From: Natronobeatus ordinarius
GTDB taxonomy: Archaea; Halobacteriota; Halobacteria; Halobacteriales; Natrialbaceae
Length of the DNA stretch: 64,000 nucleotides
Reading direction: 5' to 3'
Assembly (NCBI RefSeq): GCF_024362485.1
Contig: NZ_CP101456.1
Coordinates: 62,001 to 126,000, forward strand
Shown here: piece by piece, positions 1 through 64,000 of the stretch
Position numbering within the stretch: position 1 is the stretch's first letter
How the letters are laid out: each line of letters begins with the position of its first letter
Notes under the pieces: generated by a model
Database searches by the model: none
Told to the model about the DNA's origin: nothing
Seen by the model: only the letters and a program-made list of their open reading frames with translations
Position numbers and translations under genes: made by a program

Positions 1-65
1 CCGTCGGCGTCCGTCAGCGTGTGCACCTCCGCGTTCGTGAGGATGCGCGTCGCCGGAGTAGTCAT
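1..65 (-). CDS. N-terminus of an amidohydrolase-like protein (cut by window edge)
   Basis: The reverse strand opens with ATG at 65 and stays open to the window edge, giving about 21 residues beginning MTTPATRILTNAEVHTL. The stretch ILTNAEVHTL resembles the first beta strand of metal-dependent amidohydrolases of the YtcJ type, which begin with a similar 'ltNarvyT' strand. No metal ligand lies within the visible part, so this is a call from a short similarity only. The gene is divergent from the His-rich membrane protein that starts at 188. Confidence 0.4.
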   Translation of the reverse strand, partial: MTTPATRILTNAEVHTLTDAD

Positions 66-187
66 GGCAGAACAGGTGTAGCCGATTGGAATAAGCGTAC
101 GGGAATTGGGGCCACTGGCGCTGCGACGTAATTACTTTCGACTAGTGAACCACAACCGTATCCACCGGTGCAGTGGTAACGACAGCC

Positions 188-814
188 ATGGCCGAACGAG
201 TCCACCTCGTGTACGCTGCGGGAATCCTCGTCTTCCTCACGGCGGGAATTCACCTCGTCCTCGGGCTCGGCGAACTGTTCGCCGCGTTCACCGGCGAGGG
301 AACGCTCGCTTACGGCGTGCTGTTGACTCTCGGTGGGCTCGCTGTGCTCGCGCTCGTCGTCGGCTACGCGACCGGCATCGCCTCGCCGTTCACCAGCTAC
401 ACGCTCGGCTGTGGACTCATGCTCGTGTACGTCTTCGCGTACGTCGACGTCCACGGGCTCGGCTATCTCGAGTCGCTGACGGGTGCCGAGTTGCACAACG
501 ACCACAACGGACACAACGGTCACGACCACAACGGACACAACAGTCACGATCACAACGGACACAACAGTCACGATCACAACGGACACAACAGTCACGATCA
601 CAACGGACACAACAGTCACGATCACAACGGTCACGATCACAACGGTCACGATCACAACGACCACGATCACAACGACCACGATCACGGTGACGACACCCTC
701 GAGACCGTCGCCGACCACCTCCTCGAGGACACGGTCGCGCTCGTCACGAAACTGACCGAAGTGAGTGCGGCGATGGTGCTCGCCGTGCTCGCCGCGACGG
801 AACGTGGACGGTGA
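188..814 (+). CDS. Membrane protein with a His/Asn/Asp repeat tail
   Basis: A 208-residue protein from ATG 188; a GTG at 173 is a possible alternative start. Three hydrophobic segments (about residues 7-31, 43-63 and 70-88) are followed by a tract of about 64 residues (103-166) made almost only of His, Asn, Asp, Gly and Ser in units such as SHDHNGHN. A short amphipathic or hydrophobic C-terminal segment (about 170-205) follows. Such His tracts are typical of Zn, Ni, Co or Cu binding loops in metal transporters and chaperones, but I recognise no transporter domain here. The role in metal handling is inferred. The tract is encoded by a DNA tandem repeat, so its length may vary between strains. 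Confidence 0.75.
   Translation: MAERVHLVYAAGILVFLTAGIHLVLGLGELFAAFTGEGTLAYGVLLTLGGLAVLALVVGYATGIASPFTSYTLGCGLMLVYVFAYVDVHGLGYLESLTGAELHNDHNGHNGHDHNGHNSHDHNGHNSHDHNGHNSHDHNGHNSHDHNGHDHNGHDHNDHDHNDHDHGDDTLETVADHLLEDTVALVTKLTEVSAAMVLAVLAATERGR
494..685 (+). repeat. 24-bp coding tandem repeat (His/Asn tract)
   Basis: Units of the form cacgatcacaacggacacaa plus cagt recur head to tail, about four nearly identical copies, flanked by shorter 12-bp derivatives (cacaacggtcacgat, cacaacgaccacgat). Each 24-bp unit encodes eight residues and preserves frame. The near identity of the units points to recent slippage. Confidence 0.9.
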
Positions 815-830
815 AAACCCGGATTCGCGA

Positions 831-1871
831 TTACTCGGAGACGGCGCCCGTCCCGGACCGCTCGAGCGCCTCGAGGTCGATGTAGCCGCCGGGCATCGGG
901 ACGCCGTCATAGACGTCCTCGGCGAGCAACAGCGAGCCGTCGAGGTCGGCGTAATCGAGCAGCGGCGCGAGGTGGCAGGCGGCGGCGATCGAGGCGTTCG
1001 ACTCCGACATACAGCCACACATGACCTGGAGCCCGTGGGCGCGGGCGGCGTGGACGATCCGGATCGCCTCCCGGAGGCCGCCACACTTCATCAGCTTCAG
1101 GTTGGCGACGTCACAGCGATCAGCGATTCGCGGCACGTCGTCGACCGTGATCAGCGACTCGTCGGCGGCGATCGGCAGCGGCGAGCGCTCGTAGACGTAG
1201 CCCAATCCCTCGGGGTTCTCCGCGGGGACGGGCTGTTCGACGAACTCGAGGTCGTAGGCGGCGATGGCTTCGATCTTCGCGACGGCTTCTTTCGGCGTCC
1301 AGGCCTCGTTGGCGTCGACGTAGATGCGCGCGTCGGGGGCGGTCTCGCGGATCGTGCGGACGATCTCCTCGTCGCGATCGGTGCCGAGTTTGACCTTGAG
1401 CGTCCCGTAGCCGCGCTCGACGGCCGTCTCGGTCTTCTCGCGCATCGTCTCCGTGTCGTCGATACCGATGGTGTACGACGATTCGACCGACTCGGCCGGG
1501 TCGAGCCCCCAGTAACGGAACAGCGGCTGCTCGAGCTGTTTCGCGGCGAGGTCGTGGAGGGCGATACTCACGGCACACCGCGCGGCGGGATTGTTCCGGA
1601 CCGTCTCGCGCATCCGGCGCTCGATCCGGGCGAGCTGGTGGGGGTCGCCGACCGCCTCGACGACGCCGAGCAGGTCGGGGAGGACGGCCTCGATCGTATC
1701 GGCAGTCTCGCCGTAGTGGGCCGACGGGCCCGCGCCGCCGACGCCGACGACGCCGTCCTCGTCCTCGATCGTGACGATCACGTTCTCGGCGTGGGTCGCC
1801 GTCCCGCGGGCGATCGTGAACGGGAACTCGAATGGGAGCTCGACGCGTTCGAAGGAGGTCTCGAGGCTCAC
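831..1871 (-). CDS. dgcA: Dipeptide epimerase / N-acyl amino-acid racemase-type enolase superfamily enzyme
   Basis: A 346-residue enolase-superfamily protein of the muconate-lactonizing/AEE subgroup. Visible catalytic features are KVKLG with Lys159 and Lys161, metal ligands Asp186 (VDANEA), Glu212 (VEQP) and Asp237 (ADES), and Lys262 in LMKCGG. Family members epimerise Ala-Glu dipeptides. The homologue DgcA, paired with DgcN, racemises N-acetyl-D-glutamate. Its start overlaps the stop of the upstream DUF1611/DgcN-type gene by four bases (ATGA), so the two are translationally coupled. That pairing favours a D-glutamate or dipeptide salvage role over generic epimerase activity; the exact substrate cannot be read from the sequence. 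Confidence 0.88.
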   Translation of the reverse strand: MSLETSFERVELPFEFPFTIARGTATHAENVIVTIEDEDGVVGVGGAGPSAHYGETADTIEAVLPDLLGVVEAVGDPHQLARIERRMRETVRNNPAARCAVSIALHDLAAKQLEQPLFRYWGLDPAESVESSYTIGIDDTETMREKTETAVERGYGTLKVKLGTDRDEEIVRTIRETAPDARIYVDANEAWTPKEAVAKIEAIAAYDLEFVEQPVPAENPEGLGYVYERSPLPIAADESLITVDDVPRIADRCDVANLKLMKCGGLREAIRIVHAARAHGLQVMCGCMSESNASIAAACHLAPLLDYADLDGSLLLAEDVYDGVPMPGGYIDLEALERSGTGAVSE

Positions 1872-2881
1872 AGCAGAACCTCCAGCAACTCGTCGGTGCC
1901 GTACCGGACGGGATCGGTCGCCGGTGCGCCGAGGGCCGCCTCGTACTCCTCGACGGTCGCCTGCGCGTCTTCCTCGGAGAGTCCGTACGTGTTGATCGCG
2001 CCGGCGTCGACCCGGGCCGGGGCGACCGGCTCAGCGAGTTGCTCGTAGAGGTCGACGTACGTCGAAATCGACGGCAGGGGGAACGACTCGTAGCCGTGGA
2101 CCGCCTCCCGGCCCGCCGCGTGACAGAGGACGAGCTTGTCGGGCATCGCCCCATGGAGAATGCCACAGGTCACGGCCGAGTAGGCGGGATGGATGATGCT
2201 GCCCTGCCCCTCGACGAAGAGGTAGTCGTGGTCGTTCCCCTTCTCGAGGATCAGCTCCTCGACGGAACCTGCGGTGAAGTCGCTGATCACGCGGTCTACG
2301 GGATTGCCCCAGCCCTCGATCATGATCCCGGTCTGCCCCGTCGGGATCACCGCGGCGTCGTAGCCCGCCTCCTGCGCATCGCGGGCGAGCTCCATCGAGA
2401 CGGTCATCTTCCCCACCGAACAGTCGGTACCGACGGTGAGGATCACCTCGGCGTCGACCTCGCTCGCGACGCCCTGGCTCACCGTGAGGTCGTCGTGTGG
2501 CTCGCGAACGTCCCAGAGCTCACAGTCGTACTCGTCGGCGAGGGCAGTGAACTCTTCGTCCTCGGAGAGGAAGTAGTGCAGCCCCGAAATGACGTCACAG
2601 CCGCGCTCGAGCGCCGTCCGAACGTCCGGTCGCCAGCTCTCCTCGAAGCCGCCGCCGATGGGAGCGATGCCGATCAGCAGGGCGTCGACTTGCGCCTCGA
2701 CGTCGTCCATCCCGGTGACGATGGGAGCGTCCTGGACGTCGTGAACGTGGTCGTTGACGCGAGTTCCGGCCGTCTCGCGGTCGAGCACCGCGACGACGTC
2801 GTAGTCAGCGTACCTGAGTACCCCGAGAGCGGTTTTCGCCCGCTCGGGAAACTTCTCGTGAGCGAGAATTGCAACGCGCAT
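1868..2881 (-). CDS. dgcN: DUF1611 / DgcN-type P-loop protein
   Basis: A 337-residue protein beginning MRVAILAHEK at 2881; the open frame continues upstream but that part is Arg/Ser-rich and not protein-like. A Rossmann-like N-terminal half precedes a P-loop region with Walker A GTDCSVGKMT (about 151-160). This layout fits DUF1611. One characterised branch (DgcN) is an N-acetyltransferase acting on D-glutamate before racemisation by DgcA. It is upstream of, and overlaps by 4 bp, the DgcA-type epimerase, the known DgcN-DgcA arrangement. Family membership is well supported; D-Glu specificity is inferred from the pairing. Confidence 0.85.
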   Translation of the reverse strand: MRVAILAHEKFPERAKTALGVLRYADYDVVAVLDRETAGTRVNDHVHDVQDAPIVTGMDDVEAQVDALLIGIAPIGGGFEESWRPDVRTALERGCDVISGLHYFLSEDEEFTALADEYDCELWDVREPHDDLTVSQGVASEVDAEVILTVGTDCSVGKMTVSMELARDAQEAGYDAAVIPTGQTGIMIEGWGNPVDRVISDFTAGSVEELILEKGNDHDYLFVEGQGSIIHPAYSAVTCGILHGAMPDKLVLCHAAGREAVHGYESFPLPSISTYVDLYEQLAEPVAPARVDAGAINTYGLSEEDAQATVEEYEAALGAPATDPVRYGTDELLEVLL

Positions 2882-2936
2882 ATCGGGCCCATAGGACACG
2901 GGGGGCTTAAGAATGTGCGCATTGCTCCCACGGATG

Positions 2937-3836
2937 TCAGAGCACTCGCAGATCGGTCGTCCAGAACGATCGAAAGGCGTCCTCGAGCGCCGACTTCGGC
3001 TTCCCGGTGGCGTCGACGGCAGCGGTCGCGTCGGCCTCGATCGTCTCGGCGACGGCGTCGACGGCCCCGCGCTGGCCGACGAGGTAGCGCCGTTCGCACT
3101 CGGTCTCGTACTCCGCGAGCACCTCCCGACACCGGTCGAGGTGATCGTCGACCTGTTCGTCGCGGATCCGTTCGAATCGCGCCTGTGAGAACCCACCCTT
3201 CGAGTGACTCCCCTTCACGTCGCTCTCGAACCCTCGATACTCGAGGCGTTCGTCACCCTCGTAGACGCCCAGGGCGAACAGGTCGGCGCGGACGACCGCG
3301 AGGACGTACCGCCCGGTGGGCGAGAACCACTCGCGCTCGAGCACGAACCGATCTCCCCACGTCGGCTCGAGAGTGGGGGCGAGCGGCGGATCGAGTACGG
3401 CCGAGACGAGGCCGGCGTCGTCGAGACAGACGAGACACGGCGCGGCCTCGTCGACGAGCGCCGCCCGTTCACCGAGTGCGTCCGCGACGACGTCGGGCAC
3501 CGCGTCGGCGACGGTCGCCGTCAGCGCCCCCTCGGCGTCCGTTCGATACGACGCCAGCCGATCGAGGACCGCCTCGAGCCGTTCGCCACGCAGCCGCTCA
3601 CGGTGGCGAAACTCGAGGTCGCGCTCGTCGTCGTCGAGGCGCTCGAGTTCACCCTCGAGCTGGGCGATGCGATCCTCGAGGCGGTTGACGCGCCGTTCGG
3701 CCTCTTGCCGGGCGGTGACGGCATCCGCGCGGCGATCGGACTCGGCCTCGTACCGGCGACGCAGTCGCTCGTTCTCGTCTTCGAGGTCGTCGATCCGCTC
3801 TTTGAGCGCGGCGCGACCGAGCAACTCGTCGATCAT
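2937..3836 (-). CDS. Vms1/Ankzf1-type (VLRF1) peptidyl-tRNA hydrolase-like protein
   Basis: A 299-residue protein starting MIDELLGR at 3836. The first ~75 residues form a charged coiled coil. A release-factor-like domain follows, with the loop KGSHSKGGFSQARFE (about 208-222). This GS.SKGGFSQARF signature is seen in the haloarchaeal family annotated as Vms1/Ankzf1 peptidyl-tRNA hydrolases. Eukaryotic relatives cleave peptidyl-tRNA on stalled large ribosomal subunits using a conserved Gln in this loop; Q218 is the visible candidate. It is probably a cytoplasmic ribosome-rescue factor. The divergent upstream space is short (3837-3864), and the DUF5802 gene precedes it on the same strand. Confidence 0.78.
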   Translation of the reverse strand: MIDELLGRAALKERIDDLEDENERLRRRYEAESDRRADAVTARQEAERRVNRLEDRIAQLEGELERLDDDERDLEFRHRERLRGERLEAVLDRLASYRTDAEGALTATVADAVPDVVADALGERAALVDEAAPCLVCLDDAGLVSAVLDPPLAPTLEPTWGDRFVLEREWFSPTGRYVLAVVRADLFALGVYEGDERLEYRGFESDVKGSHSKGGFSQARFERIRDEQVDDHLDRCREVLAEYETECERRYLVGQRGAVDAVAETIEADATAAVDATGKPKSALEDAFRSFWTTDLRVL

Positions 3837-3864
3837 CGACCGAAAACGCGAAGCCGGACCACTT

Positions 3865-4230
3865 CTAGGTTCCGGCGTCCGAAGGCCCCTCCCAGCCGCC
3901 GGCGAGCCCGAGGAGCTGACGCGCCCGCTCGCGCCTGGCGAGAAGCACCTCGTGCAACGCCGGCGGATTTCGGATCGACGTCCCCTCGAGCATCGGCTCG
4001 GGGACGGCGAGGGTGTTCGCAGGGACGCCCTCGTCACCGAGGACGGGGAAGTGCCCCGACTCGAGTTTCATCACGAGCGGCGTGTCGAGTCGCTCGACGC
4101 CCTCGCCGGTCGCGTACACCTGTTCGTTGACGCGTTCGTGCTGCTCGCGCTGCATGACCGCGTGTTCCCCCGCCGTCGGCGTCACGTAGAGACGTCCGAG
4201 GTAGTAGCCTCGAGAGAATGCCTCGAACAT
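3865..4230 (-). CDS. DUF5802 family protein
   Basis: A 121-residue soluble protein starting MFEAFSRGYYLGRLYV. The opening segment and the MQREQHERVNEQ and RNPPALHEVLLA stretches match a small family found in essentially all haloarchaea (DUF5802), whose function is unknown. There is no signal peptide or membrane segment. It ends 28 bp before the Vms1-like gene on the same strand, so the two may be cotranscribed. Confidence 0.8.
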   Translation of the reverse strand: MFEAFSRGYYLGRLYVTPTAGEHAVMQREQHERVNEQVYATGEGVERLDTPLVMKLESGHFPVLGDEGVPANTLAVPEPMLEGTSIRNPPALHEVLLARRERARQLLGLAGGWEGPSDAGT

Positions 4231-4570
4231 GTCATTGTGTGTCTAGGGCCGGAGTGACATAACTATTCGCCGGGACAGTTAATGCGACTGCAATCAACGA
4301 CGTATCGTGGGTGCACAACGACCGTCGGCCGACTCATCAAACGGGTGGAACGTTGAGGTTCAAGATCCCATTTCAGCATCGGCGGTGAGGCAACAGGGGC
4401 CAGTAGGCGTTCCCAGACGGTGATCAGAACCGGGCCGCATCAGGTCGGGCCGATTTTGCGGCGAACGGTCCCGATGAACGCTCAGAACGAAGTTGAACAA
4501 TCGGTTTGGGTGAGTAAACGGTTCGAACGAAGGTCTTCCTTTTTATGATGTTTCTCCCTATGCTAGATCG
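4231..4570. other. Gene-poor intergenic stretch with promoter-like AT-rich end
   Basis: No credible coding frame on either strand; the longest frames are short and unlike protein. The last ~40 bases become A/T-rich (tcctttttatgatgtt at about 4538-4553), as expected for a TATA element in front of the secreted repeat protein at 4571. A T-loop-like ggttcaagatcc near 4353 has no matching arm and is not a tRNA. Confidence 0.5.
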
Positions 4571-5662
4571 ATGGCCACGACTCGTACCGTGGTGCTCGCC
4601 TCTCTGATCGTCCTCTGCGCGTTGACGATTGCGCCCGTCGCACTGGCGTTCGACGCGGGACTTCCCGCCGTCGGGGACGACGGATCGGACGACGAGCCGA
4701 CGGACTCGAAACCGATGGGAGCCGACGTTTCGGCGTTCATGCAGTCGACCGCTGCGGACTCGAGTGCGTCCGTTGACGGGAAACTGTTCGCCAGCGCCTA
4801 CGAGAATGCCGACGAGGACGAGCGCGAAGCGGTGATCGCCGACCGGACGGAGCAGCTCGAGCAACGCCTCGCGTCCCTCGAGGCCGAGCGCGACGAGCTC
4901 CGCGACCAACAGGACGACCTCAACCCCGTCGCCTACGACGCTCGGATGAGCCGGCTGGCCGTCCAGATCGACGGCCTCGAGCGAGCGATCGACGACGCAG
5001 CGCCCCGCGCCGCAAAGACGGGCGTCGGTGTCGAGCGCCTCGAGGCGCTTCGGAACCAGACGGCGAACGCGAGCGGTCCCAAGGTTGCAGCGGCGGCAGA
5101 AGGACTCGCGGGGGTCGATCCACCACGCGGGCCGCCGGGTCACGTCGGCGATCGAGACGGTGGCCCGCCTGACGGCGACGACGAGCGAGGTGGCCCGCCT
5201 GACGGCGACGACGAGCGAGGTGGCCCGCCTGACGGCGACGACGAGCGAGGTGGCCCGCCGGCCGACAACGACGACCGCGGTGGCCCGCCGAGCGACGGCG
5301 ACGAGCGAGGTGGCCCGCCGGCCGACAACGACGACCGCGAGGGTCCGCCGAGCGACGGCGACGACCGCGAGGGTCCGCCGAGCGACGGCGACGACCGCGG
5401 TGGCCCGCCGAGCGACGGCGACGACCGCGAGGGTCCCCCGGCCGACAACGACGACCGCGGTGGCCCGCCGAGCGACGGCGACGACCGCGGAGGCCCGCCG
5501 AGCGACGGCGACGACCGCGGAGGCCCGCCGAGCGACGGCGACGACCGCGGAGGCCCACCGACTGACGACGAGACGGAACGAGGTGGGGGTCCATCGGACA
5601 CCGACGAAACCGACCGGGGCGAAACGACTCCCGGACCCGGCGGCCCCGAAACCGACGACTAG
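4571..5662 (+). CDS. Secreted protein with coiled coil and GGPPxDxDDR decapeptide repeats
   Basis: A 363-residue protein with a Sec-type signal (hydrophobic residues about 8-26, ending PVALAF). A predicted coiled-coil helix follows (about 75-150, rich in Glu, Arg and Leu), then 14 consecutive 10-residue repeats (about 197-336) of three main types: GGPPDGDDER, GGPPADNDDR and GGPPSDGDDR. The acidic Pro/Gly repeats should be unstructured. There is no PGF-CTERM anchor, so the protein may be released or held by the coiled coil. I do not know its function. The repeat is encoded by a 30-bp DNA tandem array with near-identical units. Confidence 0.8.
   Translation: MATTRTVVLASLIVLCALTIAPVALAFDAGLPAVGDDGSDDEPTDSKPMGADVSAFMQSTAADSSASVDGKLFASAYENADEDEREAVIADRTEQLEQRLASLEAERDELRDQQDDLNPVAYDARMSRLAVQIDGLERAIDDAAPRAAKTGVGVERLEALRNQTANASGPKVAAAAEGLAGVDPPRGPPGHVGDRDGGPPDGDDERGGPPDGDDERGGPPDGDDERGGPPADNDDRGGPPSDGDERGGPPADNDDREGPPSDGDDREGPPSDGDDRGGPPSDGDDREGPPADNDDRGGPPSDGDDRGGPPSDGDDRGGPPSDGDDRGGPPTDDETERGGGPSDTDETDRGETTPGPGGPETDD
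5159..5578 (+). repeat. 30-bp coding tandem repeat, 14 units
   Basis: Fourteen head-to-tail 30-bp units beginning ggtggcccgcc. Units of the same protein type are identical or nearly identical in DNA (the first three PDGDDER units are exact copies), indicating recent duplication or gene conversion. Frame is kept throughout. Confidence 0.93.
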
Positions 5663-5719
5663 AGTGGGCAGAGCGGGCGAGAGACACCCTTTTCAGCGGT
5701 GGTCGCTAAGGTTGCAGTG

Positions 5720-6379
5720 ATGGACTCCGCCGCGCTGTTGGATCTACTCGGAAACGAGAACCGAAGACGGATCCTCAGGCTGCTGGCACGGAAACCCTGC
5801 TACGTCACCGAGATATCGGAGTACCTCAACGTCAGCCCGAAGGCGGTGATCGAACACCTGCGAAAGCTCGAGGACGCCGGCCTGATCGAGAGCCGGACGG
5901 ACGACCAGCGACGCAAGTACTTCCACATCGCCCGCAACGTCCGACTCGAGGTGAACGTCTCGCCGTACGGCTTCGCGAGCAAGAGCGCGTATCCGTCGAA
6001 CAACAGCTTCGACATCACCACCTGTCGGCACCTCTCTCTCGACGTCAGCTACGACGACGACAGCGAACTCGACGAGCTACTGGGTGCTCTCGAAAATCTC
6101 GAACAGTTCGAGAACGAACTCTCGCTGGCCCAGCGCTGGGTCCAGGGTCGGCTCTGTGACGTCCTCGATCAGATCTCCGAGGCCGTCGACGCCGGCCCCG
6201 AGAGTCGACTCTACACCGACGTCCTGACGAGCGTCCGCGAGGAGCCAAAGAACGTCGGTGAACTCAGCCAGGACGTCGGCATCCCGCGAGAGGTCGTCGC
6301 CGAGTTACTCGAGACGATGGCCGACGAGGGCGTCGTCCAGCGCACCGAACGCGGCTGGGAGCTCTCCACGAGCGGGTAA
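5720..6379 (+). CDS. ArsR-type winged-helix transcriptional regulator
   Basis: A 219-residue regulator starting MDSAALLDLLGNENRRRILR. The N-terminal winged helix (about 3-75: recognition-helix region NVSPKAVIEHLRKLEDAGLI, wing SRTDDQRRKYFHI) is ArsR-like. A second helix-turn-helix-like segment is at the C-terminus (about 165-215: KNVGELSQDVGIPREVVAEL, then a wing). A GTG at 5699 could extend it by seven residues, but the ATG agrees with usual family starts. It lies just downstream of the secreted repeat protein on the same strand, so it may be cotranscribed or transcribed from the 57-bp gap. No metal-binding Cys motif is visible; the ligand is unknown. Confidence 0.85.
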   Translation: MDSAALLDLLGNENRRRILRLLARKPCYVTEISEYLNVSPKAVIEHLRKLEDAGLIESRTDDQRRKYFHIARNVRLEVNVSPYGFASKSAYPSNNSFDITTCRHLSLDVSYDDDSELDELLGALENLEQFENELSLAQRWVQGRLCDVLDQISEAVDAGPESRLYTDVLTSVREEPKNVGELSQDVGIPREVVAELLETMADEGVVQRTERGWELSTSG

Positions 6380-6509
6380 CGGTCGTGGTCGTCGAACCGA
6401 TGGACGCCTGATCACAGCCGGGCGGCCAGCCCCGGTTTCGTTGCCGAGGCAGAACACGGCCGTTCGCGATCGGGTGTACACTGGCGTTCAACGACTACTC
6501 ACGACTACG

Positions 6510-7112
6510 CTAGACTTCTCGAGAGAGCCCGTCTCGCAGGTCGCGGCCGAAGTAGTAGCCGGCGACGCAAACGACGAGCCCGGCGGCCGCGCCGAAGGCG
6601 ACGAGACGCGTCACCGAACTGCCGACGGCGATCGCCGTGATCACGAAATCGAGCAACGCGGCGACCGACCCGACCGCCGCGCCGGCGACGCTCACCTCGA
6701 GATAGCGCCGCTTCGAGGTGACCAGCCCGAGAACGAAGGCGACGACGAACGCCCCGAGCAGTCCGCCGACGGGGCCACCGACGGGGACGAGGAGGTTCCC
6801 GACGAACAGCCCGGCGACGACTGCGAGCGTGAGCGCGAGAAACGCCTTCGGCGAAAAGTACTTGGAAGGAGTGGCCCGCGACCCGAGTGAGCCGAGACGC
6901 GACCTGAGCGAGCCGAGTCGCGAGCCGGCCTTCGCACTCGAGCGAGCAGCCTCCGTCTCCGGCGTCGCTTGCGCGTCCTCGAGTTCACTCGCCGACGCCT
7001 CGTCGGGCCCACTCGAGCCCTCCCCCGAGAGCAGTCGCTCCGTCTCCTCGAGGAGGTCATCGGTCGAGGCCGGCTCCCGGTCCGCCGTCAGCTCGTCGGA
7101 ACGGTCGCTCAT
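6510..7112 (-). CDS. Haloarchaeal multi-pass membrane protein with acidic N-terminus
   Basis: A 200-residue protein starting MSDRSDELTADREP (an in-frame ATG at 7142 would add ten residues). About 85 polar residues, including LLEETERLLSG and repeats of GSLRSRLGSLGSR, precede four hydrophobic segments (about 90-108, 112-130, 138-160 and 166-190), ending GYYFGRDLRDGLSREV. The layout is shared by a conserved haloarchaeal membrane family related to DUF456-type glycine-zipper proteins; that relation is tentative. The function is unknown. Confidence 0.7.
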   Translation of the reverse strand: MSDRSDELTADREPASTDDLLEETERLLSGEGSSGPDEASASELEDAQATPETEAARSSAKAGSRLGSLRSRLGSLGSRATPSKYFSPKAFLALTLAVVAGLFVGNLLVPVGGPVGGLLGAFVVAFVLGLVTSKRRYLEVSVAGAAVGSVAALLDFVITAIAVGSSVTRLVAFGAAAGLVVCVAGYYFGRDLRDGLSREV

Positions 7113-7276
7113 GGTCGACCCGAGGACGGCCCGGTTCATGGACCTTTCCCCCGGCGTCGAGTGGCCGACGAACGGTCTCGAAATCGTGCCCGATCGCACG
7201 CGAACGGCCTGCTTCCGGGCGCTGTCGGGCCGGTCGTCGCCGGCCGAGTGGCGCCGCGACCGCGCCACTGCGGCCC

Positions 7277-8953
7277 CTACTCGAGTTTTTCGAGGATCTC
7301 CGCGGCGACCTCGGCGACGCGGTCGGACGGATCCTTGAGTGCCGTTCGGATGGCGGGGCGTGCGGGCTCACCCAGGTCGCCCAGCGCCCGGACGATCGAG
7401 GATCGGACACCGTCGTCCGGTTCCGTCTCGAGTGCCGTCCGGAGCGGGTCGAGCGCCTCGTCCGGCGAGTGCTGGGCGAGGCTGTAGGCGATCGAGCTTC
7501 GCACGTTGGGGTCGTCGTGGTCGCACAACAGGTCAACCAGCAGCTCGGGGTGGTCGAACGCGGGGTTTCCGATCGCCGTCGCCGCGCCGGATCTGGCGTA
7601 GCCCTCCGGGTCGGCCAGCGCTCGCCGGAGCGGCGGGACGGCCGCCGGGTGAGCGATGCGCCCGAGGGCCCTGGCCACGTCACGTCGAACCTCGTGTGAT
7701 GGGTCCGTCTCGAGCGCCCACACGAGCGCTCGGACGGCTCGATCGTCGCCCATGTTCCCCAGGGCCGTGGCCGCAGCCCGCCTGACCGCCGGGTGGTCGT
7801 CCACGAGGAGTCGCTCGCGGACGGCCGGCAGCGCCGCCGTCGTCTCCTCGATCGCGCCGTAGGCCGCCGCAGTTCGGTGGCTGTGGGCGGTCGCCGACTC
7901 CAGGAGCGAGGCGTACTCCAGCCCGATATCGACGCCGACCTTCGAGGCAGCTTCGACCGCGGCCGCCCGGGCGTCGGGGTCCGGATCGTCGAACCGCTCG
8001 AGCAGCGCGTCGACGGCGGCCGCCCGTCCCGTGAACGCGAGCATCTGCGCACTCTCTTCCCGTGCCGTCGGATCGGGGAGATCGCCGGCGGCGACGAGCG
8101 TCTCGAAGACGTCCTCGCGGTCCCTGTAGACGTCGGCGGCGACGCCTTCGTGGACCGCGTGGACGAGCCGAGCCCGAACAGCCGAGTCCTCGACGGCGAC
8201 CATCGCGTCGACCAGCTGGTGGCCGTCTGAATCCTCGAGCAGCACGTCGAACTCGAGTCGATCGACGGCCGTCACGAGCGTCTCGCTCGCCGCTCTCGCG
8301 ATGTCGGGGTTCCGACAGGCACGGGCCAGCGGGACCGCTGTGAGCCCCGGCGGCGCGATCGACAGCCCGGCGAGCGCGTCCGCGACCGCGTCCTCGTCTT
8401 CGAGCGCGTTCGCGAGCGTCCGGACCGACCGCTCGGTTCCGAGGGCTCCGAGGCCGAGCGCGGCGGCTCGTCGAGTGACGTCCGTGCCCGACCGGAACCG
8501 CTTGCGGAGCCGTCGGCCGTGTCGTTTGCGCGACAGCCAGCCTGGGTCCGCCGCCGCGGCCTCGAGCGCGTCCGCGAGCGACGGCGTGAGCTGGCCGGCG
8601 AGCAGGCGGGCGATGGTCGCCCGCTCCTCGGCGTCGCCACGGCAGTAGGCCTCGAGGGCGACGTCGACGGCGTCGGGGTGATCGAGTTGGACCAGCCGCT
8701 CGACGATCGCCGGGAAGTCGACGTACGACTCGGCCGCGAGGACGGTCGTCCGACAGACGGTCAGCCCGGCCTCGCCGCCGACCTCGAGGGCCGCGTCGGC
8801 GAGCCGTTCGGCCGTCGACGACGTGACGTGGGCGACCGCCGCTGCCCGCTCGTCCTCGGCCATCTCGGCGAGGCGTTCGACGCCCCGCCGCCGCTCGCCC
8901 TCGTCACCGTACTCGATCGTGGTCAGGAGTGACCGCCCCTCGAGTATCGTCAT
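7277..8953 (-). CDS. HEAT-repeat domain protein
   Basis: A 558-residue soluble protein made of consecutive alpha-helical HEAT/PBS-lyase-type repeats. The signature DDHPAVRRAAATALGNMGD and the following DPSHEVRRDVARALGRI recur about every 31 residues through the C-terminal half, with weaker copies across the N-terminal half. Such proteins act as binding scaffolds; in archaea some assist modification or assembly of partner proteins. No catalytic residues are visible. It begins 138 bp from gatD on the opposite strand, so the two are divergent. Confidence 0.85.
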   Translation of the reverse strand: MTILEGRSLLTTIEYGDEGERRRGVERLAEMAEDERAAAVAHVTSSTAERLADAALEVGGEAGLTVCRTTVLAAESYVDFPAIVERLVQLDHPDAVDVALEAYCRGDAEERATIARLLAGQLTPSLADALEAAAADPGWLSRKRHGRRLRKRFRSGTDVTRRAAALGLGALGTERSVRTLANALEDEDAVADALAGLSIAPPGLTAVPLARACRNPDIARAASETLVTAVDRLEFDVLLEDSDGHQLVDAMVAVEDSAVRARLVHAVHEGVAADVYRDREDVFETLVAAGDLPDPTAREESAQMLAFTGRAAAVDALLERFDDPDPDARAAAVEAASKVGVDIGLEYASLLESATAHSHRTAAAYGAIEETTAALPAVRERLLVDDHPAVRRAAATALGNMGDDRAVRALVWALETDPSHEVRRDVARALGRIAHPAAVPPLRRALADPEGYARSGAATAIGNPAFDHPELLVDLLCDHDDPNVRSSIAYSLAQHSPDEALDPLRTALETEPDDGVRSSIVRALGDLGEPARPAIRTALKDPSDRVAEVAAEILEKLE

Positions 8954-9090
8954 CTTCGCGTCACATCGAACGGAGCGGTAATAAACGGTCGGGAACGTGT
9001 GCTGACGGCTCGCACCCGGCGAGACGCGACTCGGACGCGCCGTCGACCCGAAAGCGTGCCTTCAAGTTCGCCGGCGGGCAACCGTCCCGC

Positions 9091-10335
9091 ATGAACCCAG
9101 GCGACCGCGTTCGCGTCGAACGCGACGACCAGACCTTCGAGGGCGTGTTGCTCCCCTCGAGCGACGACGACCACCTCGTCGTCAAACTCGAGGGCGGCTA
9201 CAACGTCGGCATCGACCGCGAGGCGGCCGACGTGGCCGTCCTCGAGGAGGGCGTCTACGACGTGGAGGGCGCACAAGACGGCGACGGTGACTCCGAGATC
9301 GAGTTCGACGAGGAGCTGCCGACGATCGCGCTGATCTCGACGGGCGGGACGATCGCCTCGACGGTCGACTACCGCACCGGCGCCGTGACGGCGCAGTTCG
9401 ACGCCGAGGACGTCCTGCGGGCGGTTCCCGACCTCGCCGGTCTGGCGAACTATCGCGGGCGCGTCGTGGCGAACATCCTCTCTGAGAACATGACGCCCGA
9501 CGTCTGGCAGGAGCTCGCGCAGGCGGTGGCCGAGGAGGTCGAAGCCGGCGCCGACGGCATCGTCGTCATGCACGGCACCGACACGATGCAGTTTTCGGCA
9601 GCCGCGCTCGCCGTTACCCTCGAGACGCCCGTCCCGATCGTCTTCACCGGCAGCCAGCGCTCGGCCGACCGGCCCTCCTCGGACAACGTGATGAACGCCG
9701 TCTGTGCCGTCGAGGCGGCCAAAAGCGACTGCGCGGAGGTGCTCGTCTGCATGCACGGAAGCGAGTCCGACGACGTCTGTGCGCTCCACCGCGGCACCCG
9801 CGTCCGGAAGAACCACACCTCCCGCCGGGACGCCTTCGAGACCGTCGGCGCCGAGCCCCTGGGCGAGGTCGACTACGACAGCCTCGAGGTTTCGTTCCGC
9901 CGCGACTATCAGGCGCGAGGTGAGGCCGACCTCGAGCTCACCTCCGAGCTCGAGAGCGAGGTCGAACTCCTGAAATTCACCCCCGGAATGGACCCCGCGT
10001 TCCTCGACGTCGTCGAGGGCAAGGCGGGGCTGGTCCTCGAGGGCACCGGGCTGGGACACGTCCACACCGACCTCGTCCCCCGGCTCGAGGAACTGATCGC
10101 CGAGGGCACGACGGTCGTGATGACCAGCAGCTGTCTCGAGGGTCGGGTCTGTGACCGGGTGTACGACACGGGTCGAGACCTGCTCGAGGCGGGCGTGATC
10201 GAGGCCGGCGACACGCTTCCCGGGACGGCGAAGGTCAAGCTGATGTGGGCGCTCGAGAACGCGGAGAACGTTGAGGAAGCGATGAGCACGTCGCTCGCCG
10301 GCGAACTGCAGCGACGCTCGGTGCCGTGGATCTGA
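9091..10335 (+). CDS. gatD: Glu-tRNA(Gln) amidotransferase subunit D
   Basis: A 414-residue protein. With GatE it converts Glu-tRNA(Gln) to Gln-tRNA(Gln), the archaeal route to glutaminyl-tRNA. A small N-terminal beta-barrel domain (about 1-70) precedes an L-asparaginase-type amidase domain. The ISTGGTIAS motif (82-90, nucleophile Thr) and HGTDTM (161-166) are both present, and QRSADRPSSDN completes the active site. Start ATG 9091 gives the usual N-terminus MNPGDRVRV; the upstream in-frame extension is not conserved-looking. The C-terminus SVPWI is typical. It is followed after 5 bp by a GNAT gene, so the two are probably cotranscribed. Confidence 0.95.
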   Translation: MNPGDRVRVERDDQTFEGVLLPSSDDDHLVVKLEGGYNVGIDREAADVAVLEEGVYDVEGAQDGDGDSEIEFDEELPTIALISTGGTIASTVDYRTGAVTAQFDAEDVLRAVPDLAGLANYRGRVVANILSENMTPDVWQELAQAVAEEVEAGADGIVVMHGTDTMQFSAAALAVTLETPVPIVFTGSQRSADRPSSDNVMNAVCAVEAAKSDCAEVLVCMHGSESDDVCALHRGTRVRKNHTSRRDAFETVGAEPLGEVDYDSLEVSFRRDYQARGEADLELTSELESEVELLKFTPGMDPAFLDVVEGKAGLVLEGTGLGHVHTDLVPRLEELIAEGTTVVMTSSCLEGRVCDRVYDTGRDLLEAGVIEAGDTLPGTAKVKLMWALENAENVEEAMSTSLAGELQRRSVPWI

Positions 10336-10340
10336 CAGAA

Positions 10341-11270
10341 ATGACGGGGCTCGAGATCCGCCGGGCGACCCACGACGACTACGAGGGCGTCGTGGCGATC
10401 ACGAGCGACCTCTGGGCCGACCGCGGCGGCGACTACCTGCCGCGGGTGTACCACGACTGGCTCGAGGACGACGACGAGATCGATCGAAAAACGTTCGTCG
10501 CCGAGGTCGACGGCGCGGTCGCAGGGATCGTCCAGGGCGTGCTCCTTTCGGCCGACGAGGCCTGGTTTCAGGGGATGCGCGTCGACCCGACCGTTCGCCG
10601 CCGCGGGGTGAGCCGGCGGCTGACCGAGGCGGGCTTCGACTGGGCGCGCGAGCGCGGCGCGACCGTCGCCCGGAACATGATCTTCTCGTGGAACGTCGCC
10701 GGTCTCGGCGCGGCCCGCGCGAGCGGTTTCGAGCCCGTCACCGAGTTCCGGTGGGCCCACCCGGAACCCGATCCAGGGGCCGAGAGTCCACTCGAGGTCG
10801 TCTCCGACCCATCGGCCGCCTGGCGCTACTGGACCGACAGTGACGCGCGCGCACACCTCCGCGGACTCGGGCTCGACCTCGAGGAGTCGTGGGCGATGCG
10901 CGAACTCACCCACGACGATCTCCACCGCGTAGCCGACGAGACGGCCGTCCTCGCCGTCCTCGGCGAGGAGGGCGTCTCGGGGATGACCTACCGTACCCGC
11001 GAGTACGATCGGGAGAACGACGAGGGCGTCACGGAGACCTGGGCCGAGTACGGCGTCGGCGCCTGGGACGACCTCGAGTCAGCCGAGGCGTTGCTCGCGG
11101 CCGTCGCGCGCGACGCCGCGGCGCTCGGGGCGGACCGCACACGCGTGCTGATCCCCGAAACCGCGGCCGCGGTCAGCGACGCGGTGTACGCTGCCGGGGA
11201 GGTCTCAGAACACGGCGACTTCGTGCTCGGGGCCGACCTCGTGGGCCGTCCTATCCTGGGCCAACGATGA
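10341..11270 (+). CDS. GNAT family N-acetyltransferase
   Basis: A 309-residue protein starting MTGLEIRRATHDDYEG. The N-terminal half is a GNAT fold with the acetyl-CoA loop region MRVDPTVRRRGVSRRL (about 81-96, Q/RxxGxA-type, here RRRGVS) and a downstream NVAGLGAARASGF segment typical of the C-terminal GNAT strand-helix. The second half (about 150-309) lacks motifs I recognise but looks like a degenerate second GNAT-like domain. The acceptor is unknown. It starts 5 bp after gatD. Confidence 0.82.
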   Translation: MTGLEIRRATHDDYEGVVAITSDLWADRGGDYLPRVYHDWLEDDDEIDRKTFVAEVDGAVAGIVQGVLLSADEAWFQGMRVDPTVRRRGVSRRLTEAGFDWARERGATVARNMIFSWNVAGLGAARASGFEPVTEFRWAHPEPDPGAESPLEVVSDPSAAWRYWTDSDARAHLRGLGLDLEESWAMRELTHDDLHRVADETAVLAVLGEEGVSGMTYRTREYDRENDEGVTETWAEYGVGAWDDLESAEALLAAVARDAAALGADRTRVLIPETAAAVSDAVYAAGEVSEHGDFVLGADLVGRPILGQR

Positions 11271-11296
11271 TAGCTTCGCGCGTTTGAGAGGCAGTC

Positions 11297-11431
11297 GTGA
11301 CCGAGGACCTGGAACAAGTCGAACTCACGTGTCACGAGTGCGGGAAAACGTGGACGCACACCGGCGCGTCTGATTTTGGCACCTGTCCGAACTGTGGCGA
11401 GTCGGTTCCCGTGGAGAATCTCGGGCCCTGA
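11297..11431 (+). CDS. 44-residue zinc-ribbon protein
   Basis: A short frame from GTG 11297 to TGA 11429-11431 encodes a 44-residue protein with two CxxC knuckles: CHEC (12-15) and CPNC (30-33), the second followed by GES. This is a single small zinc ribbon of the type abundant in haloarchaea. Codon use (G/C in third position) fits a real gene. It lies between the GNAT gene and samp1, 26 bp after the former. The function is unknown; nucleic-acid or protein binding is typical of such proteins. Confidence 0.75.
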   Translation: MTEDLEQVELTCHECGKTWTHTGASDFGTCPNCGESVPVENLGP

Positions 11432-11516
11432 CCCGACCCGGCGATGTCCGCAGTCCCGGAACGTGCAGGTGCAACGCTTTCGCCCGGGTCGCGTCGGTGT
11501 TCGACTGAAAAGCCGG

Positions 11517-11795
11517 CTAGCCGCCGCTGACCGGCGGGAACAGCGCCAGTTCGTCGCCCGCCTCGAGTTCGGTCTCGAGGCCCTGCTCCTGGCTACCGAC
11601 GTCTTTGCCGTTGCGCAAGACGTTGATCTGTGAGCGCAGCGAGCCGTCCTCGTCGAGCACCCGATCTGCGAGTGCCGGCCGGTCGGCGAGCAGCGCGTCG
11701 AGGGCGTCCCCGACGGTCTCGCCGGGCCCGGCGTCGACGGTCACACGTCGATCGCCCGCGTGTTCGGCGAGGTCGGCGAACAGTTTCCACTCCAT
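11517..11795 (-). CDS. samp1: Ubiquitin-like small archaeal modifier protein SAMP1
   Basis: A 92-residue beta-grasp protein starting MEWKLFADLAEHAG and ending PPVSGG, the C-terminal diglycine needed for activation by the E1-like UbaA and for isopeptide conjugation (or sulfur transfer to molybdopterin as a MoaD-type protein). INVLRNG and DELALFPPVSGG are hallmark segments of SAMP1/MoaD. The upstream in-frame ATG at 11822 would add MPPGAKTPD, which is unlike known members, so the start at 11795 is preferred. Confidence 0.93.
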   Translation of the reverse strand: MEWKLFADLAEHAGDRRVTVDAGPGETVGDALDALLADRPALADRVLDEDGSLRSQINVLRNGKDVGSQEQGLETELEAGDELALFPPVSGG

Positions 11796-11917
11796 ATCCG
11801 GCGTTTTCGCTCCCGGAGGCAAGTAGCTACCGCTCGGTCGCGTGAGCGGCGGCTTCGCGGGTGGACGGAAGCTGAGGAACCGATGATACTTATTCCGTTC
11901 CGCCCTGGATCGTGTAT

Positions 11918-13099
11918 ATGGTCGGCGAGCAGCTGGTCGAACGACTTCCAGAAAACTGGAAGTGGGCCGTCACGACGCGGGCAGCGGTCGCCCTCGCGCT
12001 CCTGGTGGCGCTCCTCTCGGTCGCGACCGGGCTCATCAACATCGAACAGAGAGCCGCCGACTTCGGACCGTTCGCGCCGCACGTCCCGGCCGCCGTTCAG
12101 CAGGCGGTCGGCTTCACCGGCGTGCTGACGGGCTTTCTGATGGTCGCGAGCGCGTTCGCGTTGCGCCGCGGGCTGCGTGCCGGCTGGTACACCACGCTGA
12201 TCCTCATGCCGATCACGGCGATCCAGGGCGTGTTGCAGGGCAGTCCGTACTCGGTCCCTCTGGTCGTCCTCTCGCTCGCGTCGATTCCCACCCTCTTGCT
12301 CACCCGCAGACGGTTCGACCGCTCGCTCTCGCTCACGACGACGCAGCTGGCGGCGGGCGGGGCGCTCGTCGGCGTCCAGCTGTACGGCACCCTGGGTGCG
12401 TTCGCCCTCGCAGACCAGTTCGACGGGATCGACACCCCACTCGACGCCTTCTACTTCACGCTCATCACCTCGAGCACCGTCGGCTACGGCGACATCGGCC
12501 CCGAGACCGAACAGGCGAAGCTCTTTACGATGTCCGTCGTCGTCCTCGGCGTCGCCAGCTTCGGTATCGCCATCGGGGCGCTCGTCGGCCCGGCGATTCA
12601 GGCTCGCATCTCGAAGACCCTCGGAAAGATGACCGACTCAGAACTCGAACTCTTAGACGACCACGTCCTCGTGCTCGGCTACGGGGACCTGACCGAACCG
12701 ATCGTGACCGAACTCGACGACGCGAACGTCCCGTTCGTCGTCGTGACGAGCGACGAAACCGCAGCGAACGCCCTCTCGGATCGCGCGATCAAGGCACTCA
12801 CGGCCAACCCGAGCGACGAGGAGCCGCTCCGTCGCGCGAGGATCGAGCGTGCGAAAGCGGTCCTCGTCGCCACCGACCACGACGCCGAGGACGCCCTCGC
12901 CGTCCTCACCGCCCGGGAGCTCAACCCCGACGTCCGCATCGTCACCGCAGCGACGGACCGGCGCAACGTCCGCAAACTCGAGCGCGCCGGCGCGGACGAC
13001 GTGATCGGGCTGGCCGAACTCGGCGGCCACCTGCTCGTGCGCTCGGCGCTGGGGACCGACGAGTCGCCGGTGGTCGAGCGCCTGCTCGAGAGCGAGTGA
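11918..13099 (+). CDS. Potassium channel with NAD-binding RCK domain
   Basis: A 393-residue membrane protein. Hydrophobic segments span about 20-40, 64-82, 90-108 and 113-130. A two-helix pore module follows, with selectivity filter TVGYGD (187-192) and an inner helix (about 203-225). The C-terminal half is a TrkA-N/RCK Rossmann domain (about 236-355, beginning HVLVLGYGDLTEPI, glycine motif GYGDLTEP). Family members gate K+ flux in response to nucleotide or ion binding, important in salt-in osmoadaptation. The extra N-terminal helices make it longer than a simple two-TM channel. GTG at 11912 is an alternative start. Confidence 0.9.
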   Translation: MVGEQLVERLPENWKWAVTTRAAVALALLVALLSVATGLINIEQRAADFGPFAPHVPAAVQQAVGFTGVLTGFLMVASAFALRRGLRAGWYTTLILMPITAIQGVLQGSPYSVPLVVLSLASIPTLLLTRRRFDRSLSLTTTQLAAGGALVGVQLYGTLGAFALADQFDGIDTPLDAFYFTLITSSTVGYGDIGPETEQAKLFTMSVVVLGVASFGIAIGALVGPAIQARISKTLGKMTDSELELLDDHVLVLGYGDLTEPIVTELDDANVPFVVVTSDETAANALSDRAIKALTANPSDEEPLRRARIERAKAVLVATDHDAEDALAVLTARELNPDVRIVTAATDRRNVRKLERAGADDVIGLAELGGHLLVRSALGTDESPVVERLLESE

Positions 13100-13117
13100 T
13101 CGGAGACTGCTCGTCGA

Positions 13118-13756
13118 TCAGGCTTCTGGCGCACCCTCGAGGATCGCGACGCCGCTCGAGGCCCCGATCCGTTCGGCGCCGGCGTCGATCATGGCCATCG
13201 CCTCCTGGTACGTGCCGATGCCGCCGCTGGCCTTGACGGGGAGGTACTCGCTCATAAGCTCGACGTCCTCGACGGTCGCGCCGCCAGCTGCGAATCCCGT
13301 CGAGGTCTTCACCATCGCGGCGTCGGCCGCGACGGCGACCTCACAGGCCCGTCGCTTCTCCGCGTCGGAAAGCAGCGCCGTCTCGAGGATCACCTTCACC
13401 GGGATCGGGACCGCGGCGACGAGTTCCTCGAGTTCGGCGGCGACGGCCTCGTACTCGCCCGCCTGCAGTCGGCCGACGTTGATGACGACGTCGAGTTCGT
13501 CCGCGCCGGCTTTCCACGCGAGGACGCCTTCCCGGCGTTTGACGTCGTGGTCGTGCTGGCCGTGGGGGAAGCCGACCACGGTCGCGAGGGTGACGTCGGG
13601 GGCGTACTCGGTCGCTTCCTCGGCGAAACAGGGCGGGACGCAGGCGTTCATGCCGTCTTCGGCGGCTTCCTCGAGGAGTCGTTCGACGTCCGCGATCGTC
13701 GTCTCCGGGCCGAGGACGGTGTGGTCGATCATCGGCGCGAGTTCGCGTCGGTTCAT
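13118..13756 (-). CDS. deoC: Deoxyribose-phosphate aldolase
   Basis: A 212-residue TIM-barrel class I aldolase that cleaves 2-deoxyribose 5-phosphate to acetaldehyde and glyceraldehyde 3-phosphate in deoxynucleoside breakdown. Visible active-site residues are Asp89 in ELDVVINVG, the Schiff-base Lys150 in MVKTSTGF and Lys175 in VKASGGIGT. Its length is typical of the family. It is divergent from the ribose-1,5-bisphosphate isomerase gene across a 97-bp gap, tying it to nucleoside catabolism. Confidence 0.95.
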
Positions 13757-13853
13757 ACGGGCCGGACTCGGCCGACGACCAAAAACCCGGCCGGTTTCGA
13801 CCGTTCGGAGCGCTGCCACGTCGTTTTTGGTCCGTCGCGACCAACGCCCGGGT

Positions 13854-14834
13854 ATGAGCGACCACCGGCCCGCCGTTGCCCCCGTCGTCGAGGAGACCGC
13901 TGAACAGATCGCCTCGATGGAGATCCGGGGCGCAGCGGCCATCGCCGACGCAGCGGCCGCGGCCCTCGCAGCGCAGGCCGAGCGCTCGGAGGCGACCACA
14001 CCCGAGGCGTTCCGCGGAGAGCTTCGCGCCGCCGCGAAGGCGCTCTACGAGACCCGGCCGACGGCCGTCAGCCTGCCGAACGCGCTCCGGTACGTCCTCG
14101 TCGGCGCCGAGGGCGAGACGGTCTCCGAACTTCGAGCGTCCACCGTAGCGCGCGCCGAACGGTTCCGCGCCGACCTCGAGGACGCCCAGGAGACGCTCGG
14201 TCGCGTCGGGGCGAACCGCTTGCGTGACGGCGACGTGGTGATGACCCACTGTCACTCGACGGACGCCCTCGCCTGCGTGAAGGCGGCGGTCGAGGAGGGA
14301 AAACGGATCGAGGCGATCGTCAAGGAGACTCGGCCGCGCAACCAGGGACACATCGCCGCGCGAGAGCTGCGCGAGTGGGACGTTCCCGTCACGCTGATCG
14401 TCGACAACGCCGCTCACCGCTACCTCGACGAGGTCGACCACGTCCTCGTCGGCGCGGACAGCATCGCCGCCGACGGCAGCGTGGTCAACAAAATCGGCAC
14501 GAGCGGGCTCGCGGTGAGCGCCCGCGAGCGCGGCGTCCCGATCGTCGTCGCCGCCCAGACGATCAAACTCCACCCGGACACGATGACCGGCCACACCGTC
14601 GAGATCGAGACCCGCGACGAGGCTGAAGTGCTCTCACCGGCCGACCGGCGCGAGCTCACCGGCGGCGACCTCGACGACGACGGACTCACCGTCGAGAACC
14701 CCGCCTTCGACGTCACGCCGCCGCGTCACGTCGACGCGATCGTCACCGAACACGGCCAGTTCCCGCCAGAGAGCATCGTGACGCTCATGCGCGAACTGTT
14801 CGGCGAGACGACGCGAGAGCCCTGGGATCGGTGA
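13854..14834 (+). CDS. Ribose 1,5-bisphosphate isomerase
   Basis: A 326-residue member of the eIF2B-related (e2b2) isomerase family that converts ribose 1,5-bisphosphate to ribulose 1,5-bisphosphate. [11 protein letters not shown] near the N-terminus is the substrate-phosphate region. Cys133 (MTHCHST) and Asp202 (LVGADSI) sit at the positions reported as catalytic in the Thermococcus enzyme. [11 protein letters not shown] is the conserved distal motif. Family alternatives are methylthioribose-1-P isomerase and translation factor eIF2B, but length and motifs favour R15P isomerase. The neighbours (deoC divergent, PfkB kinase and nucleoside phosphorylase downstream) support a nucleoside-to-pentose-bisphosphate route. 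Confidence 0.9.
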
Positions 14835-14941
14835 GTCGATCAGGAGCCAGGAATCGTGATCCAGCAACCGCCTACAATTATTCGACCACTCAATCGAAGA
14901 AAACCGGAAAGTGTTAGTTCCAGCTATGTCCCAGTCATAGC

Positions 14942-15763
14942 ATGGTCGTCCCGGAGGGATTCGTCGTTCCGCCGTGGTACCTCCTGGTACCGCTGGTGCT
15001 GGTGCTGGCTGGGATCGTGGCGCTCCTGTGGGCACTCGAGCCACCGGTGACCGACGCGACCGTCGTCGCGTTCGCGCCATGGATGATGTTCGGCTCGACG
15101 TTACACGTCCTTCACAAGCTCGATTCATACCCCTCGACGGTCGAACCGCTGTTCAGCGCCCCGAGTGTCTACCTGACGACGGCGGTCGTCGCGGGGTTCG
15201 TCTGGATCGTCGCGAGCTTCGTCTACGCTGCGGGGTTACAGCCGTCGATCGAGCGGGTCGTGGGCGTCGTCGGCACCGGCTTTTTCGCCGTCTTCGCGAT
15301 GTTCGTCCTCTTCACCGGCTGGGAACTCGGCACGCTCCAGCCGTTCTGGCCGGCGATCGCCATCGTCGTCACCGGAATCGTCACCGCGATCGCCTGGATC
15401 GCCCTGAGCCTCTGGTACACCGACGTCGCCGCCGTGACGGGAGTCACCGGCGCGTTCGTCGTCTTCTCCCAGGCGCTCGACGGCGTCTCGACCGCCATCG
15501 GCTACGACGTCCTCGGCGCCCACGAGGAGATCCCGCTCTCGCGGCTCGTCCTCGAGGCGGGAGCGGACCTCCCCACCTACGAGTACGTCGGCGCCGGCTG
15601 GCTGTTCGTCCTGGTGAAAGTCGCCCTCGCGCTCGTCGTCGTCGGCCTGTTCAAAGAGTACGTCCGCGAAGCGCCCCGTCAGGGACGGATCCTCCTCGCA
15701 CTGATCGCCGCCGTCGGACTCGGGCCCGGTACACACAACCTCCTCCTCTTTGCGGCTACGTGA
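14942..15763 (+). CDS. DUF63 family membrane protein
   Basis: A 273-residue integral membrane protein with about seven hydrophobic segments. It begins MVVPEGFVVPPWYLLVP. The segments MMFGSTLHVLHKLD and QALDGVSTAIGYDVLG are characteristic of DUF63, an archaea-specific membrane family of unknown function. It lies between the R15P isomerase and PfkB genes on the same strand, with a 107-bp leader containing an A/T-rich stretch (about 14875-14905) that may be its promoter. Confidence 0.85.
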   Translation: MVVPEGFVVPPWYLLVPLVLVLAGIVALLWALEPPVTDATVVAFAPWMMFGSTLHVLHKLDSYPSTVEPLFSAPSVYLTTAVVAGFVWIVASFVYAAGLQPSIERVVGVVGTGFFAVFAMFVLFTGWELGTLQPFWPAIAIVVTGIVTAIAWIALSLWYTDVAAVTGVTGAFVVFSQALDGVSTAIGYDVLGAHEEIPLSRLVLEAGADLPTYEYVGAGWLFVLVKVALALVVVGLFKEYVREAPRQGRILLALIAAVGLGPGTHNLLLFAAT

Positions 15764-15834
15764 GCAGCCGTCGAACGCGTCGGCTGCGATGAGCCGTCAG
15801 GGTTTTGTCACCGGCAGTCGTTCACCCAGTCCGA

Positions 15835-16701
15835 ATGGTCTCCGTGCTCACGGCCGGCCACGTCAACTGGGACGTGACCCTCCGCGTCGACAGGCTCCCC
15901 GAGCCCGACGGCGAGGCGTCGATCCGGTCCCAGCGTGCGTCCGGCGGCGGCAGTGCAGCGAACGTCGCAGCAGCCCTCTGCCGACTCGCGGTCGACGCCG
16001 CCCTGATCGGCAGCGTCGGCGACGACGAGAACGGGCTGCTCGCCCGTCGCGAGCTCGAGCAAGCGGGCGTCGACCTCGACGGCCTGCGCGTGGTCGAGGG
16101 TGAGACGGCGGTGAAGTACCTGCTCGTCGACGACGGTGGCGAGGTCTCCGTCCTCGGAACCGACGGCGTCAACGAGGCCGTCCGGCCCCAGCACGTCGAT
16201 CCCGACCGGGTTCGGGCGGTCGATCACGTCCACCTCACGAGCCAGCGGCCGGAGACCGCCGCCACCCTCGCCGAGGTCGCGAGCGAGGCCGGCGTTTCGG
16301 TCAGCTTCGACCCCGGACGCCGCCTCGCCGACCGCGACTATCGCGACACGGTCGCGGCTGCCGACGTGCTCTTCGCGACCGACCGCGAGGCCGAGACGCT
16401 CCTCGAGTCGGTCGCGGCCGACGTCGACGGCCACACTGTCGTCGTCAAGCACGGCGGCGACGGGGCGTCCGTCCGAACGCCGGAGGGCACGCACGTCCAC
16501 CCCGGGTTCGACGTCGAGGCGGTCGACACCGCGGGCGCAGGCGACGCCTTCGCCGCCGGCTTCATCGCCACCCGGCTCGCGGGCGGCGACCTCGAGCGGG
16601 CGCTCGAGTACGCCAACGCCTGCGGAGCGCTGGCCGCGAGCCGTGATGGCGCCCGAAGCGCACCGACGGCGTCAACCGTGGCGGCATTTCTCGAATCGTG
16701 A
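15835..16701 (+). CDS. PfkB/ribokinase-family carbohydrate kinase, candidate ribose-1-phosphate kinase
   Basis: A 288-residue PfkB-family kinase starting MVSVLTAGHVNWD. The N-terminal substrate signature ASGGGSAANVAAALCRLA (about 41-58) and the C-terminal nucleotide/anion-hole signature DTAGAGDAFAAGF with catalytic Asp (about 231-243) are intact. Family members phosphorylate ribose, adenosine, fructose 1-P and others. In halophilic archaea a PfkB enzyme makes ribose 1,5-bisphosphate from ribose 1-phosphate in the pentose bisphosphate pathway. Closeness to R15P isomerase and nucleoside phosphorylase suggests that role here, by inference. Confidence 0.85.
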   Translation: MVSVLTAGHVNWDVTLRVDRLPEPDGEASIRSQRASGGGSAANVAAALCRLAVDAALIGSVGDDENGLLARRELEQAGVDLDGLRVVEGETAVKYLLVDDGGEVSVLGTDGVNEAVRPQHVDPDRVRAVDHVHLTSQRPETAATLAEVASEAGVSVSFDPGRRLADRDYRDTVAAADVLFATDREAETLLESVAADVDGHTVVVKHGGDGASVRTPEGTHVHPGFDVEAVDTAGAGDAFAAGFIATRLAGGDLERALEYANACGALAASRDGARSAPTASTVAAFLES

Positions 16702-16790
16702 CGATAACCGACACCGATATGTATAAGCTCATGGTATGTGCTGGCCCAGCACTCGCATGAGCTCTCATCGGCTGATGTCTGACGATAGCT

Positions 16791-16797
16791 ATATTTA
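16791..16797 (+). promoter_or_regulatory. TATA-like element upstream of the HalOD1 gene
   Basis: The A/T run atattta stands alone in a G/C-rich context 53 bp before the ATG at 16850, which would place a transcript start about 30 nt upstream of the start codon. Between them lies a small inverted repeat (cgtcac / gtgacg, near 16824-16842). Confidence 0.4.
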
Positions 16798-16849
16798 TCG
16801 GGCCGTTGGTCACTGAAGCAGAACGTCACGTCACCGTGACGGTGAGAGC

Positions 16850-17158
16850 ATGAGTAGACAGGTTACAGGCAGGCCGAAGAACGGAAACGGGGGGCGCCCG
16901 GGACAGGTACGATACGATCGGGACGAGGGCGAACCGCCGAGCGTCGCCGTCGCGACGGCACTCGCACGCTACCGCAACGAGGACGTCGTCGAGGCGAGCA
17001 CGCGGCTGTACGACCACGTCGATCCCGAGGCCCTCGACACGCTCTTCGCCGACAGGTACGACGGCGGAGCGCGCTCGAGCGGTACGGTGCAGTTCACCGT
17101 CGACGGGGCGGCCGTCGTCGTCCGATCCGACAGCGTCCAGGTGTACCCGGGCGGCTGA
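16850..17158 (+). CDS. HalOD1 output-domain protein
   Basis: A 102-residue soluble protein. After a ~30-residue basic, Gly-rich leader, the segment SVAVATALARYRNEDVVEAS ... GTVQFTVDGAAVVVRSD matches the HalOD1 output domain, a haloarchaea-specific small domain often attached to receivers or standing alone next to signalling genes. Its biochemical action is not established. No partner kinase is adjacent. Confidence 0.8.
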   Translation: MSRQVTGRPKNGNGGRPGQVRYDRDEGEPPSVAVATALARYRNEDVVEASTRLYDHVDPEALDTLFADRYDGGARSSGTVQFTVDGAAVVVRSDSVQVYPGG

Positions 17159-17202
17159 TCTGGAGCGGGTCTTTTTTCTCATCACCCGCGAAACGCGACG
17201 GT

Positions 17203-17931
17203 ATGGCAACCCAGCCACACCTGCTGGTCGACGAGGGCGACGTCGCCGACCTCGCGCTCGTCCCCGGCGACCCCGGTCGCGTCGACCGCATCGCCGACCA
17301 CTGCGAGACAGCAGAGACGATCGCCGAAAACCGCGAGTACAAAGTCGTCAACGCCACGTACGGGGGCCGCGAGCTGACGATCTGCTCGACGGGAATCGGC
17401 TGTCCCTCCGCGGCGATCGCCGTCGAGGAGCTCGCCGCCGTCGGCGTCGAGACGTTCGTCCGCGTCGGCACCACCGGCGCCTTGCAGTCCGGCATCGAGA
17501 TCGGCGACATGGTCGTCGCCACCGGCGCCGCGAAAAACGAAGGAACCACGAAACGGTACGAGGCCGTCGAGTACCCCGCCGTCCCCGACTATCACGTGCT
17601 CTCGGCGCTGGTCGACGCCGCGGAAGGCAACGACGAAGACGTCCACGTCGGCCCGATCGCCAGCGACGACGCCTACTACGCCGAGACAGACGAGTACGTC
17701 GCCGACTGGGAGGCCGCCGGCCTGCTGTGCGTCGAGATGGAAGCCGCCGCGCTCTTCACCCTCGCTCGCCGGAAGGGGCTGCGCGCCGGTGCCATCTGCA
17801 CCGTCGACGGCAACCTCGTCGAGGGCACCCAGAAAGGCACCGACGTCGAGGACGACGAACTGCCCGCGAAGGCGAAAGACAACGTCGCCCGCGCCATCGA
17901 CATCGCCCTCGAGGCGTCGACCCAACTTTAG
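17203..17931 (+). CDS. Nucleoside phosphorylase (uridine/guanosine phosphorylase type)
   Basis: A 242-residue PNP/UDP-family enzyme that splits a nucleoside with phosphate into base and (deoxy)ribose 1-phosphate. Conserved features are GDPGRVDRI (phosphate loop, about 22-30), RVGTTGALQ (about 87-95) and VEMEAAALF (about 176-184), whose Glu binds the ribose. In halophilic archaea a member of this family acts as a guanosine phosphorylase feeding ribose 1-phosphate to the R1P kinase and R15P isomerase encoded nearby; whether this one prefers uridine or guanosine cannot be decided here. It overlaps the convergent HNH-like gene by 4 bp. Confidence 0.9.
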   Translation: MATQPHLLVDEGDVADLALVPGDPGRVDRIADHCETAETIAENREYKVVNATYGGRELTICSTGIGCPSAAIAVEELAAVGVETFVRVGTTGALQSGIEIGDMVVATGAAKNEGTTKRYEAVEYPAVPDYHVLSALVDAAEGNDEDVHVGPIASDDAYYAETDEYVADWEAAGLLCVEMEAAALFTLARRKGLRAGAICTVDGNLVEGTQKGTDVEDDELPAKAKDNVARAIDIALEASTQL

Positions 17932-18692
17932 CCGACGAGAGCCTCGGCGAGAACCGTCGTCCGCTCGACGACCCGGTCGGTGATCTTCGAGGTCTCCTCG
18001 AGCGAGTCGCCGATCACGGACTGCACCGCATCGAACCGGATGGCGCCGTCGGCGTCCCGGAGGTCGTCGACGTCGAGTGGCGCCGTCTCACACCGCGAAC
18101 ACGACACACCAGCTTCGAGCTCGGCGAGACAGACGTGACAGCGCTCGAGTGCCGACGCCAGCACCGCGACCACGCCGACGACCGTCCGGAGCTGTGCCTG
18201 GAGCGTGCCTGCTTCCTCGAGAAACGCGTCGAGCGCCTCGCAGACCGTCACGTCGAACGACGATCGATCGACCGTGGCGACGGCCTCGAGTCGGGCGTCG
18301 ACGACGTCGAGGGTGAGCAGTAGCGCCCGCCGATCGGCGGGATACGCGCGTTCGGCGTTGGACTCGAGGTCGTTCGGAAGCGACGTCGCGGCCGTGGCGA
18401 ACTCGCCCGCGTCCGAGACTGCGGCGGCCTGCGCTCGTGTCAGGGTCCGAACTGCCTGGAAGAGTTCGGCGTCGGTCACGTCCCGACTCGAGACGGGCGC
18501 TGACTCCTCGAGCCAGTCGGCACAGTCTCCACAGACGGTGACCAGCGAGTGACGGGTGGCCGAACCGGGAGTCGTCGGTCCGACGGCGTGGGCCTCCAGC
18601 CCACCGTCGTCGGCGAGGACGTCGATCGTCCCGCAGTGCTGGCACTCGAATCCGTCTCGATCGATCGCCGCTCGGCGCTCGCGGGAATCCAC
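17928..18692 (-). CDS. HNH-endonuclease-like protein with two Cys4 knuckle sets
   Basis: About 254 residues from a GTG at 18692; the open frame extends to 18761, so the start is uncertain. The N-terminal ~60 residues look like an HNH nuclease fold: RDGFECQHCG, then LEAHAV, then VTVCGDCADWL, i.e. two CxxC pairs around a His. A helical middle part is followed by a second zinc site (CHVC ... CSRC, about 190-207). The HNH core lacks a clear Asn, so catalytic activity is uncertain; it may be only DNA- or protein-binding. Confidence 0.65.
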   Translation of the reverse strand: MDSRERRAAIDRDGFECQHCGTIDVLADDGGLEAHAVGPTTPGSATRHSLVTVCGDCADWLEESAPVSSRDVTDAELFQAVRTLTRAQAAAVSDAGEFATAATSLPNDLESNAERAYPADRRALLLTLDVVDARLEAVATVDRSSFDVTVCEALDAFLEEAGTLQAQLRTVVGVVAVLASALERCHVCLAELEAGVSCSRCETAPLDVDDLRDADGAIRFDAVQSVIGDSLEETSKITDRVVERTTVLAEALVG

Positions 18693-18803
18693 TGCACACC
18701 GATTGGCGGGCGGTGAGAAAAGTGCTCCGGCTGATGGATTCTGGGCGCCTGCCGGCACCATGTGACCCGACAGTATATCCCACGCCTCGATGTACGACCC
18801 CGT

Positions 18804-19430
18804 ATGGAACCCTCACCGTTCACACTCGACCGTCCGTACGACCAGTCCGAACTGGCGGCGCTCTTCGGCGAGTTCGCTGCGGCGCTCGAGGACGACCGGC
18901 CGGCGACGATCGACGTCGACGGCGGAACCGCAGAGATCACGTTTCCGTCACCGGTCAGCGTCAGGCTCACCAGCGTCCACGAGGAGACGCCACCGACCGA
19001 AGGGATCGAGCTCGCGCTCGAGTGGGACGCCGCCGGGACGCGAGGAGTCCGGTTCACGTCGGCCGAGGACGAGTCGGCTCCCGTCGCGGAGATCGAACCC
19101 GCCCCCACGGCCGACGAGGAGAAAGCGGAGTCCGCCCCACCCGAACCGGCGTCGAGCGTGATGCCGTCGAACGCGTTCGCCTCGGGTACAGATCCGACAG
19201 GTCCCGACGACGAGGTCGACGCCGACGAGCCGTCGACCGACGGTCGCCGGTCCCGGTTCGAGGTCTATCGCGATCGAGCCGGCGAGTGGCGCTGGCGGCT
19301 CGTTCACTGGAACGGCAATATCATCGCCGACAGCGGTGAAGGGTACGCCTCGCGGTATAACGCGACCCGGGCGGCGCGCGGCGTGATGCGGGCGACGGCC
19401 GACGCACAGATCGACCAGTTGGAGCCCTAG
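18804..19430 (+). CDS. Amphi-Trp domain protein with YegP/HVO_2922-type C-terminus
   Basis: A 208-residue protein with two modules. Residues ~1-80 (MEPSPFTLDRPYDQSELAALF ... GGTAEITFPSPV ... LALEWD) match the haloarchaeal amphi-Trp domain. Residues ~152-205 (RSRFEVYRDRAGEWRWRLVHW, NGNIIADSGEGYASRYNATR) are a YegP/DUF1508-type beta hairpin module. A Pro/Glu/Asp-rich linker joins them. Neither module has an established activity. The gene converges on and overlaps the DUF547 gene by 4 bp. Confidence 0.8.
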   Translation: MEPSPFTLDRPYDQSELAALFGEFAAALEDDRPATIDVDGGTAEITFPSPVSVRLTSVHEETPPTEGIELALEWDAAGTRGVRFTSAEDESAPVAEIEPAPTADEEKAESAPPEPASSVMPSNAFASGTDPTGPDDEVDADEPSTDGRRSRFEVYRDRAGEWRWRLVHWNGNIIADSGEGYASRYNATRAARGVMRATADAQIDQLEP

Positions 19431-20143
19431 GGCCGGTAATCGTTCACGTCCACCGACCAGTCTACCGTCTCGTACTCGAGCGACGGCGTCGCGCTCTCGG
19501 GGACGGCACCGTAGGTGCGCAGGAAGCCGACGATCCCGCCGTCACCGCGGAAGTCACCGTGATACCACAGAAACCGCCGCGGGACGGTCACGCGCTCCCG
19601 GCTGGGATCGTAGCTGACGTTCTCCTCGAGGTACCACTCGGTCGCGACGTCGAGTTCCGCCTCGCAGTCGGCCGGGGAGTAGACGGCGATCGGCGGCCCG
19701 GACTCGGCCCCGCAGCCGATCGCGAAGTGAATTCTCGGGTCGACAGACTCGAGGCGAAACTGGCGTTCGAACGACGACGGAAACGGGCGGGGAAGGTAGC
19801 CGAGCCCCCAGGGGTGTTTCGATCCCCGGAGCATGCCGTGTTCGACGTCGGCGAGGCTCAGCCAGACGCCGCCGACCGGGACGCGATCGCGGGCGTAAAA
19901 TTTGAACCGCTCGAGGGGTCCGCCCTCGAGCACCGACGGCTCCTCCTCGAGCAGGAGCTGTGCGTAGGCGTTGTAACAGTTGAGCCAGAACGCCAGCCGT
20001 CGCTGCCGGCTCGAGAGGGCACGGGCCAGCCGGTCACGGTCGAACGTGGCGAGCTGTGTCCGGAGTGGCGCGACGTCACCCCCGGTTTTGACCTCGTACA
20101 GCAGATCGGCCGAGATCGAGAGGGGGTCGAGCTGGGTCGACAT
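19427..20143 (-). CDS. DUF547 domain protein
   Basis: A 238-residue soluble protein. The segment RRLAFWLNCYNAYAQLLL and the later RIHFAIGCGAESGPPIAVYSP are the DUF547 hallmarks, a papain-like fold family with conserved Cys and His whose activity is mostly uncharacterised. The Cys in AIGCGAESG and upstream His residues are retained. There is no signal peptide, whereas many bacterial members are secreted. Confidence 0.85.
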   Translation of the reverse strand: MSTQLDPLSISADLLYEVKTGGDVAPLRTQLATFDRDRLARALSSRQRRLAFWLNCYNAYAQLLLEEEPSVLEGGPLERFKFYARDRVPVGGVWLSLADVEHGMLRGSKHPWGLGYLPRPFPSSFERQFRLESVDPRIHFAIGCGAESGPPIAVYSPADCEAELDVATEWYLEENVSYDPSRERVTVPRRFLWYHGDFRGDGGIVGFLRTYGAVPESATPSLEYETVDWSVDVNDYRP

Positions 20144-20355
20144 CCACCGAATCGTTCACCGACCAGCGTCTTGAAGCCGTGTGTCGCCAGTTCCAGACAG
20201 TCGCACGCTCGGATACGTTATCGTCGCCCCCGGCGACGCTGGAGCGCTACGGTGGCGGTGCCGACTGCCGACGGTGCGTCCGAAACGGGGTGCCTGCGAG
20301 CGCGCGCCGAGAGGTTATTCCATCCGACGTGGTTTCCTCCGTGGAGTCGCTACCA

Positions 20356-21372
20356 GTGAACCTCCGGAAGGGCTACCTCCTCGTCCTCGTCGTCGTCTTC
20401 GCGTACCTCTCGCTGTTACTCCTCCTCCCGTTTCTCCAGTACGTCCTCGCGGCGATCCTGATCGCCTACGTCCTCCACCCGCTCCAGAAGCGGCTCGCGC
20501 CGCGAACGTCGCCGACGATCTCGGCGTTCGCACTCGTCGCCCTCGCCGTCGTGGGGTTTCTGATCCCGTTCGTCGTCGTCACCGGCATGATCGCCGACGA
20601 CGCCGTCCGGATCGCCCAGGCCATCGACGACGGCGCGTTCGAACTCGCCCAGCTCGAGGAGACGATCGAGGAGACGACGGGAATCGAGGTCGACCTGCTG
20701 TCCGAACTGCTCTCGGCCGGCCAGGAACTCGGGACGATCGCCCTCGAGCGGACGACCGCCTGGGTCGGCGTCGCCACCCACGCCCTCATCGGCATCGGCC
20801 TCGCCCTGTTTCTGCTGTACTACCTGCTGAAAGACGGACGTGCGTTCGTCGACTGGCTTCGCGAGACGACGCCGCTGCCGGCGGACGTCCAGGACGACCT
20901 CTACGGAGAACTCGACGACGTGATGGGGGCCGTCCTCGCCGGACACGTCCTGATCGCGATCGTCGAAGGCGTCATCGCGGGGCTGGGACTGTTCGCGACC
21001 GGCATTCCGAACGCCGCGTTCTGGACGTTCGTGATGGTGATCCTCTCGCTGATCCCGCTAATCGGGGCGTTCCTGGTGTGGGGACCCGCCGTCGGCTACC
21101 TCCTCCTCACCGGCGAACCGTTGCTCGCCGCGGGGCTGTTCGTTTACAGCGCGATCGTCGTCGGCCTCTGTGACGACTACCTCCGGCCGATCGTCGTCGA
21201 CCGCTACGCCGACCTCAGTCCCGCGATCATCATCCTCGGCGTCCTCGGCGGCGTCTACGCCTTCGGCATCATGGGACTCTTTTTCGGCCCCGTCGTCCTC
21301 GGCGCGTTCGCCGCGACGCTCACCGTCGTCGACGACCACTACGACCGACTCGAGGACGAGTCACCGACGTGA
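20356..21372 (+). CDS. AI-2E family transporter (PerM-type)
   Basis: A 338-residue multi-pass membrane protein with about eight hydrophobic segments and a soluble insertion (about 80-135). The C-terminal part contains NAAFWTFVMVILSLIPLIGAF and the IIILGVLGGVYAFGIMGLFFGP signature of the AI-2E/PerM family. Some members export autoinducer-2, others are Na+/H+ antiporters; the substrate here is unknown. Start GTG 20356 (VNLRKGYLL) is chosen because family members open directly with such a segment; GTG 20341 and 20329 are alternatives. Confidence 0.87.
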   Translation: MNLRKGYLLVLVVVFAYLSLLLLLPFLQYVLAAILIAYVLHPLQKRLAPRTSPTISAFALVALAVVGFLIPFVVVTGMIADDAVRIAQAIDDGAFELAQLEETIEETTGIEVDLLSELLSAGQELGTIALERTTAWVGVATHALIGIGLALFLLYYLLKDGRAFVDWLRETTPLPADVQDDLYGELDDVMGAVLAGHVLIAIVEGVIAGLGLFATGIPNAAFWTFVMVILSLIPLIGAFLVWGPAVGYLLLTGEPLLAAGLFVYSAIVVGLCDDYLRPIVVDRYADLSPAIIILGVLGGVYAFGIMGLFFGPVVLGAFAATLTVVDDHYDRLEDESPT

Positions 21373-21432
21373 CGGAAAAAAGCGAAGTGTGGTCGAAAAT
21401 CGGATCGAAACTGCGGGTACGGTGCGTCCGCG

Positions 21433-23385
21433 TCAGTGCCGACGCATCGCGAGCAGCGCACTCGCGAGCGCGACGATAGCGACGACAGCACCGAATCCGG
21501 GGATATCGTCGTCTCCGTCAGCAGCACCGCTGGCGTCGTCGGCCCCGTCATCTGCACCGTCGTCGGCCCCGTCGTCCTCACTGCTGGTGCCTTCGACCTG
21601 CTCTGTGGCAGTGTCGGTGTCGGTGTGATCCAGTTCGATGTCGGTGACGTCGTCCACGTTCATGTGAATCACCGTCTCGTCACCGACTGCGTCGCTACTT
21701 CGGACGTCGTCTTCGGTCGGGTTCGCGCCGACGAACTCGAGCGCGGTCACTTCCACGATGGCGGTTCCGTCGTGGATCTCACCCTCGATGTCCGTCACGA
21801 GGAAGCCCTCGTCGGTCTCGATCGGGAAGCCCTCGAACGCCATCAGGTCGCCGAACTGTGCGCTGGCGTCGACGTCGACGACGTCGTCGTCGACCGAGAC
21901 GAGCAGTTCCGCGGACTCGAAGGAGGCGTCCCGGAAGTTCTCGATCGCGTCGACCATCTCGTCGTCGACCTCGGGGTCCTGCTCGGCGAGCAGGAGCATC
22001 TCGTCGAGCGCCAGCTCGAGCCACTGCTCCTGGACGGACTCGAAGTCGAACGCCACCTGGACCTCGTCGCCGACGGTGTTGGCCGTGAAGCCGAACGTCG
22101 TCTCCGCGGTGTGTTCCATCAGGCCGCGCGCTTCGAGTTCGTCGACGTAGGCCTCCCAGTTCTCGGTGTCGGACGCCGCTTCGAACTCGACGGTCGTCCG
22201 TTCACCCTCCACGGCGACTGAGAGGTCCATCCACGCCTCATGAACGAGATCGGCATCGGCCTGTGCCTCGAGCAGTTCGCCGATGTCGTCGTACTGGTCT
22301 GCGAGCCCATCCTCGAGTTCGTCGACCGACTCGGCGAGTTCGACGAAGCCGAGAACGAGTTCGTCGTAGTTTTCGATCTCGGCGTCCCACTCGAAGGACA
22401 TGTCGGTGCCGGTCGTGTGCATCGAGACCGAGAACTCCTCGATGTGCAGCTCGGCCATGCGATCGGCGATCGCCTGGGCTTCCTGCTGGCTGAGGTCAAC
22501 CTCGGGATCGTCGGCGAGCTCCTGGGCGAACATCTCGGTGACCTGTTCTTTGACGCCCTCGAACTCGACGGTGTACTCGACCGAGACGAGGTCGCCGCTG
22601 GCCGTCTCGCCGAACTGGTACTCCTCGAGCGTGACGTCGGCCGTTCCACCGAGGCCCATCGCGATACCGGCGTACTGGTTCTCGAGGGTCGACTCGGCGG
22701 CGGCTTCACTCTCCCAGTTCGCCCGCTCCCAGTCGAAAACCAGCTGCTGTTCGGCGACCTCGAGGTCGTAGCCGTCGTCGACCTCGGTGAGCGTGAGCTC
22801 GAAGGACTCTTCGATCCCGCCACCCATGCCTGCGCCGGCTTCCATCGTTGCGACACCGCTCGAGGAGAGCGTCGACGCGGACGTCGTCATAGCTGCCTCG
22901 AGGTCGAACGAGACGTCCTGCATCATCGGGTCGGGCTCCGCCGCGTCGACGATCATCGTCGCTTCGGCGTTCGCCTCCGACGTCACCTGTGTCTGCGTGT
23001 AGTCGACGTCGACGTCGAGGTCGACGAGTTCGTCGGGTCTGTCCGCGGTGAACTCGCCATCGCTGACGACGCTGTCGGGGTCCATCGCGGCGTCGAACTG
23101 GCCGGTAGCGTCGAGGTCGTCCTCGTACTCGCCGGTGTAGAGGAAGTAGAGCAGCCCCGCCTGCGTATCGATACCGAACTCGCCGACGGCGGTCGCGTCG
23201 AACTCCTCGTCTTCGTCAACGTAGACGAGGATCGCGTTCCCGTCGTCGTCGACGTACACTTCGTCTGCGACGTCCATGTCGGTGTCGTCGCTTGCGGTCG
23301 ATGCGCCACCGACCGCGACTGCGCCAGTGCTCGTCACGAGCAAGATGGCGAGCAGTAATGCTCCGAGTTTTGTACGATAACTCAT
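21433..23385 (-). CDS. PGF-CTERM-anchored surface glycoprotein
   Basis: A 650-residue exported protein. An N-terminal Sec signal (about 5-28, ALLLAILLVTSTGAVAVGG) precedes a long Asp/Glu-rich ectodomain that has no domain I recognise and contains a helical, Met/Leu-rich central region (about 300-520). Near the C-terminus are a Thr/Asp/Ala-Asp-Asp-Gly-rich linker (about 575-620) and the sorting signal IPGFGAVVAIVALASALLAM followed by RRH, the PGF-CTERM tripartite signal cut by archaeosortase A. The mature protein should be lipid-anchored outside the cell. The function is unknown. Confidence 0.88.
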   Translation of the reverse strand: MSYRTKLGALLLAILLVTSTGAVAVGGASTASDDTDMDVADEVYVDDDGNAILVYVDEDEEFDATAVGEFGIDTQAGLLYFLYTGEYEDDLDATGQFDAAMDPDSVVSDGEFTADRPDELVDLDVDVDYTQTQVTSEANAEATMIVDAAEPDPMMQDVSFDLEAAMTTSASTLSSSGVATMEAGAGMGGGIEESFELTLTEVDDGYDLEVAEQQLVFDWERANWESEAAAESTLENQYAGIAMGLGGTADVTLEEYQFGETASGDLVSVEYTVEFEGVKEQVTEMFAQELADDPEVDLSQQEAQAIADRMAELHIEEFSVSMHTTGTDMSFEWDAEIENYDELVLGFVELAESVDELEDGLADQYDDIGELLEAQADADLVHEAWMDLSVAVEGERTTVEFEAASDTENWEAYVDELEARGLMEHTAETTFGFTANTVGDEVQVAFDFESVQEQWLELALDEMLLLAEQDPEVDDEMVDAIENFRDASFESAELLVSVDDDVVDVDASAQFGDLMAFEGFPIETDEGFLVTDIEGEIHDGTAIVEVTALEFVGANPTEDDVRSSDAVGDETVIHMNVDDVTDIELDHTDTDTATEQVEGTSSEDDGADDGADDGADDASGAADGDDDIPGFGAVVAIVALASALLAMRRH

Positions 23386-23390
23386 ACCCG

Positions 23391-23404
23391 AAGGTCACAA
23401 CCTT
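23391..23404 (-). promoter_or_regulatory. Inverted repeat just upstream of the surface-protein start
   Basis: AAGGT-CACA-ACCTT lies 6 bases upstream of the start codon at 23385 and is preceded (on the reverse strand) by an A/T-rich run. It could be an operator or a small mRNA hairpin. The arms are only 5 bp, so chance is possible. Confidence 0.3.
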
Positions 23405-23551
23405 AAGACATTAATCGTTTCTATTGATTTCTCTACCAGAAAAAGCTCGCAAGCGACGGCGAGGGAGAGCCGATCCGAAGGGTGATCCCGAGCCTCGGAC
23501 TCGAACGAATCCGTCGCCCTTTTGACTTGCGGGGCCCGATAGACGTACCGA

Positions 23552-24805
23552 ATGGCCCGGTATCACATCGAGACGTACGGCTGTACGTCCAATCGCGGGG
23601 AGAGCCGCGAGATCGAGCGCCGGCTCCGCGACGCCGGCCACTACCGGGTCGACGGCCCCGAGGAGGCCGACGTGGCGATCCTCAACACCTGCACCGTCGT
23701 CGAGAAGACCGAACGGAACATGCTCCGGCGGGCCGAAGAACTCGCCGACGAGACGGTCGACCTCTTCATCACGGGCTGTATGGCCCTCGCCCAGGGTGAG
23801 GAGTTCGCCCAGGCCGGCATCGACGGACAGGTGCTTCACTGGGACGAGGTTCCACAGGCCGTCACGAACGGCGAGTGCCCGACGACGACGCCCGACGCCG
23901 CGCCCGTCCTCGACGGCGTCGTCGGCATTCTCCCCATCGCCCGGGGCTGTATGTCGGACTGTTCGTACTGCATCACCAAGCACGCGACGGGTAAGATCGA
24001 CTCGCCGCCGATCGAGGAGAACGTCGAGAAAGCGCGCGCGCTCGTCCACGCGGGGGCGAAGGAGCTTCGAGTTACGGGCCAGGACACCGGCGTCTACGGC
24101 TGGGACACGGGTGAACGGACACTTCACGAGCTGCTCGAGCGCATCTGTGAAATCGACGGCGACTTCCGCGTTCGCGTGGGCATGGCCAACCCGAAGGGCG
24201 TCCACGGCATCCGCGAGGAGCTCGCTGACGTCTTCGCGGCGAACGAGAAACTGTATGACTTCCTGCACGCGCCCGTCCAGTCGGGCAGCGACGACGTGCT
24301 CGGAGATATGCGCCGCCAGCACCAGGTCGCCGAGTATCTCGAGGTCGTCGAGACGTTCGACGACGCCCTCGAGTACTGGACGCTCTCGACGGACTTCATC
24401 GTCGGTTTTCCCACCGAGACCGAAGAGGATCATCGAAAATCGCTCGAGCTCATCCGCGAGACCCGTCCGGAGAAGCTCAACGTCACCCGGTTCTCGAAAC
24501 GGCCGGGGACCGACGCCGCGACGCTGAAGGGGCTCGGCGGGACGATCAAGAAGGAACGTTCGAAGGAGATGAGCGAACTGAAGATGGCGGTCGTCGGCGA
24601 GGCCTACGAGGCGATGGTCGGCGACGTCCGCGAGGACGTGCTGGTCGTCGAGGAGGGCACGGGCGACTCCGTGAAGTGTCGCGATTCGGCCTATCGGCAG
24701 CTCATCGTCCAGCAGGCGAGCGATCACGGCCTCGAGCCCGGCGACTTCGTCGACCTCGAGGTCACGGGGCACAACACCGTCTACGCGTTCGGCGAGCCAG
24801 TCTGA
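23552..24805 (+). CDS. tRNA t6A37 methylthiotransferase (MtaB/CDKAL1 type)
   Basis: A 417-residue radical-SAM enzyme that adds a methylthio group to t6A at tRNA position 37 (ms2t6A). The N-terminal UPF0004 domain has its three cluster-binding Cys (C11, C47, C76). The radical-SAM motif CMSDCSYC provides C133, C137 and C140. DFIVGFPTETEEDH and RFSKRPGTDA are conserved core segments. The last ~60 residues form a TRAM tRNA-binding domain. The N-terminus MARYHIETYGCTSN and length fit the archaeal CDKAL1-like branch rather than bacterial MiaB. Confidence 0.93.
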   Translation: MARYHIETYGCTSNRGESREIERRLRDAGHYRVDGPEEADVAILNTCTVVEKTERNMLRRAEELADETVDLFITGCMALAQGEEFAQAGIDGQVLHWDEVPQAVTNGECPTTTPDAAPVLDGVVGILPIARGCMSDCSYCITKHATGKIDSPPIEENVEKARALVHAGAKELRVTGQDTGVYGWDTGERTLHELLERICEIDGDFRVRVGMANPKGVHGIREELADVFAANEKLYDFLHAPVQSGSDDVLGDMRRQHQVAEYLEVVETFDDALEYWTLSTDFIVGFPTETEEDHRKSLELIRETRPEKLNVTRFSKRPGTDAATLKGLGGTIKKERSKEMSELKMAVVGEAYEAMVGDVREDVLVVEEGTGDSVKCRDSAYRQLIVQQASDHGLEPGDFVDLEVTGHNTVYAFGEPV

Positions 24806-24823
24806 GCCCGTTTTTCGCTCCGA

Positions 24824-25357
24824 TCAGACCGGGCGATCGTGTTCGCTCTCGAAGTCACGCACCCGCCGGTACTCCTCGACGAACGCCGAGACGTCAAACT
24901 CGAGCAGCTGGGACTCGAACTCCGCCGCGACGGTGTCGTCCTCGGCGTGACTCACGGCGTGGTCCATCAACTCGACGACGAGTTCGACGACGATCTCGTG
25001 GAGGCGGCGGGCGTCGAACTCGGTGACCCAGACCATGGCGTAGCCGACCGCGCCGTTCTCGGCGGCGTCGTGGACGACGACCTTCTCGGGGAACTCCTCC
25101 AGGACGATCCCCATCAGGTGTGGCGTCCCGAACTGATCGAACTCGTCGGCCGGCTCGATCGTCTCGCGCAAGATCGCGACGAGCGACTCGGGAAAAAACC
25201 GCGACGGCGGATGCATGTCCATCACGACGGCGTGGCGGTGGCCGTTCGAGCAGGTGTACTCGCGCATCCCCAGGTCGAGCTCGCGCGGGTCGACGGACTC
25301 GCCACAGGGGAGCGTGATCGTCTCCGACTCGTCACCCGGAACGCGAGGCGTTACCAT
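24824..25357 (-). CDS. DUF5815 family protein
   Basis: A 177-residue soluble protein starting MVTPRVPGDESETITLPCG. It has a possible zinc site of two separated Cys with His (LPCGESV and YTCSNGHRH) and a helical C-terminal half. The combination matches a small haloarchaeal family (DUF5815) with no known function. It converges on the methylthiotransferase gene, 18 bp away. Confidence 0.72.
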   Translation of the reverse strand: MVTPRVPGDESETITLPCGESVDPRELDLGMREYTCSNGHRHAVVMDMHPPSRFFPESLVAILRETIEPADEFDQFGTPHLMGIVLEEFPEKVVVHDAAENGAVGYAMVWVTEFDARRLHEIVVELVVELMDHAVSHAEDDTVAAEFESQLLEFDVSAFVEEYRRVRDFESEHDRPV

Positions 25358-25401
25358 CGACCCGACTTTGGCTGGCGCGCCAATAAGCCCGACGCTCCCG
25401 G

Positions 25402-26178
25402 TCAGGGCAGGAGTTCGTCGTCGATCCCCTCCCACTTCGCCTCGGCTTCCGCCCGCGCGTCCTCGAGCTGGTCGAAGGCGCTGGCGAGGATCGCGAGCGA
25501 GGCGAGCCACGCGAGGGCGACGAAGGCGACGTTCGTCACCTCGGCGACGAGCGGGAACGCGCCGAGTGCGAGCGCGACGACGCCGCCGGCGAAAGAGATG
25601 GTGAAAAAGGTCAGGCCGATGGCGACCAGGACGAGGAACACCCGCAACCGGTGGCCGCTCGTGAGCGACCAGCTCCGGCGCATGGCCTCGAGGGCGTTCT
25701 CGCGGTCGACGGCGACGTAGGGGTAGGTGAACGCGAACGCTGCGGCGAGAAAGAGGCCAGGAACGACGAGCAAGAGGAGGCCGACGCCGACGCCGACGCT
25801 AACGAGGAGTCCGCCGACGAGGCCGTGGACGGTTGCGAGGAGCAGGCCGTCGGTCAGCTTTCCGGGTCGGTCGTCGGTGAGCAACGCCCGCAGAGCGAGC
25901 ATCGAAACCGTCACGAGCGCGATCATCGCCAGCGTCCACAGCAGCGTCGCGACGCCGAGGGGGAGCTCGAGTGCGAGCGGGAGTTCCGGGGGGAGAAACT
26001 CCGGGCCGAGGAGGAACGCCTCCTCCTCGAAGGTCTCGCGCTGGGCGGCGAGCTGGCTCTGGGTGCCGACGTTGAGCGCGAGGTGGGCGGCGTAGAACGC
26101 GACGAAGACGGCGACGAGTCGGCGGTCTGTGAGCCGGTCGATCCCGTCGCCGACGGCGTCACCGGCGGAGAGCGCCAT
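25402..26178 (-). CDS. Multi-pass membrane protein (YciC/DUF7847-like)
   Basis: A 258-residue protein with about six hydrophobic segments. The central part VPGLFLAAAFAFTYPYVAVDRENALEAMRRSWSLTSGHRLRVF (split here for description: a Pro-Gly-containing helix, the motif AVDRENALEAMRRSW, then TSGH) is typical of the haloarchaeal membrane proteins related to bacterial YciC/UPF0259. The function is unknown. It follows the DUF7124-type gene at 26180 by 1 bp, so the two are likely one transcript. Confidence 0.72.
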   Translation of the reverse strand: MALSAGDAVGDGIDRLTDRRLVAVFVAFYAAHLALNVGTQSQLAAQRETFEEEAFLLGPEFLPPELPLALELPLGVATLLWTLAMIALVTVSMLALRALLTDDRPGKLTDGLLLATVHGLVGGLLVSVGVGVGLLLLVVPGLFLAAAFAFTYPYVAVDRENALEAMRRSWSLTSGHRLRVFLVLVAIGLTFFTISFAGGVVALALGAFPLVAEVTNVAFVALAWLASLAILASAFDQLEDARAEAEAKWEGIDDELLP

Positions 26179-26179
26179 C

Positions 26180-26590
26180 TCAGGGCCAGTCGTCCCGGGC
26201 GGGCTCGCTCCCTTCCGCTTCGGTCGGGCTCTCGGCCAGCAGCGGCCAGCCCGCGGCCTCGCCGGCGTCCTCGTAGTGGAGGAACTCCCAGCCGTACTCC
26301 TCGGCGAGTTCCTCGTCCGCCTCGCTCGCGCCGACGAAGACGTGCCGTTCGGTGTCGAACTGCTCTTTGATGCTCTGGAGGCTCTCGGCTTTGCCCCGCG
26401 GCCCGGAGAAGAAGTCCTGGCGGACGCGGTTCTTGCGCGTGAAGTTGGTGACGACGTACGTCGGCTCGTCGGAGACGATGCCGATGTACGTGCTCCACTC
26501 GCGGGCGTCGTTGAAGACGCCCTCGGGGTAGGCGAAGTTCTCCAGCGCGGCGAGTTCGAACGCGAGGGTCATGTCGCTGCCGCCGTTCAT
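26180..26590 (-). CDS. Conserved haloarchaeal protein (DUF7124-like)
   Basis: A 136-residue soluble protein starting MNGGSDMTLAFELAAL; the internal Met at 26572 is an alternative start. FNDAREWSTYIGIVSDEPTY, VVTNFTRKNRVRQDFFSGPRG and ERHVFVGASEADEELA form a strongly conserved-looking core with alternating strands and helices, resembling a small nucleotide- or RNA-binding fold, though I cannot name it. It ends 1 bp from the start of the membrane-protein gene on the same strand. Confidence 0.7.
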   Translation of the reverse strand: MNGGSDMTLAFELAALENFAYPEGVFNDAREWSTYIGIVSDEPTYVVTNFTRKNRVRQDFFSGPRGKAESLQSIKEQFDTERHVFVGASEADEELAEEYGWEFLHYEDAGEAAGWPLLAESPTEAEGSEPARDDWP

Positions 26591-26641
26591 GTCCGAACCG
26601 ACGGCCGCGCGGGGCAAAACGGCTTCGATACGGCAGATCGG

Positions 26642-26866
26642 TCAGGCGAGATCGACCCGGTAGAAGTCGGTGAAGACGATCACCTCGCCGTCGGAGAAGG
26701 CCGCGTCGCCGACCGCGGGAGCAGACGAGCCGGACTCGAGGAGACCGTAGAACCGCTCACGGGCGGCGTCGCTCAGTTCGTCGACGTGCCGGATCCGCGG
26801 CGCTTCGTGGATCGAGTCGGTTCTGGAGAGGGTGAGCGTTCGGGTGGCCGCATCGGTCGTCGGCAT
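26642..26866 (-). CDS. Small hypothetical protein (74 aa)
   Basis: A 74-residue protein starting MPTTDAATRTLTLSRTD. There is no signal, membrane helix or Cys motif. IRHVDELSDAARERFYGLL is a likely helix, and DGEVIVFTDFYRV forms the C-terminal strands. Codon use is G/C-rich and gene-like, and it lies upstream of the DUF7124-like gene on the same strand with a 51-bp gap. The function is unknown. Confidence 0.6.
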   Translation of the reverse strand: MPTTDAATRTLTLSRTDSIHEAPRIRHVDELSDAARERFYGLLESGSSAPAVGDAAFSDGEVIVFTDFYRVDLA

Positions 26867-27035
26867 GCTACTTGGTATCTATTGACATACTACGGCTTAA
26901 ACGTTCCGTTCAGCGACCATTCGGTGGTTCGGTCAGCCCGCTACGGGTCGTCCCGGTAGCTGTCGAGTAAGAGAAGGGGGACTCCACTGGTCGAAAGCAC
27001 GACCGTGCGAAGGTGGACGACCTCGAGTGAGCCCG

Positions 27036-28274
27036 TTACTGTTCCTGGGTCGGCGCGAGGTTATCGAGGTCGACGGTCTTCTCGAGTAAGACCTCCTTCT
27101 GATCGGAGACGACGCGTCCTTCGCGCATCAGCTGTTTGAGCTTGCTCTGGGGGGAGAGGTCGCCGATGAGGACGCCGCCGACGACTTTGCCGTCCTTGAA
27201 GGCGATGCGGCGCCACTCGGTGTCGGAGTACTTGCGTTCGGCGTGCTCGTCGCCGATCGTCGGGTGACCGAAAGAGAGGAAGGGGAAGTCGAAGTGCGTG
27301 ATCGAGTACGAAGAAACCCACTCGAAGACCTCGGCCTCGTCGTCGGCAGCCATGTTGACGCCGGCGACGCGGCCCTGTTCTTTCGCCGAGCCCCACGAGC
27401 CGTTCTGGGCTTGCTCGCCGAGCAGCACGTCGAAAAAGCGGGTGATGTCGCCCGCTGCGTAGACGTCCTCGACGTTCGTCTGCATGTACTCGTCGACGAC
27501 GATGCCGTTGTCCTGTTCGATGCCCGAGTCGCGGAGGAACTCGGTGTTGAACGTCAGCCCGATGGCGACGCCGGCCCAGTCACACGGATAGCGGTCGCCG
27601 TTGGGGTCGACCGCCGCGGTCACGTGGCCGTCGTCGTCGACCTCGAAGTGGTCGACGCCGCTGTCGAACACCGGCTCGACGCCGACCTCGCGCATTCCCT
27701 CGTGCATGATCTCGGCGCCCTCACTCGAGAGTGCGTAGCGCCACCAGCGGTCGCCGCGCATCAGGTACTTGCCGGAAACGCCCTGGGCGCCACAGACGGC
27801 GGCGAAGTCGATCCCGAGCAGGCCGGCGCCGATGACGACCGCCTCCTCGGAGTTCTCGGCGGCCTCGCGGATGCCGCGGGCGTCCTGGAAGGTCCAGAAG
27901 TGGTGGATGCCGTCGGCGTCGCTGCCCGGCACCGGCAGCTGCGTCGGCGTCCCGCCGGTCGCGATCAGCAGTTTGTCGTAGGGGATCTCCTCGCCCTCGT
28001 GGGTGTGGACGACCTTCCCGTCGACGTCAACGCGCGTTACGTGCGTGTTGAGCGAGAGGTCGATGTCGCGCTCTTCGTACCACTCCTCGTCGTGGATCGA
28101 GATGGGCGCTTCGGGGAGCTTGCCTTTCGCGTGCTCTTTGATCAGAATGCGGTTGTACAGTGGCTCCCCCTCATCGGTGATGACGGTGATCCCGCCGTCC
28201 GGGTCCTCCTCCCGGATCGTCTCGGCAGCCGAACTGCCCGAGATCCCGTCCCCGATGATGACGTACTCGGTCAT
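27036..28274 (-). CDS. FAD-dependent NAD(P)H oxidoreductase
   Basis: A 412-residue pyridine-nucleotide-disulfide family reductase. The N-terminal FAD-binding motif is VIIGDGISGSSAAE (about 5-18). LIATGGTP (about 104-111) closes the FAD fold. The NAD(P) motif VVIGAGLLGIDFA spans about 146-158. VYAAGDITRF (about 273-282) is the second FAD contact. There is no redox-active CxxC/CxxxxC pair, so it is of the nitrite-reductase-small/ferredoxin-reductase (Nox) type rather than a thioredoxin reductase. The electron partner is unknown. It is divergent from the DsbA-like genes. Confidence 0.88.
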   Translation of the reverse strand: MTEYVIIGDGISGSSAAETIREEDPDGGITVITDEGEPLYNRILIKEHAKGKLPEAPISIHDEEWYEERDIDLSLNTHVTRVDVDGKVVHTHEGEEIPYDKLLIATGGTPTQLPVPGSDADGIHHFWTFQDARGIREAAENSEEAVVIGAGLLGIDFAAVCGAQGVSGKYLMRGDRWWRYALSSEGAEIMHEGMREVGVEPVFDSGVDHFEVDDDGHVTAAVDPNGDRYPCDWAGVAIGLTFNTEFLRDSGIEQDNGIVVDEYMQTNVEDVYAAGDITRFFDVLLGEQAQNGSWGSAKEQGRVAGVNMAADDEAEVFEWVSSYSITHFDFPFLSFGHPTIGDEHAERKYSDTEWRRIAFKDGKVVGGVLIGDLSPQSKLKQLMREGRVVSDQKEVLLEKTVDLDNLAPTQEQ

Positions 28275-28433
28275 GATTACACGCTTCGTAACGGGGGTTA
28301 AAGTGGGTTGCTATCTGGGCTCCCACGGAGCGATTCGGCGGCTCGAACCGCTCGCTCGAGTCGGCAGCTCCGCCGGTCCGGGAATCGATCGCGTGTCGAC
28401 ACGTCTAACAGCGACGACTTCGTAGCGCCATCT

Positions 28434-29066
28434 ATGAACCGTCGTTCGTTTCTCGTCGCCGTGGCCGGCATCGGCGTGAGCGCTCCGCTTGCGGGCTGCA
28501 GCGGGAGCTCACCGGACGATCTCGCCGACGTCGACGCGGACCCCGACCAGCTCCCCACGCCGACGCTCGGCGCCGGCGACGTCACCTTCGACGTCTACGA
28601 GGACTTCGGGTGTGGCGGCTGTCACCAGTTCCAGGCGCAGGTCTTCCCGCCGATCGAGAGCTCCCTGATCGACGAGGACGCCGTCACGTATCGCCACCGC
28701 GACTTCCCGATCCCCGCCCACGAGCGATCGATGGCCATGGCGAACGCTGCTCGCGCCGTCCAGGACGAGACGCGATCCGGCGACGATCCGAACGGCGCGT
28801 TCTTCGAGTACAAGTCGCGGGTGTTCGCCGCCGACGACTGGAGCGACGAGAGTCTCGCGGCCATCGCCGAGGACGTGGGTGCCGACCCGGACGCAGTCAC
28901 GAGCGCGCTCGAGGAGGGAACGTACTACCCAACCCTGGCAGCCGACTGGCAGCGCGGAAGAGACGACGGCGTCGGCGGAACGCCGTCGGTGGTCGTCGAC
29001 GGGACCGAGGTCGAGGACGCCTTCGACCTCCAGGAGATCACCAGCGCAGTCGAAGACGCACAGTGA
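28434..29066 (+). CDS. DsbA-family thioredoxin-fold lipoprotein, CGGC active site
   Basis: A 210-residue exported protein. The N-terminus MNRRSFLVAVAGIGVSAPLAGC is a Tat-like twin-Arg lipoprotein signal, with lipobox LAGC at about residue 22. The body is a DsbA/Thioredoxin_4 fold with active site FGCGGCHQFQ and a cis-Pro loop VGGTPSVVVDG. Members form or isomerise disulfides in exported proteins. The CGGC dipeptide differs from the CPAC of the adjacent paralogue, suggesting a different redox potential. It is most likely a tandem duplicate of the gene at 29255. Confidence 0.88.
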   Translation: MNRRSFLVAVAGIGVSAPLAGCSGSSPDDLADVDADPDQLPTPTLGAGDVTFDVYEDFGCGGCHQFQAQVFPPIESSLIDEDAVTYRHRDFPIPAHERSMAMANAARAVQDETRSGDDPNGAFFEYKSRVFAADDWSDESLAAIAEDVGADPDAVTSALEEGTYYPTLAADWQRGRDDGVGGTPSVVVDGTEVEDAFDLQEITSAVEDAQ

Positions 29067-29254
29067 CGATCGGGCGGAGATCCGACGACGGACGGGTCGG
29101 GACCGCCTCGAGCGGAATAGAACTGCTCGACGAGTGTCACCATGCCCGAGAGGTGTCGCAGATCGAGCAGCCGTCGTCGACCAGCCAGCGTCCGTCGTGA
29201 CGAACTGACCGACGGTCACGAAATACTTTAGCTCGGAACCGACGACCGTGTCGT

Positions 29255-30007
29255 ATGGTGACTGCACCGCTTATCTCTCGTCGTCGGCTGCTCCACTCGT
29301 GTGGCGCCGTCGGCGTGCTCGGCATCGCCGGCTGTCTCGGCGAGCGGGATCAGACCGAACGCGACGGGACCGACGACGAGGGTGGAGTGAACGGCGGCGA
29401 GGACGGAACGGGCGGCGACGAAGGTGGAGCGACCGACGGGACCGACAACGGTGAGCCGGCGGCGGGCGAGGATCACACCGACGCAGCGCAACTCCCGACC
29501 CCGACGCTCGGCTCCGGCCCCGTCACGGTCGACGTCTACGAGGACTTCGGCTGCCCGGCCTGTCACCAGTTCCAGGCGCAGGTCTTCCCCGCACTCGAGG
29601 AGGCGCTGATCGACACCGGTGAGGCGACGTACCGCCACTTCGACCTCCCGATCCCCGCCCACGAGCGATCGATGGCCATGGCGACCGCCGCCCGCGCCGT
29701 CCAGGACGAGACGCGACGCGACGACGATCCGGCCGGTGCGTTCTTCGAGTACAAATCGCTGGTACTCGAGGCCGAGGACTGGAGCGACGAGGGTCTCGCG
29801 GCACTCGCCGATGAGGTCGGTGTCGACCCCGACGCCGTCACGAGCGCCCTCGAAGAGGAGACGTACCGTTCGACGATCCTGGCGGACCGGGAGCGCGGCA
29901 TCGCGGCGGGCGTCCAGGGGACCCCAGCGGTGATCGTCGACGGCACGCACGTCGAGGACGCCTTCGACGTCGAGGCGATCGTCGACGCGGTCGACGAAGC
30001 GACGTGA
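29255..30007 (+). CDS. DsbA-family thioredoxin-fold lipoprotein, CPAC active site
   Basis: A 250-residue protein. RRRLLHSCGAVGVLGIAGC is a Tat-type lipoprotein signal with lipobox IAGC (about 24-27), followed by a ~50-residue Gly/Asp/Glu-rich linker absent from the neighbour. The DsbA-like body has active site FGCPACHQFQ and loop VQGTPAVIVDG. The body is highly similar to the protein at 28434 (LPTPTLG, VDVYEDFGC, FPIPAHERSMAMA-like and VQDETR segments shared), so the pair arose by tandem duplication. It likely oxidises or shuttles thiols on the outer face of the membrane. Confidence 0.9.
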   Translation: MVTAPLISRRRLLHSCGAVGVLGIAGCLGERDQTERDGTDDEGGVNGGEDGTGGDEGGATDGTDNGEPAAGEDHTDAAQLPTPTLGSGPVTVDVYEDFGCPACHQFQAQVFPALEEALIDTGEATYRHFDLPIPAHERSMAMATAARAVQDETRRDDDPAGAFFEYKSLVLEAEDWSDEGLAALADEVGVDPDAVTSALEEETYRSTILADRERGIAAGVQGTPAVIVDGTHVEDAFDVEAIVDAVDEAT

Positions 30008-30136
30008 CAGCGGTAGTGGACGAGCTCGTCGCGTGACGGAAGCGGGGCTCAATCGGGCACTTCAGCCTCGCGAACGGCGCGACGGCTGGCGTATTCAGCC
30101 CCAACCCACTTGCTTGCGACGGCGCTGTGTCCACCC

Positions 30137-30283
30137 ATGCTAGAACTGGCAATCCTGTTCTTCGTCATCGCAATCGTCGCCGCTGCAGTCGGCGCCACCG
30201 GCGTCGCCGGCATCTCGATGAGCATCGCGAAGTGGCTCGTGCTGATCTTCCTGGTCCTGGCCATCGTGTCGCTACTCCTGTGA
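30137..30283 (+). CDS. DUF1328 (YtjA-type) small membrane protein
   Basis: A 48-residue, almost entirely hydrophobic protein, [20 protein letters not shown] then [19 protein letters not shown] and VLAIVSLLL. The first helix, the GATGVAG turn and the [11 protein letters not shown] second helix are diagnostic of DUF1328, small two-helix inner-membrane proteins of unknown role found in bacteria and haloarchaea. It was found by direct reading of the region after the second DsbA-like gene. Confidence 0.85.
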
Positions 30284-30639
30284 CGACCGGGGGCCGCTGG
30301 CTGGCGAGCCACCGGTTACGTGCGCTCGAGACGGACAGTTCGTTCGGCTCCGAGCGCACGTCATCGACACGTCAACCACGAGTGGAACCTGAACTGTCCA
30401 CCACGGGCGGGACTGAAATCACCACGGGCAGAACCTGAAGTGTCCACCACGATACCCTAAGTGTCAGTGAAGAATTGATTCGAGAGTGACCGAGGGCCGG
30501 CAGGTGGCGAAACCGAGCTCCAATTTGGCGAGGAGAGCCGCAATAACGCCGATTACTGACACGAGCCCAACAAGTGTCGAGGGCTGAGCACTACCAGTAT
30601 ACCGAAACGATTACTTAGTGTGCCAGAGGGTGTTAGAGA
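30284..30639. other. Gene-poor intergenic stretch before the amidase gene
   Basis: No convincing coding frame. It holds the short imperfect direct repeats listed separately (30375-30451), then a less G/C-rich tail (tataccgaaacgattactta at about 30598-30617) that is a likely promoter region for the amidase start at 30640. Confidence 0.5.
30375..30451. repeat. Short imperfect direct repeats (ACCACG-GGNNGGAACCTGAA type)
   Basis: ACCACG recurs at 30375, 30400, 30421 and 30446 (spacing 25, 21 and 25 bp). It is followed each time by a variant of gggcRgaacctgaaNtgtcc: agtggaacctgaactgtcc, gggcgggactgaaatc, gggcagaacctgaagtgtcc and ataccctaagtgtc. This is a degenerate four-unit array in non-coding DNA. 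The spacing and divergence do not fit a CRISPR. Confidence 0.6.
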
Positions 30640-32097
30640 ATGTCTTTCGACATAGCCAGTTCGTCGGCGACCGAACTCGCTCAGCAAATCCGCGACGGAG
30701 AACTGTCTCCGGTCGACGTAGTCGACGCGTCGCTCGAACGCATAACGTCCCAGGACGACGAGGTCAACGCCTTCATCACCGTCATCGAGGAGGACGCACG
30801 CGAGGCCGCGCTGGAAGCGGAGACAGCCGTCGAATCCGGCGAGGAGCTCGGCCCGCTTCACGGCGTTCCGGTGGCCGTCAAAGACCTGCTGGCGATGAAA
30901 GCGGGGGTCAGACACACGTTCGGCTCGAAACTCCTCGAGGACTTCGTTGCTCCCATGGACAGCGTCCTCGTCCGACGGATCGAGCAGGCGGGCGGAATCA
31001 TCGTGGGGAAGACGAACACGCCCGAGTCCGGACACAAGGGTCATACGGACAACAAGCTCGTCGGGGCGACCAGAAACCCGTTCGATCCCACGAAGTCGGT
31101 TGGCGGCTCCTCGGGCGGGAGCGCGGCCGCGCTCGCGGCCGGCTACGTCCCGCTCGCACAGGGTTCTGACGTCGGCGGGTCGTTACGGATGCCGGCGTCG
31201 ATGTGTAACGTCGCGACGATCAAGCCGACCCCCGGCACGGTGCCGATCGACATGCGACCGGACGCGTTCGTGCAGTTCCAGCCGTACCTGCACACCGGCC
31301 CGATGGCGAGGACGGTCGCGGACGTCGCGTTGTTTCTCGACGTACTTTCGGGGTACTTCCCGTACGATCCACGGAGCCGACCAACCGACGACGCCGACTT
31401 CCTCGCGGCGACGAAGCGATCCATCGAAGGCTCGACGATCGGGTACACGCCCGACTTCGACGTCTTCCCGGTGGCCGAGTCCGTTTCGACGGTCGTCGAC
31501 GACGCCGTTGGGGCGTTCGAAGCGGCAGGTGCCACGGTCGAGGAGACGACGGTCGGCATCGATTACAGCGTCACCGAACTCCGCGATGCGTGGGACGCGA
31601 ACTTCACCACGTTCGTCGCCGAAACCGCGATGCAGTGGAAACACGAGCCGTTCAACGTCGACTTCCTCGGCGCGGACGACGGCGACGTCGAACCGGAACT
31701 GGTCGAACAGATCGAACGCGGCCTCGAGTACAGCGCCGTCGACCTCCGGATGCAACAGGTCGTCCGTACGGAGCTCTTCGAGGCCGTCCAGGCGCTCTTC
31801 GAGGAGTACGACTTCCTCGTGATGCCGACGAATACGGTCCCGCCGTTCGACGTTGACCTTCGGCTTGGCCCGAGCGACGTCGACGGTGAGCCGATCGACC
31901 CCTGGCTCGAGTGGACGCTGACCTGGCTGTTCAACCAGACGCCACACCCGGTGGTCTCGGTGCCGGCCGGACTCACCGACGACGGACTCCCCGTCGGACT
32001 GCAGATCGTCGGCCAACCGTACGAGGACGAGGCCGTGCTGGCGGCGGGCGCCGCGTTCGAACGCGAACGACCCTGGCACGACCACTATCCGGCGTAA
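30640..32097 (+). CDS. Amidase (amidase-signature family)
   Basis: A 485-residue serine hydrolase. The Ser-cisSer-Lys triad is visible: Lys81 in PVAVKDLLA, the cis-Ser in KSVGGSSGGSAA (Ser157) and the nucleophile Ser181 in GSDVGGSLRMPA. Family members hydrolyse amides to acids and ammonia; GatA and FAAH are relatives. It is not GatA: the haloarchaeal GatA N-terminus and GatC/GatB context are missing. The substrate is unknown. The gene stands alone upstream of an MFS transporter on the same strand (120-bp gap), which may import its substrate. Confidence 0.9.
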   Translation: MSFDIASSSATELAQQIRDGELSPVDVVDASLERITSQDDEVNAFITVIEEDAREAALEAETAVESGEELGPLHGVPVAVKDLLAMKAGVRHTFGSKLLEDFVAPMDSVLVRRIEQAGGIIVGKTNTPESGHKGHTDNKLVGATRNPFDPTKSVGGSSGGSAAALAAGYVPLAQGSDVGGSLRMPASMCNVATIKPTPGTVPIDMRPDAFVQFQPYLHTGPMARTVADVALFLDVLSGYFPYDPRSRPTDDADFLAATKRSIEGSTIGYTPDFDVFPVAESVSTVVDDAVGAFEAAGATVEETTVGIDYSVTELRDAWDANFTTFVAETAMQWKHEPFNVDFLGADDGDVEPELVEQIERGLEYSAVDLRMQQVVRTELFEAVQALFEEYDFLVMPTNTVPPFDVDLRLGPSDVDGEPIDPWLEWTLTWLFNQTPHPVVSVPAGLTDDGLPVGLQIVGQPYEDEAVLAAGAAFERERPWHDHYPA

Positions 32098-32217
32098 GCC
32101 GGGGTTCCTGGCCCGAGCGACGGCTGTCGACGGCGTCGTGACCGCCACACCGAGTTCCTTTCAGAGCCGCTAAGTACGCGCGACGTTCGGGTACGAGGTA
32201 CGAACCTCGAGTCCGTC

Positions 32218-33510
32218 ATGACCCTGTCTCAGAACGACCGATCGATCGCTGGCTTCACGATGACCGGCCACGCCCTCGTCCACTGGTTCGAGACGTCGAT
32301 TCCCATCTTCCTCGTGGTGTGGCTCGCCGAACTCGAGGTCTCCGTCGCGCTGCTGGGGATCGTCGTCGCGCTCGGCTACGCCCCGTTCGGAATCGGCGCA
32401 CTTCCCGGGGGAATCCTCGCCGATCGGTACGGACCCAAGCGGCTCGTCCTGGTCTGTCTGGTCGGGATGAGCCTCTCGTTTCTCGTGCTCGCGGTCGCGA
32501 TCGTCCTCGATCCGGCGACGCGAATCTACGCCATCGCCGCCGGCCTGATCCTGTGGGGCGTCGCCGCCAGCGTCTACCACCCGGCTGGGCTGGCGCTGAT
32601 CAGCACCGGCGTCGAGGACCGGGGGACGGTGTTTGCCTGGCACGGCATCGCCGGCAACGTCGGCATCGCGCTCGGACCGTTCGTCGCCGCGACGCTGCTC
32701 ATCTTCCTCGAGTGGCCGGTCGTGGCTGCCCTGCTGGCGATCCCGGGGCTGCTGGCGGCCGCCTACGGCCTGCGGGCGCGGTTCGATTCCACCGCTGCCG
32801 TCGACGACGACGTCGACGTCGGCCCCGAGGCCGCGTCGCTTTCCGACCTCGTCTCGAGTTCACGGGCGCTCTTTGCCAGCGCGTTCGCGCTCGTGTTCGT
32901 GATCGTCACCTTCGAGGGGCTGTACTACCGCGGGATGCTCACCTACCTCCCGGAGATCCTCCACGGGACGCCCGCGATCGGGGACATCGAGGTGTTCCCC
33001 GCACTCGAGGCCTACGACATCGATCCCGGCTTCTACGTCTACGTCGGCCTGCTGGTCGTCGGGATGGCCGGTCAGTACGCCGGCGGGAAGCTGACGAACC
33101 GAATCTCGCCCGCCCGCGGGCTGACCGTCCTGTTCGGGGTCTTCGCGTTGCTCGCGCTGGCGTTCGTCCCCGTCGTGAACATGGGAATCGGACCGATCGT
33201 CCTCCTCTGTGGCGTCTTCGGCTTCTTCCTCTTTGCGATCCAGCCGTTCTACCAGGAGGCCGTCGCCGTCTACACGCCGCCTGACGGCCGGGGGCTCTCC
33301 TACGGCTACACCTACCTCGGGGAGTTCGGCCTCGGCTCGGCCAGCATCGCCATCGGCGGCTTCGCCCTCGGAGCGTCGGTGTCGTCGTTTTTCTACCTGG
33401 TCGCGGGCTTCGCTCTCGCCGGGGCCCTCCTCTCTGTAGGGCTGCTCGTCGGGGTCGACCGACTCGGGTTGACGATGGGTGGGCCGGCCGGGGCGAATTC
33501 AGACGACTGA
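32218..33510 (+). CDS. MFS transporter
   Basis: A 430-residue polytopic membrane protein with about 12 hydrophobic segments. The loop between helices 2 and 3, GGILADRYGPKRLVLVCLVG, is the MFS signature (G-x3-DRYGPKR). A cytoplasmic loop with DDDVDVGPEAASLSD splits the two six-helix halves. The substrate is unknown. Position just after the amidase on the same strand makes uptake of an amide or export of its product plausible. Confidence 0.88.
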   Translation: MTLSQNDRSIAGFTMTGHALVHWFETSIPIFLVVWLAELEVSVALLGIVVALGYAPFGIGALPGGILADRYGPKRLVLVCLVGMSLSFLVLAVAIVLDPATRIYAIAAGLILWGVAASVYHPAGLALISTGVEDRGTVFAWHGIAGNVGIALGPFVAATLLIFLEWPVVAALLAIPGLLAAAYGLRARFDSTAAVDDDVDVGPEAASLSDLVSSSRALFASAFALVFVIVTFEGLYYRGMLTYLPEILHGTPAIGDIEVFPALEAYDIDPGFYVYVGLLVVGMAGQYAGGKLTNRISPARGLTVLFGVFALLALAFVPVVNMGIGPIVLLCGVFGFFLFAIQPFYQEAVAVYTPPDGRGLSYGYTYLGEFGLGSASIAIGGFALGASVSSFFYLVAGFALAGALLSVGLLVGVDRLGLTMGGPAGANSDD

Positions 33511-33666
33511 GACGGACCGCCGTCCGTCAGTTCCGGTGCAACCGCCCCACGGTCGCGGTACTGCAACCCGTACGAGCCGACGACGGCCGCAGTCGAAGAC
33601 GGACGGCAGGGTCGACACACCGGCCGGTTCGCTACCTTTTTGCGTTCGGTGTGGAAATGACACGAC

Positions 33667-34548
33667 ATGCTCACTGTGCGGGCCCCGGCGACGAGCGCGA
33701 ACCTCGGTAGTGGCTTCGACGTCTTCGGCGTCGCGCTCGAGACGCCTGCCGACGTGGTTCGGGTCGAACGCGCGGCGGAGACCACGATCACGGTCACCGG
33801 CGTCGGGAGTCAGTACATCCCCGAAGACCCCGAACAGAACACGGTCGGGGCGGTCGCCGACGCACTCGACGCACCCGCGCACATCCGGATCGATAAGGGC
33901 GTCAGGCCGTCCTCGGGCCTCGGTTCGTCGGCCGCGAGCGCGGCCGCAGCCGCCGTCGCGCTCAACGAACTGTACGATCGCGGACTCACCAGAGAAGAAC
34001 TCGTCCCCGTCGCCGCCGAGGGCGAAGCCCTGGTGTCGGGAGAGGCCCACGCTGACAACGTCGCTCCCGCCCTGCTGGGCGGTTTCACGATCGTCACCGA
34101 CGACGGCGTCACCCAGGTCGACACCGCCGTCTCCCTCGTCGCCTGCCTCCCCGAGATCACCGTCTCGACGCGCGACGCCCGACAGGTCGTCCCCGAGTCG
34201 GCCCCGATGTCGGCCGTCGTCGAAACCGTCGGCCACGCCGCGACGCTCACCATCGGGATGGCTCGCAACGATCCCGACCTCGTCGGCCGCGGTATGAGCG
34301 ACGGGATCGTCACGCCCGAGCGCGCCGCCCTCATCGACGGCTACGACGCAGTCCGCGAGGCCGCACTCGAGGTCGGCGCCACCGGCGTCACCGTCAGCGG
34401 CGCGGGACCGACGGTGCTCGCGGTCTGTCACCGACCCGATCGCCGGGCCGTCGCCGGCGCGATGGTCGACGCTTTCGACGACGTCGGCGTCGAGAGTCGA
34501 GCCTACCAGACCGCAGTCGGAGACGGGGCGACGCTGCACCGCGGCTGA
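33667..34548 (+). CDS. thrB: Homoserine kinase
   Basis: A 293-residue GHMP kinase that phosphorylates homoserine in threonine biosynthesis. It has the N-terminal MLTVRAPATSANLGSGFD typical of ThrB, the ATP-binding motif 3 PSSGLGSSAASAAAAAVAL (about 79-97) and the C-terminal GVTVSGAGPTVLAV glycine motif. Length matches archaeal ThrB. The next gene starts 3 bp after its stop, indicating cotranscription. Confidence 0.95.
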   Translation: MLTVRAPATSANLGSGFDVFGVALETPADVVRVERAAETTITVTGVGSQYIPEDPEQNTVGAVADALDAPAHIRIDKGVRPSSGLGSSAASAAAAAVALNELYDRGLTREELVPVAAEGEALVSGEAHADNVAPALLGGFTIVTDDGVTQVDTAVSLVACLPEITVSTRDARQVVPESAPMSAVVETVGHAATLTIGMARNDPDLVGRGMSDGIVTPERAALIDGYDAVREAALEVGATGVTVSGAGPTVLAVCHRPDRRAVAGAMVDAFDDVGVESRAYQTAVGDGATLHRG

Positions 34549-34551
34549 CCG

Positions 34552-34896
34552 ATGGGGCGCCGAACCGACGCCGCCCTCACGCTACTCGCCCTCGGAGCGT
34601 TCGTCGTCGCGTTTCTCGCCGTCGATGCCACCCTCTCGGCTCCCTTCCTGGCCCTCGGCGGCGCCGGGACGATCGCCTTCGAGCTCCTCGCCGCCCGAGA
34701 CCCCGCGGCCGTTCGCGAGTACTGGGATCGTCGGCCGGTGCAACTCGCGTCGCTCGCGCTCGCGGTGGCGCTTGCCGGGCTCGGCGCGCTGATCGCCCCC
34801 TCGAGCGTCCTCTCGGCGGGGATCGGCACGCTCGTGACCTATCTGCTGTACCTGGCGCTCGTTTGGCTCGGAGCGCTCGATCCGGCTGGTGGCTGA
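34552..34896 (+). CDS. Small four-helix membrane protein
   Basis: A 114-residue hydrophobic protein with about four membrane segments (8-26, 28-46, 62-80 and 86-106) and a polar loop AARDPAAVREYWDRRPVQ. It starts 3 bp after thrB, so it is cotranscribed with it. No family is recognised; the pairing with thrB is probably only local. Confidence 0.68.
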   Translation: MGRRTDAALTLLALGAFVVAFLAVDATLSAPFLALGGAGTIAFELLAARDPAAVREYWDRRPVQLASLALAVALAGLGALIAPSSVLSAGIGTLVTYLLYLALVWLGALDPAGG

Positions 34897-34901
34897 GCCA
34901 C

Positions 34902-35327
34902 CTAGCGAACGATCGACACCGGGATCGGTGACTGCCGGGAGACCGCCTCGGCGACGCTTCCGAGCACCAGCCGCTTGACGCCCGATCGGCCGTGGCTCCC
35001 GATGACGACGTGATCGACGCCGTTTCGCGAGGCGTACTCGACGACCGTCTCGGCTGGGTCGCCGAACTCGGCGACGGTCGTGACGTCGACGTCGTCGGGA
35101 ACGTCCGCGGCGACCGCCTCGAGCAGCCCCTCCGCTCGCTCGCGTTCGGAATCGACGTGGCTCTCGTCCCAGAGGTTCGGATTGCCGGCGTCGAGCGTCC
35201 GGATCGGGTTGATCACGTGCAACAGCGTGAGCGTCGCGTCGGCGAAGTTCGTCACGGCGAACTCGAGTGCGTCGCGGGCTGGCTCCGAGTCGTCGACCGG
35301 GACGAGAACGTGTTCGGGTTCCGTCAT
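34902..35327 (-). CDS. Universal stress protein (UspA family)
   Basis: A 141-residue Usp protein starting MTEPEHVLVPVDDSEPARDAL. The ATP-binding motif GSHGRSGVKRLVLGSVAEAV (about 111-130, G-2x-G-9x-G-[S/T]) is intact, so it is of the ATP-binding type. It ends SPIPVSIVR as usual. It converges on the small membrane protein gene, 5 bp away. Confidence 0.92.
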   Translation of the reverse strand: MTEPEHVLVPVDDSEPARDALEFAVTNFADATLTLLHVINPIRTLDAGNPNLWDESHVDSERERAEGLLEAVAADVPDDVDVTTVAEFGDPAETVVEYASRNGVDHVVIGSHGRSGVKRLVLGSVAEAVSRQSPIPVSIVR

Positions 35328-35482
35328 GCTCGGTCGTTCTTTGTGCACCGAGATAACTATTACCATGAGAGAACGTCGCCGCTCAGAATACGGAAGTGGA
35401 GAACGAAAAACGGAGCTGGAAAGGGAAAGAGACGGTGACAGAGAATGGAGGTAAATTCTCGAATTGGACGGCTGACAGGCGT

Positions 35483-36391
35483 CTAGACGCCGCGGCCCTG
35501 GAGCTTCTCCTCTTCGGGCAGGTCGACGTTCGCGTCGCCTTTCATCCCCTTGCCGAGGTTCTTCGAGATCTCCGCGAGCGCTTCGGGGTCGTCCCAGTTG
35601 TTCGTCGCCTCGACGATTGCCTCACCCATCACGACGGGGTTTTCGGCGCCGAAGATGCCGCTGCCGACGAAGATGCCGTCACACTCGTGGTGCATCATGA
35701 GCGCGGCGTCGGCGGGCGTGGCGATGCCGCCGGCGGCGAAGTTGACGACGGGAAGGCGACCCATTTCGGCCGTCTCGTGGACCAGTTCGGCGGACGCCTC
35801 GATCTTCCGGGCATAGGCCTCGCGCTCTTCGTATTTCATCCCCTCGAGTTTGCGGATCTCGCCTTTGATCGTCCGCTGGTGGTGGACGGCCTGGTTGACG
35901 TCGCCCGTCCCGGCCTCGCCCTTCGTGCGGATCATCGCCGCGCCCTCGTCGATTCGGCGCAGGGCCTCGCCGAGGTTGCGCGCGCCACAGACGAACGGTG
36001 CGGTGAAGTCGCGCTTGTCGATGTGGTAGGCGTCGTCGGCGGGCGTGAGCACCTCGGACTCGTCGATCATGTCGACGCCGATCGCCTCCAGGATCTGCGC
36101 TTCCTTGGTGTGCCCGATGCGGGCTTTGCCCATCACGGGGATCGACACTTCGTCGATGATCGCCTCGACGTCCGCCGGATCGGCCATCCGGGCGACGCCG
36201 CCACGCTTTCTGATGTCGGCGGGGACGGCCTCGAGCGCCATCACCGCGACGGCACCCGCGTCCTCGGCGATTCGCGCCTGTTCGGGGTCGACGACGTCCA
36301 TGATGACGCCGCCTTTCTGCATCCGGGCAAAGCCGCGCTTGACGAGGTCAGTCCCGCGTCGGAGTTCCTCGAGATCGGTCGCTTCGGCCAT
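35483..36391 (-). CDS. pdxS: Pyridoxal 5'-phosphate synthase lyase subunit
   Basis: A 302-residue TIM-barrel enzyme that builds PLP from ribose 5-phosphate, glyceraldehyde 3-phosphate and ammonia supplied by PdxT. Key residues are Asp near the N-terminus ([10 protein letters not shown]), the Schiff-base Lys in VMGKARIGH and the second active Lys in [33 protein letters not shown] is the phosphate-binding region. No pdxT gene lies nearby. The start at 36391 gives the usual [14 protein letters not shown]. Confidence 0.96.
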
Positions 36392-36448
36392 GAGGCGCCG
36401 TTAGGAGCGCCTGCACTTACGCGTGTCTGTTGGCGACTGACACCGCAG

Positions 36449-36820
36449 TCACGGCCGCTCGAGGCTCACCCGCGCGCCGCCCTCGAGGCCGGCCAGCGGC
36501 GCGACGTCCTCGAGTCGGGCGACCACGTTCACGGGCGAGGCCGCTCGCGGCTCGTCGCCTCGACTGGCGGGCGTCGGCCCCCAGAACAGACAGAGTGCGT
36601 TCCCAGCCGGCCAGTAGGCGATGGCTCCCTCGGGAACCTCGGCGCTGGCGTTCTCTGACTCGACGTCCACCGGCACCGAGAAGTACAGTTCGTCGCCCCA
36701 GCGCGTGGCGTCTCCGCCGAGGGGAAGCGCTTCCTCGAGCGCCGCGCGGGTCTCGGGGGCGTCGTGGCTCCAGCTCGCCTCGAGGTCGATTCCGTCGACG
36801 GTGACGCGAAGGTCTGCCAT
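36449..36820 (-). CDS. Cyclophilin-like family protein
   Basis: A 123-residue beta-rich protein starting MADLRVTVDGIDLEASW. The pattern DELYFSVPVDVES, EVPEGAIAYWPAGNALCLFWGPTP matches the cyclophilin-like (DUF3830/TM1367-type) family, which shares the cyclophilin barrel but usually lacks prolyl isomerase residues. The ligand is unknown. It is divergent from the regulator/PIN pair. Confidence 0.8.
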   Translation of the reverse strand: MADLRVTVDGIDLEASWSHDAPETRAALEEALPLGGDATRWGDELYFSVPVDVESENASAEVPEGAIAYWPAGNALCLFWGPTPASRGDEPRAASPVNVVARLEDVAPLAGLEGGARVSLERP

Positions 36821-36885
36821 AGATCGATCGACGACGAGTACGGGCGGGGATGAGTTCAACGGTTCGACGACGGAACCGTTATTAC

Positions 36886-36901
36886 GAGTTGTGTATAACT
36901 C
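36886..36901 (+). promoter_or_regulatory. Palindromic candidate operator before the HTH/PIN pair
   Basis: GAGTT-GTGTAT-AACTC, with perfect 5-bp arms, ends 9 bases upstream of the ATG at 36910 and sits within the A/T-rich promoter (ttattac at 36879-36885). That is where an autorepressor of the downstream HTH protein would be expected to bind. Confidence 0.5.
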
Positions 36902-36909
36902 AGAATACG

Positions 36910-37443
36910 ATGTCCCGATCCGAGACACCCCTCGGGACGCCCCCGATCGAGCGCCTCCGGACGCTCGTCGCGCTCCTCGAGAACCCGATGCTCGCCCGGA
37001 TCTACGTCCGCCTGCTTCGCTCAGATGGGGCCACCGTGAGCGACCTCGTCACCGAACTCGACGTTCCGCAGGGAACGGCGTACGACTACGTCGGCGACCT
37101 CGAGGAGGCCGGACTGGTGAGAAAGACCCGAAACGAACGGCCGTACGAATTCACGGCTGAGCCGATCTCGCTCACGCTCACAACGGACGGGGAAACCCGA
37201 ACGATCACGGCCGAACTCGTCGACGCGGTCGGTCGACGCGAGACCGACGCCGACGTCGACCGCTACCTCGAGCGCCACGGAGTCGACGGTCTCGCGACCG
37301 CACTCGAGTACGCCCACGAGTACGTGGACGGGACAGTTAACCACCGGATCATGGCCCGCGAACTGGACCTCTCCCCGCTCGAGGCGGAAGTCGTCCTCCA
37401 GGCGCTCGAACCGGTCGTCCTTCAGCATCGAGACGACGAATGA
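36910..37443 (+). CDS. Winged-helix regulator, candidate antitoxin partner of a PIN protein
   Basis: A 177-residue protein starting MSRSETPLGTPPIERLRT. The winged helix (about 22-80) contains ATVSDLVTELDVPQGTAYDYVGDLEEAGLV, then a wing RKTRNERPYEF. A C-terminal all-alpha part (about 100-177) may be the partner-binding region. It overlaps the following PIN-domain gene by 4 bp (ATGA). Two-gene HTH-PIN units with this overlap are recurrent in haloarchaea and resemble toxin-antitoxin modules, but a toxin role is inferred only. Confidence 0.78.
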   Translation: MSRSETPLGTPPIERLRTLVALLENPMLARIYVRLLRSDGATVSDLVTELDVPQGTAYDYVGDLEEAGLVRKTRNERPYEFTAEPISLTLTTDGETRTITAELVDAVGRRETDADVDRYLERHGVDGLATALEYAHEYVDGTVNHRIMARELDLSPLEAEVVLQALEPVVLQHRDDE

Positions 37444-37967
37444 CGTGGGCGTACGTCGCGGACACGGGTGTGTTCGTCCGGTGCGGTGGACCCGGCGGCG
37501 AGAAGTATCGACGGCTCCGAAGCGCGGTTCGGGGGGCAGGCGCCTCACTCCTCGTCCCTCGGCGAGTGTACCTCGAGCTGGGCGGTTCTGACGAACCCTA
37601 CCCCTCAAGTGAGAGTCCGTGGCAAGCGGGGATCGACGACGGCTGGATCGTCGTGGCCGACGAACTCGAGTACGCGAATCCGCTCGTCTCCGGGATCATG
37701 GATGCGGCCAGGCGCTTCATCGCGAACGAGACCGGCCGTCCGGAGGATCGGATCGAAAAGGCCGATACGGCACTCGTTGGCCTCACAGCGCAGCTTCTGG
37801 ACGACGGCGACGCTGAACGGGTCGTCCTGCTAACGACAGACAAGCCCGCTGGACGGGCCGCAGAAACGTTGGTTCCGGAGTACGGCTTTCCGGACCAGAT
37901 CGAGTACCGATACGTGAGCGAAGCGTATCTGGAACGACTGACGGCGGCCGAGTTTTCGGCGTGTTAG
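37440..37967 (+). CDS. PIN-domain-like protein, candidate ribonuclease toxin
   Basis: A 175-residue protein with the spaced acidic residues of a PIN nuclease: Asp8 (VADTGVF), Glu46 (RVYLEL), Asp109 (EKADTALVGL) and Asp134 (LLTTDKPAG). The four-acid pattern and order fit PIN metal ligands. It is coupled to the upstream HTH gene by a 4-bp overlap. It is longer than most VapC toxins, so it may be a related RNA-processing or regulatory PIN protein. Confidence 0.75.
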   Translation: MTWAYVADTGVFVRCGGPGGEKYRRLRSAVRGAGASLLVPRRVYLELGGSDEPYPSSESPWQAGIDDGWIVVADELEYANPLVSGIMDAARRFIANETGRPEDRIEKADTALVGLTAQLLDDGDAERVVLLTTDKPAGRAAETLVPEYGFPDQIEYRYVSEAYLERLTAAEFSAC

Positions 37968-38030
37968 TCACCGCCAGCCGATGCCGATCACTCCCGAAAT
38001 CGTTTTCAACTGCACCCGCGGACACTCGGT

Positions 38031-39686
38031 ATGCCGACGGAAGCGGACACCCATTATGACCCATCCCTCGGGAACAAATTCATCTTCGTCACCGGGGGCG
38101 TCATGTCGGGACTCGGAAAAGGGATCACGGCCGCGAGTACCGGCCGGCTCCTGAAAAACGCCGGGTTCGACGTGACGGCCGTAAAGATCGACCCCTACCT
38201 CAACGTCGACGCGGGGACGATGAACCCCTTCCAGCACGGGGAGGTGTACGTCCTAGAGGATGGCGGCGAGGTCGACCTCGACCTGGGGAACTACGAGCGG
38301 TTCCTCGGGATCGAGATGACCTCAGACCACAACATCACGACGGGGAAGACCTACCAGCACGTCATCGAGAAAGAGCGTGCCGGTGACTACCTCGGGAAGA
38401 CCGTCCAGATCATCCCCCACATCACCGACGACATCAAGCGCCGGGTTCGGGAAGCCGCCGAGGGAAGCGACGTCTGTATCGTCGAGGTCGGCGGCACGGT
38501 GGGCGACATCGAGGGGATGCCCTACCTCGAGGCGCTGCGCCAGTTCGCCCACGAAGAACCCGAGGAGAACGTGCTGTTCGTCCACGTCACGCTCGTCCCG
38601 TACTCGAAAAACGGCGAGCAGAAGACCAAACCGACCCAGCACAGCGTGAAGGAAGTGCGATCGATCGGCCTCCAGCCCGACGTGATCGTCGGCCGCTGTG
38701 AGACCGAACTCGAGCCCGCGACCAAAGAGAAGATCGCGCTGTTCTGTGACATCCCGACTGACGCCGTCTTCTCGAATCCCGACGTCGATGATGTCTACCA
38801 CGTGCCGCTGATGGTCGAAGACGAGGGTCTCGATCAGTACGTCTTAGAGCACTTCGGGCTCGCCGAGGAGGCGCTGCCGGCAGGCGAGCGTGCCAACGAG
38901 TGGCGTGAGGTCGTCACCACCGATAAAGAAGGCGAGGTCGACGTCGCACTCGTCGGAAAGTACGATTTAGAGGACGCCTACATGTCGATTCACGAGTCAC
39001 TCAAGCACGCCGGCTTCGAACTCGGCGTCGACGTGAACGTCCACTGGGTCGACGCTGACGAGATGGCCGACCACCACAGAGAACGGCTTCGCGAGTCGGA
39101 CGCGGTGATCGTCCCCGGCGGCTTCGGCATGCGTGGGACGGAGGGCAAGATCGACGCGGTGCAGTACGCCCGCGAGCACGACGTCCCCTTCCTCGGCCTC
39201 TGTCTGGGCTTCCAGATGGCCGTCGTCGAGTACGCCCGCAACGTGCTGGGCCTCGAGGGCGCCCACTCCGCGGAGATGGACGCCGAGACGCCCCACCCGG
39301 TCATCGACATCTTACCCGAGCAGTACGAGGTCGAGGATCTGGGCGGGACGATGCGCCTGGGCGGGCACACGACGGTGATCGAACCCGAAACGCTGGCCTA
39401 CGAGCTGTACGGCGACACGTCGTGCAACGAGCGCCACCGCCACCGCTACGAGGTCAACCCCGAGTACTTCGAGCAGTTCGAAGACGAGGCGCTCGTCTTC
39501 TCGGGCACCGCCGGCAACCGAATGGAGATCCTCGAACTCGAGGATCACCCGTACTTCCTCGGGACGCAGTTCCACCCCGAGTACAGCTCCCGACCGGGCC
39601 ACCCGAGCCCGCCGTTTCTCGGGCTGGTCGAAGCGGCGCTCGAGGCGCGTGACGCCGACGCGAACGAACACGAGGTGACTCACTGA
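38031..39686 (+). CDS. pyrG: CTP synthase
   Basis: A 551-residue enzyme that aminates UTP to CTP with ATP and glutamine. The synthetase domain opens with [21 protein letters not shown] (split: [18 protein letters not shown]), with the [15 protein letters not shown] and [11 protein letters not shown] motifs. The class I glutamine amidotransferase domain (about 300-540) has the nucleophile Cys in GLCLGFQM and the His/Glu pair in [18 protein letters not shown]. Its stop overlaps the ATG of guaAb by one base, so nucleotide synthesis genes are coupled. Confidence 0.97.
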
Positions 39687-40603
39687 TGGTAAACACGGAG
39701 ACGTTTGTACCCGACGCAGTGGCAGAGATCGAAGACGAAATCGGCGACGCTAACGCCGTCATCGCGCTCTCGGGCGGGGTCGACTCCTCTGTCGCCGCCG
39801 CCCTGGCCTACGAGGCCATCGGCGACCAGCTCACCCCGGTCTACGTCGACACCGGCCTGATGCGCAAAGGCGAGACGGCCCAGATCGAGGAGACGTTCTC
39901 CTACATGGAGAGTCTGCGCATCGTCGACGCCAAAGAGCGATTCCTCGGTGCCCTCGAGGGCGTCACCGATCCCGAGGAGAAGCGGAAGGTGATCGGCGAG
40001 CAGTTCATCCGCGAGTTCGAACGCGAGGCCACGGACACCGACGCCGACTACCTCGTCCAGGGGACGATCTACCCCGACCGCATCGAGAGTGAAGGCGGCA
40101 TCAAGTCCCACCACAACGTCGGCGGCCTGCCCGAGGTCGTCGACTTCGACGGCATCGTCGAACCCGTCCGTGACCTCTACAAGGACGAGGTCCGCGAAGT
40201 GGCGCGCCACCTTGGGCTCGAGGAGATCGTCGCCGAGCGGATGCCGTTCCCTGGTCCCGGACTCGCCGTCCGCGTCATCGGCGAGGTCACCGAGGAGAAA
40301 CTCGAGGTCGCTCGCGAGGCGTGTCACGTCGTCGAGGACGAACTCGAGGCGTACGAGCCCTGGCAGGCGCTCGCCGCCGTCATCGGCAAGGCGACGGGCG
40401 TCAAGGGCGACAACCGAGTCCACGGCTGGGTCGTCGCCGTCCGCTCGGTCGACTCCCGCGACGGGATGACCGCCCGCGCCCAGGAACTCGACTGGGAGAC
40501 CCTCCAGCGCATCCAGTCCCGGATCACGGGCGAGAACGAGACCGTCGCCCGCGTCGTCTACGACGTCACGCACAAACCGCCCGCGACCATCGAGTACGAG
40601 TGA
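39686..40603 (+). CDS. guaAb: GMP synthase subunit B (ATP pyrophosphatase)
   Basis: A 305-residue synthetase subunit that converts XMP to GMP using ammonia delivered by the separate GuaAa amidotransferase, as in most archaea. The P-loop-like PP motif [15 protein letters not shown] is near residue 30, with the C-terminal dimerisation domain [23 protein letters not shown] and the ending KPPATIEYE. It is translationally coupled to pyrG and followed 2 bp later by a small conserved gene. Confidence 0.96.
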
Positions 40604-40605
40604 CG

Positions 40606-40926
40606 ATGCAGGTGATCGTCGCCGGACCGGACGAGGAGGGTATCGCCGACGCGCTCGAGGACGCGGGCGCCGACGTCGAACGACTCGAGGGGCTGCTCAC
40701 GCGACCCGACCTCGAGGAAGCGGGGATCGTCGACGCCGACCTCTACGTACTGACCGACGTCTCCCAGGCGACGACGATTCCGATCGTTCGCGACCTGACC
40801 GACGAGCTCCGGACGGTCGTCTACGCCCGCGACTCGGTCCCGGAGTTCGTGAAGGGGCAACTCGACCTGGCCGTCGATCCGCGGCTTATCGGCGTCGACG
40901 TGGTCGCCGACGAGCTGGTCGACTGA
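40606..40926 (+). CDS. Small conserved haloarchaeal protein downstream of guaAb
   Basis: A 106-residue protein starting MQVIVAGPDEEGIADALEDA, with an alternating strand-helix pattern like half a Rossmann/TrkA-type nucleotide-binding fold (beta1 VIVAGP, DADLYVLTDVSQAT, RTVVYARDSVPEFVKGQ). I believe it belongs to a haloarchaeal DUF found with guaAb (possibly DUF7126). It starts 2 bp after guaAb, suggesting coordinate expression and perhaps a role linked to purine metabolism. Confidence 0.72.
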   Translation: MQVIVAGPDEEGIADALEDAGADVERLEGLLTRPDLEEAGIVDADLYVLTDVSQATTIPIVRDLTDELRTVVYARDSVPEFVKGQLDLAVDPRLIGVDVVADELVD

Positions 40927-41492
40927 GTCGGTTCGCTGTACCGAGAGACCGGCGCCCTCGCCGGAGGCGGGTTCGATGGCACCGTCTTGCAGTAGTTCGT
41001 ATCCGAGATGGTCGTCACGAAGGGACTGTGACGTGAGGCCGTTACACCTGTAGAACGGTAATCTCGTATTGGACGCGATGGTCTGTCTCGAGAGAATTAC
41101 GTTCGAACATCGGCGCTGTGAACGGTCTCCGTGGCGAATCCGGCCGATTGAACTGGCCTAAATTGCGGGGGAATTCGGCGTAAAAACGGTATACCGTCAT
41201 CCCCGTTCAAGTAGCATCGACCGCTATGAAGAAGTGGAGGTCGACGGGTTACACACCTGCGGAGGCACCCCCCTAACGCCTCGTCGACCCGTGACTTCCA
41301 GCAACCCACCATAGCACCCCTTCCCCCCACTATTGCCACACCAGCGGCAACGAGGCGTTCTCCCGTTTGTCGATGCGGGCCGCCCTCCCCCCGGCGGCCC
41401 GCGATCCTGCGATCGTTCGTTCTCGAGCTGACGCTACGTGCTGCGTAGCCGTCGAAATCGGCCCCCGCCAGTTCACGTTTCGCGAGAGGGGG
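40927..41492. other. 566-bp gene-poor region with clustered inverted repeats (candidate structured RNA or regulatory DNA)
   Basis: No protein-like frame. The segment 41186-41402 is unusually rich in self-complementary pairs. These are a 12-bp perfect palindrome (41186-41197, ACGGTATACCGT), GGTCGACG/CGTCGACC with outer GAAGT/ACTTC (41231-41298), an inner GAGGC/GCCTC hairpin, TTGCC/GGCAA (41333-41350), a long-range pair AACGCCTCG (41275-41283) with CGAGGCGTT (41351-41359), and a 10-bp GC stem (41375-41402). It could be a non-coding RNA; I do not recognise RNase P, SRP or tRNA hallmarks in it. Confidence 0.45.
41375..41402. terminator. Perfect 10-bp GC hairpin with CTCCCCCC loop
   Basis: GCGGGCCGCC (41375-41384), an 8-base loop and GGCGGCCCGC (41393-41402) form a perfect stem. 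No T-run follows on either strand, so a terminator role is only one option; the other is the 3' or 5' helix of a structured RNA covering 41186-41402. Confidence 0.4.
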
Positions 41493-41810
41493 CTACGGTC
41501 GCGTCGTCGCCCACACTGCAGTGACGGCGAGTGCCAGCGCCGGGGCCAGCGGCAGGATGATCAGCGCGAAGCGGTAGCCGGCCGCCTCGGGCGGATAGAG
41601 CAAAATTGCGATCGGACAGACGACGAATGCGAAGACGATGACGCCGACGAGCGCCCAGCCACGCCAGTCGAACTCCCGGTCGGCCGCCTCGGGATGGACG
41701 GGATCGCGGAGCCAGTCGTCGTCCGCGTCGTCGTCCGCCACCTGGTCCGTCCCATCCTCGTCGAACCGGCCAGGGTCGTGGACGTAGCCGCCGTCGTCGC
41801 TCGAGTTCAC
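41493..41810 (-). CDS. Small two-helix membrane protein
   Basis: A 105-residue protein. A ~48-residue acidic cytoplasmic head (MNSSDDGGYVHDPGRFDEDG ... DREFDWRGW) is followed by two hydrophobic segments (about 50-72 and 77-100, VIVFAFVVCPIAILLYPP and FALIILPLAPALALAVTAVW). A similar layout occurs in unannotated haloarchaeal proteins. The function is unknown. Confidence 0.68.
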   Translation of the reverse strand: MNSSDDGGYVHDPGRFDEDGTDQVADDDADDDWLRDPVHPEAADREFDWRGWALVGVIVFAFVVCPIAILLYPPEAAGYRFALIILPLAPALALAVTAVWATTRP

Positions 41811-41907
41811 GGTCGACGGTTACGACTCCGCGGCCAAAGCCCTCACGGTTTGGCCGGTGCTGGTCACTCGAGGCCGCCCGATCGTCCCACGACTCGACAC
41901 CCCACAA

Positions 41908-41914
41908 TTTTAAA
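41908..41914 (+). promoter_or_regulatory. TATA element of the HDHAC lipoprotein gene
   Basis: TTTTAAA, followed by CAA, is centred about 25 bp upstream of the ATG at 41936, the spacing expected for a leaderless haloarchaeal transcript. The same TTTAAACAA string precedes the second family member (43787). Confidence 0.6.
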
Positions 41915-41935
41915 CAAGTAGTCGAAGTGATAGGC

Positions 41936-42547
41936 ATGGAACTATCACGCCGGAAGGCACTCAAAACGAGTGGTACCATCCTGTCGATAGTAACTGTCGC
42001 TGGGTGTACGTCTGCTAGTTCAGAAGAGGAGAGCAACGACGATTCACAGTCAGAACCGACCACAGAGTCAGAAGAGAAAACTGACGCTGACGAGAAACCA
42101 GAGACAGAGCCAGAACCAGAGAGCAGCAACGAAGAGGACGACGAAGAGGAGGATGAAGCTGGAGCGGAATCCGCAAAGCGTTCGTTAGAGCTACTTGCAG
42201 AAGCGAACGTCGATCACGACCATGCGTGCTTTCACGCCGAGTATGACGAGCGCACCCCTCTCGAGGCAGGTGACTCGGTTGACGACGCTCCAACGGTGAG
42301 CAACACGCATATCATCTGGGAGGTGACGTACGAAGACGATATCGGATACGTGCGTTTCGATGCAGACAAGCACGCCTATGGCGGCGCGTTCGTCTTCTAT
42401 ACAGCCGGTGGGTCAGCGTCCCCTGTCGACGGAACCGAAGTCGTACAGGATACTGTTCCAGACGAGGACTGTAGTGAGCTGGACGAATATCTCCAGGTCG
42501 AACCCGAGGACGGCCAGATCGTCCTCGAGTTGACCGCCGCGGAGTAA
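41936..42547 (+). CDS. Tat lipoprotein with one HDHAC domain
   Basis: A 203-residue exported lipoprotein. SRRKALKT is the twin-Arg motif and TVAGC the lipobox (Cys24). Residues 25-80 are a Ser/Glu/Asp-rich spacer. Residues ~84-200 form the HDHAC domain shared by five copies in this island: LELLAEANVDHDHACFHAEY, DERTPLEAG, HIIWEVTYEDDIGYVRFDA, GAFVFYTAGGS, a second Cys in DEDCSELDEYL and a final QIVLELT. The conserved His/Cys cluster suggests metal or redox binding; this is inferred. I do not recognise the domain in named families. GTG 41927 is an alternative start, but the ATG fits a leaderless mRNA. Confidence 0.85.
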   Translation: MELSRRKALKTSGTILSIVTVAGCTSASSEEESNDDSQSEPTTESEEKTDADEKPETEPEPESSNEEDDEEEDEAGAESAKRSLELLAEANVDHDHACFHAEYDERTPLEAGDSVDDAPTVSNTHIIWEVTYEDDIGYVRFDADKHAYGGAFVFYTAGGSASPVDGTEVVQDTVPDEDCSELDEYLQVEPEDGQIVLELTAAE

Positions 42548-42678
42548 CTGTTCACGAGAGTCGGCGAGTCAGAAGAGGCACCGATCCCGGACCTCCCTTC
42601 ACGACCAGTATCGAGAACGAGTGACTCTTGCTATAGTAACCGTTAGAATTTTCCGCCCAGATATTGTTACTGTAGTCA

Positions 42679-43203
42679 ATGGACCATCTCGACGAGATCT
42701 CCGTCGAAGAACTCCAAGACGCTCTCGACAGGGTTGAGGAGAACAAGCCGACACAGCGGTTACTAGCGGCGATCGCGTACAAAAACGGCGTTACGCAGAC
42801 CGAACTTGCAGAGTGGCACGACACCGGTCGAAGAACGATCTACAGCTGGCTCATGCGACTCGATACGGACGAACCGTTTGAGCAAGCCGTTTCTGATGCT
42901 CACCGCTCCGGAAGAAACCGGAAGCTCTCAGAAACACAGCAGGAAGAATTCGAACAAACCGTTCACGAACCTCCCAAGGAAGTCGGGATCGACGCGCCGG
43001 CGTGGACGCCGGCGCTCGTCCAGCAATATCTTGAGGAAACCTACGATGTCGAGTACTCAATCCCGAGCTGCCGGCGGTTACTCAAAGAAGCGGGATTGAG
43101 CTATCAAAAACCACGCCGTACAGCCGCCGAATCTGATGCTGACGAGCAAGAAACCTTCCGCGAAGAGTTCAAAAAAAGCGGCGGGAGATGGACGCCACAG
43201 TAG
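42679..43203 (+). CDS. IS630 transposase, N-terminal frame (DNA-binding part)
   Basis: A 174-residue frame with two helix-turn-helix regions: GVTQTELAEWHDTGRRTIYSWL (about 35-56) and a second homeodomain-like segment WTPALVQQYLEETYDVEYS (about 110-130). It ends at TAG 43201-43203. The catalytic part is encoded in the -1 frame, and joining them at the A7 run (43171-43177) would yield one full-length transposase. Confidence 0.88.
   Translation: MDHLDEISVEELQDALDRVEENKPTQRLLAAIAYKNGVTQTELAEWHDTGRRTIYSWLMRLDTDEPFEQAVSDAHRSGRNRKLSETQQEEFEQTVHEPPKEVGIDAPAWTPALVQQYLEETYDVEYSIPSCRRLLKEAGLSYQKPRRTAAESDADEQETFREEFKKSGGRWTPQ
43171..43177 (+). other. A7 slippery run joining the two transposase frames
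   Basis: The run aaaaaaa followed by g (frame 1 reads TTC AAA AAA AGC) lies just upstream of the frame-1 stop. Moving to the -1 frame here reads ...AAA AAG CGG CGG GAG ATG GAC..., directly continuing into the catalytic frame. Slippage could be transcriptional or ribosomal; sequence alone does not decide. Confidence 0.6.
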
Positions 43204-43679
43204 TCTGTATCGATCAGACCAAGAAATCCGTGCAAGTCGAGCCGCGTGCCGCGTGGTTTCCTCGCGGCACGCGGCCGGCCGTCGAATTATCCGGCCAACG
43301 CGACTGGACGTGCCTGTTGGGCGCGATCACCGAAGACGGTGATCGCTTTTTCGCTCGATTCGAAGAGTACGTAACCGCCGAACACGCCAAACATTTCATT
43401 CTTGCATTATGCGAAGAATTTGAAGATGATTTGCTCATCGTGCTGGATGGAGCGTCGTATTTCCAGGCGTCGGCCGTCACGGACCTGGCGGCCCGTGACG
43501 ACCTCGACTTCGTCACGTTACCGGCGTACTCGCCAGAGCTCAATCCTGTCGAGGAGTGCTGGAGACAACTCCAAGCCGCTCTCAGCAACCGTTTCTTTGA
43601 GTCACTCGACGATCTTACAACGGCGATTGATACAGCTCTTGACCAGATCCCTATACCAAAAGTGAGCAATTATTTCTAA
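43188..43679 (+). CDS. IS630 transposase, C-terminal frame (DDE catalytic part)
   Basis: A 163-residue frame with the IS630/Tc1 DDE triad: first Asp in VVCIDQTKKS, second Asp in IVLDGASYF, and Glu in SPELNPVEECWRQL. It overlaps the upstream frame by 16 bp. Its ATG at 43188 could serve as an independent start, but fusion by frameshift at the A7 run is more likely. Confidence 0.9.
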   Translation: MDATVVCIDQTKKSVQVEPRAAWFPRGTRPAVELSGQRDWTCLLGAITEDGDRFFARFEEYVTAEHAKHFILALCEEFEDDLLIVLDGASYFQASAVTDLAARDDLDFVTLPAYSPELNPVEECWRQLQAALSNRFFESLDDLTTAIDTALDQIPIPKVSNYF

Positions 43680-43786
43680 TTTTTACTATAGCGTTGGCTG
43701 TTCGCCTGCGTGTGTCGTTGACAGCCATCCTTCTCGATCGATCATTACCTCGAATCAATATTAAAATCGGCCCGCACCATAATATC

Positions 43787-43792
43787 TTTAAA
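43787..43792 (+). promoter_or_regulatory. TATA element of the large HDHAC protein gene
   Basis: TTTAAA (within ctttaaacaaat) is centred ~25 bp before the GTG at 43815, giving a leaderless transcript. The surrounding 43740-43800 is strongly A/T-rich. The string TTTAAACAA is identical to that before the gene at 41936. Confidence 0.6.
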
Positions 43793-43814
43793 CAAATGGA
43801 AATATTCTGTTACT

Positions 43815-46640
43815 GTGAGGAGTCTCGATAACCAACAGGTAGGCCGACGGACACGCAAATGTGGGGCGATCCTGCTCGTTGCACTGGTAGTTGGCAGTGT
43901 GGCACTCGTCACGGGAACTGGGGCGAGCGGGGATATCGCGCCCGAAGAAGCTGACGGCGTTGAGCTGCTTATCGAAACAAACGTCGATAACGACCACGCA
44001 TGCACACATGATGAACACGACGACAGGACACCGCTTGACGCGGGTGATTCGCCCGAGGATGCACCTGTTGTAACGGACGATCACGTTATCTGGAACGTCA
44101 CCACTGACGGGGGCGAGGGAGTCGTTCAATTCGATAACACTGAGCACGAGGTGTACCCTGGCCTCGACTCGTGGGTCTTCTACTACGCTGACGGTGACCT
44201 AGAGCCCGCCGACGGCGAGGTTCTGGAAACCGGAGACGTGCCTGAGTGCGGCCTCGACAGCTACGTCGAGGTAGAAACACCCGAGGACGGTGTGTTCAAC
44301 TTACAGCTCACGAGCGACGAACACGCTGACGACGACGCTGACGGTGCGGTCGGCGTGCAAGACGACATCAACGCTGACGACGAGAGCTTCGACGTAACGA
44401 CGTCGAACTACACGGAGCTCACTGACGGGGTCGTGCTCGTTGAGGACGGCCAGGGTAACGAGGAAACCTACGACTCAGTCGGCGAGGGCGAGACGCTCAT
44501 CGTCGACGTTAGCGGCGCTGGGCTCGACCTCAACGACGGAGAGGACGTTACCGCAACGCTGTACGAAAGCGACAGTCAGGAGAACGAACTCGACACCGAC
44601 AGCACGACCGTCGACGCGGCTGTCGGTGACGAGATCGAGGAGTTCGAGGTAGTTGACCGCAGCACGGACGAAGTGGCTGCGTACGTTCACGGTGACCACT
44701 GGCACGGCGAACTACCACACGTCGATGCGGGAGAGCACGTTTCGCTCGGTGCGAACATCGAGACCGCCGACGGCGAGGAAATCGACCTGAGCGGTGACGA
44801 ATACTCGCTCGGCGTCGAACTCGCCGACGAAGCTGCGGAAGGTGTCGTCGCCTTCGACGAGTATGGCGATCACGTGCACATTGAGGGTAAAGAGAAAGGA
44901 CACACTGAGGTTGTCTTCCAGCTCGTTCACGACGACCACGTCGACTACGAGACGCCCTCGATAGAAGTCGAGGTCGAACACCACGACCACGGAGACGGGA
45001 CCGAATTCGACGAGGTCGGCGTCTTTGAACTTCACCAGGACGGTAAGGTAGTCGCCTCGGTCGATGATGACGGGTGGGATGGCGAACTGCCTGGCATCGT
45101 CTTCGAACCGGGCGAGAAGCGGTACGGTAACTTCATCGCTGTTACCCTCAGCGCCGCGGCTGAAGATGAACACGGAAACGAAATCGAGCTCGGTCCCGAC
45201 TCTGCCTACGAACTCGGAGTCGAGCCCGTCGACGATACCGCTGAAAAACTGCTGAGCATTGATGAACGCGGAGACAGCGTTGTACTAGATGGTGAAGGGA
45301 ACGCTACGGCCGAGGTTGCCTTCCAGATTCGCGATGCAGATGGCACTGAGTATGAGACTCCAGTCACCACCATCGATATTGACGCGCCACAGGGAGTAAA
45401 ACTCCTTGCAGAGACGAACGTTGATCACGATCATGCTGCCTTCCACGGTGAAATCGATCCGCGGACACCGATCGACGCTGGTGCTGCACCCGGTGACGGG
45501 CCAGTACTAGAGGACGATCACGTCTACTGGAACGTGACGTACGACGGCAGTGCGGGTTACGTCACGTTCGATGCTCTCTCGGATGAGACCTTCTGGGACG
45601 GTCCGTTCGTCTTCTATACCGCTGATGGTTCAGTAGAACCTGTCAACGCAGAGGTTCTCGAACGCGGTGAAGTCGAGGAGATTGAAACCAACACGGGTAC
45701 CGTATATGAGACCGACACTATCGAGGAATACATCAAAGTCGAAACGCCCGAAGATGGAAAGATCCACCTCCAAGTCAGCAGAGACGTCACAGCGAACGGT
45801 ACTACTGTAGAGAACGACTTCGCTGGTATCGTTGCCGACGACGAGCCGCTGCCGGTCGCAGCCGACGGGCTGACCGACGCGGATGGAACCACGATCGATG
45901 ACGACGAGGCAACCGTTCAACTGGTTCGCAACGGGACGGTGCTCGCGGAAACCCACGGCGTGTCGATCGAGGACGGTGAAATCTCCGGAGCGACGATCGA
46001 CACCGAAGCGATCAACGACGACGTCGAACCCGGGCCGGCGACTGTCGTGATAGCGGGAGTCGAAACCGAAACCGAAGCCACTGTCGAACTCGTCCACGAA
46101 GCGTACACTCTCGAAACCGAATCTGCATCGAAGTCGCTGCCACAGCCGGCAATCCTGCACACCGAATCGATAGACACGATCGAACGATGGGACACTGAAA
46201 ACGGGACGTACGTCAGTCTCGGAGCACAGTACGACGACGGTGAACTCATCGATGATCCGGATGATCTCCACCGCGGATTCTACATCAGTGGGGAACACGA
46301 TGGCAGAATCGGATACGAGTTCGAGACGAGTAGCGTCCCAGCGCCTGGTGACGTCCACCTATCCAACGGCTGGCATCTTGCGAGTTCTAACTTCGCAGTC
46401 GATGCGGACGACGGTATCCGAACCCTCGACACAGATCTGGTGAACGTTGAGCCGGCTGCCAACGGTGTCACGGTCGTCGACACCCAGCAGCGGACGCAGT
46501 TGGATACATCATCGACAGTTGATACGTTCGACACTTACTGGATGTTCGTCGACGATCCCGAACGAACCGAACGTGGGGTAGTCAGCCCAAGCTACGACCC
46601 AGCTGAGCGTTCGGCGATTCTCCACGAAACGGACGAATAA
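43815..46640 (+). CDS. Large exported multidomain protein with two HDHAC domains and His-rich beta domains
   Basis: A 941-residue protein from GTG 43815. Hydrophobic signal ~17-36 (AILLVALVVGSVALVTGTGA). HDHAC domain 1 spans 48-167 (DNDHACTH, second Cys145). A linker domain follows (~185-270). Beta domain A (273-390) is full of His: HGDHWHG 292-298, HVH 353-355, HDDH 372-375, HHDHG 389-393. Beta domain B (398-522) has the same pattern without the His (DGWDG 419-423, GDSVV). HDHAC domain 2 spans 528-655, with both Cys lost (DHDHAAFH). The C-terminal ~270 residues are unrecognised and lack a membrane anchor. It probably binds metal outside the cell (inferred). It is followed 33 bp later by another HDHAC gene. 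Confidence 0.82.
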   Translation: MRSLDNQQVGRRTRKCGAILLVALVVGSVALVTGTGASGDIAPEEADGVELLIETNVDNDHACTHDEHDDRTPLDAGDSPEDAPVVTDDHVIWNVTTDGGEGVVQFDNTEHEVYPGLDSWVFYYADGDLEPADGEVLETGDVPECGLDSYVEVETPEDGVFNLQLTSDEHADDDADGAVGVQDDINADDESFDVTTSNYTELTDGVVLVEDGQGNEETYDSVGEGETLIVDVSGAGLDLNDGEDVTATLYESDSQENELDTDSTTVDAAVGDEIEEFEVVDRSTDEVAAYVHGDHWHGELPHVDAGEHVSLGANIETADGEEIDLSGDEYSLGVELADEAAEGVVAFDEYGDHVHIEGKEKGHTEVVFQLVHDDHVDYETPSIEVEVEHHDHGDGTEFDEVGVFELHQDGKVVASVDDDGWDGELPGIVFEPGEKRYGNFIAVTLSAAAEDEHGNEIELGPDSAYELGVEPVDDTAEKLLSIDERGDSVVLDGEGNATAEVAFQIRDADGTEYETPVTTIDIDAPQGVKLLAETNVDHDHAAFHGEIDPRTPIDAGAAPGDGPVLEDDHVYWNVTYDGSAGYVTFDALSDETFWDGPFVFYTADGSVEPVNAEVLERGEVEEIETNTGTVYETDTIEEYIKVETPEDGKIHLQVSRDVTANGTTVENDFAGIVADDEPLPVAADGLTDADGTTIDDDEATVQLVRNGTVLAETHGVSIEDGEISGATIDTEAINDDVEPGPATVVIAGVETETEATVELVHEAYTLETESASKSLPQPAILHTESIDTIERWDTENGTYVSLGAQYDDGELIDDPDDLHRGFYISGEHDGRIGYEFETSSVPAPGDVHLSNGWHLASSNFAVDADDGIRTLDTDLVNVEPAANGVTVVDTQQRTQLDTSSTVDTFDTYWMFVDDPERTERGVVSPSYDPAERSAILHETDE

Positions 46641-46673
46641 GCAGAGCTAAAACCCACTCATGACACAATTCCA

Positions 46674-48590
46674 ATGAAAAACTACAGCACACTCGTTATT
46701 GCTCTCGTGATGATTTCCATCGTCACAGCCGGTAGCGTGGCGATTGCAGTCGGGCAAGAGGAGCCACCAGGAAAACCCGCGAGTTTCTACGGTGAGGCCG
46801 TTGACGAAGATGGCAACCCTGCAGCTGTCGGTACAACGATCGTCGCTGTCGTCGATGGCGACGTTCGGGGACAGGTCACCGTCGATACCGCAGGTGAGTA
46901 CGGAGGCCCTGACGCGTTCGACGAGAAACTGAGTCTCGACAGCGCTGCAGGCGACGAGGTATCGTTCCACGTCGGAGAGCCAGCAGGCCCAGAAGCGCTC
47001 GAGAGTCCGATCAACCTGAGCCCAGGAACGAGTGAACAGCCACTCACGTTCCCGTCAGACACGTTCGAAGACGATTCGACTGCACCTGACCCCGAACCGA
47101 GGCCTGAGCCGGATCCCGATCCCGATCCTGACTCGGATGAATACGTCCTCGAACTACTTGCCGAGCAAAGCGTAGACCACGATCACGCTTGTCTTCATGG
47201 CGATTACGACGACCGAACGCCCCTCGAAGCAGGCAATTCGCCAGAGTCCGCACCCGTCGAAAGTGACGATCACGTTATCTGGAGTGTAACATACGAAGGA
47301 ACTGCGGGCTACGTCACGTTCGACGCTACCGACCACTGGTACGATGGGCCGTTCGTCTTCTATATGGCCGATGGATCGGTCGAACCCACCGAGGCCGACG
47401 TCCTCGAGAGCGGAGATGTTGCCGACGAATACTGTGACACGCTCGAGGAGTATATCAAAGTCGAAACACCTGACGATGGAACGATCGTCCTCGAGCTTAC
47501 TGATGGAGAGAACGTCGACTCTGCACCCTCCCAAGACGCTCCGAGAGACCGGTCCGACGGAGAAGAGCTGGAGGCCGTTATCGATACAGTACCGTCAGAA
47601 CCAGTCACCGGCGAAAATGTGACGATAACGGCCAGTGGATCCACTGGCGGCGACACAGCCATCGTTGCCTATGAGTGGACCGTTAACGGTGAGGTGTTGA
47701 CCGGAAAGCAGACCAACACGACTTTCGAGAAGCCCGGGAAGAAAGAGATCGAGCTGACTGTCGAAAACGAACGAGGAAACGTGGACACGAACACTACAAC
47801 GATCAACGTGTCGACACACTCTGAGCCGTTCTTCGAAGTAACCGAGCTTACTGTCTCTGAGAACGTAACACCAGGAACGCTCCACAACGTAACAGCAACG
47901 ATTACGAATACAGGTGAGGCCAACGGAACGGTAACGGTCACACACACGTTCGATGGTGAAAAACAGAACGAGAGTACTACGGATGTCAGGCGAAACGAGA
48001 CGGTCACAGTTGAATTTGGCAGTGTTGTTCCAGCTGTAGCAGGACAGTATCAGCACACAGTTAGCTCACCCGATGACAACGAATCGGCAACAATAACGGT
48101 CGAGAAACAGAATGGGACGGAATCAGAGAATAAAACAGAAGCGCACGAAGCAGGACAGGAACACGAGTCAGAGCAAGCGCACGGAACAGAACACGAAGCA
48201 GGACAGGAACACGAGTCAGAGCAAGCGCACGGAACAGAACACGAAGCAGGACAGGAACACGAGTCAGAGCAAGCGCACGGAACAGAACACGAAGCAGGAC
48301 AGGAACACGAGTCAGAGCAAGCGCACGGAACAGAACACGAAGCAGGACAGGAACACGAGTCAGAGCAAGCGCACGGAACAGAACACGAAGCAGGACAGGA
48401 ACACGAGTCAGAGCAAGCGCACGGAACAGAACACGAAGCAGGACAGGAGCACGAAGCAGAAGAAGACGAAGAGTCGGATGACTCTATAGCTGGGTTTAGT
48501 GTAGTAACCGCATTTGGAGCGGTTCTCGTATTCGTCATCCTTCTCGGGACACGCTTTGGCGACGTAGCGGAACCAGCTCACGAGTCGTAG
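46674..48590 (+). CDS. Membrane-anchored exported protein: HDHAC, PKD and CARDB-like domains plus His/Glu repeat stalk
   Basis: A 638-residue protein. Signal ~7-27. A small beta domain (~33-100, FYGEAVDEDGNPAAVGTTI). A Pro/Asp linker (~135-155). HDHAC domain ~158-277 (VDHDHACLH, GPFVFYMADGS, Cys254). PKD-like domain ~293-378 (ITASGSTGGDTAIVAYEWTV). CARDB-like beta domain ~385-475 with many N-x-T/S sites. Six 16-residue repeats EHESEQAHGTEHEAGQ (~490-600). C-terminal membrane segment ~606-630 (IAGFSVVTAFGAVLVFVILL), similar to but not a canonical PGF-CTERM. The order suggests a cell-surface protein holding the HDHAC domain away from the membrane on a His-rich stalk. It likely shares a transcript with the 43815 gene. 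Confidence 0.83.
   Translation: MKNYSTLVIALVMISIVTAGSVAIAVGQEEPPGKPASFYGEAVDEDGNPAAVGTTIVAVVDGDVRGQVTVDTAGEYGGPDAFDEKLSLDSAAGDEVSFHVGEPAGPEALESPINLSPGTSEQPLTFPSDTFEDDSTAPDPEPRPEPDPDPDPDSDEYVLELLAEQSVDHDHACLHGDYDDRTPLEAGNSPESAPVESDDHVIWSVTYEGTAGYVTFDATDHWYDGPFVFYMADGSVEPTEADVLESGDVADEYCDTLEEYIKVETPDDGTIVLELTDGENVDSAPSQDAPRDRSDGEELEAVIDTVPSEPVTGENVTITASGSTGGDTAIVAYEWTVNGEVLTGKQTNTTFEKPGKKEIELTVENERGNVDTNTTTINVSTHSEPFFEVTELTVSENVTPGTLHNVTATITNTGEANGTVTVTHTFDGEKQNESTTDVRRNETVTVEFGSVVPAVAGQYQHTVSSPDDNESATITVEKQNGTESENKTEAHEAGQEHESEQAHGTEHEAGQEHESEQAHGTEHEAGQEHESEQAHGTEHEAGQEHESEQAHGTEHEAGQEHESEQAHGTEHEAGQEHESEQAHGTEHEAGQEHEAEEDEESDDSIAGFSVVTAFGAVLVFVILLGTRFGDVAEPAHES
48144..48455 (+). repeat. 48-bp coding tandem repeat, six full units
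   Basis: The unit encodes 16 residues of His, Glu, Gln, Ala, Gly, Ser and Thr (cacgaagcaggacaggaaca, then cgagtcagagcaagcgcacg and gaacagaa). Six copies look identical at the DNA level, followed by a partial seventh. Complete synonymous identity indicates very recent expansion or ongoing homogenisation. Confidence 0.92.
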
Positions 48591-48757
48591 GATCTCCCGC
48601 AGAGACAGTACGGGCGTGCAGTATCGGAGAATTCTCGGGACTTGACCAACGGGCTTCGTTCGGCTTGCTCACTGTCGGCTTTGGCCGCGTATTATTATCC
48701 GCGCACCACTCAATAACAACCTTAACTAACTAGCACCCGAGTAGTAATAGACCAGAG

Positions 48758-49399
48758 ATGAAACTCACACGACGAAAGGTGTTCAAGGCCGGAACTGGAG
48801 CACTGGCAGTGGCTATCATGGGTGGCTATCCGACAGCTGTGTCGGCAACGTCGGATGACGACGATGAGGCGTCGGAGACGAAAGGACAGAGCCTCGAGTT
48901 ACTCGCAGAGGGGTCGGTTGGCCACGCTCACGCGTGTAGTCACGCCAAGTTCGACGACCGGACGCCACTGTCGGCCGCTGAAACCAAAGCCGATGCGCCG
49001 ACGGTCGACGACACGCACGTGATCTGGGAGGTCACCTACGACGGAGAGCAGGGATACGTGACGTTCGACGCGGACGGCCACTGGCGCGATGGACCGTTCG
49101 TCTTCTATCTGGCCGACGGTACTGCAAACGTCGTCGAGGGAACCGAAGTCGAACGGGACGACGTCGACGACGACGACTGTGAATTCCTGGACGAGTATCT
49201 CGTCGCCGATCACGCAAACGGCCAGATTACGCTCGAACTCGTTGCACAGTCGCCGCTCGAGGAGTACGCTACCGAGAACGGAGTCGTCGAAACCGAGGGG
49301 CTTCGTGGAGCGATCGACGACTGGCGTGAGGGAGATACCGAGACCGAGCTTCTCCGAGACGTGATCGACGCCTGGCGAAGTGGGGAGCCGATTAGCTGA
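48758..49399 (+). CDS. Tat-exported HDHAC-domain protein with dockerin-like tail
   Basis: A 213-residue protein with Tat signal LTRRKVFKAGTGALAVAI and cleavage near AVSA (about 30). HDHAC domain ~46-163: GHAHACSHAKFDDRTPLSA, VIWEVTYDGEQGYVTFDA, DGPFVFYLADGT, second Cys141 (DDDDCEFLDEYL) and QITLELV. The tail ~164-213, EYATENGVVETEGLRGAIDD then WREGD...LLRDVIDAWRSGE, is a dockerin-like two-helix module also present at the end of the convergent beta-propeller protein. It has no lipobox or membrane anchor, so it is likely secreted or held through the tail. Confidence 0.85.
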   Translation: MKLTRRKVFKAGTGALAVAIMGGYPTAVSATSDDDDEASETKGQSLELLAEGSVGHAHACSHAKFDDRTPLSAAETKADAPTVDDTHVIWEVTYDGEQGYVTFDADGHWRDGPFVFYLADGTANVVEGTEVERDDVDDDDCEFLDEYLVADHANGQITLELVAQSPLEEYATENGVVETEGLRGAIDDWREGDTETELLRDVIDAWRSGEPIS

Positions 49400-49499
49400 T
49401 CGAATCCGGTTACGAGTCAGGTACCGCCGATCGCACCCCGGCGTCGACGCGCGGCAGTGATTCTGCGTACAGAAACGTGTCCGAAAAGACAGTCAGTTC

Positions 49500-51029
49500 T
49501 TAGCTGCTTTCCCAGACGTCGATCACGTCCCGCAGCAGGTCCGTACTGATGTCTCCGCCGCGCCAGTCGTCGATCGCCTCGCGGAGGCCGTCGGTCTGGA
49601 CGTTGCCGTCGTCGTCGGCATAGTCGCTGACGTCACCATCGCTATCTTCAGCGGCGTATTCCGCCCAGACGTTGTGGTGACCGTGCGTGCCAAGTTCAAC
49701 GCGGGAGCCATTACTCGAGCAGTCGACGTGGGTGTCGATCGCGTACATGTTCGAGTCTTCGCCACCGTGGCCGGCGTCGGAACCGATGTACAACACTCCA
49801 TCGACTACTGTCGGAGACGAGCGGAAACCGGCAGCTTCCGTCTCGAACTGCCACTCTTTTTCACCAGTTGCTGTGTCGATTCCATAGACCGATCCACCGA
49901 TCTCGGAACCGATGTCAGCAACGAATACCGTGTCATTGACGACCGTCGGGGACGACTCGTCGATCCAACCCTCGGTCGCAAACGTCCATTCGCTCTCTCC
50001 CGTCTCGGCCTCGAGGGCGTGCAGGAGTCCATCGTTGCTACCGACATACACGGTGCCGTCAGCAACCGTCGGGGAGCCACGGATCCAGCCATCCGCCTCG
50101 ACTGTCCACTCTTCGGTGCCATCTTCGGCGTCGACAGCGTGAAGCCAACCGTAGTACTCCCACTCCTGCTGGGTGGTCACACCCTCGGTTAGGTCGCCCG
50201 TTTCAGGATCGATATTCGGAGACGCTGACGTCGCCGCTGCCTCGCCGTCAACTTGCTCTGTCAGGTGACTTCCGACGTAGACAGTCCCGTCCGCGACTGT
50301 GGCCGACGACGCGATGTCGCCTTCGGCCTGGAACCGCCACTCCTCTTCACCGGTTTCGGCGTCGATTGCATACAGGTGTTTGTCGGTTTCATCCCACCCT
50401 GCACCGATATACACGGTTCCGTCGACGACAGTTGGAGAGGTGGTGATCCAGTCTTTCGGTTCGTCGAAACGCCACTCTTGCTCGCCGGTCTCGGCGTCGA
50501 TTGCGTAGACGAAACCGCTGTTGTTTCCGACGTAAACGGTGCCATCGAGGACCGTCGGCGAGCCCCAGATGTGATTGAGGTCCTCGTAGTGAATGTCCCG
50601 CTCGTCGGTCTCGAAGCGCCAGAGATAATCGCCCTCCTCGGCGCTTCCGTCCTCCCACTCGGGGTCGACTGGGAGTGCGTACACCGAGTTGTCGTTACTC
50701 GCGATGTAAACGGTGTCGTCGATGACCGTCGGCGAGGGATTGATAATTCCTTCAGTCAGGAACTCCCACTGCTTCTCGCCCGTCGTTGCATCGAACACGT
50801 AGAGCACACCGTCCCGCGTTCCGACGTAGACCGTCCCATCGACGATTGTCGGTCCCGACTTCATCACACCGAAGTCCGTCTCGAACGACCACAGTTTCTC
50901 ACCGGCGTCACTCGCTTGCGTTTCAGGGGACTCTCGCGCCCCGGTAGTGCTCGAGAAAGCGAGAGCACCGACAGTACCAGCGGCGGTCAACTTTAAGACG
51001 TCCCGCCGTCCTAGACGCTGTTGACTCAT
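49500..51029 (-). CDS. Tat-exported PQQ-type beta-propeller protein with dockerin-like tail
   Basis: A 509-residue protein. Tat signal LGRRDVLKLTAAGTVGALAF; start ATG 51029 places the RR motif near the N-terminus, whereas GTG 51080 would bury it. About nine propeller-blade repeats of the form SPTVVDGTVYVGS ... YAIDAETGEEEWRF fill ~45-430, the pattern of PQQ-binding-like/BamB-type propellers; here they probably act as a binding scaffold rather than a quinoprotein, since no enzyme residues are evident. The last ~45 residues, YADDDGNVQTDGLREAIDDW then RGGDISTDLLRDVIDVWESS, match the tail of the HDHAC protein at 48758. Confidence 0.87.
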   Translation of the reverse strand: MSQQRLGRRDVLKLTAAGTVGALAFSSTTGARESPETQASDAGEKLWSFETDFGVMKSGPTIVDGTVYVGTRDGVLYVFDATTGEKQWEFLTEGIINPSPTVIDDTVYIASNDNSVYALPVDPEWEDGSAEEGDYLWRFETDERDIHYEDLNHIWGSPTVLDGTVYVGNNSGFVYAIDAETGEQEWRFDEPKDWITTSPTVVDGTVYIGAGWDETDKHLYAIDAETGEEEWRFQAEGDIASSATVADGTVYVGSHLTEQVDGEAAATSASPNIDPETGDLTEGVTTQQEWEYYGWLHAVDAEDGTEEWTVEADGWIRGSPTVADGTVYVGSNDGLLHALEAETGESEWTFATEGWIDESSPTVVNDTVFVADIGSEIGGSVYGIDTATGEKEWQFETEAAGFRSSPTVVDGVLYIGSDAGHGGEDSNMYAIDTHVDCSSNGSRVELGTHGHHNVWAEYAAEDSDGDVSDYADDDGNVQTDGLREAIDDWRGGDISTDLLRDVIDVWESS

Positions 51030-51346
51030 CGGCCCCACCTCCACCCCGTCGACGTTCGTGGCAGACCGCTGTTCCCCCACCTGACTGTCCGACAGTGTAT
51101 CGTCTCTGTCATCATTGGCACGTGATACTAATCAGTTAGCATCTTTTAATATTTTCGAATAATTCTTTGGCGAGTGTTGTTATCGAGATGGGCGTTGAAA
51201 CGGTTTACACCCGATCACGATCGAACGACCAGTACTGGCCGTTCTACTGCGAGCAGTGTGTGACTCGAGTTCGATCCCCTCGCTGATCTCGAGGGCGCGA
51301 ATGTCGTTCGGACCGTCGAAGGTGCCCTCGAGTGCGGGTCGGCCGG

Positions 51347-52588
51347 TCAGCCTCCGCCGCCGGTCTTCCAGAGGGCCGCCGAACAGAGTCCGCCCGAGAG
51401 CAGGTAGGCGATCAGGAGGCCAAAGCCAGCGGTCAGTCCGAAGCTCGCGAAGGTGAGACCGGCGACGACGGCACCCAGACCACCACCGAGATAACACAGC
51501 GAGCGCAGCCCCCCGATCATCGCCCCGGTGTGTGTCCCCGAACACGCTCTCGCGTGGGCGTTGATCACCCGGTCACGAGCGGGAAGGATAGTGTTGAGCC
51601 CGAGGCTGAACAGCGCGAGTGCAGCGAGGAGGTGGGAAACGGCGGAGACCGAAACGAGCAACGCGAGGGTAAAAGCGGCGGTCCCGAAGCCGACGAGGAG
51701 GACCGGGAACGCTCCGACGCGATCCCGGAACGCACCGCCCAGCAGGGCAGCGATCGCCCCGACCGCGAATATCCCACCGGCGTACAGGTTGCCGTATGTC
51801 AGTGAGAGCGACGTAGTTTCGACGAGATACCACGGCAGGATCGCGACGAGTGCGTTCGTCGTCGCCGAAAACGACGTGCCGAGGCCGAGGAGCAAGAGCG
51901 TATCCGTCCGGGAAAGCGACGTCCTGAGCGTCGTGCTCGCCTGTCGAAACGACGGGGCGTCGATCCCCGAAGTGTTCGCCGAGACCGAGAGCGGGCGTCT
52001 CGAGTAGATGAGCGCGACGAACGGAACCGGGGCGAGCGCGAGCACCAGCGGTGCCGTGTAGACGCTGTAGGTTTCGATCAAGAGCGCGACGGTGACAGGG
52101 CCGACGACGTAGCTGAACGGCTCCGCAGCCGTGAGCACCCCCAGTGCGCGACCTTCGAACCGCGCTGGAACGTACGTCGAGACCGCGATCTGACTCACAG
52201 ATCGAAAGCTCCCGATGCCAGCCCCGATCAGGAACAGCGCGACGAAGACGTGAGCGTAGTTCACGGCGACGGAAACCGAGGCGAGGGCGACGCTGGCGAC
52301 GAGTGCACTCGCTGCGAGGACCGTTTTTACCCCAACCCGATCGGCGACGACGCCGGCGGGAAACTGGCTCAGCGCGTAGCCGACGAACAGCGCGCCGAAG
52401 AGGAAGCTAACGCCCGTGTACGTGACGCTCGTTACCTCGAGGACGTCCGGAAGCGCCACCGAAAAGGAGATCCGGTAGACGCTGAGGACGAACCACGTCG
52501 CCGAGAGGACGGCGACGATCAACAGGACCGACGTGTGTACGTGCGAGTTCCGGCCATACTCGTCGGCCCCGGCCTCTCCAGAACTCAT
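51347..52588 (-). CDS. MFS transporter
   Basis: A 413-residue polytopic protein with about 12 membrane segments. The MFS loop motif GVVADRVGVKTVLAAS lies between helices 2 and 3, and a second, weaker GGAFRDRVGAFPV lies between helices 8 and 9. The N-terminal tail is short and polar. The substrate is unknown; the architecture resembles sugar/drug-type exporters. It ends in Gly-rich KTGGGG. Confidence 0.86.
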   Translation of the reverse strand: MSSGEAGADEYGRNSHVHTSVLLIVAVLSATWFVLSVYRISFSVALPDVLEVTSVTYTGVSFLFGALFVGYALSQFPAGVVADRVGVKTVLAASALVASVALASVSVAVNYAHVFVALFLIGAGIGSFRSVSQIAVSTYVPARFEGRALGVLTAAEPFSYVVGPVTVALLIETYSVYTAPLVLALAPVPFVALIYSRRPLSVSANTSGIDAPSFRQASTTLRTSLSRTDTLLLLGLGTSFSATTNALVAILPWYLVETTSLSLTYGNLYAGGIFAVGAIAALLGGAFRDRVGAFPVLLVGFGTAAFTLALLVSVSAVSHLLAALALFSLGLNTILPARDRVINAHARACSGTHTGAMIGGLRSLCYLGGGLGAVVAGLTFASFGLTAGFGLLIAYLLSGGLCSAALWKTGGGG

Positions 52589-52686
52589 TACTCGCCACCG
52601 TCACGTACGGCAGATTATAGGCTTTTACATTCAGCTGAAAAACACGTTCGTGGTGGCCGATACCGGACCGGGTTGCTGGGACGCGC

Positions 52687-53712
52687 TTAGAGTTCGCTGT
52701 CGGGGCGGACGACGACCTTGCCGAAGCCCTCCCGGTTCTCGAGCATCTCGTGGGCGCGGGCGGTCTCGCTCATCGGCAGCACGTCGCGGATGGCGGGTTC
52801 GAACGTCCCGTCCCAGACGAGCTCCATCACGTCGTCGACCTGGCCGGGCGTGGCCATCGTCGAGCCGAGGATCGACAGCTGATTCCAGAAGATCCGCGGG
52901 ATGTCCGTCTCGGGCGCGCCGCCGCCGGTACCGCCGCAGGTGACCAGCCGGCCGCCCTTCGTGAGGCTCTTGATCGAGTCGCGCCAGGTGGGCGCGCCGA
53001 CGTGTTCGACGACGACGTCGACACCCCGACCGTCGGTTTCGGCACGGATCCACTTCGCGAAGTTCTCTTCCTCGTAGTTACAGACGTGGTCTGCGCCGTG
53101 GTCTTCGGCGTACTGGAGTTTTTCCTCCGAGCTGCCGGTAGCGTACACCTCTGCGCCCGCGTAGTCGGCGATCTGTAAGGCGGCGTGGCCGACGCCGCCG
53201 CTCGCGCCCAGCACGAGAACCTTCTCGCCGGGCTTGAGCTCCGCCCGCTCGATCAGCATTCGCCAGGCCGTCTGGAAGACGAGCGAACTCGAGCCCGCGA
53301 CCTCCCAGTCGACCCCGTCGGGAACCGGAATCAGGTTGTCTTCGGGGATGGCGGCGTACTCGGCGTGGATGCCGGGGACGTGCTCGCCGATGATGTGGTA
53401 GTTCGGATCGAGGGTCGGGTCGTCCATCCGGAGGTCGCCGACGCCGGCCGACAGCGCCACTCGGTCACCCTCCTCGAATCGGGTGACGTCCGCGCCGATT
53501 TCCGTGACGACGCCCGCGCCGTCGCTGCCCGGAATGTGGGGCATCTCGAGGTCGATTCCCGGCAACCCGCGGCGGGTCCACACGTCGAGGTGGTTGAGCG
53601 CGGCGGCTTTCACGTCGACGAGTACCTCGTCGCGGCCGACCTCGGGGTCGGGGAGTTCGCCGTATTCGATGACGTCCGTGTCGCCGTGCTCGGTGATTTT
53701 GACGGCCTGCAT
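52687..53712 (-). CDS. Zinc-type alcohol dehydrogenase / quinone oxidoreductase (MDR family)
   Basis: A 341-residue medium-chain dehydrogenase/reductase starting MQAVKITEHGDTDVIEYGEL. It has a GroES-like catalytic domain (HIPGSDGAGVVTEIG ~61-75), the Rossmann glycine motif LGASGGVGHAALQIA (~166-180) and C-terminal VTCGGTGG. The structural-zinc Cys4 loop is absent (replaced by a short MDDPTLDPNYHIIGEH segment), so it is closer to zeta-crystallin/quinone oxidoreductases than to classical zinc ADH. The substrate is unknown. Confidence 0.87.
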   Translation of the reverse strand: MQAVKITEHGDTDVIEYGELPDPEVGRDEVLVDVKAAALNHLDVWTRRGLPGIDLEMPHIPGSDGAGVVTEIGADVTRFEEGDRVALSAGVGDLRMDDPTLDPNYHIIGEHVPGIHAEYAAIPEDNLIPVPDGVDWEVAGSSSLVFQTAWRMLIERAELKPGEKVLVLGASGGVGHAALQIADYAGAEVYATGSSEEKLQYAEDHGADHVCNYEEENFAKWIRAETDGRGVDVVVEHVGAPTWRDSIKSLTKGGRLVTCGGTGGGAPETDIPRIFWNQLSILGSTMATPGQVDDVMELVWDGTFEPAIRDVLPMSETARAHEMLENREGFGKVVVRPDSEL

Positions 53713-53843
53713 GTCCGGGGAGACGGTGAGACGGTACAAAATGGTGGTGGAGGTGGCAATGGTCGAATCCTAATACGTCGATCGTCGAACTCCCGTGGTT
53801 CGAACCGCCGCTGGTTGCTGTAGTAACCGTTGAACGTCATCGC

Positions 53844-53879
53844 ACACCCGGTCACGACCGCTCGGCTGTGACCGGGTGT
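53844..53879. other. Perfect 12-bp inverted repeat in a divergent intergenic region
   Basis: ACACCCGGTCAC (53844-53855), a 12-base spacer and GTGACCGGGTGT (53868-53879) are perfectly complementary. It lies between the MDR gene (start 53712, leftward) and moaB (start 53976, rightward). It could be an operator, an attenuator hairpin or the remains of a mobile element. Confidence 0.55.
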
Positions 53880-53975
53880 AACTCGTTTCCACGAGTACGG
53901 TACTCCGTCGCCCGGACGAGGGTGGCCCACACTCGAGTGGTGACTGCTTTTGCCGGAGAAGGACGAACGGCCGGC

Positions 53976-54494
53976 ATGGCAGACCAGCCGACGGACGATT
54001 CCGGGACGGTCAGTGCAGCCGTCGTCACGATCAGCTCCGAGCGGTCACTCGAGGCGGATCCCGCGGGCGACGCGATCGCGGACGTGTTCGACGCGGCAGG
54101 GCACGACGTCGTGACGCGGGAGCTCATCGCCCGAAACTACGACAACGTTCAATCGAAGGTCTCCCGGCTCGTCGACCGGAGCGACGTCGACCTCGTCGTC
54201 ACCACGGGCGGAACGGGCGTCGAACCCGAGGACGCGACGCTCGAGGCGGTACGACCCCTGATCGACAAGGAGCTCCCGGCGTTTCTCGACCTGTTTCACG
54301 AACTCTCCTACATGGAGATCGGTACCCGGATGGTCAGTAGCCGGGCGCTCGCCGGCGTCGCCGACGGCGTCCCGGTGTTCTGTCTGCCGAACAACGCCGA
54401 CGCCACGACCCTCGCGAGCGAGGCGATCATCGTCCCCGAGGCGACGCGACTGGCGGCACTGGCGAACGGCGGCGAGGACGACACCGAGGAGTGA
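53976..54494 (+). CDS. moaB: MogA/MoaB family molybdenum cofactor biosynthesis protein
   Basis: A 172-residue protein of the MoCF-binding fold, which binds or adenylates molybdopterin. Conserved features are TISSERSLEADPAGDAI near the N-terminus, VVTTGGTGVEPEDATLEAVR (GGTG loop, ~69-88) and FCLPNNADATTLASEAI, where bacterial members have PGSP. The gene begins 39 bp before the folate ligase gene, both rightward. Confidence 0.9.
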   Translation: MADQPTDDSGTVSAAVVTISSERSLEADPAGDAIADVFDAAGHDVVTRELIARNYDNVQSKVSRLVDRSDVDLVVTTGGTGVEPEDATLEAVRPLIDKELPAFLDLFHELSYMEIGTRMVSSRALAGVADGVPVFCLPNNADATTLASEAIIVPEATRLAALANGGEDDTEE

Positions 54495-54533
54495 CAACGC
54501 CTTACTTCCGAGCCGACGAACCTCGAGGCCACG

Positions 54534-55232
54534 ATGGACAAACAGACCCTCCGCGAACGGGTGTGGGACGACCTCGAGGCATCGGGCGAGGCTCGGTTTC
54601 CGTTTCCGCCACACGGGCGCATTCCGAACGTCGCCGGCGCGAATGAGGCGTCCGACCGGCTCGCCGACCAGCCCGAGTGGCAGGCGGCGGAGACGATCAA
54701 GGCCAATCCCGACGCGCCACAGCTCCCGGTCCGGCGACGGGCGCTCCGGGCGGGGAAGACGGTGTACATGGCCGTCCCTCGACTCCGTGACGAGAAGTGC
54801 TTCCTGCGGCTCGATCCGGCCGAACTCGAGGACTACGACGCGGCGACGACCGTCTCAGGCTCCTCGACACACGGCGTTCCCGTGGGGCCCGACGAGGTGC
54901 CCGAGATCGACCTGATCGTTTCGGGGAGCGTGGCGGTCACCGAAGCCGGCGCTCGCGTCGGGAAAGGGGAGGGGTACAGCGACCTCGAGTACGCGGTGCT
55001 GGCCGAGTTCGACCTCGTCGATTCGGCGACGCCGGTGGCGACGACGGTCCACGAACGACAGGTGGTCGAGGAGGCGGTTCCCGTCGACGACCACGACGTG
55101 CCGATGGACCTGCTCGTCACGCCCGAGCGGGTCGTGCGTCCAGACGGGGGCGAGAAGCCGGCCGGAATCGACTGGTCGCTGCTTGAGGCGGAGCGACTCG
55201 AGGCGATTCCGGTGCTGGCGCGACTACGATGA
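54534..55232 (+). CDS. 5-formyltetrahydrofolate cyclo-ligase
   Basis: A 232-residue protein of the 5-FTHF cyclo-ligase family, which converts 5-formyl-THF to methenyl-THF with ATP. It has the basic patch [18 protein letters not shown] (~63-80), the [14 protein letters not shown] segment and the signature [16 protein letters not shown] (~139-154, glycine-rich G-x-G-x-G-[Y/F]-x-D). Haloarchaeal members are often annotated only by family. It is probably cotranscribed with moaB (39-bp gap). Confidence 0.88.
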
Positions 55233-55272
55233 CGGCAAATCGATCGGAACGCACTGGACAGCCGAGGAGCGA

Positions 55273-55578
55273 TCAGGACGCCTCGAGTTCCGCCTCGAAC
55301 TGATCGGCGATCGACGACGCGAGCGTGGCGTCCTCGCCCGGGGTGTCGTCTTCGTTCGCGTACGCTTGCAGGGCGTCGGAGAGCTGTCGCGTCTGGGAGC
55401 GGGTGAACGTTTCGCTGCCCGACTCGAGTATTTCGAACGACTCGACGATCCACTCGGGCGGGGACTCACCGTCGTCGAGCAGGTCGTCGGCACGTGCGGT
55501 CAGGACGTGGTGGACGACCCACCGTTCTGTTCTGGAGAGGGTAACGTCGTGGGTTTCGGTTTCCTGCGGAGACGTCAT
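55273..55578 (-). CDS. Small conserved haloarchaeal protein
   Basis: A 101-residue, all-alpha, acidic protein starting [20 protein letters not shown]. The pattern [20 protein letters not shown] ... FEILESG and [17 protein letters not shown] recurs in a haloarchaeal family (possibly DUF7853) without known function. There is no signal or Cys motif. It converges on the folate ligase gene. Confidence 0.7.
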
Positions 55579-55704
55579 GTGAAACGGACCGATTTCGTTG
55601 GTCCTCGGCCGACGCTACGGAGTGGGGCGTAATAAGCCTTGCCAGTGATTGTCATACACGAGTCTGACGACGGTACAGGACACCGATCCCTGCTGGCGGG
55701 GCGA

Positions 55705-56268
55705 TCACTCGACGTCCCGGCGCATCGCGATCTCGAACCACGGACAGAGTCGGAGCTGTCGGTACCACTCGGGGTGACGGTGCAGCCGGTCGTAAGGTGC
55801 CCACAGCAGGCCCGCGACCTCCGCCTCGTTCGGCTCGAGCGAGCGATCGGTCAGCGTGAGTTGCAAGACGGAACAGACCTCGTGTTCGACGCCCTCGTTC
55901 TCGAAGTAGCGTTTGTACTCGAACCGGTCGGTTACCCGCAGATCCGTATACTGGTCGGGCGTGATCCCGAGTTCCTCCTCGAGGCGCTGGCGAGTCGCCT
56001 CCTCCTGGGACTGGCCGGGATCGGGGTGGGAGGCGACCGTGCCGTCCCAGTAGGTCCCCCAGAGGCGCTTCTCGGGGGCACGCTGGGCGAGTAAGACGTT
56101 GTCGTCACGGTCGAAGACCAGCGCGGTGAACGCCCGGTGGCAGATCCCGTCGTCGGTGTGAGCCTCGAGTCGGTTGACGACCTCGAGTTCGTTATCCTCG
56201 GCGTCGACGGCGACTACCTTCTGGGTGGCGTTCTCGTGTGTCACTTCGTCCCGTGTCGCGTCGTGCAT
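55705..56268 (-). CDS. Idi-like Nudix protein (type 1 IPP isomerase family, catalytic Cys absent)
   Basis: A 187-residue Nudix-fold protein aligning end to end with type 1 isopentenyl-diphosphate isomerase: HRAFTALVFDRDDNVLLAQR, LWGTYWDGTVASHP, the Nudix-like helix EEATRQRLEEELG and VEHEVCSVLQ. The family swaps IPP and DMAPP. In the E. coli enzyme the catalytic Cys67 lies in VCGHP; the aligned residue here is Ala (VASHP), while the Glu of VExE is kept. Haloarchaeal members share this form as I recall. Isomerase activity is therefore uncertain; Nudix hydrolase activity is an alternative. Confidence 0.82.
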   Translation of the reverse strand: MHDATRDEVTHENATQKVVAVDAEDNELEVVNRLEAHTDDGICHRAFTALVFDRDDNVLLAQRAPEKRLWGTYWDGTVASHPDPGQSQEEATRQRLEEELGITPDQYTDLRVTDRFEYKRYFENEGVEHEVCSVLQLTLTDRSLEPNEAEVAGLLWAPYDRLHRHPEWYRQLRLCPWFEIAMRRDVE

Positions 56269-56476
56269 ACCCACAGCAACGGAGCGGTTCGTAAAACCAG
56301 TATCGCCAACCACCGTCACGGGCGGCAGTTCAGTCGTCGGCCTCATACGGATCGGTATAACGTGTTACCGGTGATCGCCGCCCCGTCCGAGCGATCACCG
56401 GTAACGAATTACAACAGACCGTATCACTCGTCGATCGAGTCCGGATCCGGATCGTACCGCTCGCCGACGGCGACGG

Positions 56477-56893
56477 TCAGCGGACGATCGTGACGGGAGT
56501 CGGCGACCGTCTGGCGACCGTCTCGGCGACGCTCCCCAGGAGGACGCGGCTCGCTCCGGTTCGGCCGTGGCTGCCGATCACGACGTGGTCGACAGCAGCC
56601 TCCTCGGCGAACTGAACGATCGCCCGGGCGGCGTCGCCGGCGAACAGTTCGGTCGACACCGTCCGGTCGTACTCGGCTGCGAGCTCGCGAGCCGTTTCGA
56701 ACACCGCCTCGGCGCGAGCCCGGCGCTCCCCGTGGTCCGATCGCCCGCCGGTCATCGACGTGTAGACACCCGACTCGGTCGGTTCGGCCACGTACAAGAC
56801 GGTGAGTTCGGCACCCGGGTAGCGCTCGCAGGCGTACTCGAGCGCCGTCCGTGCGGGGTCGGAGTCGTCCATCGGGACGAGAACGTGGTCCAT
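56477..56893 (-). CDS. Universal stress protein (UspA family)
   Basis: A 138-residue Usp protein starting MDHVLVPMDDSDPARTALEY. The ATP-binding segment GSHGRTGASRVLLGSVAETV (~111-130) is intact, and it ends SPTPVTIVR. It is divergent from the antiporter gene at 57095, which itself carries Usp-like C-terminal domains. The role in stress or ion regulation is unknown. Confidence 0.92.
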   Translation of the reverse strand: MDHVLVPMDDSDPARTALEYACERYPGAELTVLYVAEPTESGVYTSMTGGRSDHGERRARAEAVFETARELAAEYDRTVSTELFAGDAARAIVQFAEEAAVDHVVIGSHGRTGASRVLLGSVAETVARRSPTPVTIVR

Positions 56894-57094
56894 CGTCCCG
56901 TTTGACGGCAGCCATGATACTAAGCTCTCGGATCACTGGCGGGGCTGAACCCCCTCGTCGCGACTCGAGGGCAACACACCGGCCGGTGCCCGACGTCTCC
57001 AACGCACAGGGTTATCACGCTCGTGGTGGATGCCGTACACGACTCGAGACCGATGCCGCCCGACCGACCACGCCGGTGACGTCGATCCCGATCG

Positions 57095-59131
57095 ATGATT
57101 CTGACAGCCACGTTCCCCGTCGACGACCCGGTCCTGATCTTCGGACTGGCGATGCTCGTCTTCCTCACCGCCCCACTGGTCCTCCAGCGGTATCGCCTCC
57201 CGGGCATCGTCGGGATCATCGTCGTCGGGGCGGTGATCGGCCCGAACGCGCTCGGGATTCTCGAGCGCGACGACACCATCGTCCTGCTCGGCGAGGTCGG
57301 GATCGTCTACCTCATGTTCGTCGCGGGTCTCGAGATCAACCTCGCCCGATTCGTCGAGTCGAGAGCGCGGAGCGTCACGTTCGGGCTCCTCTCGTTCGTC
57401 GTTCCACAGGTCGTCGGCACGGTCGTGGGGTACGCCGTCCTCGACCTCTCGCTCCCTGCCGCCGCGCTGTTCGCCTCGATCTTCGCCTCCCACACGCTGC
57501 TCGCCTATCCGGTCGTCAGCCGCCTCGGAATCGCGACCAACGAAAGCGTGACGGTGACGATCGGTGGGACGATCCTCACCGACACCCTCGCGCTGCTCGT
57601 GCTCGCGGTCGTCGTCGCTGCCGACCGAGGTGACGTCGGTCTCGACTTCTGGCTCGAGCTCACGGTCGGATTGGCGCTCTTTTTCCTCGGCGTCTGGCTC
57701 GTCGTTCCTCGACTCGGCCGGTGGTTCTTCCGGACCGTCGACCAGGAGAGTTACTTCGAGTTCCTGTTCGTGATGGTCGTACTGTTCGGCTGTGCCTACC
57801 TCGCGGAGGTCGCGGGCGTCGAGCCCATCGTCGGCGCGTTCCTCGCCGGGCTCGTGCTCAACCGGCTCGTCCCCCAGTCGGGGCCGCTGATGAACCGCAT
57901 CGAGTTCGTCGGCAACGCCTTCTTCATCCCGTTTTTCCTCCTCTCGGTCGGAATGCTCGTCGACGTCCGCGTGCTGGCTGCGGGGCTCGAGACGATCTCG
58001 ATCGCGCTCACGCTCGTCGCCCTCGTCGTCGTCACCAAGTACGCCGCCGCCTGGCTCACCGCGCGCGTCTCCGGCTACTCGAGCGACGAGGCGATGACGA
58101 TGTTCGGGCTCTCGGTGGGCCAGGCTGCCGCAGCGCTGGCGATCGTCCTCATCGGCTTCGACGTGGGGCTGTTCGACGAGCACGTGCTCAACGCGACGAT
58201 CCTGATGATCCTCGTCGTGAGCGTCCTCAGCCCCGCCGTCGTCGACCGCTACGGACGGGGCATCGCTCGAGCCGAGGCCGAGCGGGCGTACGATCCCGGC
58301 GACGAACCACAGCGCGTCATGGTCCCGTTCTCGCGTGACTCCCGCTACCGGGAGCACTTGCTCGACCTCGCGTTGATCGTCCGTGAGGACGACGCCGAGC
58401 CCCTGTACACGCTCACCGTCACGAGACCCGGCTCCCGGGCGGCGGCCGACGTCGCCGCGATCGAGGCGACACTCGAGGACACCGCGGCGTACGGTGCCGC
58501 CGCCGACGTCCCCGTCGAGCGCCGAACCCGCGTCGACTACAACGTCGCCTCGGGCATCGTCCGGGCGGCCCTCGAGAACCGGATCACGGCGCTGGTCATC
58601 GGCTGGGACGGCGCGGCTTCGCGCCGCCAGCGGGTGTTCGGCGCCGTCATCGACCGGGTGCTCGTGCGGACCGACCAGCTCGTGCTGGTCTCGCACGTCC
58701 GCCAGCCGATCAACATCACCACGGACGTCCTCTTCCTCCTGCCACCGGGGATCGAACACAACGAGGGGTTTGCCGAGGCCGTCCACCACGTCAAGCGGAT
58801 CGCCGACCACGTCGGCGCACCCGTTCGCGGAATCGGCGTCGACGGTGACGCGGAACGGTCCGCGGAGCTGTTCGAGCGGATCGGCTCCGACGTCTCCGTC
58901 AGCTTCGAACCCGTCGACGACTGGAGCGACCTGCTCGAGTTCCTCCGCGACGAGGTTCGCGATACCGACCTCGTCGTCGCGATGAGCGCCCGCCGGGGGA
59001 CGATGGGGTGGGACACAGCGCTACAGACGCTTCCCAAGCGCGTCTCGACGCTGACCGAGGGGAACTTCATCGTCGTCTACCCCGCGACCGGCGAGCGGGC
59101 CGACGACCGGCGGTTCCTGCAGTTCCGGTGA
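57095..59131 (+). CDS. Monovalent cation:proton antiporter (CPA2) with cytoplasmic Usp-like domains
   Basis: A 678-residue protein. Residues ~10-390 form the 12-13-helix CPA2/KefB antiporter domain (RLPGIVGIIVVGAVIGPNAL, FVAGLEINL, GGTILTDTLALLVLA and VEPIVGAFLAGLVLNRL are typical segments). The rest (~410-678) is soluble, with two Usp-like alpha/beta domains (RVMVPFSRDSRYREHLLDLA ... and TDVLFLLPPGIEHNEGFAEA). The antiporter exchanges Na+ or K+ for H+; the Usp part may sense nucleotides. It is regulated independently, being divergent from the Usp gene. Confidence 0.92.
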   Translation: MILTATFPVDDPVLIFGLAMLVFLTAPLVLQRYRLPGIVGIIVVGAVIGPNALGILERDDTIVLLGEVGIVYLMFVAGLEINLARFVESRARSVTFGLLSFVVPQVVGTVVGYAVLDLSLPAAALFASIFASHTLLAYPVVSRLGIATNESVTVTIGGTILTDTLALLVLAVVVAADRGDVGLDFWLELTVGLALFFLGVWLVVPRLGRWFFRTVDQESYFEFLFVMVVLFGCAYLAEVAGVEPIVGAFLAGLVLNRLVPQSGPLMNRIEFVGNAFFIPFFLLSVGMLVDVRVLAAGLETISIALTLVALVVVTKYAAAWLTARVSGYSSDEAMTMFGLSVGQAAAALAIVLIGFDVGLFDEHVLNATILMILVVSVLSPAVVDRYGRGIARAEAERAYDPGDEPQRVMVPFSRDSRYREHLLDLALIVREDDAEPLYTLTVTRPGSRAAADVAAIEATLEDTAAYGAAADVPVERRTRVDYNVASGIVRAALENRITALVIGWDGAASRRQRVFGAVIDRVLVRTDQLVLVSHVRQPINITTDVLFLLPPGIEHNEGFAEAVHHVKRIADHVGAPVRGIGVDGDAERSAELFERIGSDVSVSFEPVDDWSDLLEFLRDEVRDTDLVVAMSARRGTMGWDTALQTLPKRVSTLTEGNFIVVYPATGERADDRRFLQFR

Positions 59132-59163
59132 GGCGTGGCAAGCCTACCGGCCCGGTCGTGACA

Positions 59164-59880
59164 TCACCAGCTCTCGAGCCAGTGGAACGTCCGCCGGCGC
59201 AGCCGCTCCTCGGCGGCGGCGGAGAACAGGTGTCCTTCCTCGGCAACCGTCTCGAGTAACACGTCGGTCTCACGGCCGAGCAGCCTGGCCGCCTCTACGC
59301 TGTCGGCCACGTCGACCGACTCGTCGCACGCGCCGTGGAAGATCGCGACGGGGACGTCGATCTCGGTCGCGGCCGCTGGGAAGGAGTAGCGCTCGAGGTC
59401 GTCGAAGAAGCCCCGATCGATCCGCCGGCCGTCGTCGAACCGGCACTCCCTCTCGCGGTCGACGACCGACCGGTACTCGTCGAACGACCGGTTGAACGTG
59501 ACGGGCGCCCGCGTAACGACCGCCTCGACCCGGTCGTCGCGGGCGGCGGCGTGGAAGGCCACCTTGCCGCCGAAGCTCGAGCCGAAGAGGGCGTAGGCGT
59601 CGAGGGCGAAGTGGTCGACGACGCTCGAGCAGTCCGCGAGCTTCTCGCTCAGCCCCTGCTCGGCGAACGCGCCGTCGGAGTCGCCACAGCCCCGGAAGTC
59701 GAACCGGACCGCATTGTACCCCTTCGAAACGGCTCGCTCACACCGTCGCTCGTAGCTGCCCGATTTGTCGCTCAGAAAGCCGTGACAGAACACGAGCCAG
59801 CGATCGGACGAGGCCTCGTGGTGGACCGCGACGACCGACTCGTCGTCGGTAACCGGGATCGTGTGCGTCGTGGTGGGCAT
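59164..59880 (-). CDS. Alpha/beta hydrolase
   Basis: A 238-residue hydrolase. The oxyanion-hole region is LVFCHGFLSDKSG (~29-41), the nucleophile elbow GSSFGG (~98-103, Ser100), a late Asp lies in FHGACDESVDVADS (~190) and the final His in EEGHLFS (~220). The RFDFRGCGDSDG segment places it near acyl-peptide/serine hydrolases of the Hydrolase_4/YheT group. The substrate is unknown. It converges on the antiporter gene. Confidence 0.88.
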   Translation of the reverse strand: MPTTTHTIPVTDDESVVAVHHEASSDRWLVFCHGFLSDKSGSYERRCERAVSKGYNAVRFDFRGCGDSDGAFAEQGLSEKLADCSSVVDHFALDAYALFGSSFGGKVAFHAAARDDRVEAVVTRAPVTFNRSFDEYRSVVDRERECRFDDGRRIDRGFFDDLERYSFPAAATEIDVPVAIFHGACDESVDVADSVEAARLLGRETDVLLETVAEEGHLFSAAAEERLRRRTFHWLESW

Positions 59881-59944
59881 GGACCCGACTACGCGCTCGA
59901 GTGCACGTAGTCGTTCCCGTCGGGGAGCGGCGGTCGGTCGGCGG

Positions 59945-60661
59945 TCACCGGTCGTCGTCCCGGGGACCGGCCGTCCGACAGATCGCCGTGTACGACGTGC
60001 CGGCGAGGGAGGTCTCGACGAGTTCGCACTCCTCGAAGACGGCCCGGAGCGACTCGACGACGTCGTTGTCGGGGTTCCAGTTGGCGTACCAGCGGAAGAA
60101 GCGCCAGATGAGCGGGTTGAGGAGCCGGACGGGCCCGCTCGGCGCGGGCCTGACGTCCACCACGGCGAGAGGGCTGTCGGGACGGAGCAGCCGATGGACG
60201 TTCTCGAGCGTCCGGCGGGCGTCCGGCATCACACCAAGCGAGAGCGTCGCAGTGGCGGCGTCGAACCGCTCGTCGAAGTCGACCGTCGTCGCGTCGCCGC
60301 GATGGACCTCGACGTTCTCCCAGCCGTGCTCGTCGACGCGCGCTCTGGCGTTCTCGACCATTCCCGGGCTGTAATCGACGGCGACGAGCAGCCCATCCGC
60401 GCCGATTTGCTCCCGAATGTACGCGAAGTTCACCCCCGGTCCGCAGCCGACGTCGAGGACGCGGTCGCCCGCCTCGAGGTCGAGCCGATCGATCGCCGCC
60501 TCCCGGATCGGTTCGAAGTCTCGCTCGCTCATGCCGTACCAGTCACTCCAGCGATCCCACACCCGTCGGCTGCGCTCGAGGTGGGCCGCGTAGTGGCGAT
60601 CGCTCGAGGTAGCGGTATCCGCGTCCAGCGGGGATTGTGCGTTAGGCGAGTCGGATTCCAT
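59945..60661 (-). CDS. Class I SAM-dependent methyltransferase
   Basis: A 238-residue protein. Motif I VLDVGCGPGVNF (~69-80), motif II AVDYSPGMVENA (~93-104) and the post-motif segment GDATTVDFDERFDAATATLSLG are all present, as in the UbiE/PhcM-type small-molecule methyltransferases. The C-terminal half (LIWRFFRWYANWNPDND) suggests a hydrophobic substrate pocket, perhaps lipid or quinone. The target is unknown. Confidence 0.88.
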   Translation of the reverse strand: MESDSPNAQSPLDADTATSSDRHYAAHLERSRRVWDRWSDWYGMSERDFEPIREAAIDRLDLEAGDRVLDVGCGPGVNFAYIREQIGADGLLVAVDYSPGMVENARARVDEHGWENVEVHRGDATTVDFDERFDAATATLSLGVMPDARRTLENVHRLLRPDSPLAVVDVRPAPSGPVRLLNPLIWRFFRWYANWNPDNDVVESLRAVFEECELVETSLAGTSYTAICRTAGPRDDDR

Positions 60662-60797
60662 ACTCGCTAGGTCGGTGACGACTCGCGAGTAGCTGCTGGC
60701 GAAAACTATCGTGTCTTTATATAGGGGCCGCGCTCACGGGGACGACGGTGGTCGACAGCCCAGCCATCAGCCCCGTCTCGAGTTCGAACGCGACGAA

Positions 60798-61007
60798 TCA
60801 ATCGCGGTTCGGACAGGTGTTGATCCCGAGCAACGCGTTAATCGTACAGCGTCGGGTGAGGACGCTCACGAGCAGCCCGACGCCCACGATCAGAGCGGCG
60901 AGGCCGATGGGGCGCTTCCGTCCAATTCGAGCCGCGACGGCGAGCAACAGTCCCCCGAAGACGAATCTGAGCGTGCGATCTGCGCCGCCGACGTTCTTCT
61001 CGAGCAT
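60798..61007 (-). CDS. DUF2892 (YgaP-like) membrane protein
   Basis: A 69-residue, two-helix membrane protein: LEKNVGGADRTLRFVFGGLL (N-terminal motif NVGxxDRxxR), a second helix PIGLAALIVGVGLLVSVLT and CTINALLGINTCP at the end, the typical C-terminal Cys motif of DUF2892. In bacteria such segments follow rhodanese domains in YgaP; here it stands alone. Sulfur handling is inferred from relatives only. Confidence 0.88.
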   Translation of the reverse strand: MLEKNVGGADRTLRFVFGGLLLAVAARIGRKRPIGLAALIVGVGLLVSVLTRRCTINALLGINTCPNRD

Positions 61008-61063
61008 CACGCGTCCATTGGAACGGAGTCGGGTTTACTGTAGCGGTCATCCTCATCCGCCGC

Positions 61064-61903
61064 TCACCGGTTCCAGGGTGCGTCGGGGAAGTCCACCTGC
61101 CGTTCTCGGCGCTCGAGGCCGTCGATTCGCTCGAGCGCCCGGTCGTCGAGCTCGAGCCGGCGGGCCTCGAGGTTCTCCCCGATGTGTGCCTCGGTGGTCG
61201 ACTTCGGAATCGCGACGACCGACTCCTTCGACAGCAGCCACGCGAGGGCGACCTGTGCCGGCGTGGCGTCATAGGCGTCGGCGATCTCGATCAGTTCGGG
61301 GACGTCGGTCACCGCCCCCTTCGCCAGCGGCGAGTAGGCGACGAGGTGGTGATCGTACTCGCGGGCGTACCGGCGGAGTTCGTTCTGGGGACACAACGGG
61401 TGACACTCGACCTGATGGGCGAACAGCGGGGCGTCGAGGTACTCGAGCGCCTCCTCGAGTAGCGACGGGGTGAAGTTCGAGAGACCGACGTGGCGGATCT
61501 CGCCCCGGCCGTACAGTTCGTCGAACGCGGCGAGGGTCTCCTCGGGGTCGTACGCCCGGATCGGCCAGTGGACGTACAGCAGGTCGATGGCGTCGACGCC
61601 GAGGCGCTCGCGACTCGCTCGAGCGGCCTCGAGGACGTCCTCGTAGGCCAGGTTGCGCGAGTGGACCTTGGTCGCGACCCAGACGTTCTCGCGCTCGACG
61701 TCGGCGGCCTCGAGCGCGCGGCCGACGGCAGCCTCGTTCTCGTACATTTCTGCCGTGTCGACGTGGCGGTAGCCGAGGTTCAGTGCCGTCGTCACTGCTC
61801 GCTCGCACGCGTCCGGGGGAACGTCGTACGTCCCGATTCCGATTCGGGGGAGCGATTCGGTCGTCGATGCGGCGTCGGTCTCGGGGAGATCGTCGTTCAT
61901 CAT
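61064..61903 (-). CDS. Aldo/keto reductase
   Basis: A 279-residue NADPH-dependent TIM-barrel reductase of AKR family. Catalytic tetrad residues are visible: Asp and Tyr in HVDTAEMYENE (~47-57), Lys in WVATKVHS (~80) and His in LLYVHWPI (~110). GLSNFTPSLLEEAL and VAIPKSTTEAHIGEN are the signature and cofactor segments. Start is MM at 61903/61900. It ends only 5 bp from the downstream end of the broken ATP-grasp gene, so both probably belonged to one transcript. Confidence 0.93.
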   Translation of the reverse strand: MMNDDLPETDAASTTESLPRIGIGTYDVPPDACERAVTTALNLGYRHVDTAEMYENEAAVGRALEAADVERENVWVATKVHSRNLAYEDVLEAARASRERLGVDAIDLLYVHWPIRAYDPEETLAAFDELYGRGEIRHVGLSNFTPSLLEEALEYLDAPLFAHQVECHPLCPQNELRRYAREYDHHLVAYSPLAKGAVTDVPELIEIADAYDATPAQVALAWLLSKESVVAIPKSTTEAHIGENLEARRLELDDRALERIDGLERRERQVDFPDAPWNR

Positions 61904-61908
61904 GGGGA

Positions 61909-62823
61909 TCACCGGGTCGTCTGCTCGGGGGCGAGCGCCGCCTCGATCTCGTCGGCGAACCGCTCGACAGCGCCACTCCGAACCAGCCCGAGGTACGGTT
62001 CGATCAGTTCCAGTTCCATCAGTTCGAACGCGCCCCCTCGCTCGAGGCCGTCGACGCGGGCGTAGCACGGTCGTTCGGGCTCGAGGCCCATCGCGTCACA
62101 CGCCGCCCGGAGGGCGTCGCCCGCCGCCTCGAGGACGTCCGGGGACGGCTCGTACGGCTCGATCGTGACGCCGAAGTCGGGGTGGGCGCGGAAGTCGTCC
62201 CCGGTAGGACGGCTGACGGTCGCGTGGCTGAACTCGCCGCCGAAGAAGACGAGCGAGCGCTCCCCCTCGTGGATCTCCGGGGCAAATTGCTGAACGAGGA
62301 CGTCGCCATCGGTGCGAAGCGCCTCGAACTACTGGTGGTCCGCCACTGCCGACTCGAGCGAAGTTCGGAACGCTCCCGCCGAACTCGTGGCGACGGCGGG
62401 TTTGACCACCGCCTCCTCCCAGCCGCGCGTGCGGAGGATCGACTCGAGGGAGCGGTCGCTCGAGCGCTCGACGAACGCCGTCGGGAGGACGTCGACGTCG
62501 CGGTCGATCAGTTCTCGAAGGTAGAATTTGTGGAGGTTCCACCGGAGCGCGTCAGGGGGGTTGAACACGGCTGAGGCCGCCCGCTCGACGGTGGCGATCC
62601 AGTTGCGAAAGGCGTCCGGGCGCTCGTAGTACCGCCAGCACGACCGGACGAGCACGGCGTCGAACGTCGACCAGTCGTCTCTGGTCGTCCAGACGACCGG
62701 TTCCGCGGAGAGGCCGCGGCCGTTCAGTGCCGCCGCCAGCGCCCGGCCGTCGTCGCTCAGCCGCGGTCGCTCCTCGCCGGTGACGATCCCGAGGCGAACT
62801 GGCGGGTGGTCCGTTCGGGGCAC
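61909..62823 (-). pseudogene. ATP-grasp domain protein interrupted by one in-frame TAG
   Basis: One continuous reading frame, 62823 to 61909 (305 codons), encodes an ATP-grasp (RimK-like) protein but contains a single TAG at 62331-62329. Upstream: MPRTDHPPVRLGIVTGEERP, FDAVLVRSCWRYYERPDAFR, the ATP-grasp helix HKFYLRELIDRDVDVLPTAF and VVKPAVATSSAG (ATP loop). After the stop the same frame continues with VLVQQFAPEIHEGERSLVFF, HPDFGVTIEPYEP and a metal-binding FELMELELIEPYLGL. The reading ...DHQ(TAG)FEAL suggests CAG to TAG. All else is intact, so the mutation is young, or the stop is read through or a sequencing error. Confidence 0.8.
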
Positions 62824-62892
62824 ACGACGACCTTTACGGGATCGACTGCAATAGTAGTTGGTAACGGTTTCTTCAGGTAGAGTGAAGCAGCG

Positions 62893-63360
62893 TCAGTTTT
62901 CGAGAAACTGGTTCAGTTCGCTAAATTCGGCGGGTGAGAGAATAATCTCGGTATCGAACTCGTCAAACCGTTCGAAGTCGTCGTCGATCGTCAACACCGT
63001 GTTTACCCCTTCGTCAATCGCGACGTGAGCGTAGTATCCATCCCATCCGTTAACATTGGCATCACTCGACCGAGAAAACCCACCTCGAACGACGTCATCG
63101 GGCATCCTGTCATACCAGTGGATGCGTTTCGCGTCCATGAAGTTTTGCAGCAGCCGAGACGCATCCGTGTTTGACTGTCCGTAGTACGTCGTCAGGACGG
63201 TATGCGCGCCGAATAACGCAGGATATGGCACGACGGCCTCTATCTCACCAGCAATGGCATCTCGGACGTATGAGAGCGCAGCATCACGAACCGGCGTCTC
63301 CGTATGGGCGAGCGCGATCACCCCTACACCGAAAAGATACGGGCCACTCGTCTCACTCAT
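62893..63360 (-). CDS. PIN-domain protein (VapC-like toxin)
   Basis: A 155-residue protein starting MSETSGPYLFGVGVIALAHT. Acidic residues fit a PIN fold loosely: the first Asp of the VapC consensus (DTNVL) is replaced here (YLFGVGVIALAH), while Asp residues in SSDANVNGWDGYYAHVA and TIDDDFERFDEF remain. Loss of the first Asp could weaken RNase activity. Its start overlaps the AbrB gene by 8 bp, the usual antitoxin-toxin order. Confidence 0.75.
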   Translation of the reverse strand: MSETSGPYLFGVGVIALAHTETPVRDAALSYVRDAIAGEIEAVVPYPALFGAHTVLTTYYGQSNTDASRLLQNFMDAKRIHWYDRMPDDVVRGGFSRSSDANVNGWDGYYAHVAIDEGVNTVLTIDDDFERFDEFDTEIILSPAEFSELNQFLEN

Positions 63361-63637
63361 CGCTGCCTTTCTCTGCGCCTCTTCGAACAGCAGTCCGGTG
63401 TCTCTGGGTAATTGGATCGACTTCTTCGTCGATTGGGATCGTCTCCCCTCGGTCTGAAGCCGCTTGTGCAACGAGGTTCTCCATGCGTTCGATAATCTGT
63501 TCGGGATCGTCTTCAGGTTCAACGATCGCTTTTCCACCCTCTTCGTGGATCTCTACTTCCGTCCCAGGCGTAATTCCGAGCCGCTCTCGAACCTCCTGTG
63601 GGAGGACGACTCGTCCCTTTGAGTCCACCGTGACCAT
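63353..63637 (-). CDS. AbrB/MazE/SpoVT-type antitoxin
   Basis: A 94-residue swapped-hairpin protein starting MVTVDSKGRVVLPQEVRERLGIT (first 45 residues: DNA-binding SpoVT/AbrB fold), then a flexible acidic/helical tail (EPEDDPEQIIERMENLVAQA ... GSDE) that would neutralise the PIN partner. It overlaps the downstream PIN gene by 8 bp. Upstream open frame to 63724 is not needed: the ATG at 63637 gives the exact family start and lies one base from a palindrome. Confidence 0.88.
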   Translation of the reverse strand: MVTVDSKGRVVLPQEVRERLGITPGTEVEIHEEGGKAIVEPEDDPEQIIERMENLVAQAASDRGETIPIDEEVDPITQRHRTAVRRGAEKGSDE

Positions 63638-63638
63638 A

Positions 63639-63657
63639 TTCCCACATCTAGTGGGAA
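63639..63657 (-). promoter_or_regulatory. Palindromic operator at the AbrB/PIN promoter
   Basis: TTCCCAC-ATCTA-GTGGGAA, with perfect 7-bp arms, ends one base upstream of the ATG at 63637 and lies between it and a TATA-like CTTATCAC (63660-63667 on this strand). Binding here would block transcription start, as in autoregulated toxin-antitoxin operons. Confidence 0.65.
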
Positions 63658-63809
63658 CAGTGATAAGAGCTCTGGTCAGATATCTAATGCCACCACCATG
63701 TATTGGTAAATAAAGTGTCTCCAACTACTGGGGAGCGTTCGCTGAAACGAGTTACTGTGACGTGGCGATCACGTTCTCACGGCCTCACAACCGAGTCAGC
63801 GGCCGGCGA

Positions 63810-64000
63810 TTAGCCGAGCTGTTCGTCGAGGATCAGCCGCGTCTTCGTGCTCACGACCTCGTCTTGCTCTCTGGCCTGCGTGATCAGCTCGTTCACCCCG
63901 CGGGTGTCGGCCGCGTCGACGACGAGGACGACGTCCTGTTCGCCCGAGACCTGCCAGACGAAGTCGACTTCCTCCCACTCGGCCATCCGCTGGGAGATCC
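63810..64000 (-). CDS. C-terminal part of an Lrp/AsnC-type regulator (cut by window edge)
   Basis: The reverse-strand frame from the edge to TAA 63810-63812 gives about 62 residues: ISQRMAEWEEVDFVWQVSGE, then QDVVLVVDAADTRGVNELIT and QAREQDEVVSTKTRLILDEQ, LG. The alternating strand-helix pattern with VSGEQDVVLVVDA is the effector-binding RAM (AsnC_trans_reg) domain. The HTH part lies outside the window. It could also be a stand-alone RAM protein. Confidence 0.75.
   Translation of the reverse strand, partial: ISQRMAEWEEVDFVWQVSGEQDVVLVVDAADTRGVNELITQAREQDEVVSTKTRLILDEQLG

Follow-up and report, generated by a model that had tools for sequence, protein, structure and literature searches.

Organization of the locus

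The window, a stretch of 64,000 nucleotides from Natronobeatus ordinarius (contig NZ_CP101456.1), contains a compact gene cluster with the following features.

13118–13756, minus strand: deoxyribose-phosphate aldolase gene deoC, divergent from the other genes; ATG at 13756 (TIGR00126)
13757–13853, no strand: gap between the divergent deoC and R15P isomerase genes, from the sequence
13780–13785 and 13824–13829: facing boxes caaaaa and tttttg in this gap, 24–30 bases from the two ATGs
13854–14834, plus strand: R15P isomerase; ATG at 13854 (TIGR00511)
14905–14917, plus strand: promoter-like element CGGAAAGTGTTAG, starting 37 bases before DUF63
14942–15763, plus strand: DUF63 membrane protein (PF01889)
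15835–16701, plus strand: PfkB kinase (NF053626)
16850–17158, plus strand: HalOD1 small protein (PF18545)
17203–17931, plus strand: nucleoside phosphorylase of the operon-linked kind, Urdpase1-like (PF01048)

The start codons of deoC (minus strand) and the isomerase (plus strand) were taken from the sequence, and deoC scored 201 bits with TIGR00126 (NCBIfam cut-off 117). An earlier sequence-only reading had described deoC, R15P isomerase, PfkB kinase, phosphorylase, DUF63 and HalOD1 as clustered. All are present on the strands it stated, and its outline was generally right, position 13118, given there as the start, being the end of the deoC stop codon. The arrangement is above chance, because the order of divergent deoC followed by R15P isomerase, DUF63, PfkB kinase, HalOD1 and phosphorylase recurs in 34 of the 80 named DUF63 loci, many of them close relatives. 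Facing boxes comparable to those in the deoC/isomerase gap were seen by eye in many isomerase-bearing loci. Their use as an operator was considered and rejected, since they stand where leaderless core promoters are presumably to be expected.

The HalOD1 protein (PF18545, 74 bits; Pfam cut-off 26) is preceded by an AT-rich, TATA-like stretch, and it stays below the cut-off of the model for the disk-determining factor DdfA (NF053557, 48.5 bits against 70). Of 30 same-family loci, 29 showed it in this position, as did 3 loci of one other family, counted with a short query that may miss diverged copies. HalOD1 therefore looks like a lineage-limited neighbour.

The operon type with R15P isomerase, kinase and phosphorylase is already published, and its enzymes are known (PMC9700705). 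According to the accessible part of that report, haloarchaeal operons cluster the same three enzymes as here, the kinase gene being part of the operon in all 8 genomes examined and the phosphorylase gene in 6 of them. The tags Htur_0567, Htur_0569 and Htur_0571 given there leave space for one gene between each pair, as in this locus. A word search of the main text returned no mention of deoC, deoxyribose or DUF63, whereas deoC and DUF63 are present here.

Assignment of the upstream enzymes

The R15P isomerase passes the cut-off of a curated equivalog model (TIGR00511, 457 bits against 314 in NCBIfam) and aligns with the solved R15P isomerase 5yfj at 303 bits. Its Cys133 and Asp202 (ATG numbering), already noticed in the sequence-only reading as conserved, both match Cys and Asp in this alignment; we take them to be the catalytic pair. 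The PfkB kinase likewise passes a curated equivalog, the ATP-dependent haloarchaeal model NF053626 (466 bits, cut-off 330), whereas with the ADP-dependent Thermococcales model NF041134 it reaches 120 bits of the 500 needed. It is accordingly placed by curated model as a predicted R1P kinase, and both assignments made in the earlier reading agree with these models.

The phosphorylase is a PNP_UDP_1 protein (PF01048, 158 bits in Pfam). Its best NCBIfam model, the uridine phosphorylase model TIGR01718, gave 217 bits where 280 are required, and the protein likewise fell short of the cut-offs of the 13 further models listed, so that the substrate assignment rests on relatives. As expected for guanosine phosphorylase (Urdpase1), it is an operon-linked member of the uridine-phosphorylase-like family and adjoins the kinase and the isomerase both here and in relatives; one paralogue, 46% identical, lies elsewhere in the genome. 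Taken together, the assignments support the view that phosphorylase, kinase and isomerase probably provide the first half of a pentose bisphosphate pathway.

Downstream route in this genome and in Halobacteria

The genome encodes a type III RuBisCO (TIGR03326, 629 bits; cut-off 497) as an open frame of 416 amino acids on the same contig as the cluster, with 6hun as its best PDB match (422 bits). The protein bears the motifs KPK, KDDE and SGG, which presumably have a functional role in RuBisCO. An NMP phosphorylase is also encoded (TIGR03327, 618 bits; cut-off 535), and neither gene lies near the cluster. A search for class II aldolase (PF00596) gave no match in this genome, which is 99% complete, while the same search matched in 12 of 14 control genomes. 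With type III RuBisCO and NMP phosphorylase present and class II aldolase absent, the genome carries the predicted gene set of the carboxylating pentose bisphosphate pathway. The non-carboxylating downstream half expected by the sequence-only reading is thereby not supported: of the enzymes it had proposed to seek elsewhere in the genome, RuBisCO was found, whereas the class II aldolases, to which Ru1P aldolase belongs, gave no match.

The eight isomerase genomes examined in the accessible part of PMC9700705 lack RuBisCO and NMP phosphorylase, whereas N. ordinarius has both. The carboxylating pathway of Thermococcus kodakarensis, as given there, comprises nucleoside phosphorylase, R1P kinase, R15P isomerase, NMP phosphorylase and type III RuBisCO, and all five genes also occur here.

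Of the 116 sampled Halobacteria that have the isomerase, RuBisCO alone occurs in 49, aldolase alone in 53, both enzymes in 12 and neither in 2; for the pathway aldolase these figures are maximum values, since PF00596 also picks up the FucA* paralogues of Sato 2022. RuBisCO and class II aldolase thus largely exclude each other. The exclusion is not strict, because 12 genomes have both, two of these with RuBisCO remnants only. In three genomes (G058, G081 and G086) the genes for RuBisCO and the isomerase are only a few kb apart. The same-family comparison covered 30 of 34 isomerase genomes, with the RuBisCO remnants of G025 and G107 scored as absent and G143, which has both enzymes, scored as RuBisCO.

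The DUF63 protein and its neighbourhood

The DUF63 protein matches PF01889 at 56 bits (Pfam cut-off 25), and its AlphaFold2 model has eight long helices with a mean pLDDT of 94. Foldseek returned no match to this model with E ≤ 0.001, and a profile search of PDB sequences none at E ≤ 10. VIA-align gave only middling Z values, such as common helical arrangements reach, the best being 6.7 to a designed helical barrel. The phosphate exporter XPR1 (Z 6.3, 166 residues, rmsd 6.5) recurs in the list, but no function was drawn from it. Within the PF01889 family, D180, K226 and P262 of the protein do not vary across 10 compared sequences, five of which are of the other type; to these five the protein, a Halobacteria paralogue in a different neighbourhood, is 14–25% identical. 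In the literature searched, DUF63 as a whole word was found only as a line in a gene list, in the accessible part of PMC9426492; the listed titles and abstracts with words starting in DUF concern other DUF numbers.

The gene is preceded by a promoter-like element of its own, CGGAAAGTGTTAG, exact here and present with at most 2 mismatches in 57 of 72 distinct DUF63 upstream regions, many of them from close relatives. These 72 were kept from 110 loci, leaving out those with identity below 56%, those with fewer than 90 bases upstream and duplicates; shuffles were of single bases. In the genome, a form of 15 bases is matched exactly once and at 2 mismatches twice. The element was therefore rejected as the mark of a regulon, and it looks specific to the DUF63 gene.

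At least two DUF63 genes were matched in each of 174 genomes, and the window type was assigned per genome by the best E-values, all of them 9e-42 or better; the two N. ordinarius paralogues, compared directly with each other, give 2e-17. Neighbours were clustered by BLAST linkage, with one member of each cluster checked by Pfam. Of 97 neighbourhood loci, 57 had been picked as having DUF63 near the kinase or the isomerase; the remaining 40 were drawn from the 65 with DUF63 near neither and thus give the fairer figures. In these, deoC lies divergently within 4 kb in 31 of 40 and the phosphorylase co-directionally within 4 kb in 24 of 40. Moreover, in genomes without isomerase and kinase, 19 of 20 loci have DUF63 with deoC and/or phosphorylase within 4 kb. 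DUF63 is tied to the deoC/phosphorylase locus and does not track the isomerase, a finding that is new here. The suggested link to the pathway genes, for which co-occurrence had been the proposed check, holds for deoC and the phosphorylase and fails for the isomerase; DUF63 as part of the isomerase pathway was rejected, as it persists in loci and genomes without isomerase and kinase. The older locus appears to consist of deoC, DUF63 and phosphorylase, with these two genes as optional insertions.

Proposed pathway and alternative explanations

We put a probability of roughly 0.8 on the reading that the cluster is the upstream half of the carboxylating pentose bisphosphate pathway, with DUF63 included as a membrane partner. 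Its direct basis is the gene content, the uninterrupted reading frames and the assignments by curated models; the single steps we infer from characterised relatives, together with the flow through the whole route. The phosphorylase would convert a ribonucleoside and phosphate into base and ribose 1-phosphate, to which the PfkB kinase would add a second phosphate from ATP. The resulting ribose 1,5-bisphosphate would be isomerized to ribulose 1,5-bisphosphate, from which type III RuBisCO would form 3-phosphoglycerate. NMP phosphorylase may feed ribose 1,5-bisphosphate from nucleotides or drain it to them, and the divergent deoC would handle deoxyribose 5-phosphate. DUF63 would be a membrane partner of nucleoside phosphorolysis, present in the locus before isomerase and kinase were inserted; nucleoside import or nucleobase export is one possibility. 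For DUF63, the basis is gene position, upstream element and conservation.

Completion of the cluster by RuBP phosphatase and aldolase, as in the non-carboxylating pathway, is very improbable in this genome. Relatives use the same upstream genes for that pathway (PMC9700705, accessible part), and 53 of the 116 isomerase genomes have class II aldolase without RuBisCO; however, the nearly complete N. ordinarius genome gave no aldolase match and has an open RuBisCO frame. Somewhat less improbable is a main flow towards salvage, in which ribose 1-phosphate would pass through ribose 1,5-bisphosphate and be converted into NMP by NMP phosphorylase, while RuBisCO would take the overflow. The genome does have NMP phosphorylase, and R15P is described as the node joining nucleosides and NMPs to central metabolism (Sato 2022, PMC9700705, accessible part). 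Yet the isomerase lies within the cluster and the RuBisCO frame is intact, and in laboratory-evolved Thermococcus the accessible part of PMC12628685 ascribes nucleoside-dependent growth to the RuBisCO route.

A closer contest concerns DUF63, which has a nearly even chance of being a passenger, that is, an old gene order kept by descent beside deoC and phosphorylase without functional link. A K+ channel and a MiaB-like gene, so named from its sequence, likewise stay within 7 kb, the former in 65 of the 97 loci and the latter in 46. In addition, some loci (L168, L174, L176, L181, L182 and L188) have no other window gene near DUF63, the family occurs almost throughout the phylum (140 of 148 genomes), and 16 of 20 loci outside Halobacteria have an Fe-ADH_2 gene beside it. 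On the other hand, 84 of the 125 listed kinase and DUF63 pairs have the two genes within 5 kb of each other, in every case on the same strand, and so do all 44 listed same-family pairs; these pairs use DUF63 positions from 150 of the 174 genomes and a list of 143 kinase entries, two of which (G036 and G124) are below the cut-off. The K+ channel, by contrast, changes side and strand. Furthermore, the second DUF63 gene of N. ordinarius has a different neighbourhood, with an AsnC-type regulator, a GST and a PAS kinase. We also offer a more specific and rather doubtful scenario. The window type may be a haloarchaeal membrane transporter that serves nucleoside phosphorolysis exclusively, by taking up nucleosides or exporting nucleobases, and that was recruited when a near-universal membrane protein of this phylum was duplicated, with isomerase and kinase inserted later and with RuBisCO and phosphatase plus aldolase exchanged repeatedly downstream.

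The analysis revises the version of the pathway assigned to this genome, and the count over 116 sampled genomes shows how RuBisCO or class II aldolase completes the same upstream enzymes. For DUF63, it gives a membrane family a testable context, which is the nucleoside phosphorolysis locus and not the isomerase pathway.

Gene cluster and encoded pathway variant

The host genome (4.2 Mb, two contigs, 99% complete) contains all the genes that the sequence-only reading had named in the window. At DUF63, most of the closest named loci stem from genera assigned by NCBI to Natrialbaceae, and the genome is therefore taken as a member of this family. deoC is located on the minus strand, while the R15P (ribose 1,5-bisphosphate) isomerase, DUF63, PfkB kinase, HalOD1 and nucleoside phosphorylase genes follow in this order on the plus strand, separated by 107, 71, 148 and 44 bases. 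Cys133 and Asp202 of the isomerase, noted before as conserved, both align to a solved R15P isomerase. The cluster is real, its genes are well assigned, and its kind has already been published.

According to Sato et al. 2022 (PMC9700705), three pathway variants are found in haloarchaea, namely RuBisCO with NMP phosphorylase, RuBisCO alone, and a non-carboxylating variant running via ribulose 1,5-bisphosphate (RuBP) phosphatase and ribulose-1-phosphate aldolase. The last of these had been proposed for the cluster, with the suggestion that RuBisCO be sought elsewhere in the genome. A type III RuBisCO is indeed present, together with an NMP phosphorylase, at two own-genome loci:

L094:2814-4064, type III RuBisCO, 416 aa, TIGR03326 629 bits
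L095:2897-4375, NMP phosphorylase, TIGR03327 618 bits

Because both genes are present and a class II aldolase match was not found in the genome, the predicted gene set is that of the first variant, and the non-carboxylating reading is not borne out; the encoded variant differs from the one first proposed. On the 4.08-Mb contig, RuBisCO is located at 3.87 Mb and the cluster at 0.08 Mb, and thus they are not neighbours, their separation being about 0.28 Mb if the contig is circular.

Distribution and exchange of pathway genes

Among 174 sampled Halobacteria genomes, counting matches over the cut-off, the isomerase is present in 116, the kinase in 141, class II aldolase in 87, RuBisCO in 64 (including two remnants) and NMP phosphorylase in 30. 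The 116 isomerase genomes comprise 49 with RuBisCO only, 53 with aldolase only, 12 with both (including two remnants) and 2 with neither (Fisher p 1.2e-18, kinship between genomes ignored). Both remnants accompany a class II aldolase: the match in G025 (L331:3762-4106) is limited to the last 116 residues, and that in G107 (L332:3522-3985) consists of pieces in two frames. These look like lineages that lost RuBisCO. Three genomes (G021, G106, G173) have RuBisCO over the Pfam cut-off and no isomerase over its own; G079, G140 and G145 have an isomerase over the cut-off and no kinase that passes its own; G140 and G145 additionally lack RuBisCO and class II aldolase matches.

In the isomerase tree of the same family, Natrialbaceae (n=30), the RuBisCO-versus-aldolase label needs 6 changes, against a shuffled mean of 9.6, and at least 3 of the 6 are forced by well-supported branches. 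At least 3 changes are likewise forced for each label in the kinase tree (34 rows). Since both trees force multiple changes, the downstream half of the pathway was exchanged on more than one occasion. According to Sato et al. 2022 (PMC9700705), the variants are not distributed along phylogenetic lines, and two Natrarchaeobius strains differing in RuBisCO versus aldolase have already been published (PMC12343721).

Three genomes of the family (G020, G046, G160) carry isomerase, kinase and NMP phosphorylase without a RuBisCO match. In each, a HAD protein over the NF053830 (RuBP phosphatase) cut-off adjoins a class II aldolase. Of the three aldolases, the one in G020 was compared with NF053831, and it passes.

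HAD and class II aldolase loci
L333:2405-3747, G020
L334:2255-3636, G046
L335:2467-3842, G160

As the account of Sato et al. 2022 (PMC9700705) confines NMP phosphorylase homologues to species with a Rubisco, this predicted gene set represents a further combination.

HalOD1 and proposed history of the locus

HalOD1 was detected at this position in 29 of 30 loci of the same family; of the 20 loci without kinase and isomerase, 3 also gave a match there, all 3 from one other family. It also occurs, among the named loci, in Halostella (L267) and an unplaced Halobacteriales MAG (L259). HalOD1 looks lineage-limited, with the proviso that diverged copies may escape a query of 102 residues. Its identification as DdfA was rejected by score.

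In 57 of the 72 distinct regions, a sequence differing from CGGAAAGTGTTAG at no more than 2 positions starts 36-40 bases ahead of where the DUF63 match begins (44 of 53 regions with isomerase upstream, 13 of 19 without it); among 1440 shuffled regions, 1 has it. Most simply, this would mean that a DUF63 gene next to deoC retained its own putative promoter when the isomerase gene was inserted between the two, insertion rather than loss being inferred.

Gene neighbourhood of DUF63

Whether DUF63 co-occurs with the pathway had been asked. Presence says little, as each of the 174 Halobacteria genomes, including those without isomerase and kinase, has at least two matches to the window protein (best E 9e-42 or lower); position is more telling. 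Window-type DUF63 lies within 5 kb of the kinase in 84 of 125 listed pairs, always on the same strand (84/84), and within 5 kb of the isomerase in 50 of 97. In the same family the DUF63-kinase proximity holds in 44/44, 10 of these without isomerase. Moreover, among 40 DUF63 loci with neither gene nearby, 31 have a divergent deoC and 24 a same-strand phosphorylase within 4 kb. We estimate the chance of two given genes lying so near at about 0.2% in 3.5-Mb genomes, the loci being related by descent and hence not independent. At loci L168, L174, L176, L181, L182 and L188, other window genes were not found near DUF63, which counts against the link.

In 65 of 97 loci, DUF63 has a K+ channel with a TrkA-N domain (11912-13099 in the window) no further than 7 kb away, with varying side and strand. 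A TM_HPP plus Usp protein (e.g. at L139; one cluster member checked) is this close in 35 of 97, running in the DUF63 direction in 29 of these 35, at a median of 3.1 kb downstream. The DUF63 context was found described neither in the literature searched for DUF63 nor in the main text of Sato et al. 2022 (PMC9700705).

DUF63 family and putative role

The family occurs in 140 of 148 genomes of a phylum sample, with one match in each matched genome outside Halobacteria. There, 20 loci (L196-L215) place it beside Fe-ADH_2 (16), which we take to be glycerol-1-phosphate dehydrogenase-like, UPF0179 (13) and SpoIIM (13), as counted from ORF clusters with one member of each checked. The second own-genome DUF63 gene, 25% identical to the window protein, neighbours an AsnC-type regulator, GST and PAS kinase. 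D180, K226 and P262 do not vary across a set of 10 covering both types, and E195 is almost invariant there. The structural model has eight long helices (mean pLDDT 94), and searches of PDB sequences and structures gave no clear relative among solved structures. A putative role of DUF63 as a nucleoside or nucleobase transporter would fit the context, because these compounds, with phosphate, are common to ribo- and deoxyribonucleoside phosphorolysis.

Follow-up and report, generated by a model that had tools for sequence, protein, structure and literature searches.

Why would two otherwise conserved cysteines be missing together from one of five copies of the same domain? The question was raised by the window analysed here, which is the whole stretch of 64,000 nucleotides (G000:C1:62001-126000) taken from a haloarchaeal genome of 4.2 Mb. 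An exported domain of ~120 residues, called HDHAC below, is encoded five times within 7.1 kb of the window (42.2-49.3 kb, + strand). The copies belong to four exported proteins with lengths of 206, 941, 638 and 213 residues, the second of which contains two of them. Four of the five copies display a first cysteine (Cys1) in an H-A-C-x-H motif and a second one (Cys2) ~80 residues further on. Copy 2 of the 941-residue protein displays neither. Its first motif, starting at 45423, reads DHDHAAFH and has an Ala codon (GCC, 45438-45440, +) at the Cys1 site; its second region, EIETNTGTVYETDTIEEYI from 45678, aligns a Thr (about 45711-45713, +) with Cys2, in a loop that carries a local insertion of about 10 residues. 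The joint absence reported in the earlier note is therefore real. Three His residues are nearly invariant as well, namely those on either side of Cys1 (HACxH) and a third some 25 residues further on (T/D-H); they are referred to here as the His triad.

The first domain of the array belongs to a Tat/lipobox lipoprotein of 206 residues (ORF 41927-42547; domain 42185-42544, +) and carries both Cys. Between its gene and that of the 941-residue protein lies an IS630-like transposase, encoded by two overlapping frames (HTH + DDE_3; 42679-43679), which was missing from the orthologous arrays L051 and L052. The 941-residue exported multidomain protein (43815-46640, +) comprises HDHAC copy 1 (43959-44321, +; both Cys), two DHWHG-type domains and HDHAC copy 2 (45396-45788, +; Cys-less, His triad present), and the only cysteines of its mature form are the two of copy 1. 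Both Cys are also present in the domains of the 638-residue protein (ORF 46674-48590; domain 47148-47510, +; AlphaFold2 model m9771f64a119c) and of the 213-residue exported protein (ORF 48758-49399; domain 48893-49252, +), as well as in a sixth genomic copy, located outside the window in a lipoprotein with long His/Asp repeats. A 48-bp tandem repeat (48144-48454, +; 6.5 copies, 99 % match) in the gene of the 638-residue protein encodes a His/Glu-rich 16-residue repeat just N-terminal to the C-terminal hydrophobic segment; this repeat could serve as a metal buffer. The 213-residue protein (48758-49399) and a PQQ beta-propeller protein (49500-51080) have in common a C-terminal tail, GLRxAIDDWRxGDxxTxLLRDVIDxW, which we take to be dockerin-like, and a similar propeller gene adjoined a domain gene in L062 and L063 also.

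The DHWHG-type domains represent a second uncatalogued domain, with the pattern DHWHG ... SLGAxIE ... GDHVHI. The first one of the 941-residue protein (residues 276-388; 44640-44978, +) is related to an insert inside an ordinary haloarchaeal ZnuA (31 % identity, 118 columns), and the motif of the second (residues 390-523; 44982-45383, +) is degenerate (DDDGWDG). Occurrences of this domain were thus encountered twice in the 941-residue protein (44640-45383), as a ZnuA insert (L065:3588-5036) and inside the HDHAC domain of L075.

Homologues of HDHAC were gathered from the family (Natrialbaceae) and the order of the window's genome, and 54 complete copies were aligned. Comparison of the two Cys columns yielded 51 copies with both residues, three with neither and none with a single one. 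The copy of L070, whose Cys1 aligns one residue off its column, is counted among the 51; L058:8030-8338 was excluded as a single-Cys homologue and treated as a remnant, and L077 (E 0.004 in the first search) was removed as a false match. In the L058 remnant the N-terminal half including Cys1 is deleted, MNLTRR being joined to RTSLEA, and Cys2 alone is left. The pair was kept across His/Asp-rich inserts, which place the two Cys 124-147 residues apart, and in L075, where a whole DHWHG domain is inserted between them and the distance reaches 233 residues. The claim that the two cysteines act as a pair holds, since no complete homologue retained one alone and the pair survived such large inserts. 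In a phylum-wide sample of 393 genomes, matches to the domain were restricted to genomes of the window's own order, and scans of viral contigs and plasmids found no relatives of it.

The mature exported proteins contained essentially two cysteines per Cys-bearing domain, besides those of lipoboxes and signal peptides: eight in an 889-residue protein with four domains, four in a 1055-residue protein with two, and two in the 941-residue protein with its one Cys-bearing copy. Exceptions with extra Cys were found in L055:8592-8942, L056:14060-16414 and elsewhere. Co-conservation of the cysteines as a pair, in proteins provided with lipobox or signal sequences, is consistent with a disulfide-bonded exported domain. 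The bonds could in principle be intermolecular and cross-link domains or proteins of the array, given that several copies have neighbouring genes and that up to four domains occur in some proteins; but many single-domain proteins have exactly two Cys, the cysteines always come two per domain, and inter-chain links would tolerate a single Cys per domain, so that cross-linking of this kind is highly improbable.

Both Cys are missing from copy 2 of the 941-residue protein and from its orthologues in two genomes, G034 and G046; in G098 and G096 the orthologous copies display both. After removal of the Cys columns, a tree placed the three Cys-less copies in one clade (SH-aLRT 91), and one change was needed. 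Because these copies are orthologues forming one clade, the tree indicates that the paired loss is a single evolutionary event, which counts as one piece of evidence for a pair; for the same reason, the strength of the paired loss is overstated by the naive P of 4e-5. Sixteen columns were conserved to at least 90 % in the other 51 copies, and only the two Cys columns were altered in all three Cys-less ones; as the alignment indicates, this column specificity exceeds chance. The His triad is intact in all three, and each remaining column of this class is retained in at least one of them. Such retention disagrees with the notion that copy 2 is a decaying domain in which the loss of two Cys is incidental, a notion prompted by its faster evolution (88 % identity between the window and L052, against 92 % for copy 1) and by the degenerate DHWHG domain that precedes it. 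As dN/dS among the three Cys-less copies also holds at 0.24-0.30 (0.10-0.29 for copy 1), incidental loss appears quite unlikely, and these values indicate that copy 2 is still under selection and not simply decaying.

Losses of the reverse kind affected the His triad. All three His are gone in L070 and L064, and two of them in L056:7965-8372, with both Cys kept in each case; the tree requires that His were lost separately on three occasions and the Cys on one. These patterns bear on a further possibility, namely that the Cys and the neighbouring His form one shared metal site (Cys2His2-type or blue-copper-like) that was lost in copy 2. Such a site would suit the position of Cys1 between two conserved His (HACxH) and the metal-uptake context of the domain described below. 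Both residue sets should then decay together, yet the triad is intact in the Cys-less copies and both Cys are intact in three independent His-losing lineages; the shared site is therefore disfavoured and was set aside as unlikely. Because Cys-less copies keep their His and His-losing copies keep their Cys, this double dissociation indicates two separate functional units, one being the Cys pair and the other the His triad. The earlier note had offered two options, a disulfide or binding of the same metal; the independent decay favours the former over one shared Cys/His site, the Cys pair being probably a structural disulfide and the His triad a metal site. The divergent copy without triad His but with both Cys in L070 (5277-6422) is located near a CopC/CopD gene, away from znuA, a location suggesting that the domain may have been reused.

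AlphaFold2 models of a Cys-bearing and a Cys-less copy were of middling confidence (pLDDT 73.7 and 75.3, respectively). At that confidence, both models displayed the same order of elements, i.e. a strand, a helix at positions 13-22 (with H15, C17 and H19) and then seven strands.

Two DsbA-like lipoproteins with CxxC motifs (Thioredoxin_4/DSBA, PF13462/PF01323; 28308-30007, +) had been put forward as suppliers of the oxidant. The genes are indeed there, but the case for them is weak: a distance of 12 kb separates them from the first domain gene, proteins of this type are widespread (101 of 125 family genomes, including all 20 of 20 domain-bearing ones), and such genes were absent from the other domain loci fetched. 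The enrichment in domain-bearing genomes (20/20 versus 101/125, P 0.009) is weak and its statistic ignores kinship. With this weak enrichment and no linkage elsewhere, a dedicated DsbA partner was set aside, and the DsbA-like proteins may act as a general oxidant. Their presence in the same window is also in line with a role of the Cys pair as redox-active or regulatory thiols, whose reversible disulfide would gate zinc binding or release, and oxidation of a Cys1 placed between metal-ligand His could alter metal affinity. The pair lacks a CxxC motif, however, the Cys are kept where the His site is lost, and no conserved redox partner gene adjoins the domain elsewhere, which makes thiol-based gating very unlikely.

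The genomic surroundings of the domain, whose relation to zinc uptake had escaped the earlier note, show what it is likely to do. ZnuA-type proteins deliver zinc to ZnuBC. A ZnuA (PF01297) gene was present in the domain locus, usually with ZnuC and ZnuB, in 21 of the 27 domain-bearing genomes; two further genomes were represented by contigs too short to judge, and no ZnuA was found beside the domain on the long contigs of G021, G085, G097 and G102. This linkage is far above chance, since genomes of this group hold only one to five ZnuA genes. In five sampled proteins (L025, L026, L027, L079 and L081) the domain is even contained within ZnuA: the match to PF01297 is interrupted near profile position 98 (about 98/97), the domain fills the gap, and the sequence surrounding it is His-rich, in the place of the His-rich loop. 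As its genes accompany those of a ZnuABC-type importer or are fused with znuA, the domain is a candidate member of the functional class of accessory zinc-capture domains. The window's own array has no adjoining znuA, the nearest ZnuA genes being more than 1 Mb away. Elsewhere in the same genome (L071:7909-8904), a transposase gene separates a His/Asp-rich HDHAC lipoprotein gene from the znuA of a znu operon. A COG0523 gene, which from its sequence we take to be CobW-like, adjoins the array in G034 and is located near a fused ZnuA in G059.

Given this znuA linkage and fusion and the established role of ZnuA-type proteins, the best reading of HDHAC is that of an extracellular zinc-capture domain, in which zinc would be bound by the His triad and the His/Asp-rich loops. 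Zinc is the metal suggested by the context, but Mn is a further cargo known for proteins of the ZnuA type. Gathering of zinc for these proteins is known to be assisted by His-rich loops and accessory domains (PMC7858048), and a haloarchaeal znuACB operon is known in Haloferax volcanii (PMC8155600).

None of the 54 copies matched a Pfam family at E 0.01. Searches of NCBIfam yielded no convincing family and only isolated weak matches, the best of which was to ZrgA (NF047873, cut-off 185 bits) in one of the 54 copies (E 3.5e-6; none in the other 53), probably due to its His/Asp-rich sequence. The 206-residue protein of the window scored 13.8 bits against the same model, short of the 185 bits that would assign it to ZrgA. 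Profile searches of PDB sequences gave weak partial matches only (best E 0.004, designed Cake proteins). Foldseek with both middling-confidence models found no match at E 0.001, and VIA-align with both found nothing convincing, the best hit (Z 4.7, 2.4 A over 62 residues) resting on a middling-confidence, beta-rich model with one helix.

Several known systems are nevertheless comparable. ZinT (YodA) and the C-terminal domain of AdcA are likewise accessory and extracytoplasmic, occur stand-alone or fused to ZnuA-type proteins and have a three-His site (PMC7858048); in contrast to them, HDHAC copies measure ~120 residues, possess the Cys pair and gave no match to the curated Pfam ZinT profile (0 of 54), and the fused HDHAC sits inside ZnuA at the His-rich loop, whereas the ZinT-like domain of AdcA is C-terminal. 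The ZinT family is further characterised by a lipocalin-like barrel with a three-His zinc site; the HDHAC model available for comparison was beta-rich, had one helix and was of middling confidence. ZnuA and other cluster A-I proteins (PF01297) are operon partners of HDHAC and its hosts in the five sampled fusions, but the domain itself has no PF01297 similarity, which places it outside that family, and occupies the place of the His-rich loop. ZrgA/PA4063 resemble it as accessory exported zinc-uptake proteins with His-rich loops (PMC9820375, PMC8561739). ZepA of cyanobacteria also handles zinc outside the cell; it has a beta-sandwich domain, three His are predicted as its ligands, and it is reported to be absent from Archaea (PMC10957091). 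Its His motif is H-x(2-9)-H-F/Y-H, as opposed to the HACxH plus distant His, with a Cys pair, of HDHAC. The streptococcal polyhistidine triad protein PhtD is a surface protein with repeated His domains encoded beside the zinc-binding protein AdcAII (PMC3842936); HDHAC gave no Pfam match to the polyhistidine triad family. By analogy, the domain would function like ZinT, ZrgA or ZepA, and the tests made do not allow it to be assigned to any of them.

We consider it very likely that HDHAC combines a structural Cys disulfide with a separate zinc-binding His triad feeding ZnuA, and that copy 2 lost the disulfide once; we are more confident of the disulfide than of the metal. The sequences show that the Cys go together, that they vary independently of the His, that they were lost in a single event, that selection continues and that the domain is linked to znuA; from this we infer that the Cys are bonded, which metal is bound and that it is passed to ZnuA. 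The disulfide would tie the short H-x-A-Cys-x-H helix to the loop ahead of the penultimate strand, Cys1 being placed between the two presumed metal-ligand His of that helix. The separate triad, formed by the two helix His and the T/D-H that opens the next strand, would bind a metal, most likely zinc, in many cases with help from His/Asp-rich loops. Copies anchored by a lipid or secreted would trap extracellular zinc and hand it to ZnuA of the ZnuABC importer, and in certain species ZnuA itself contains the domain. The ancestor of copy 2 would have lost both Cys, and hence the disulfide, once, with retention of the metal site.

Paired cysteines alone would be an ordinary sign of a disulfide. 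What is gained here is a domain that Pfam lacks and NCBIfam does not convincingly match, and through which a set of haloarchaeal surface proteins without annotation becomes connected with zinc uptake. The natural variants, i.e. Cys-less copies that kept the His and His-less copies that kept the Cys, provide ready controls for the respective roles of the disulfide and the His site. It seems reasonably likely that HDHAC represents a new, haloarchaea-specific family of domains for zinc capture outside the cell, whose HACxH helix is held to the core by a disulfide and which is deployed as lipoproteins, in arrays within large secreted proteins, or inserted into ZnuA in replacement of its flexible, zinc-gathering His-rich loop. 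Such a family would suggest how archaea that lack an outer membrane may collect zinc at their surface.
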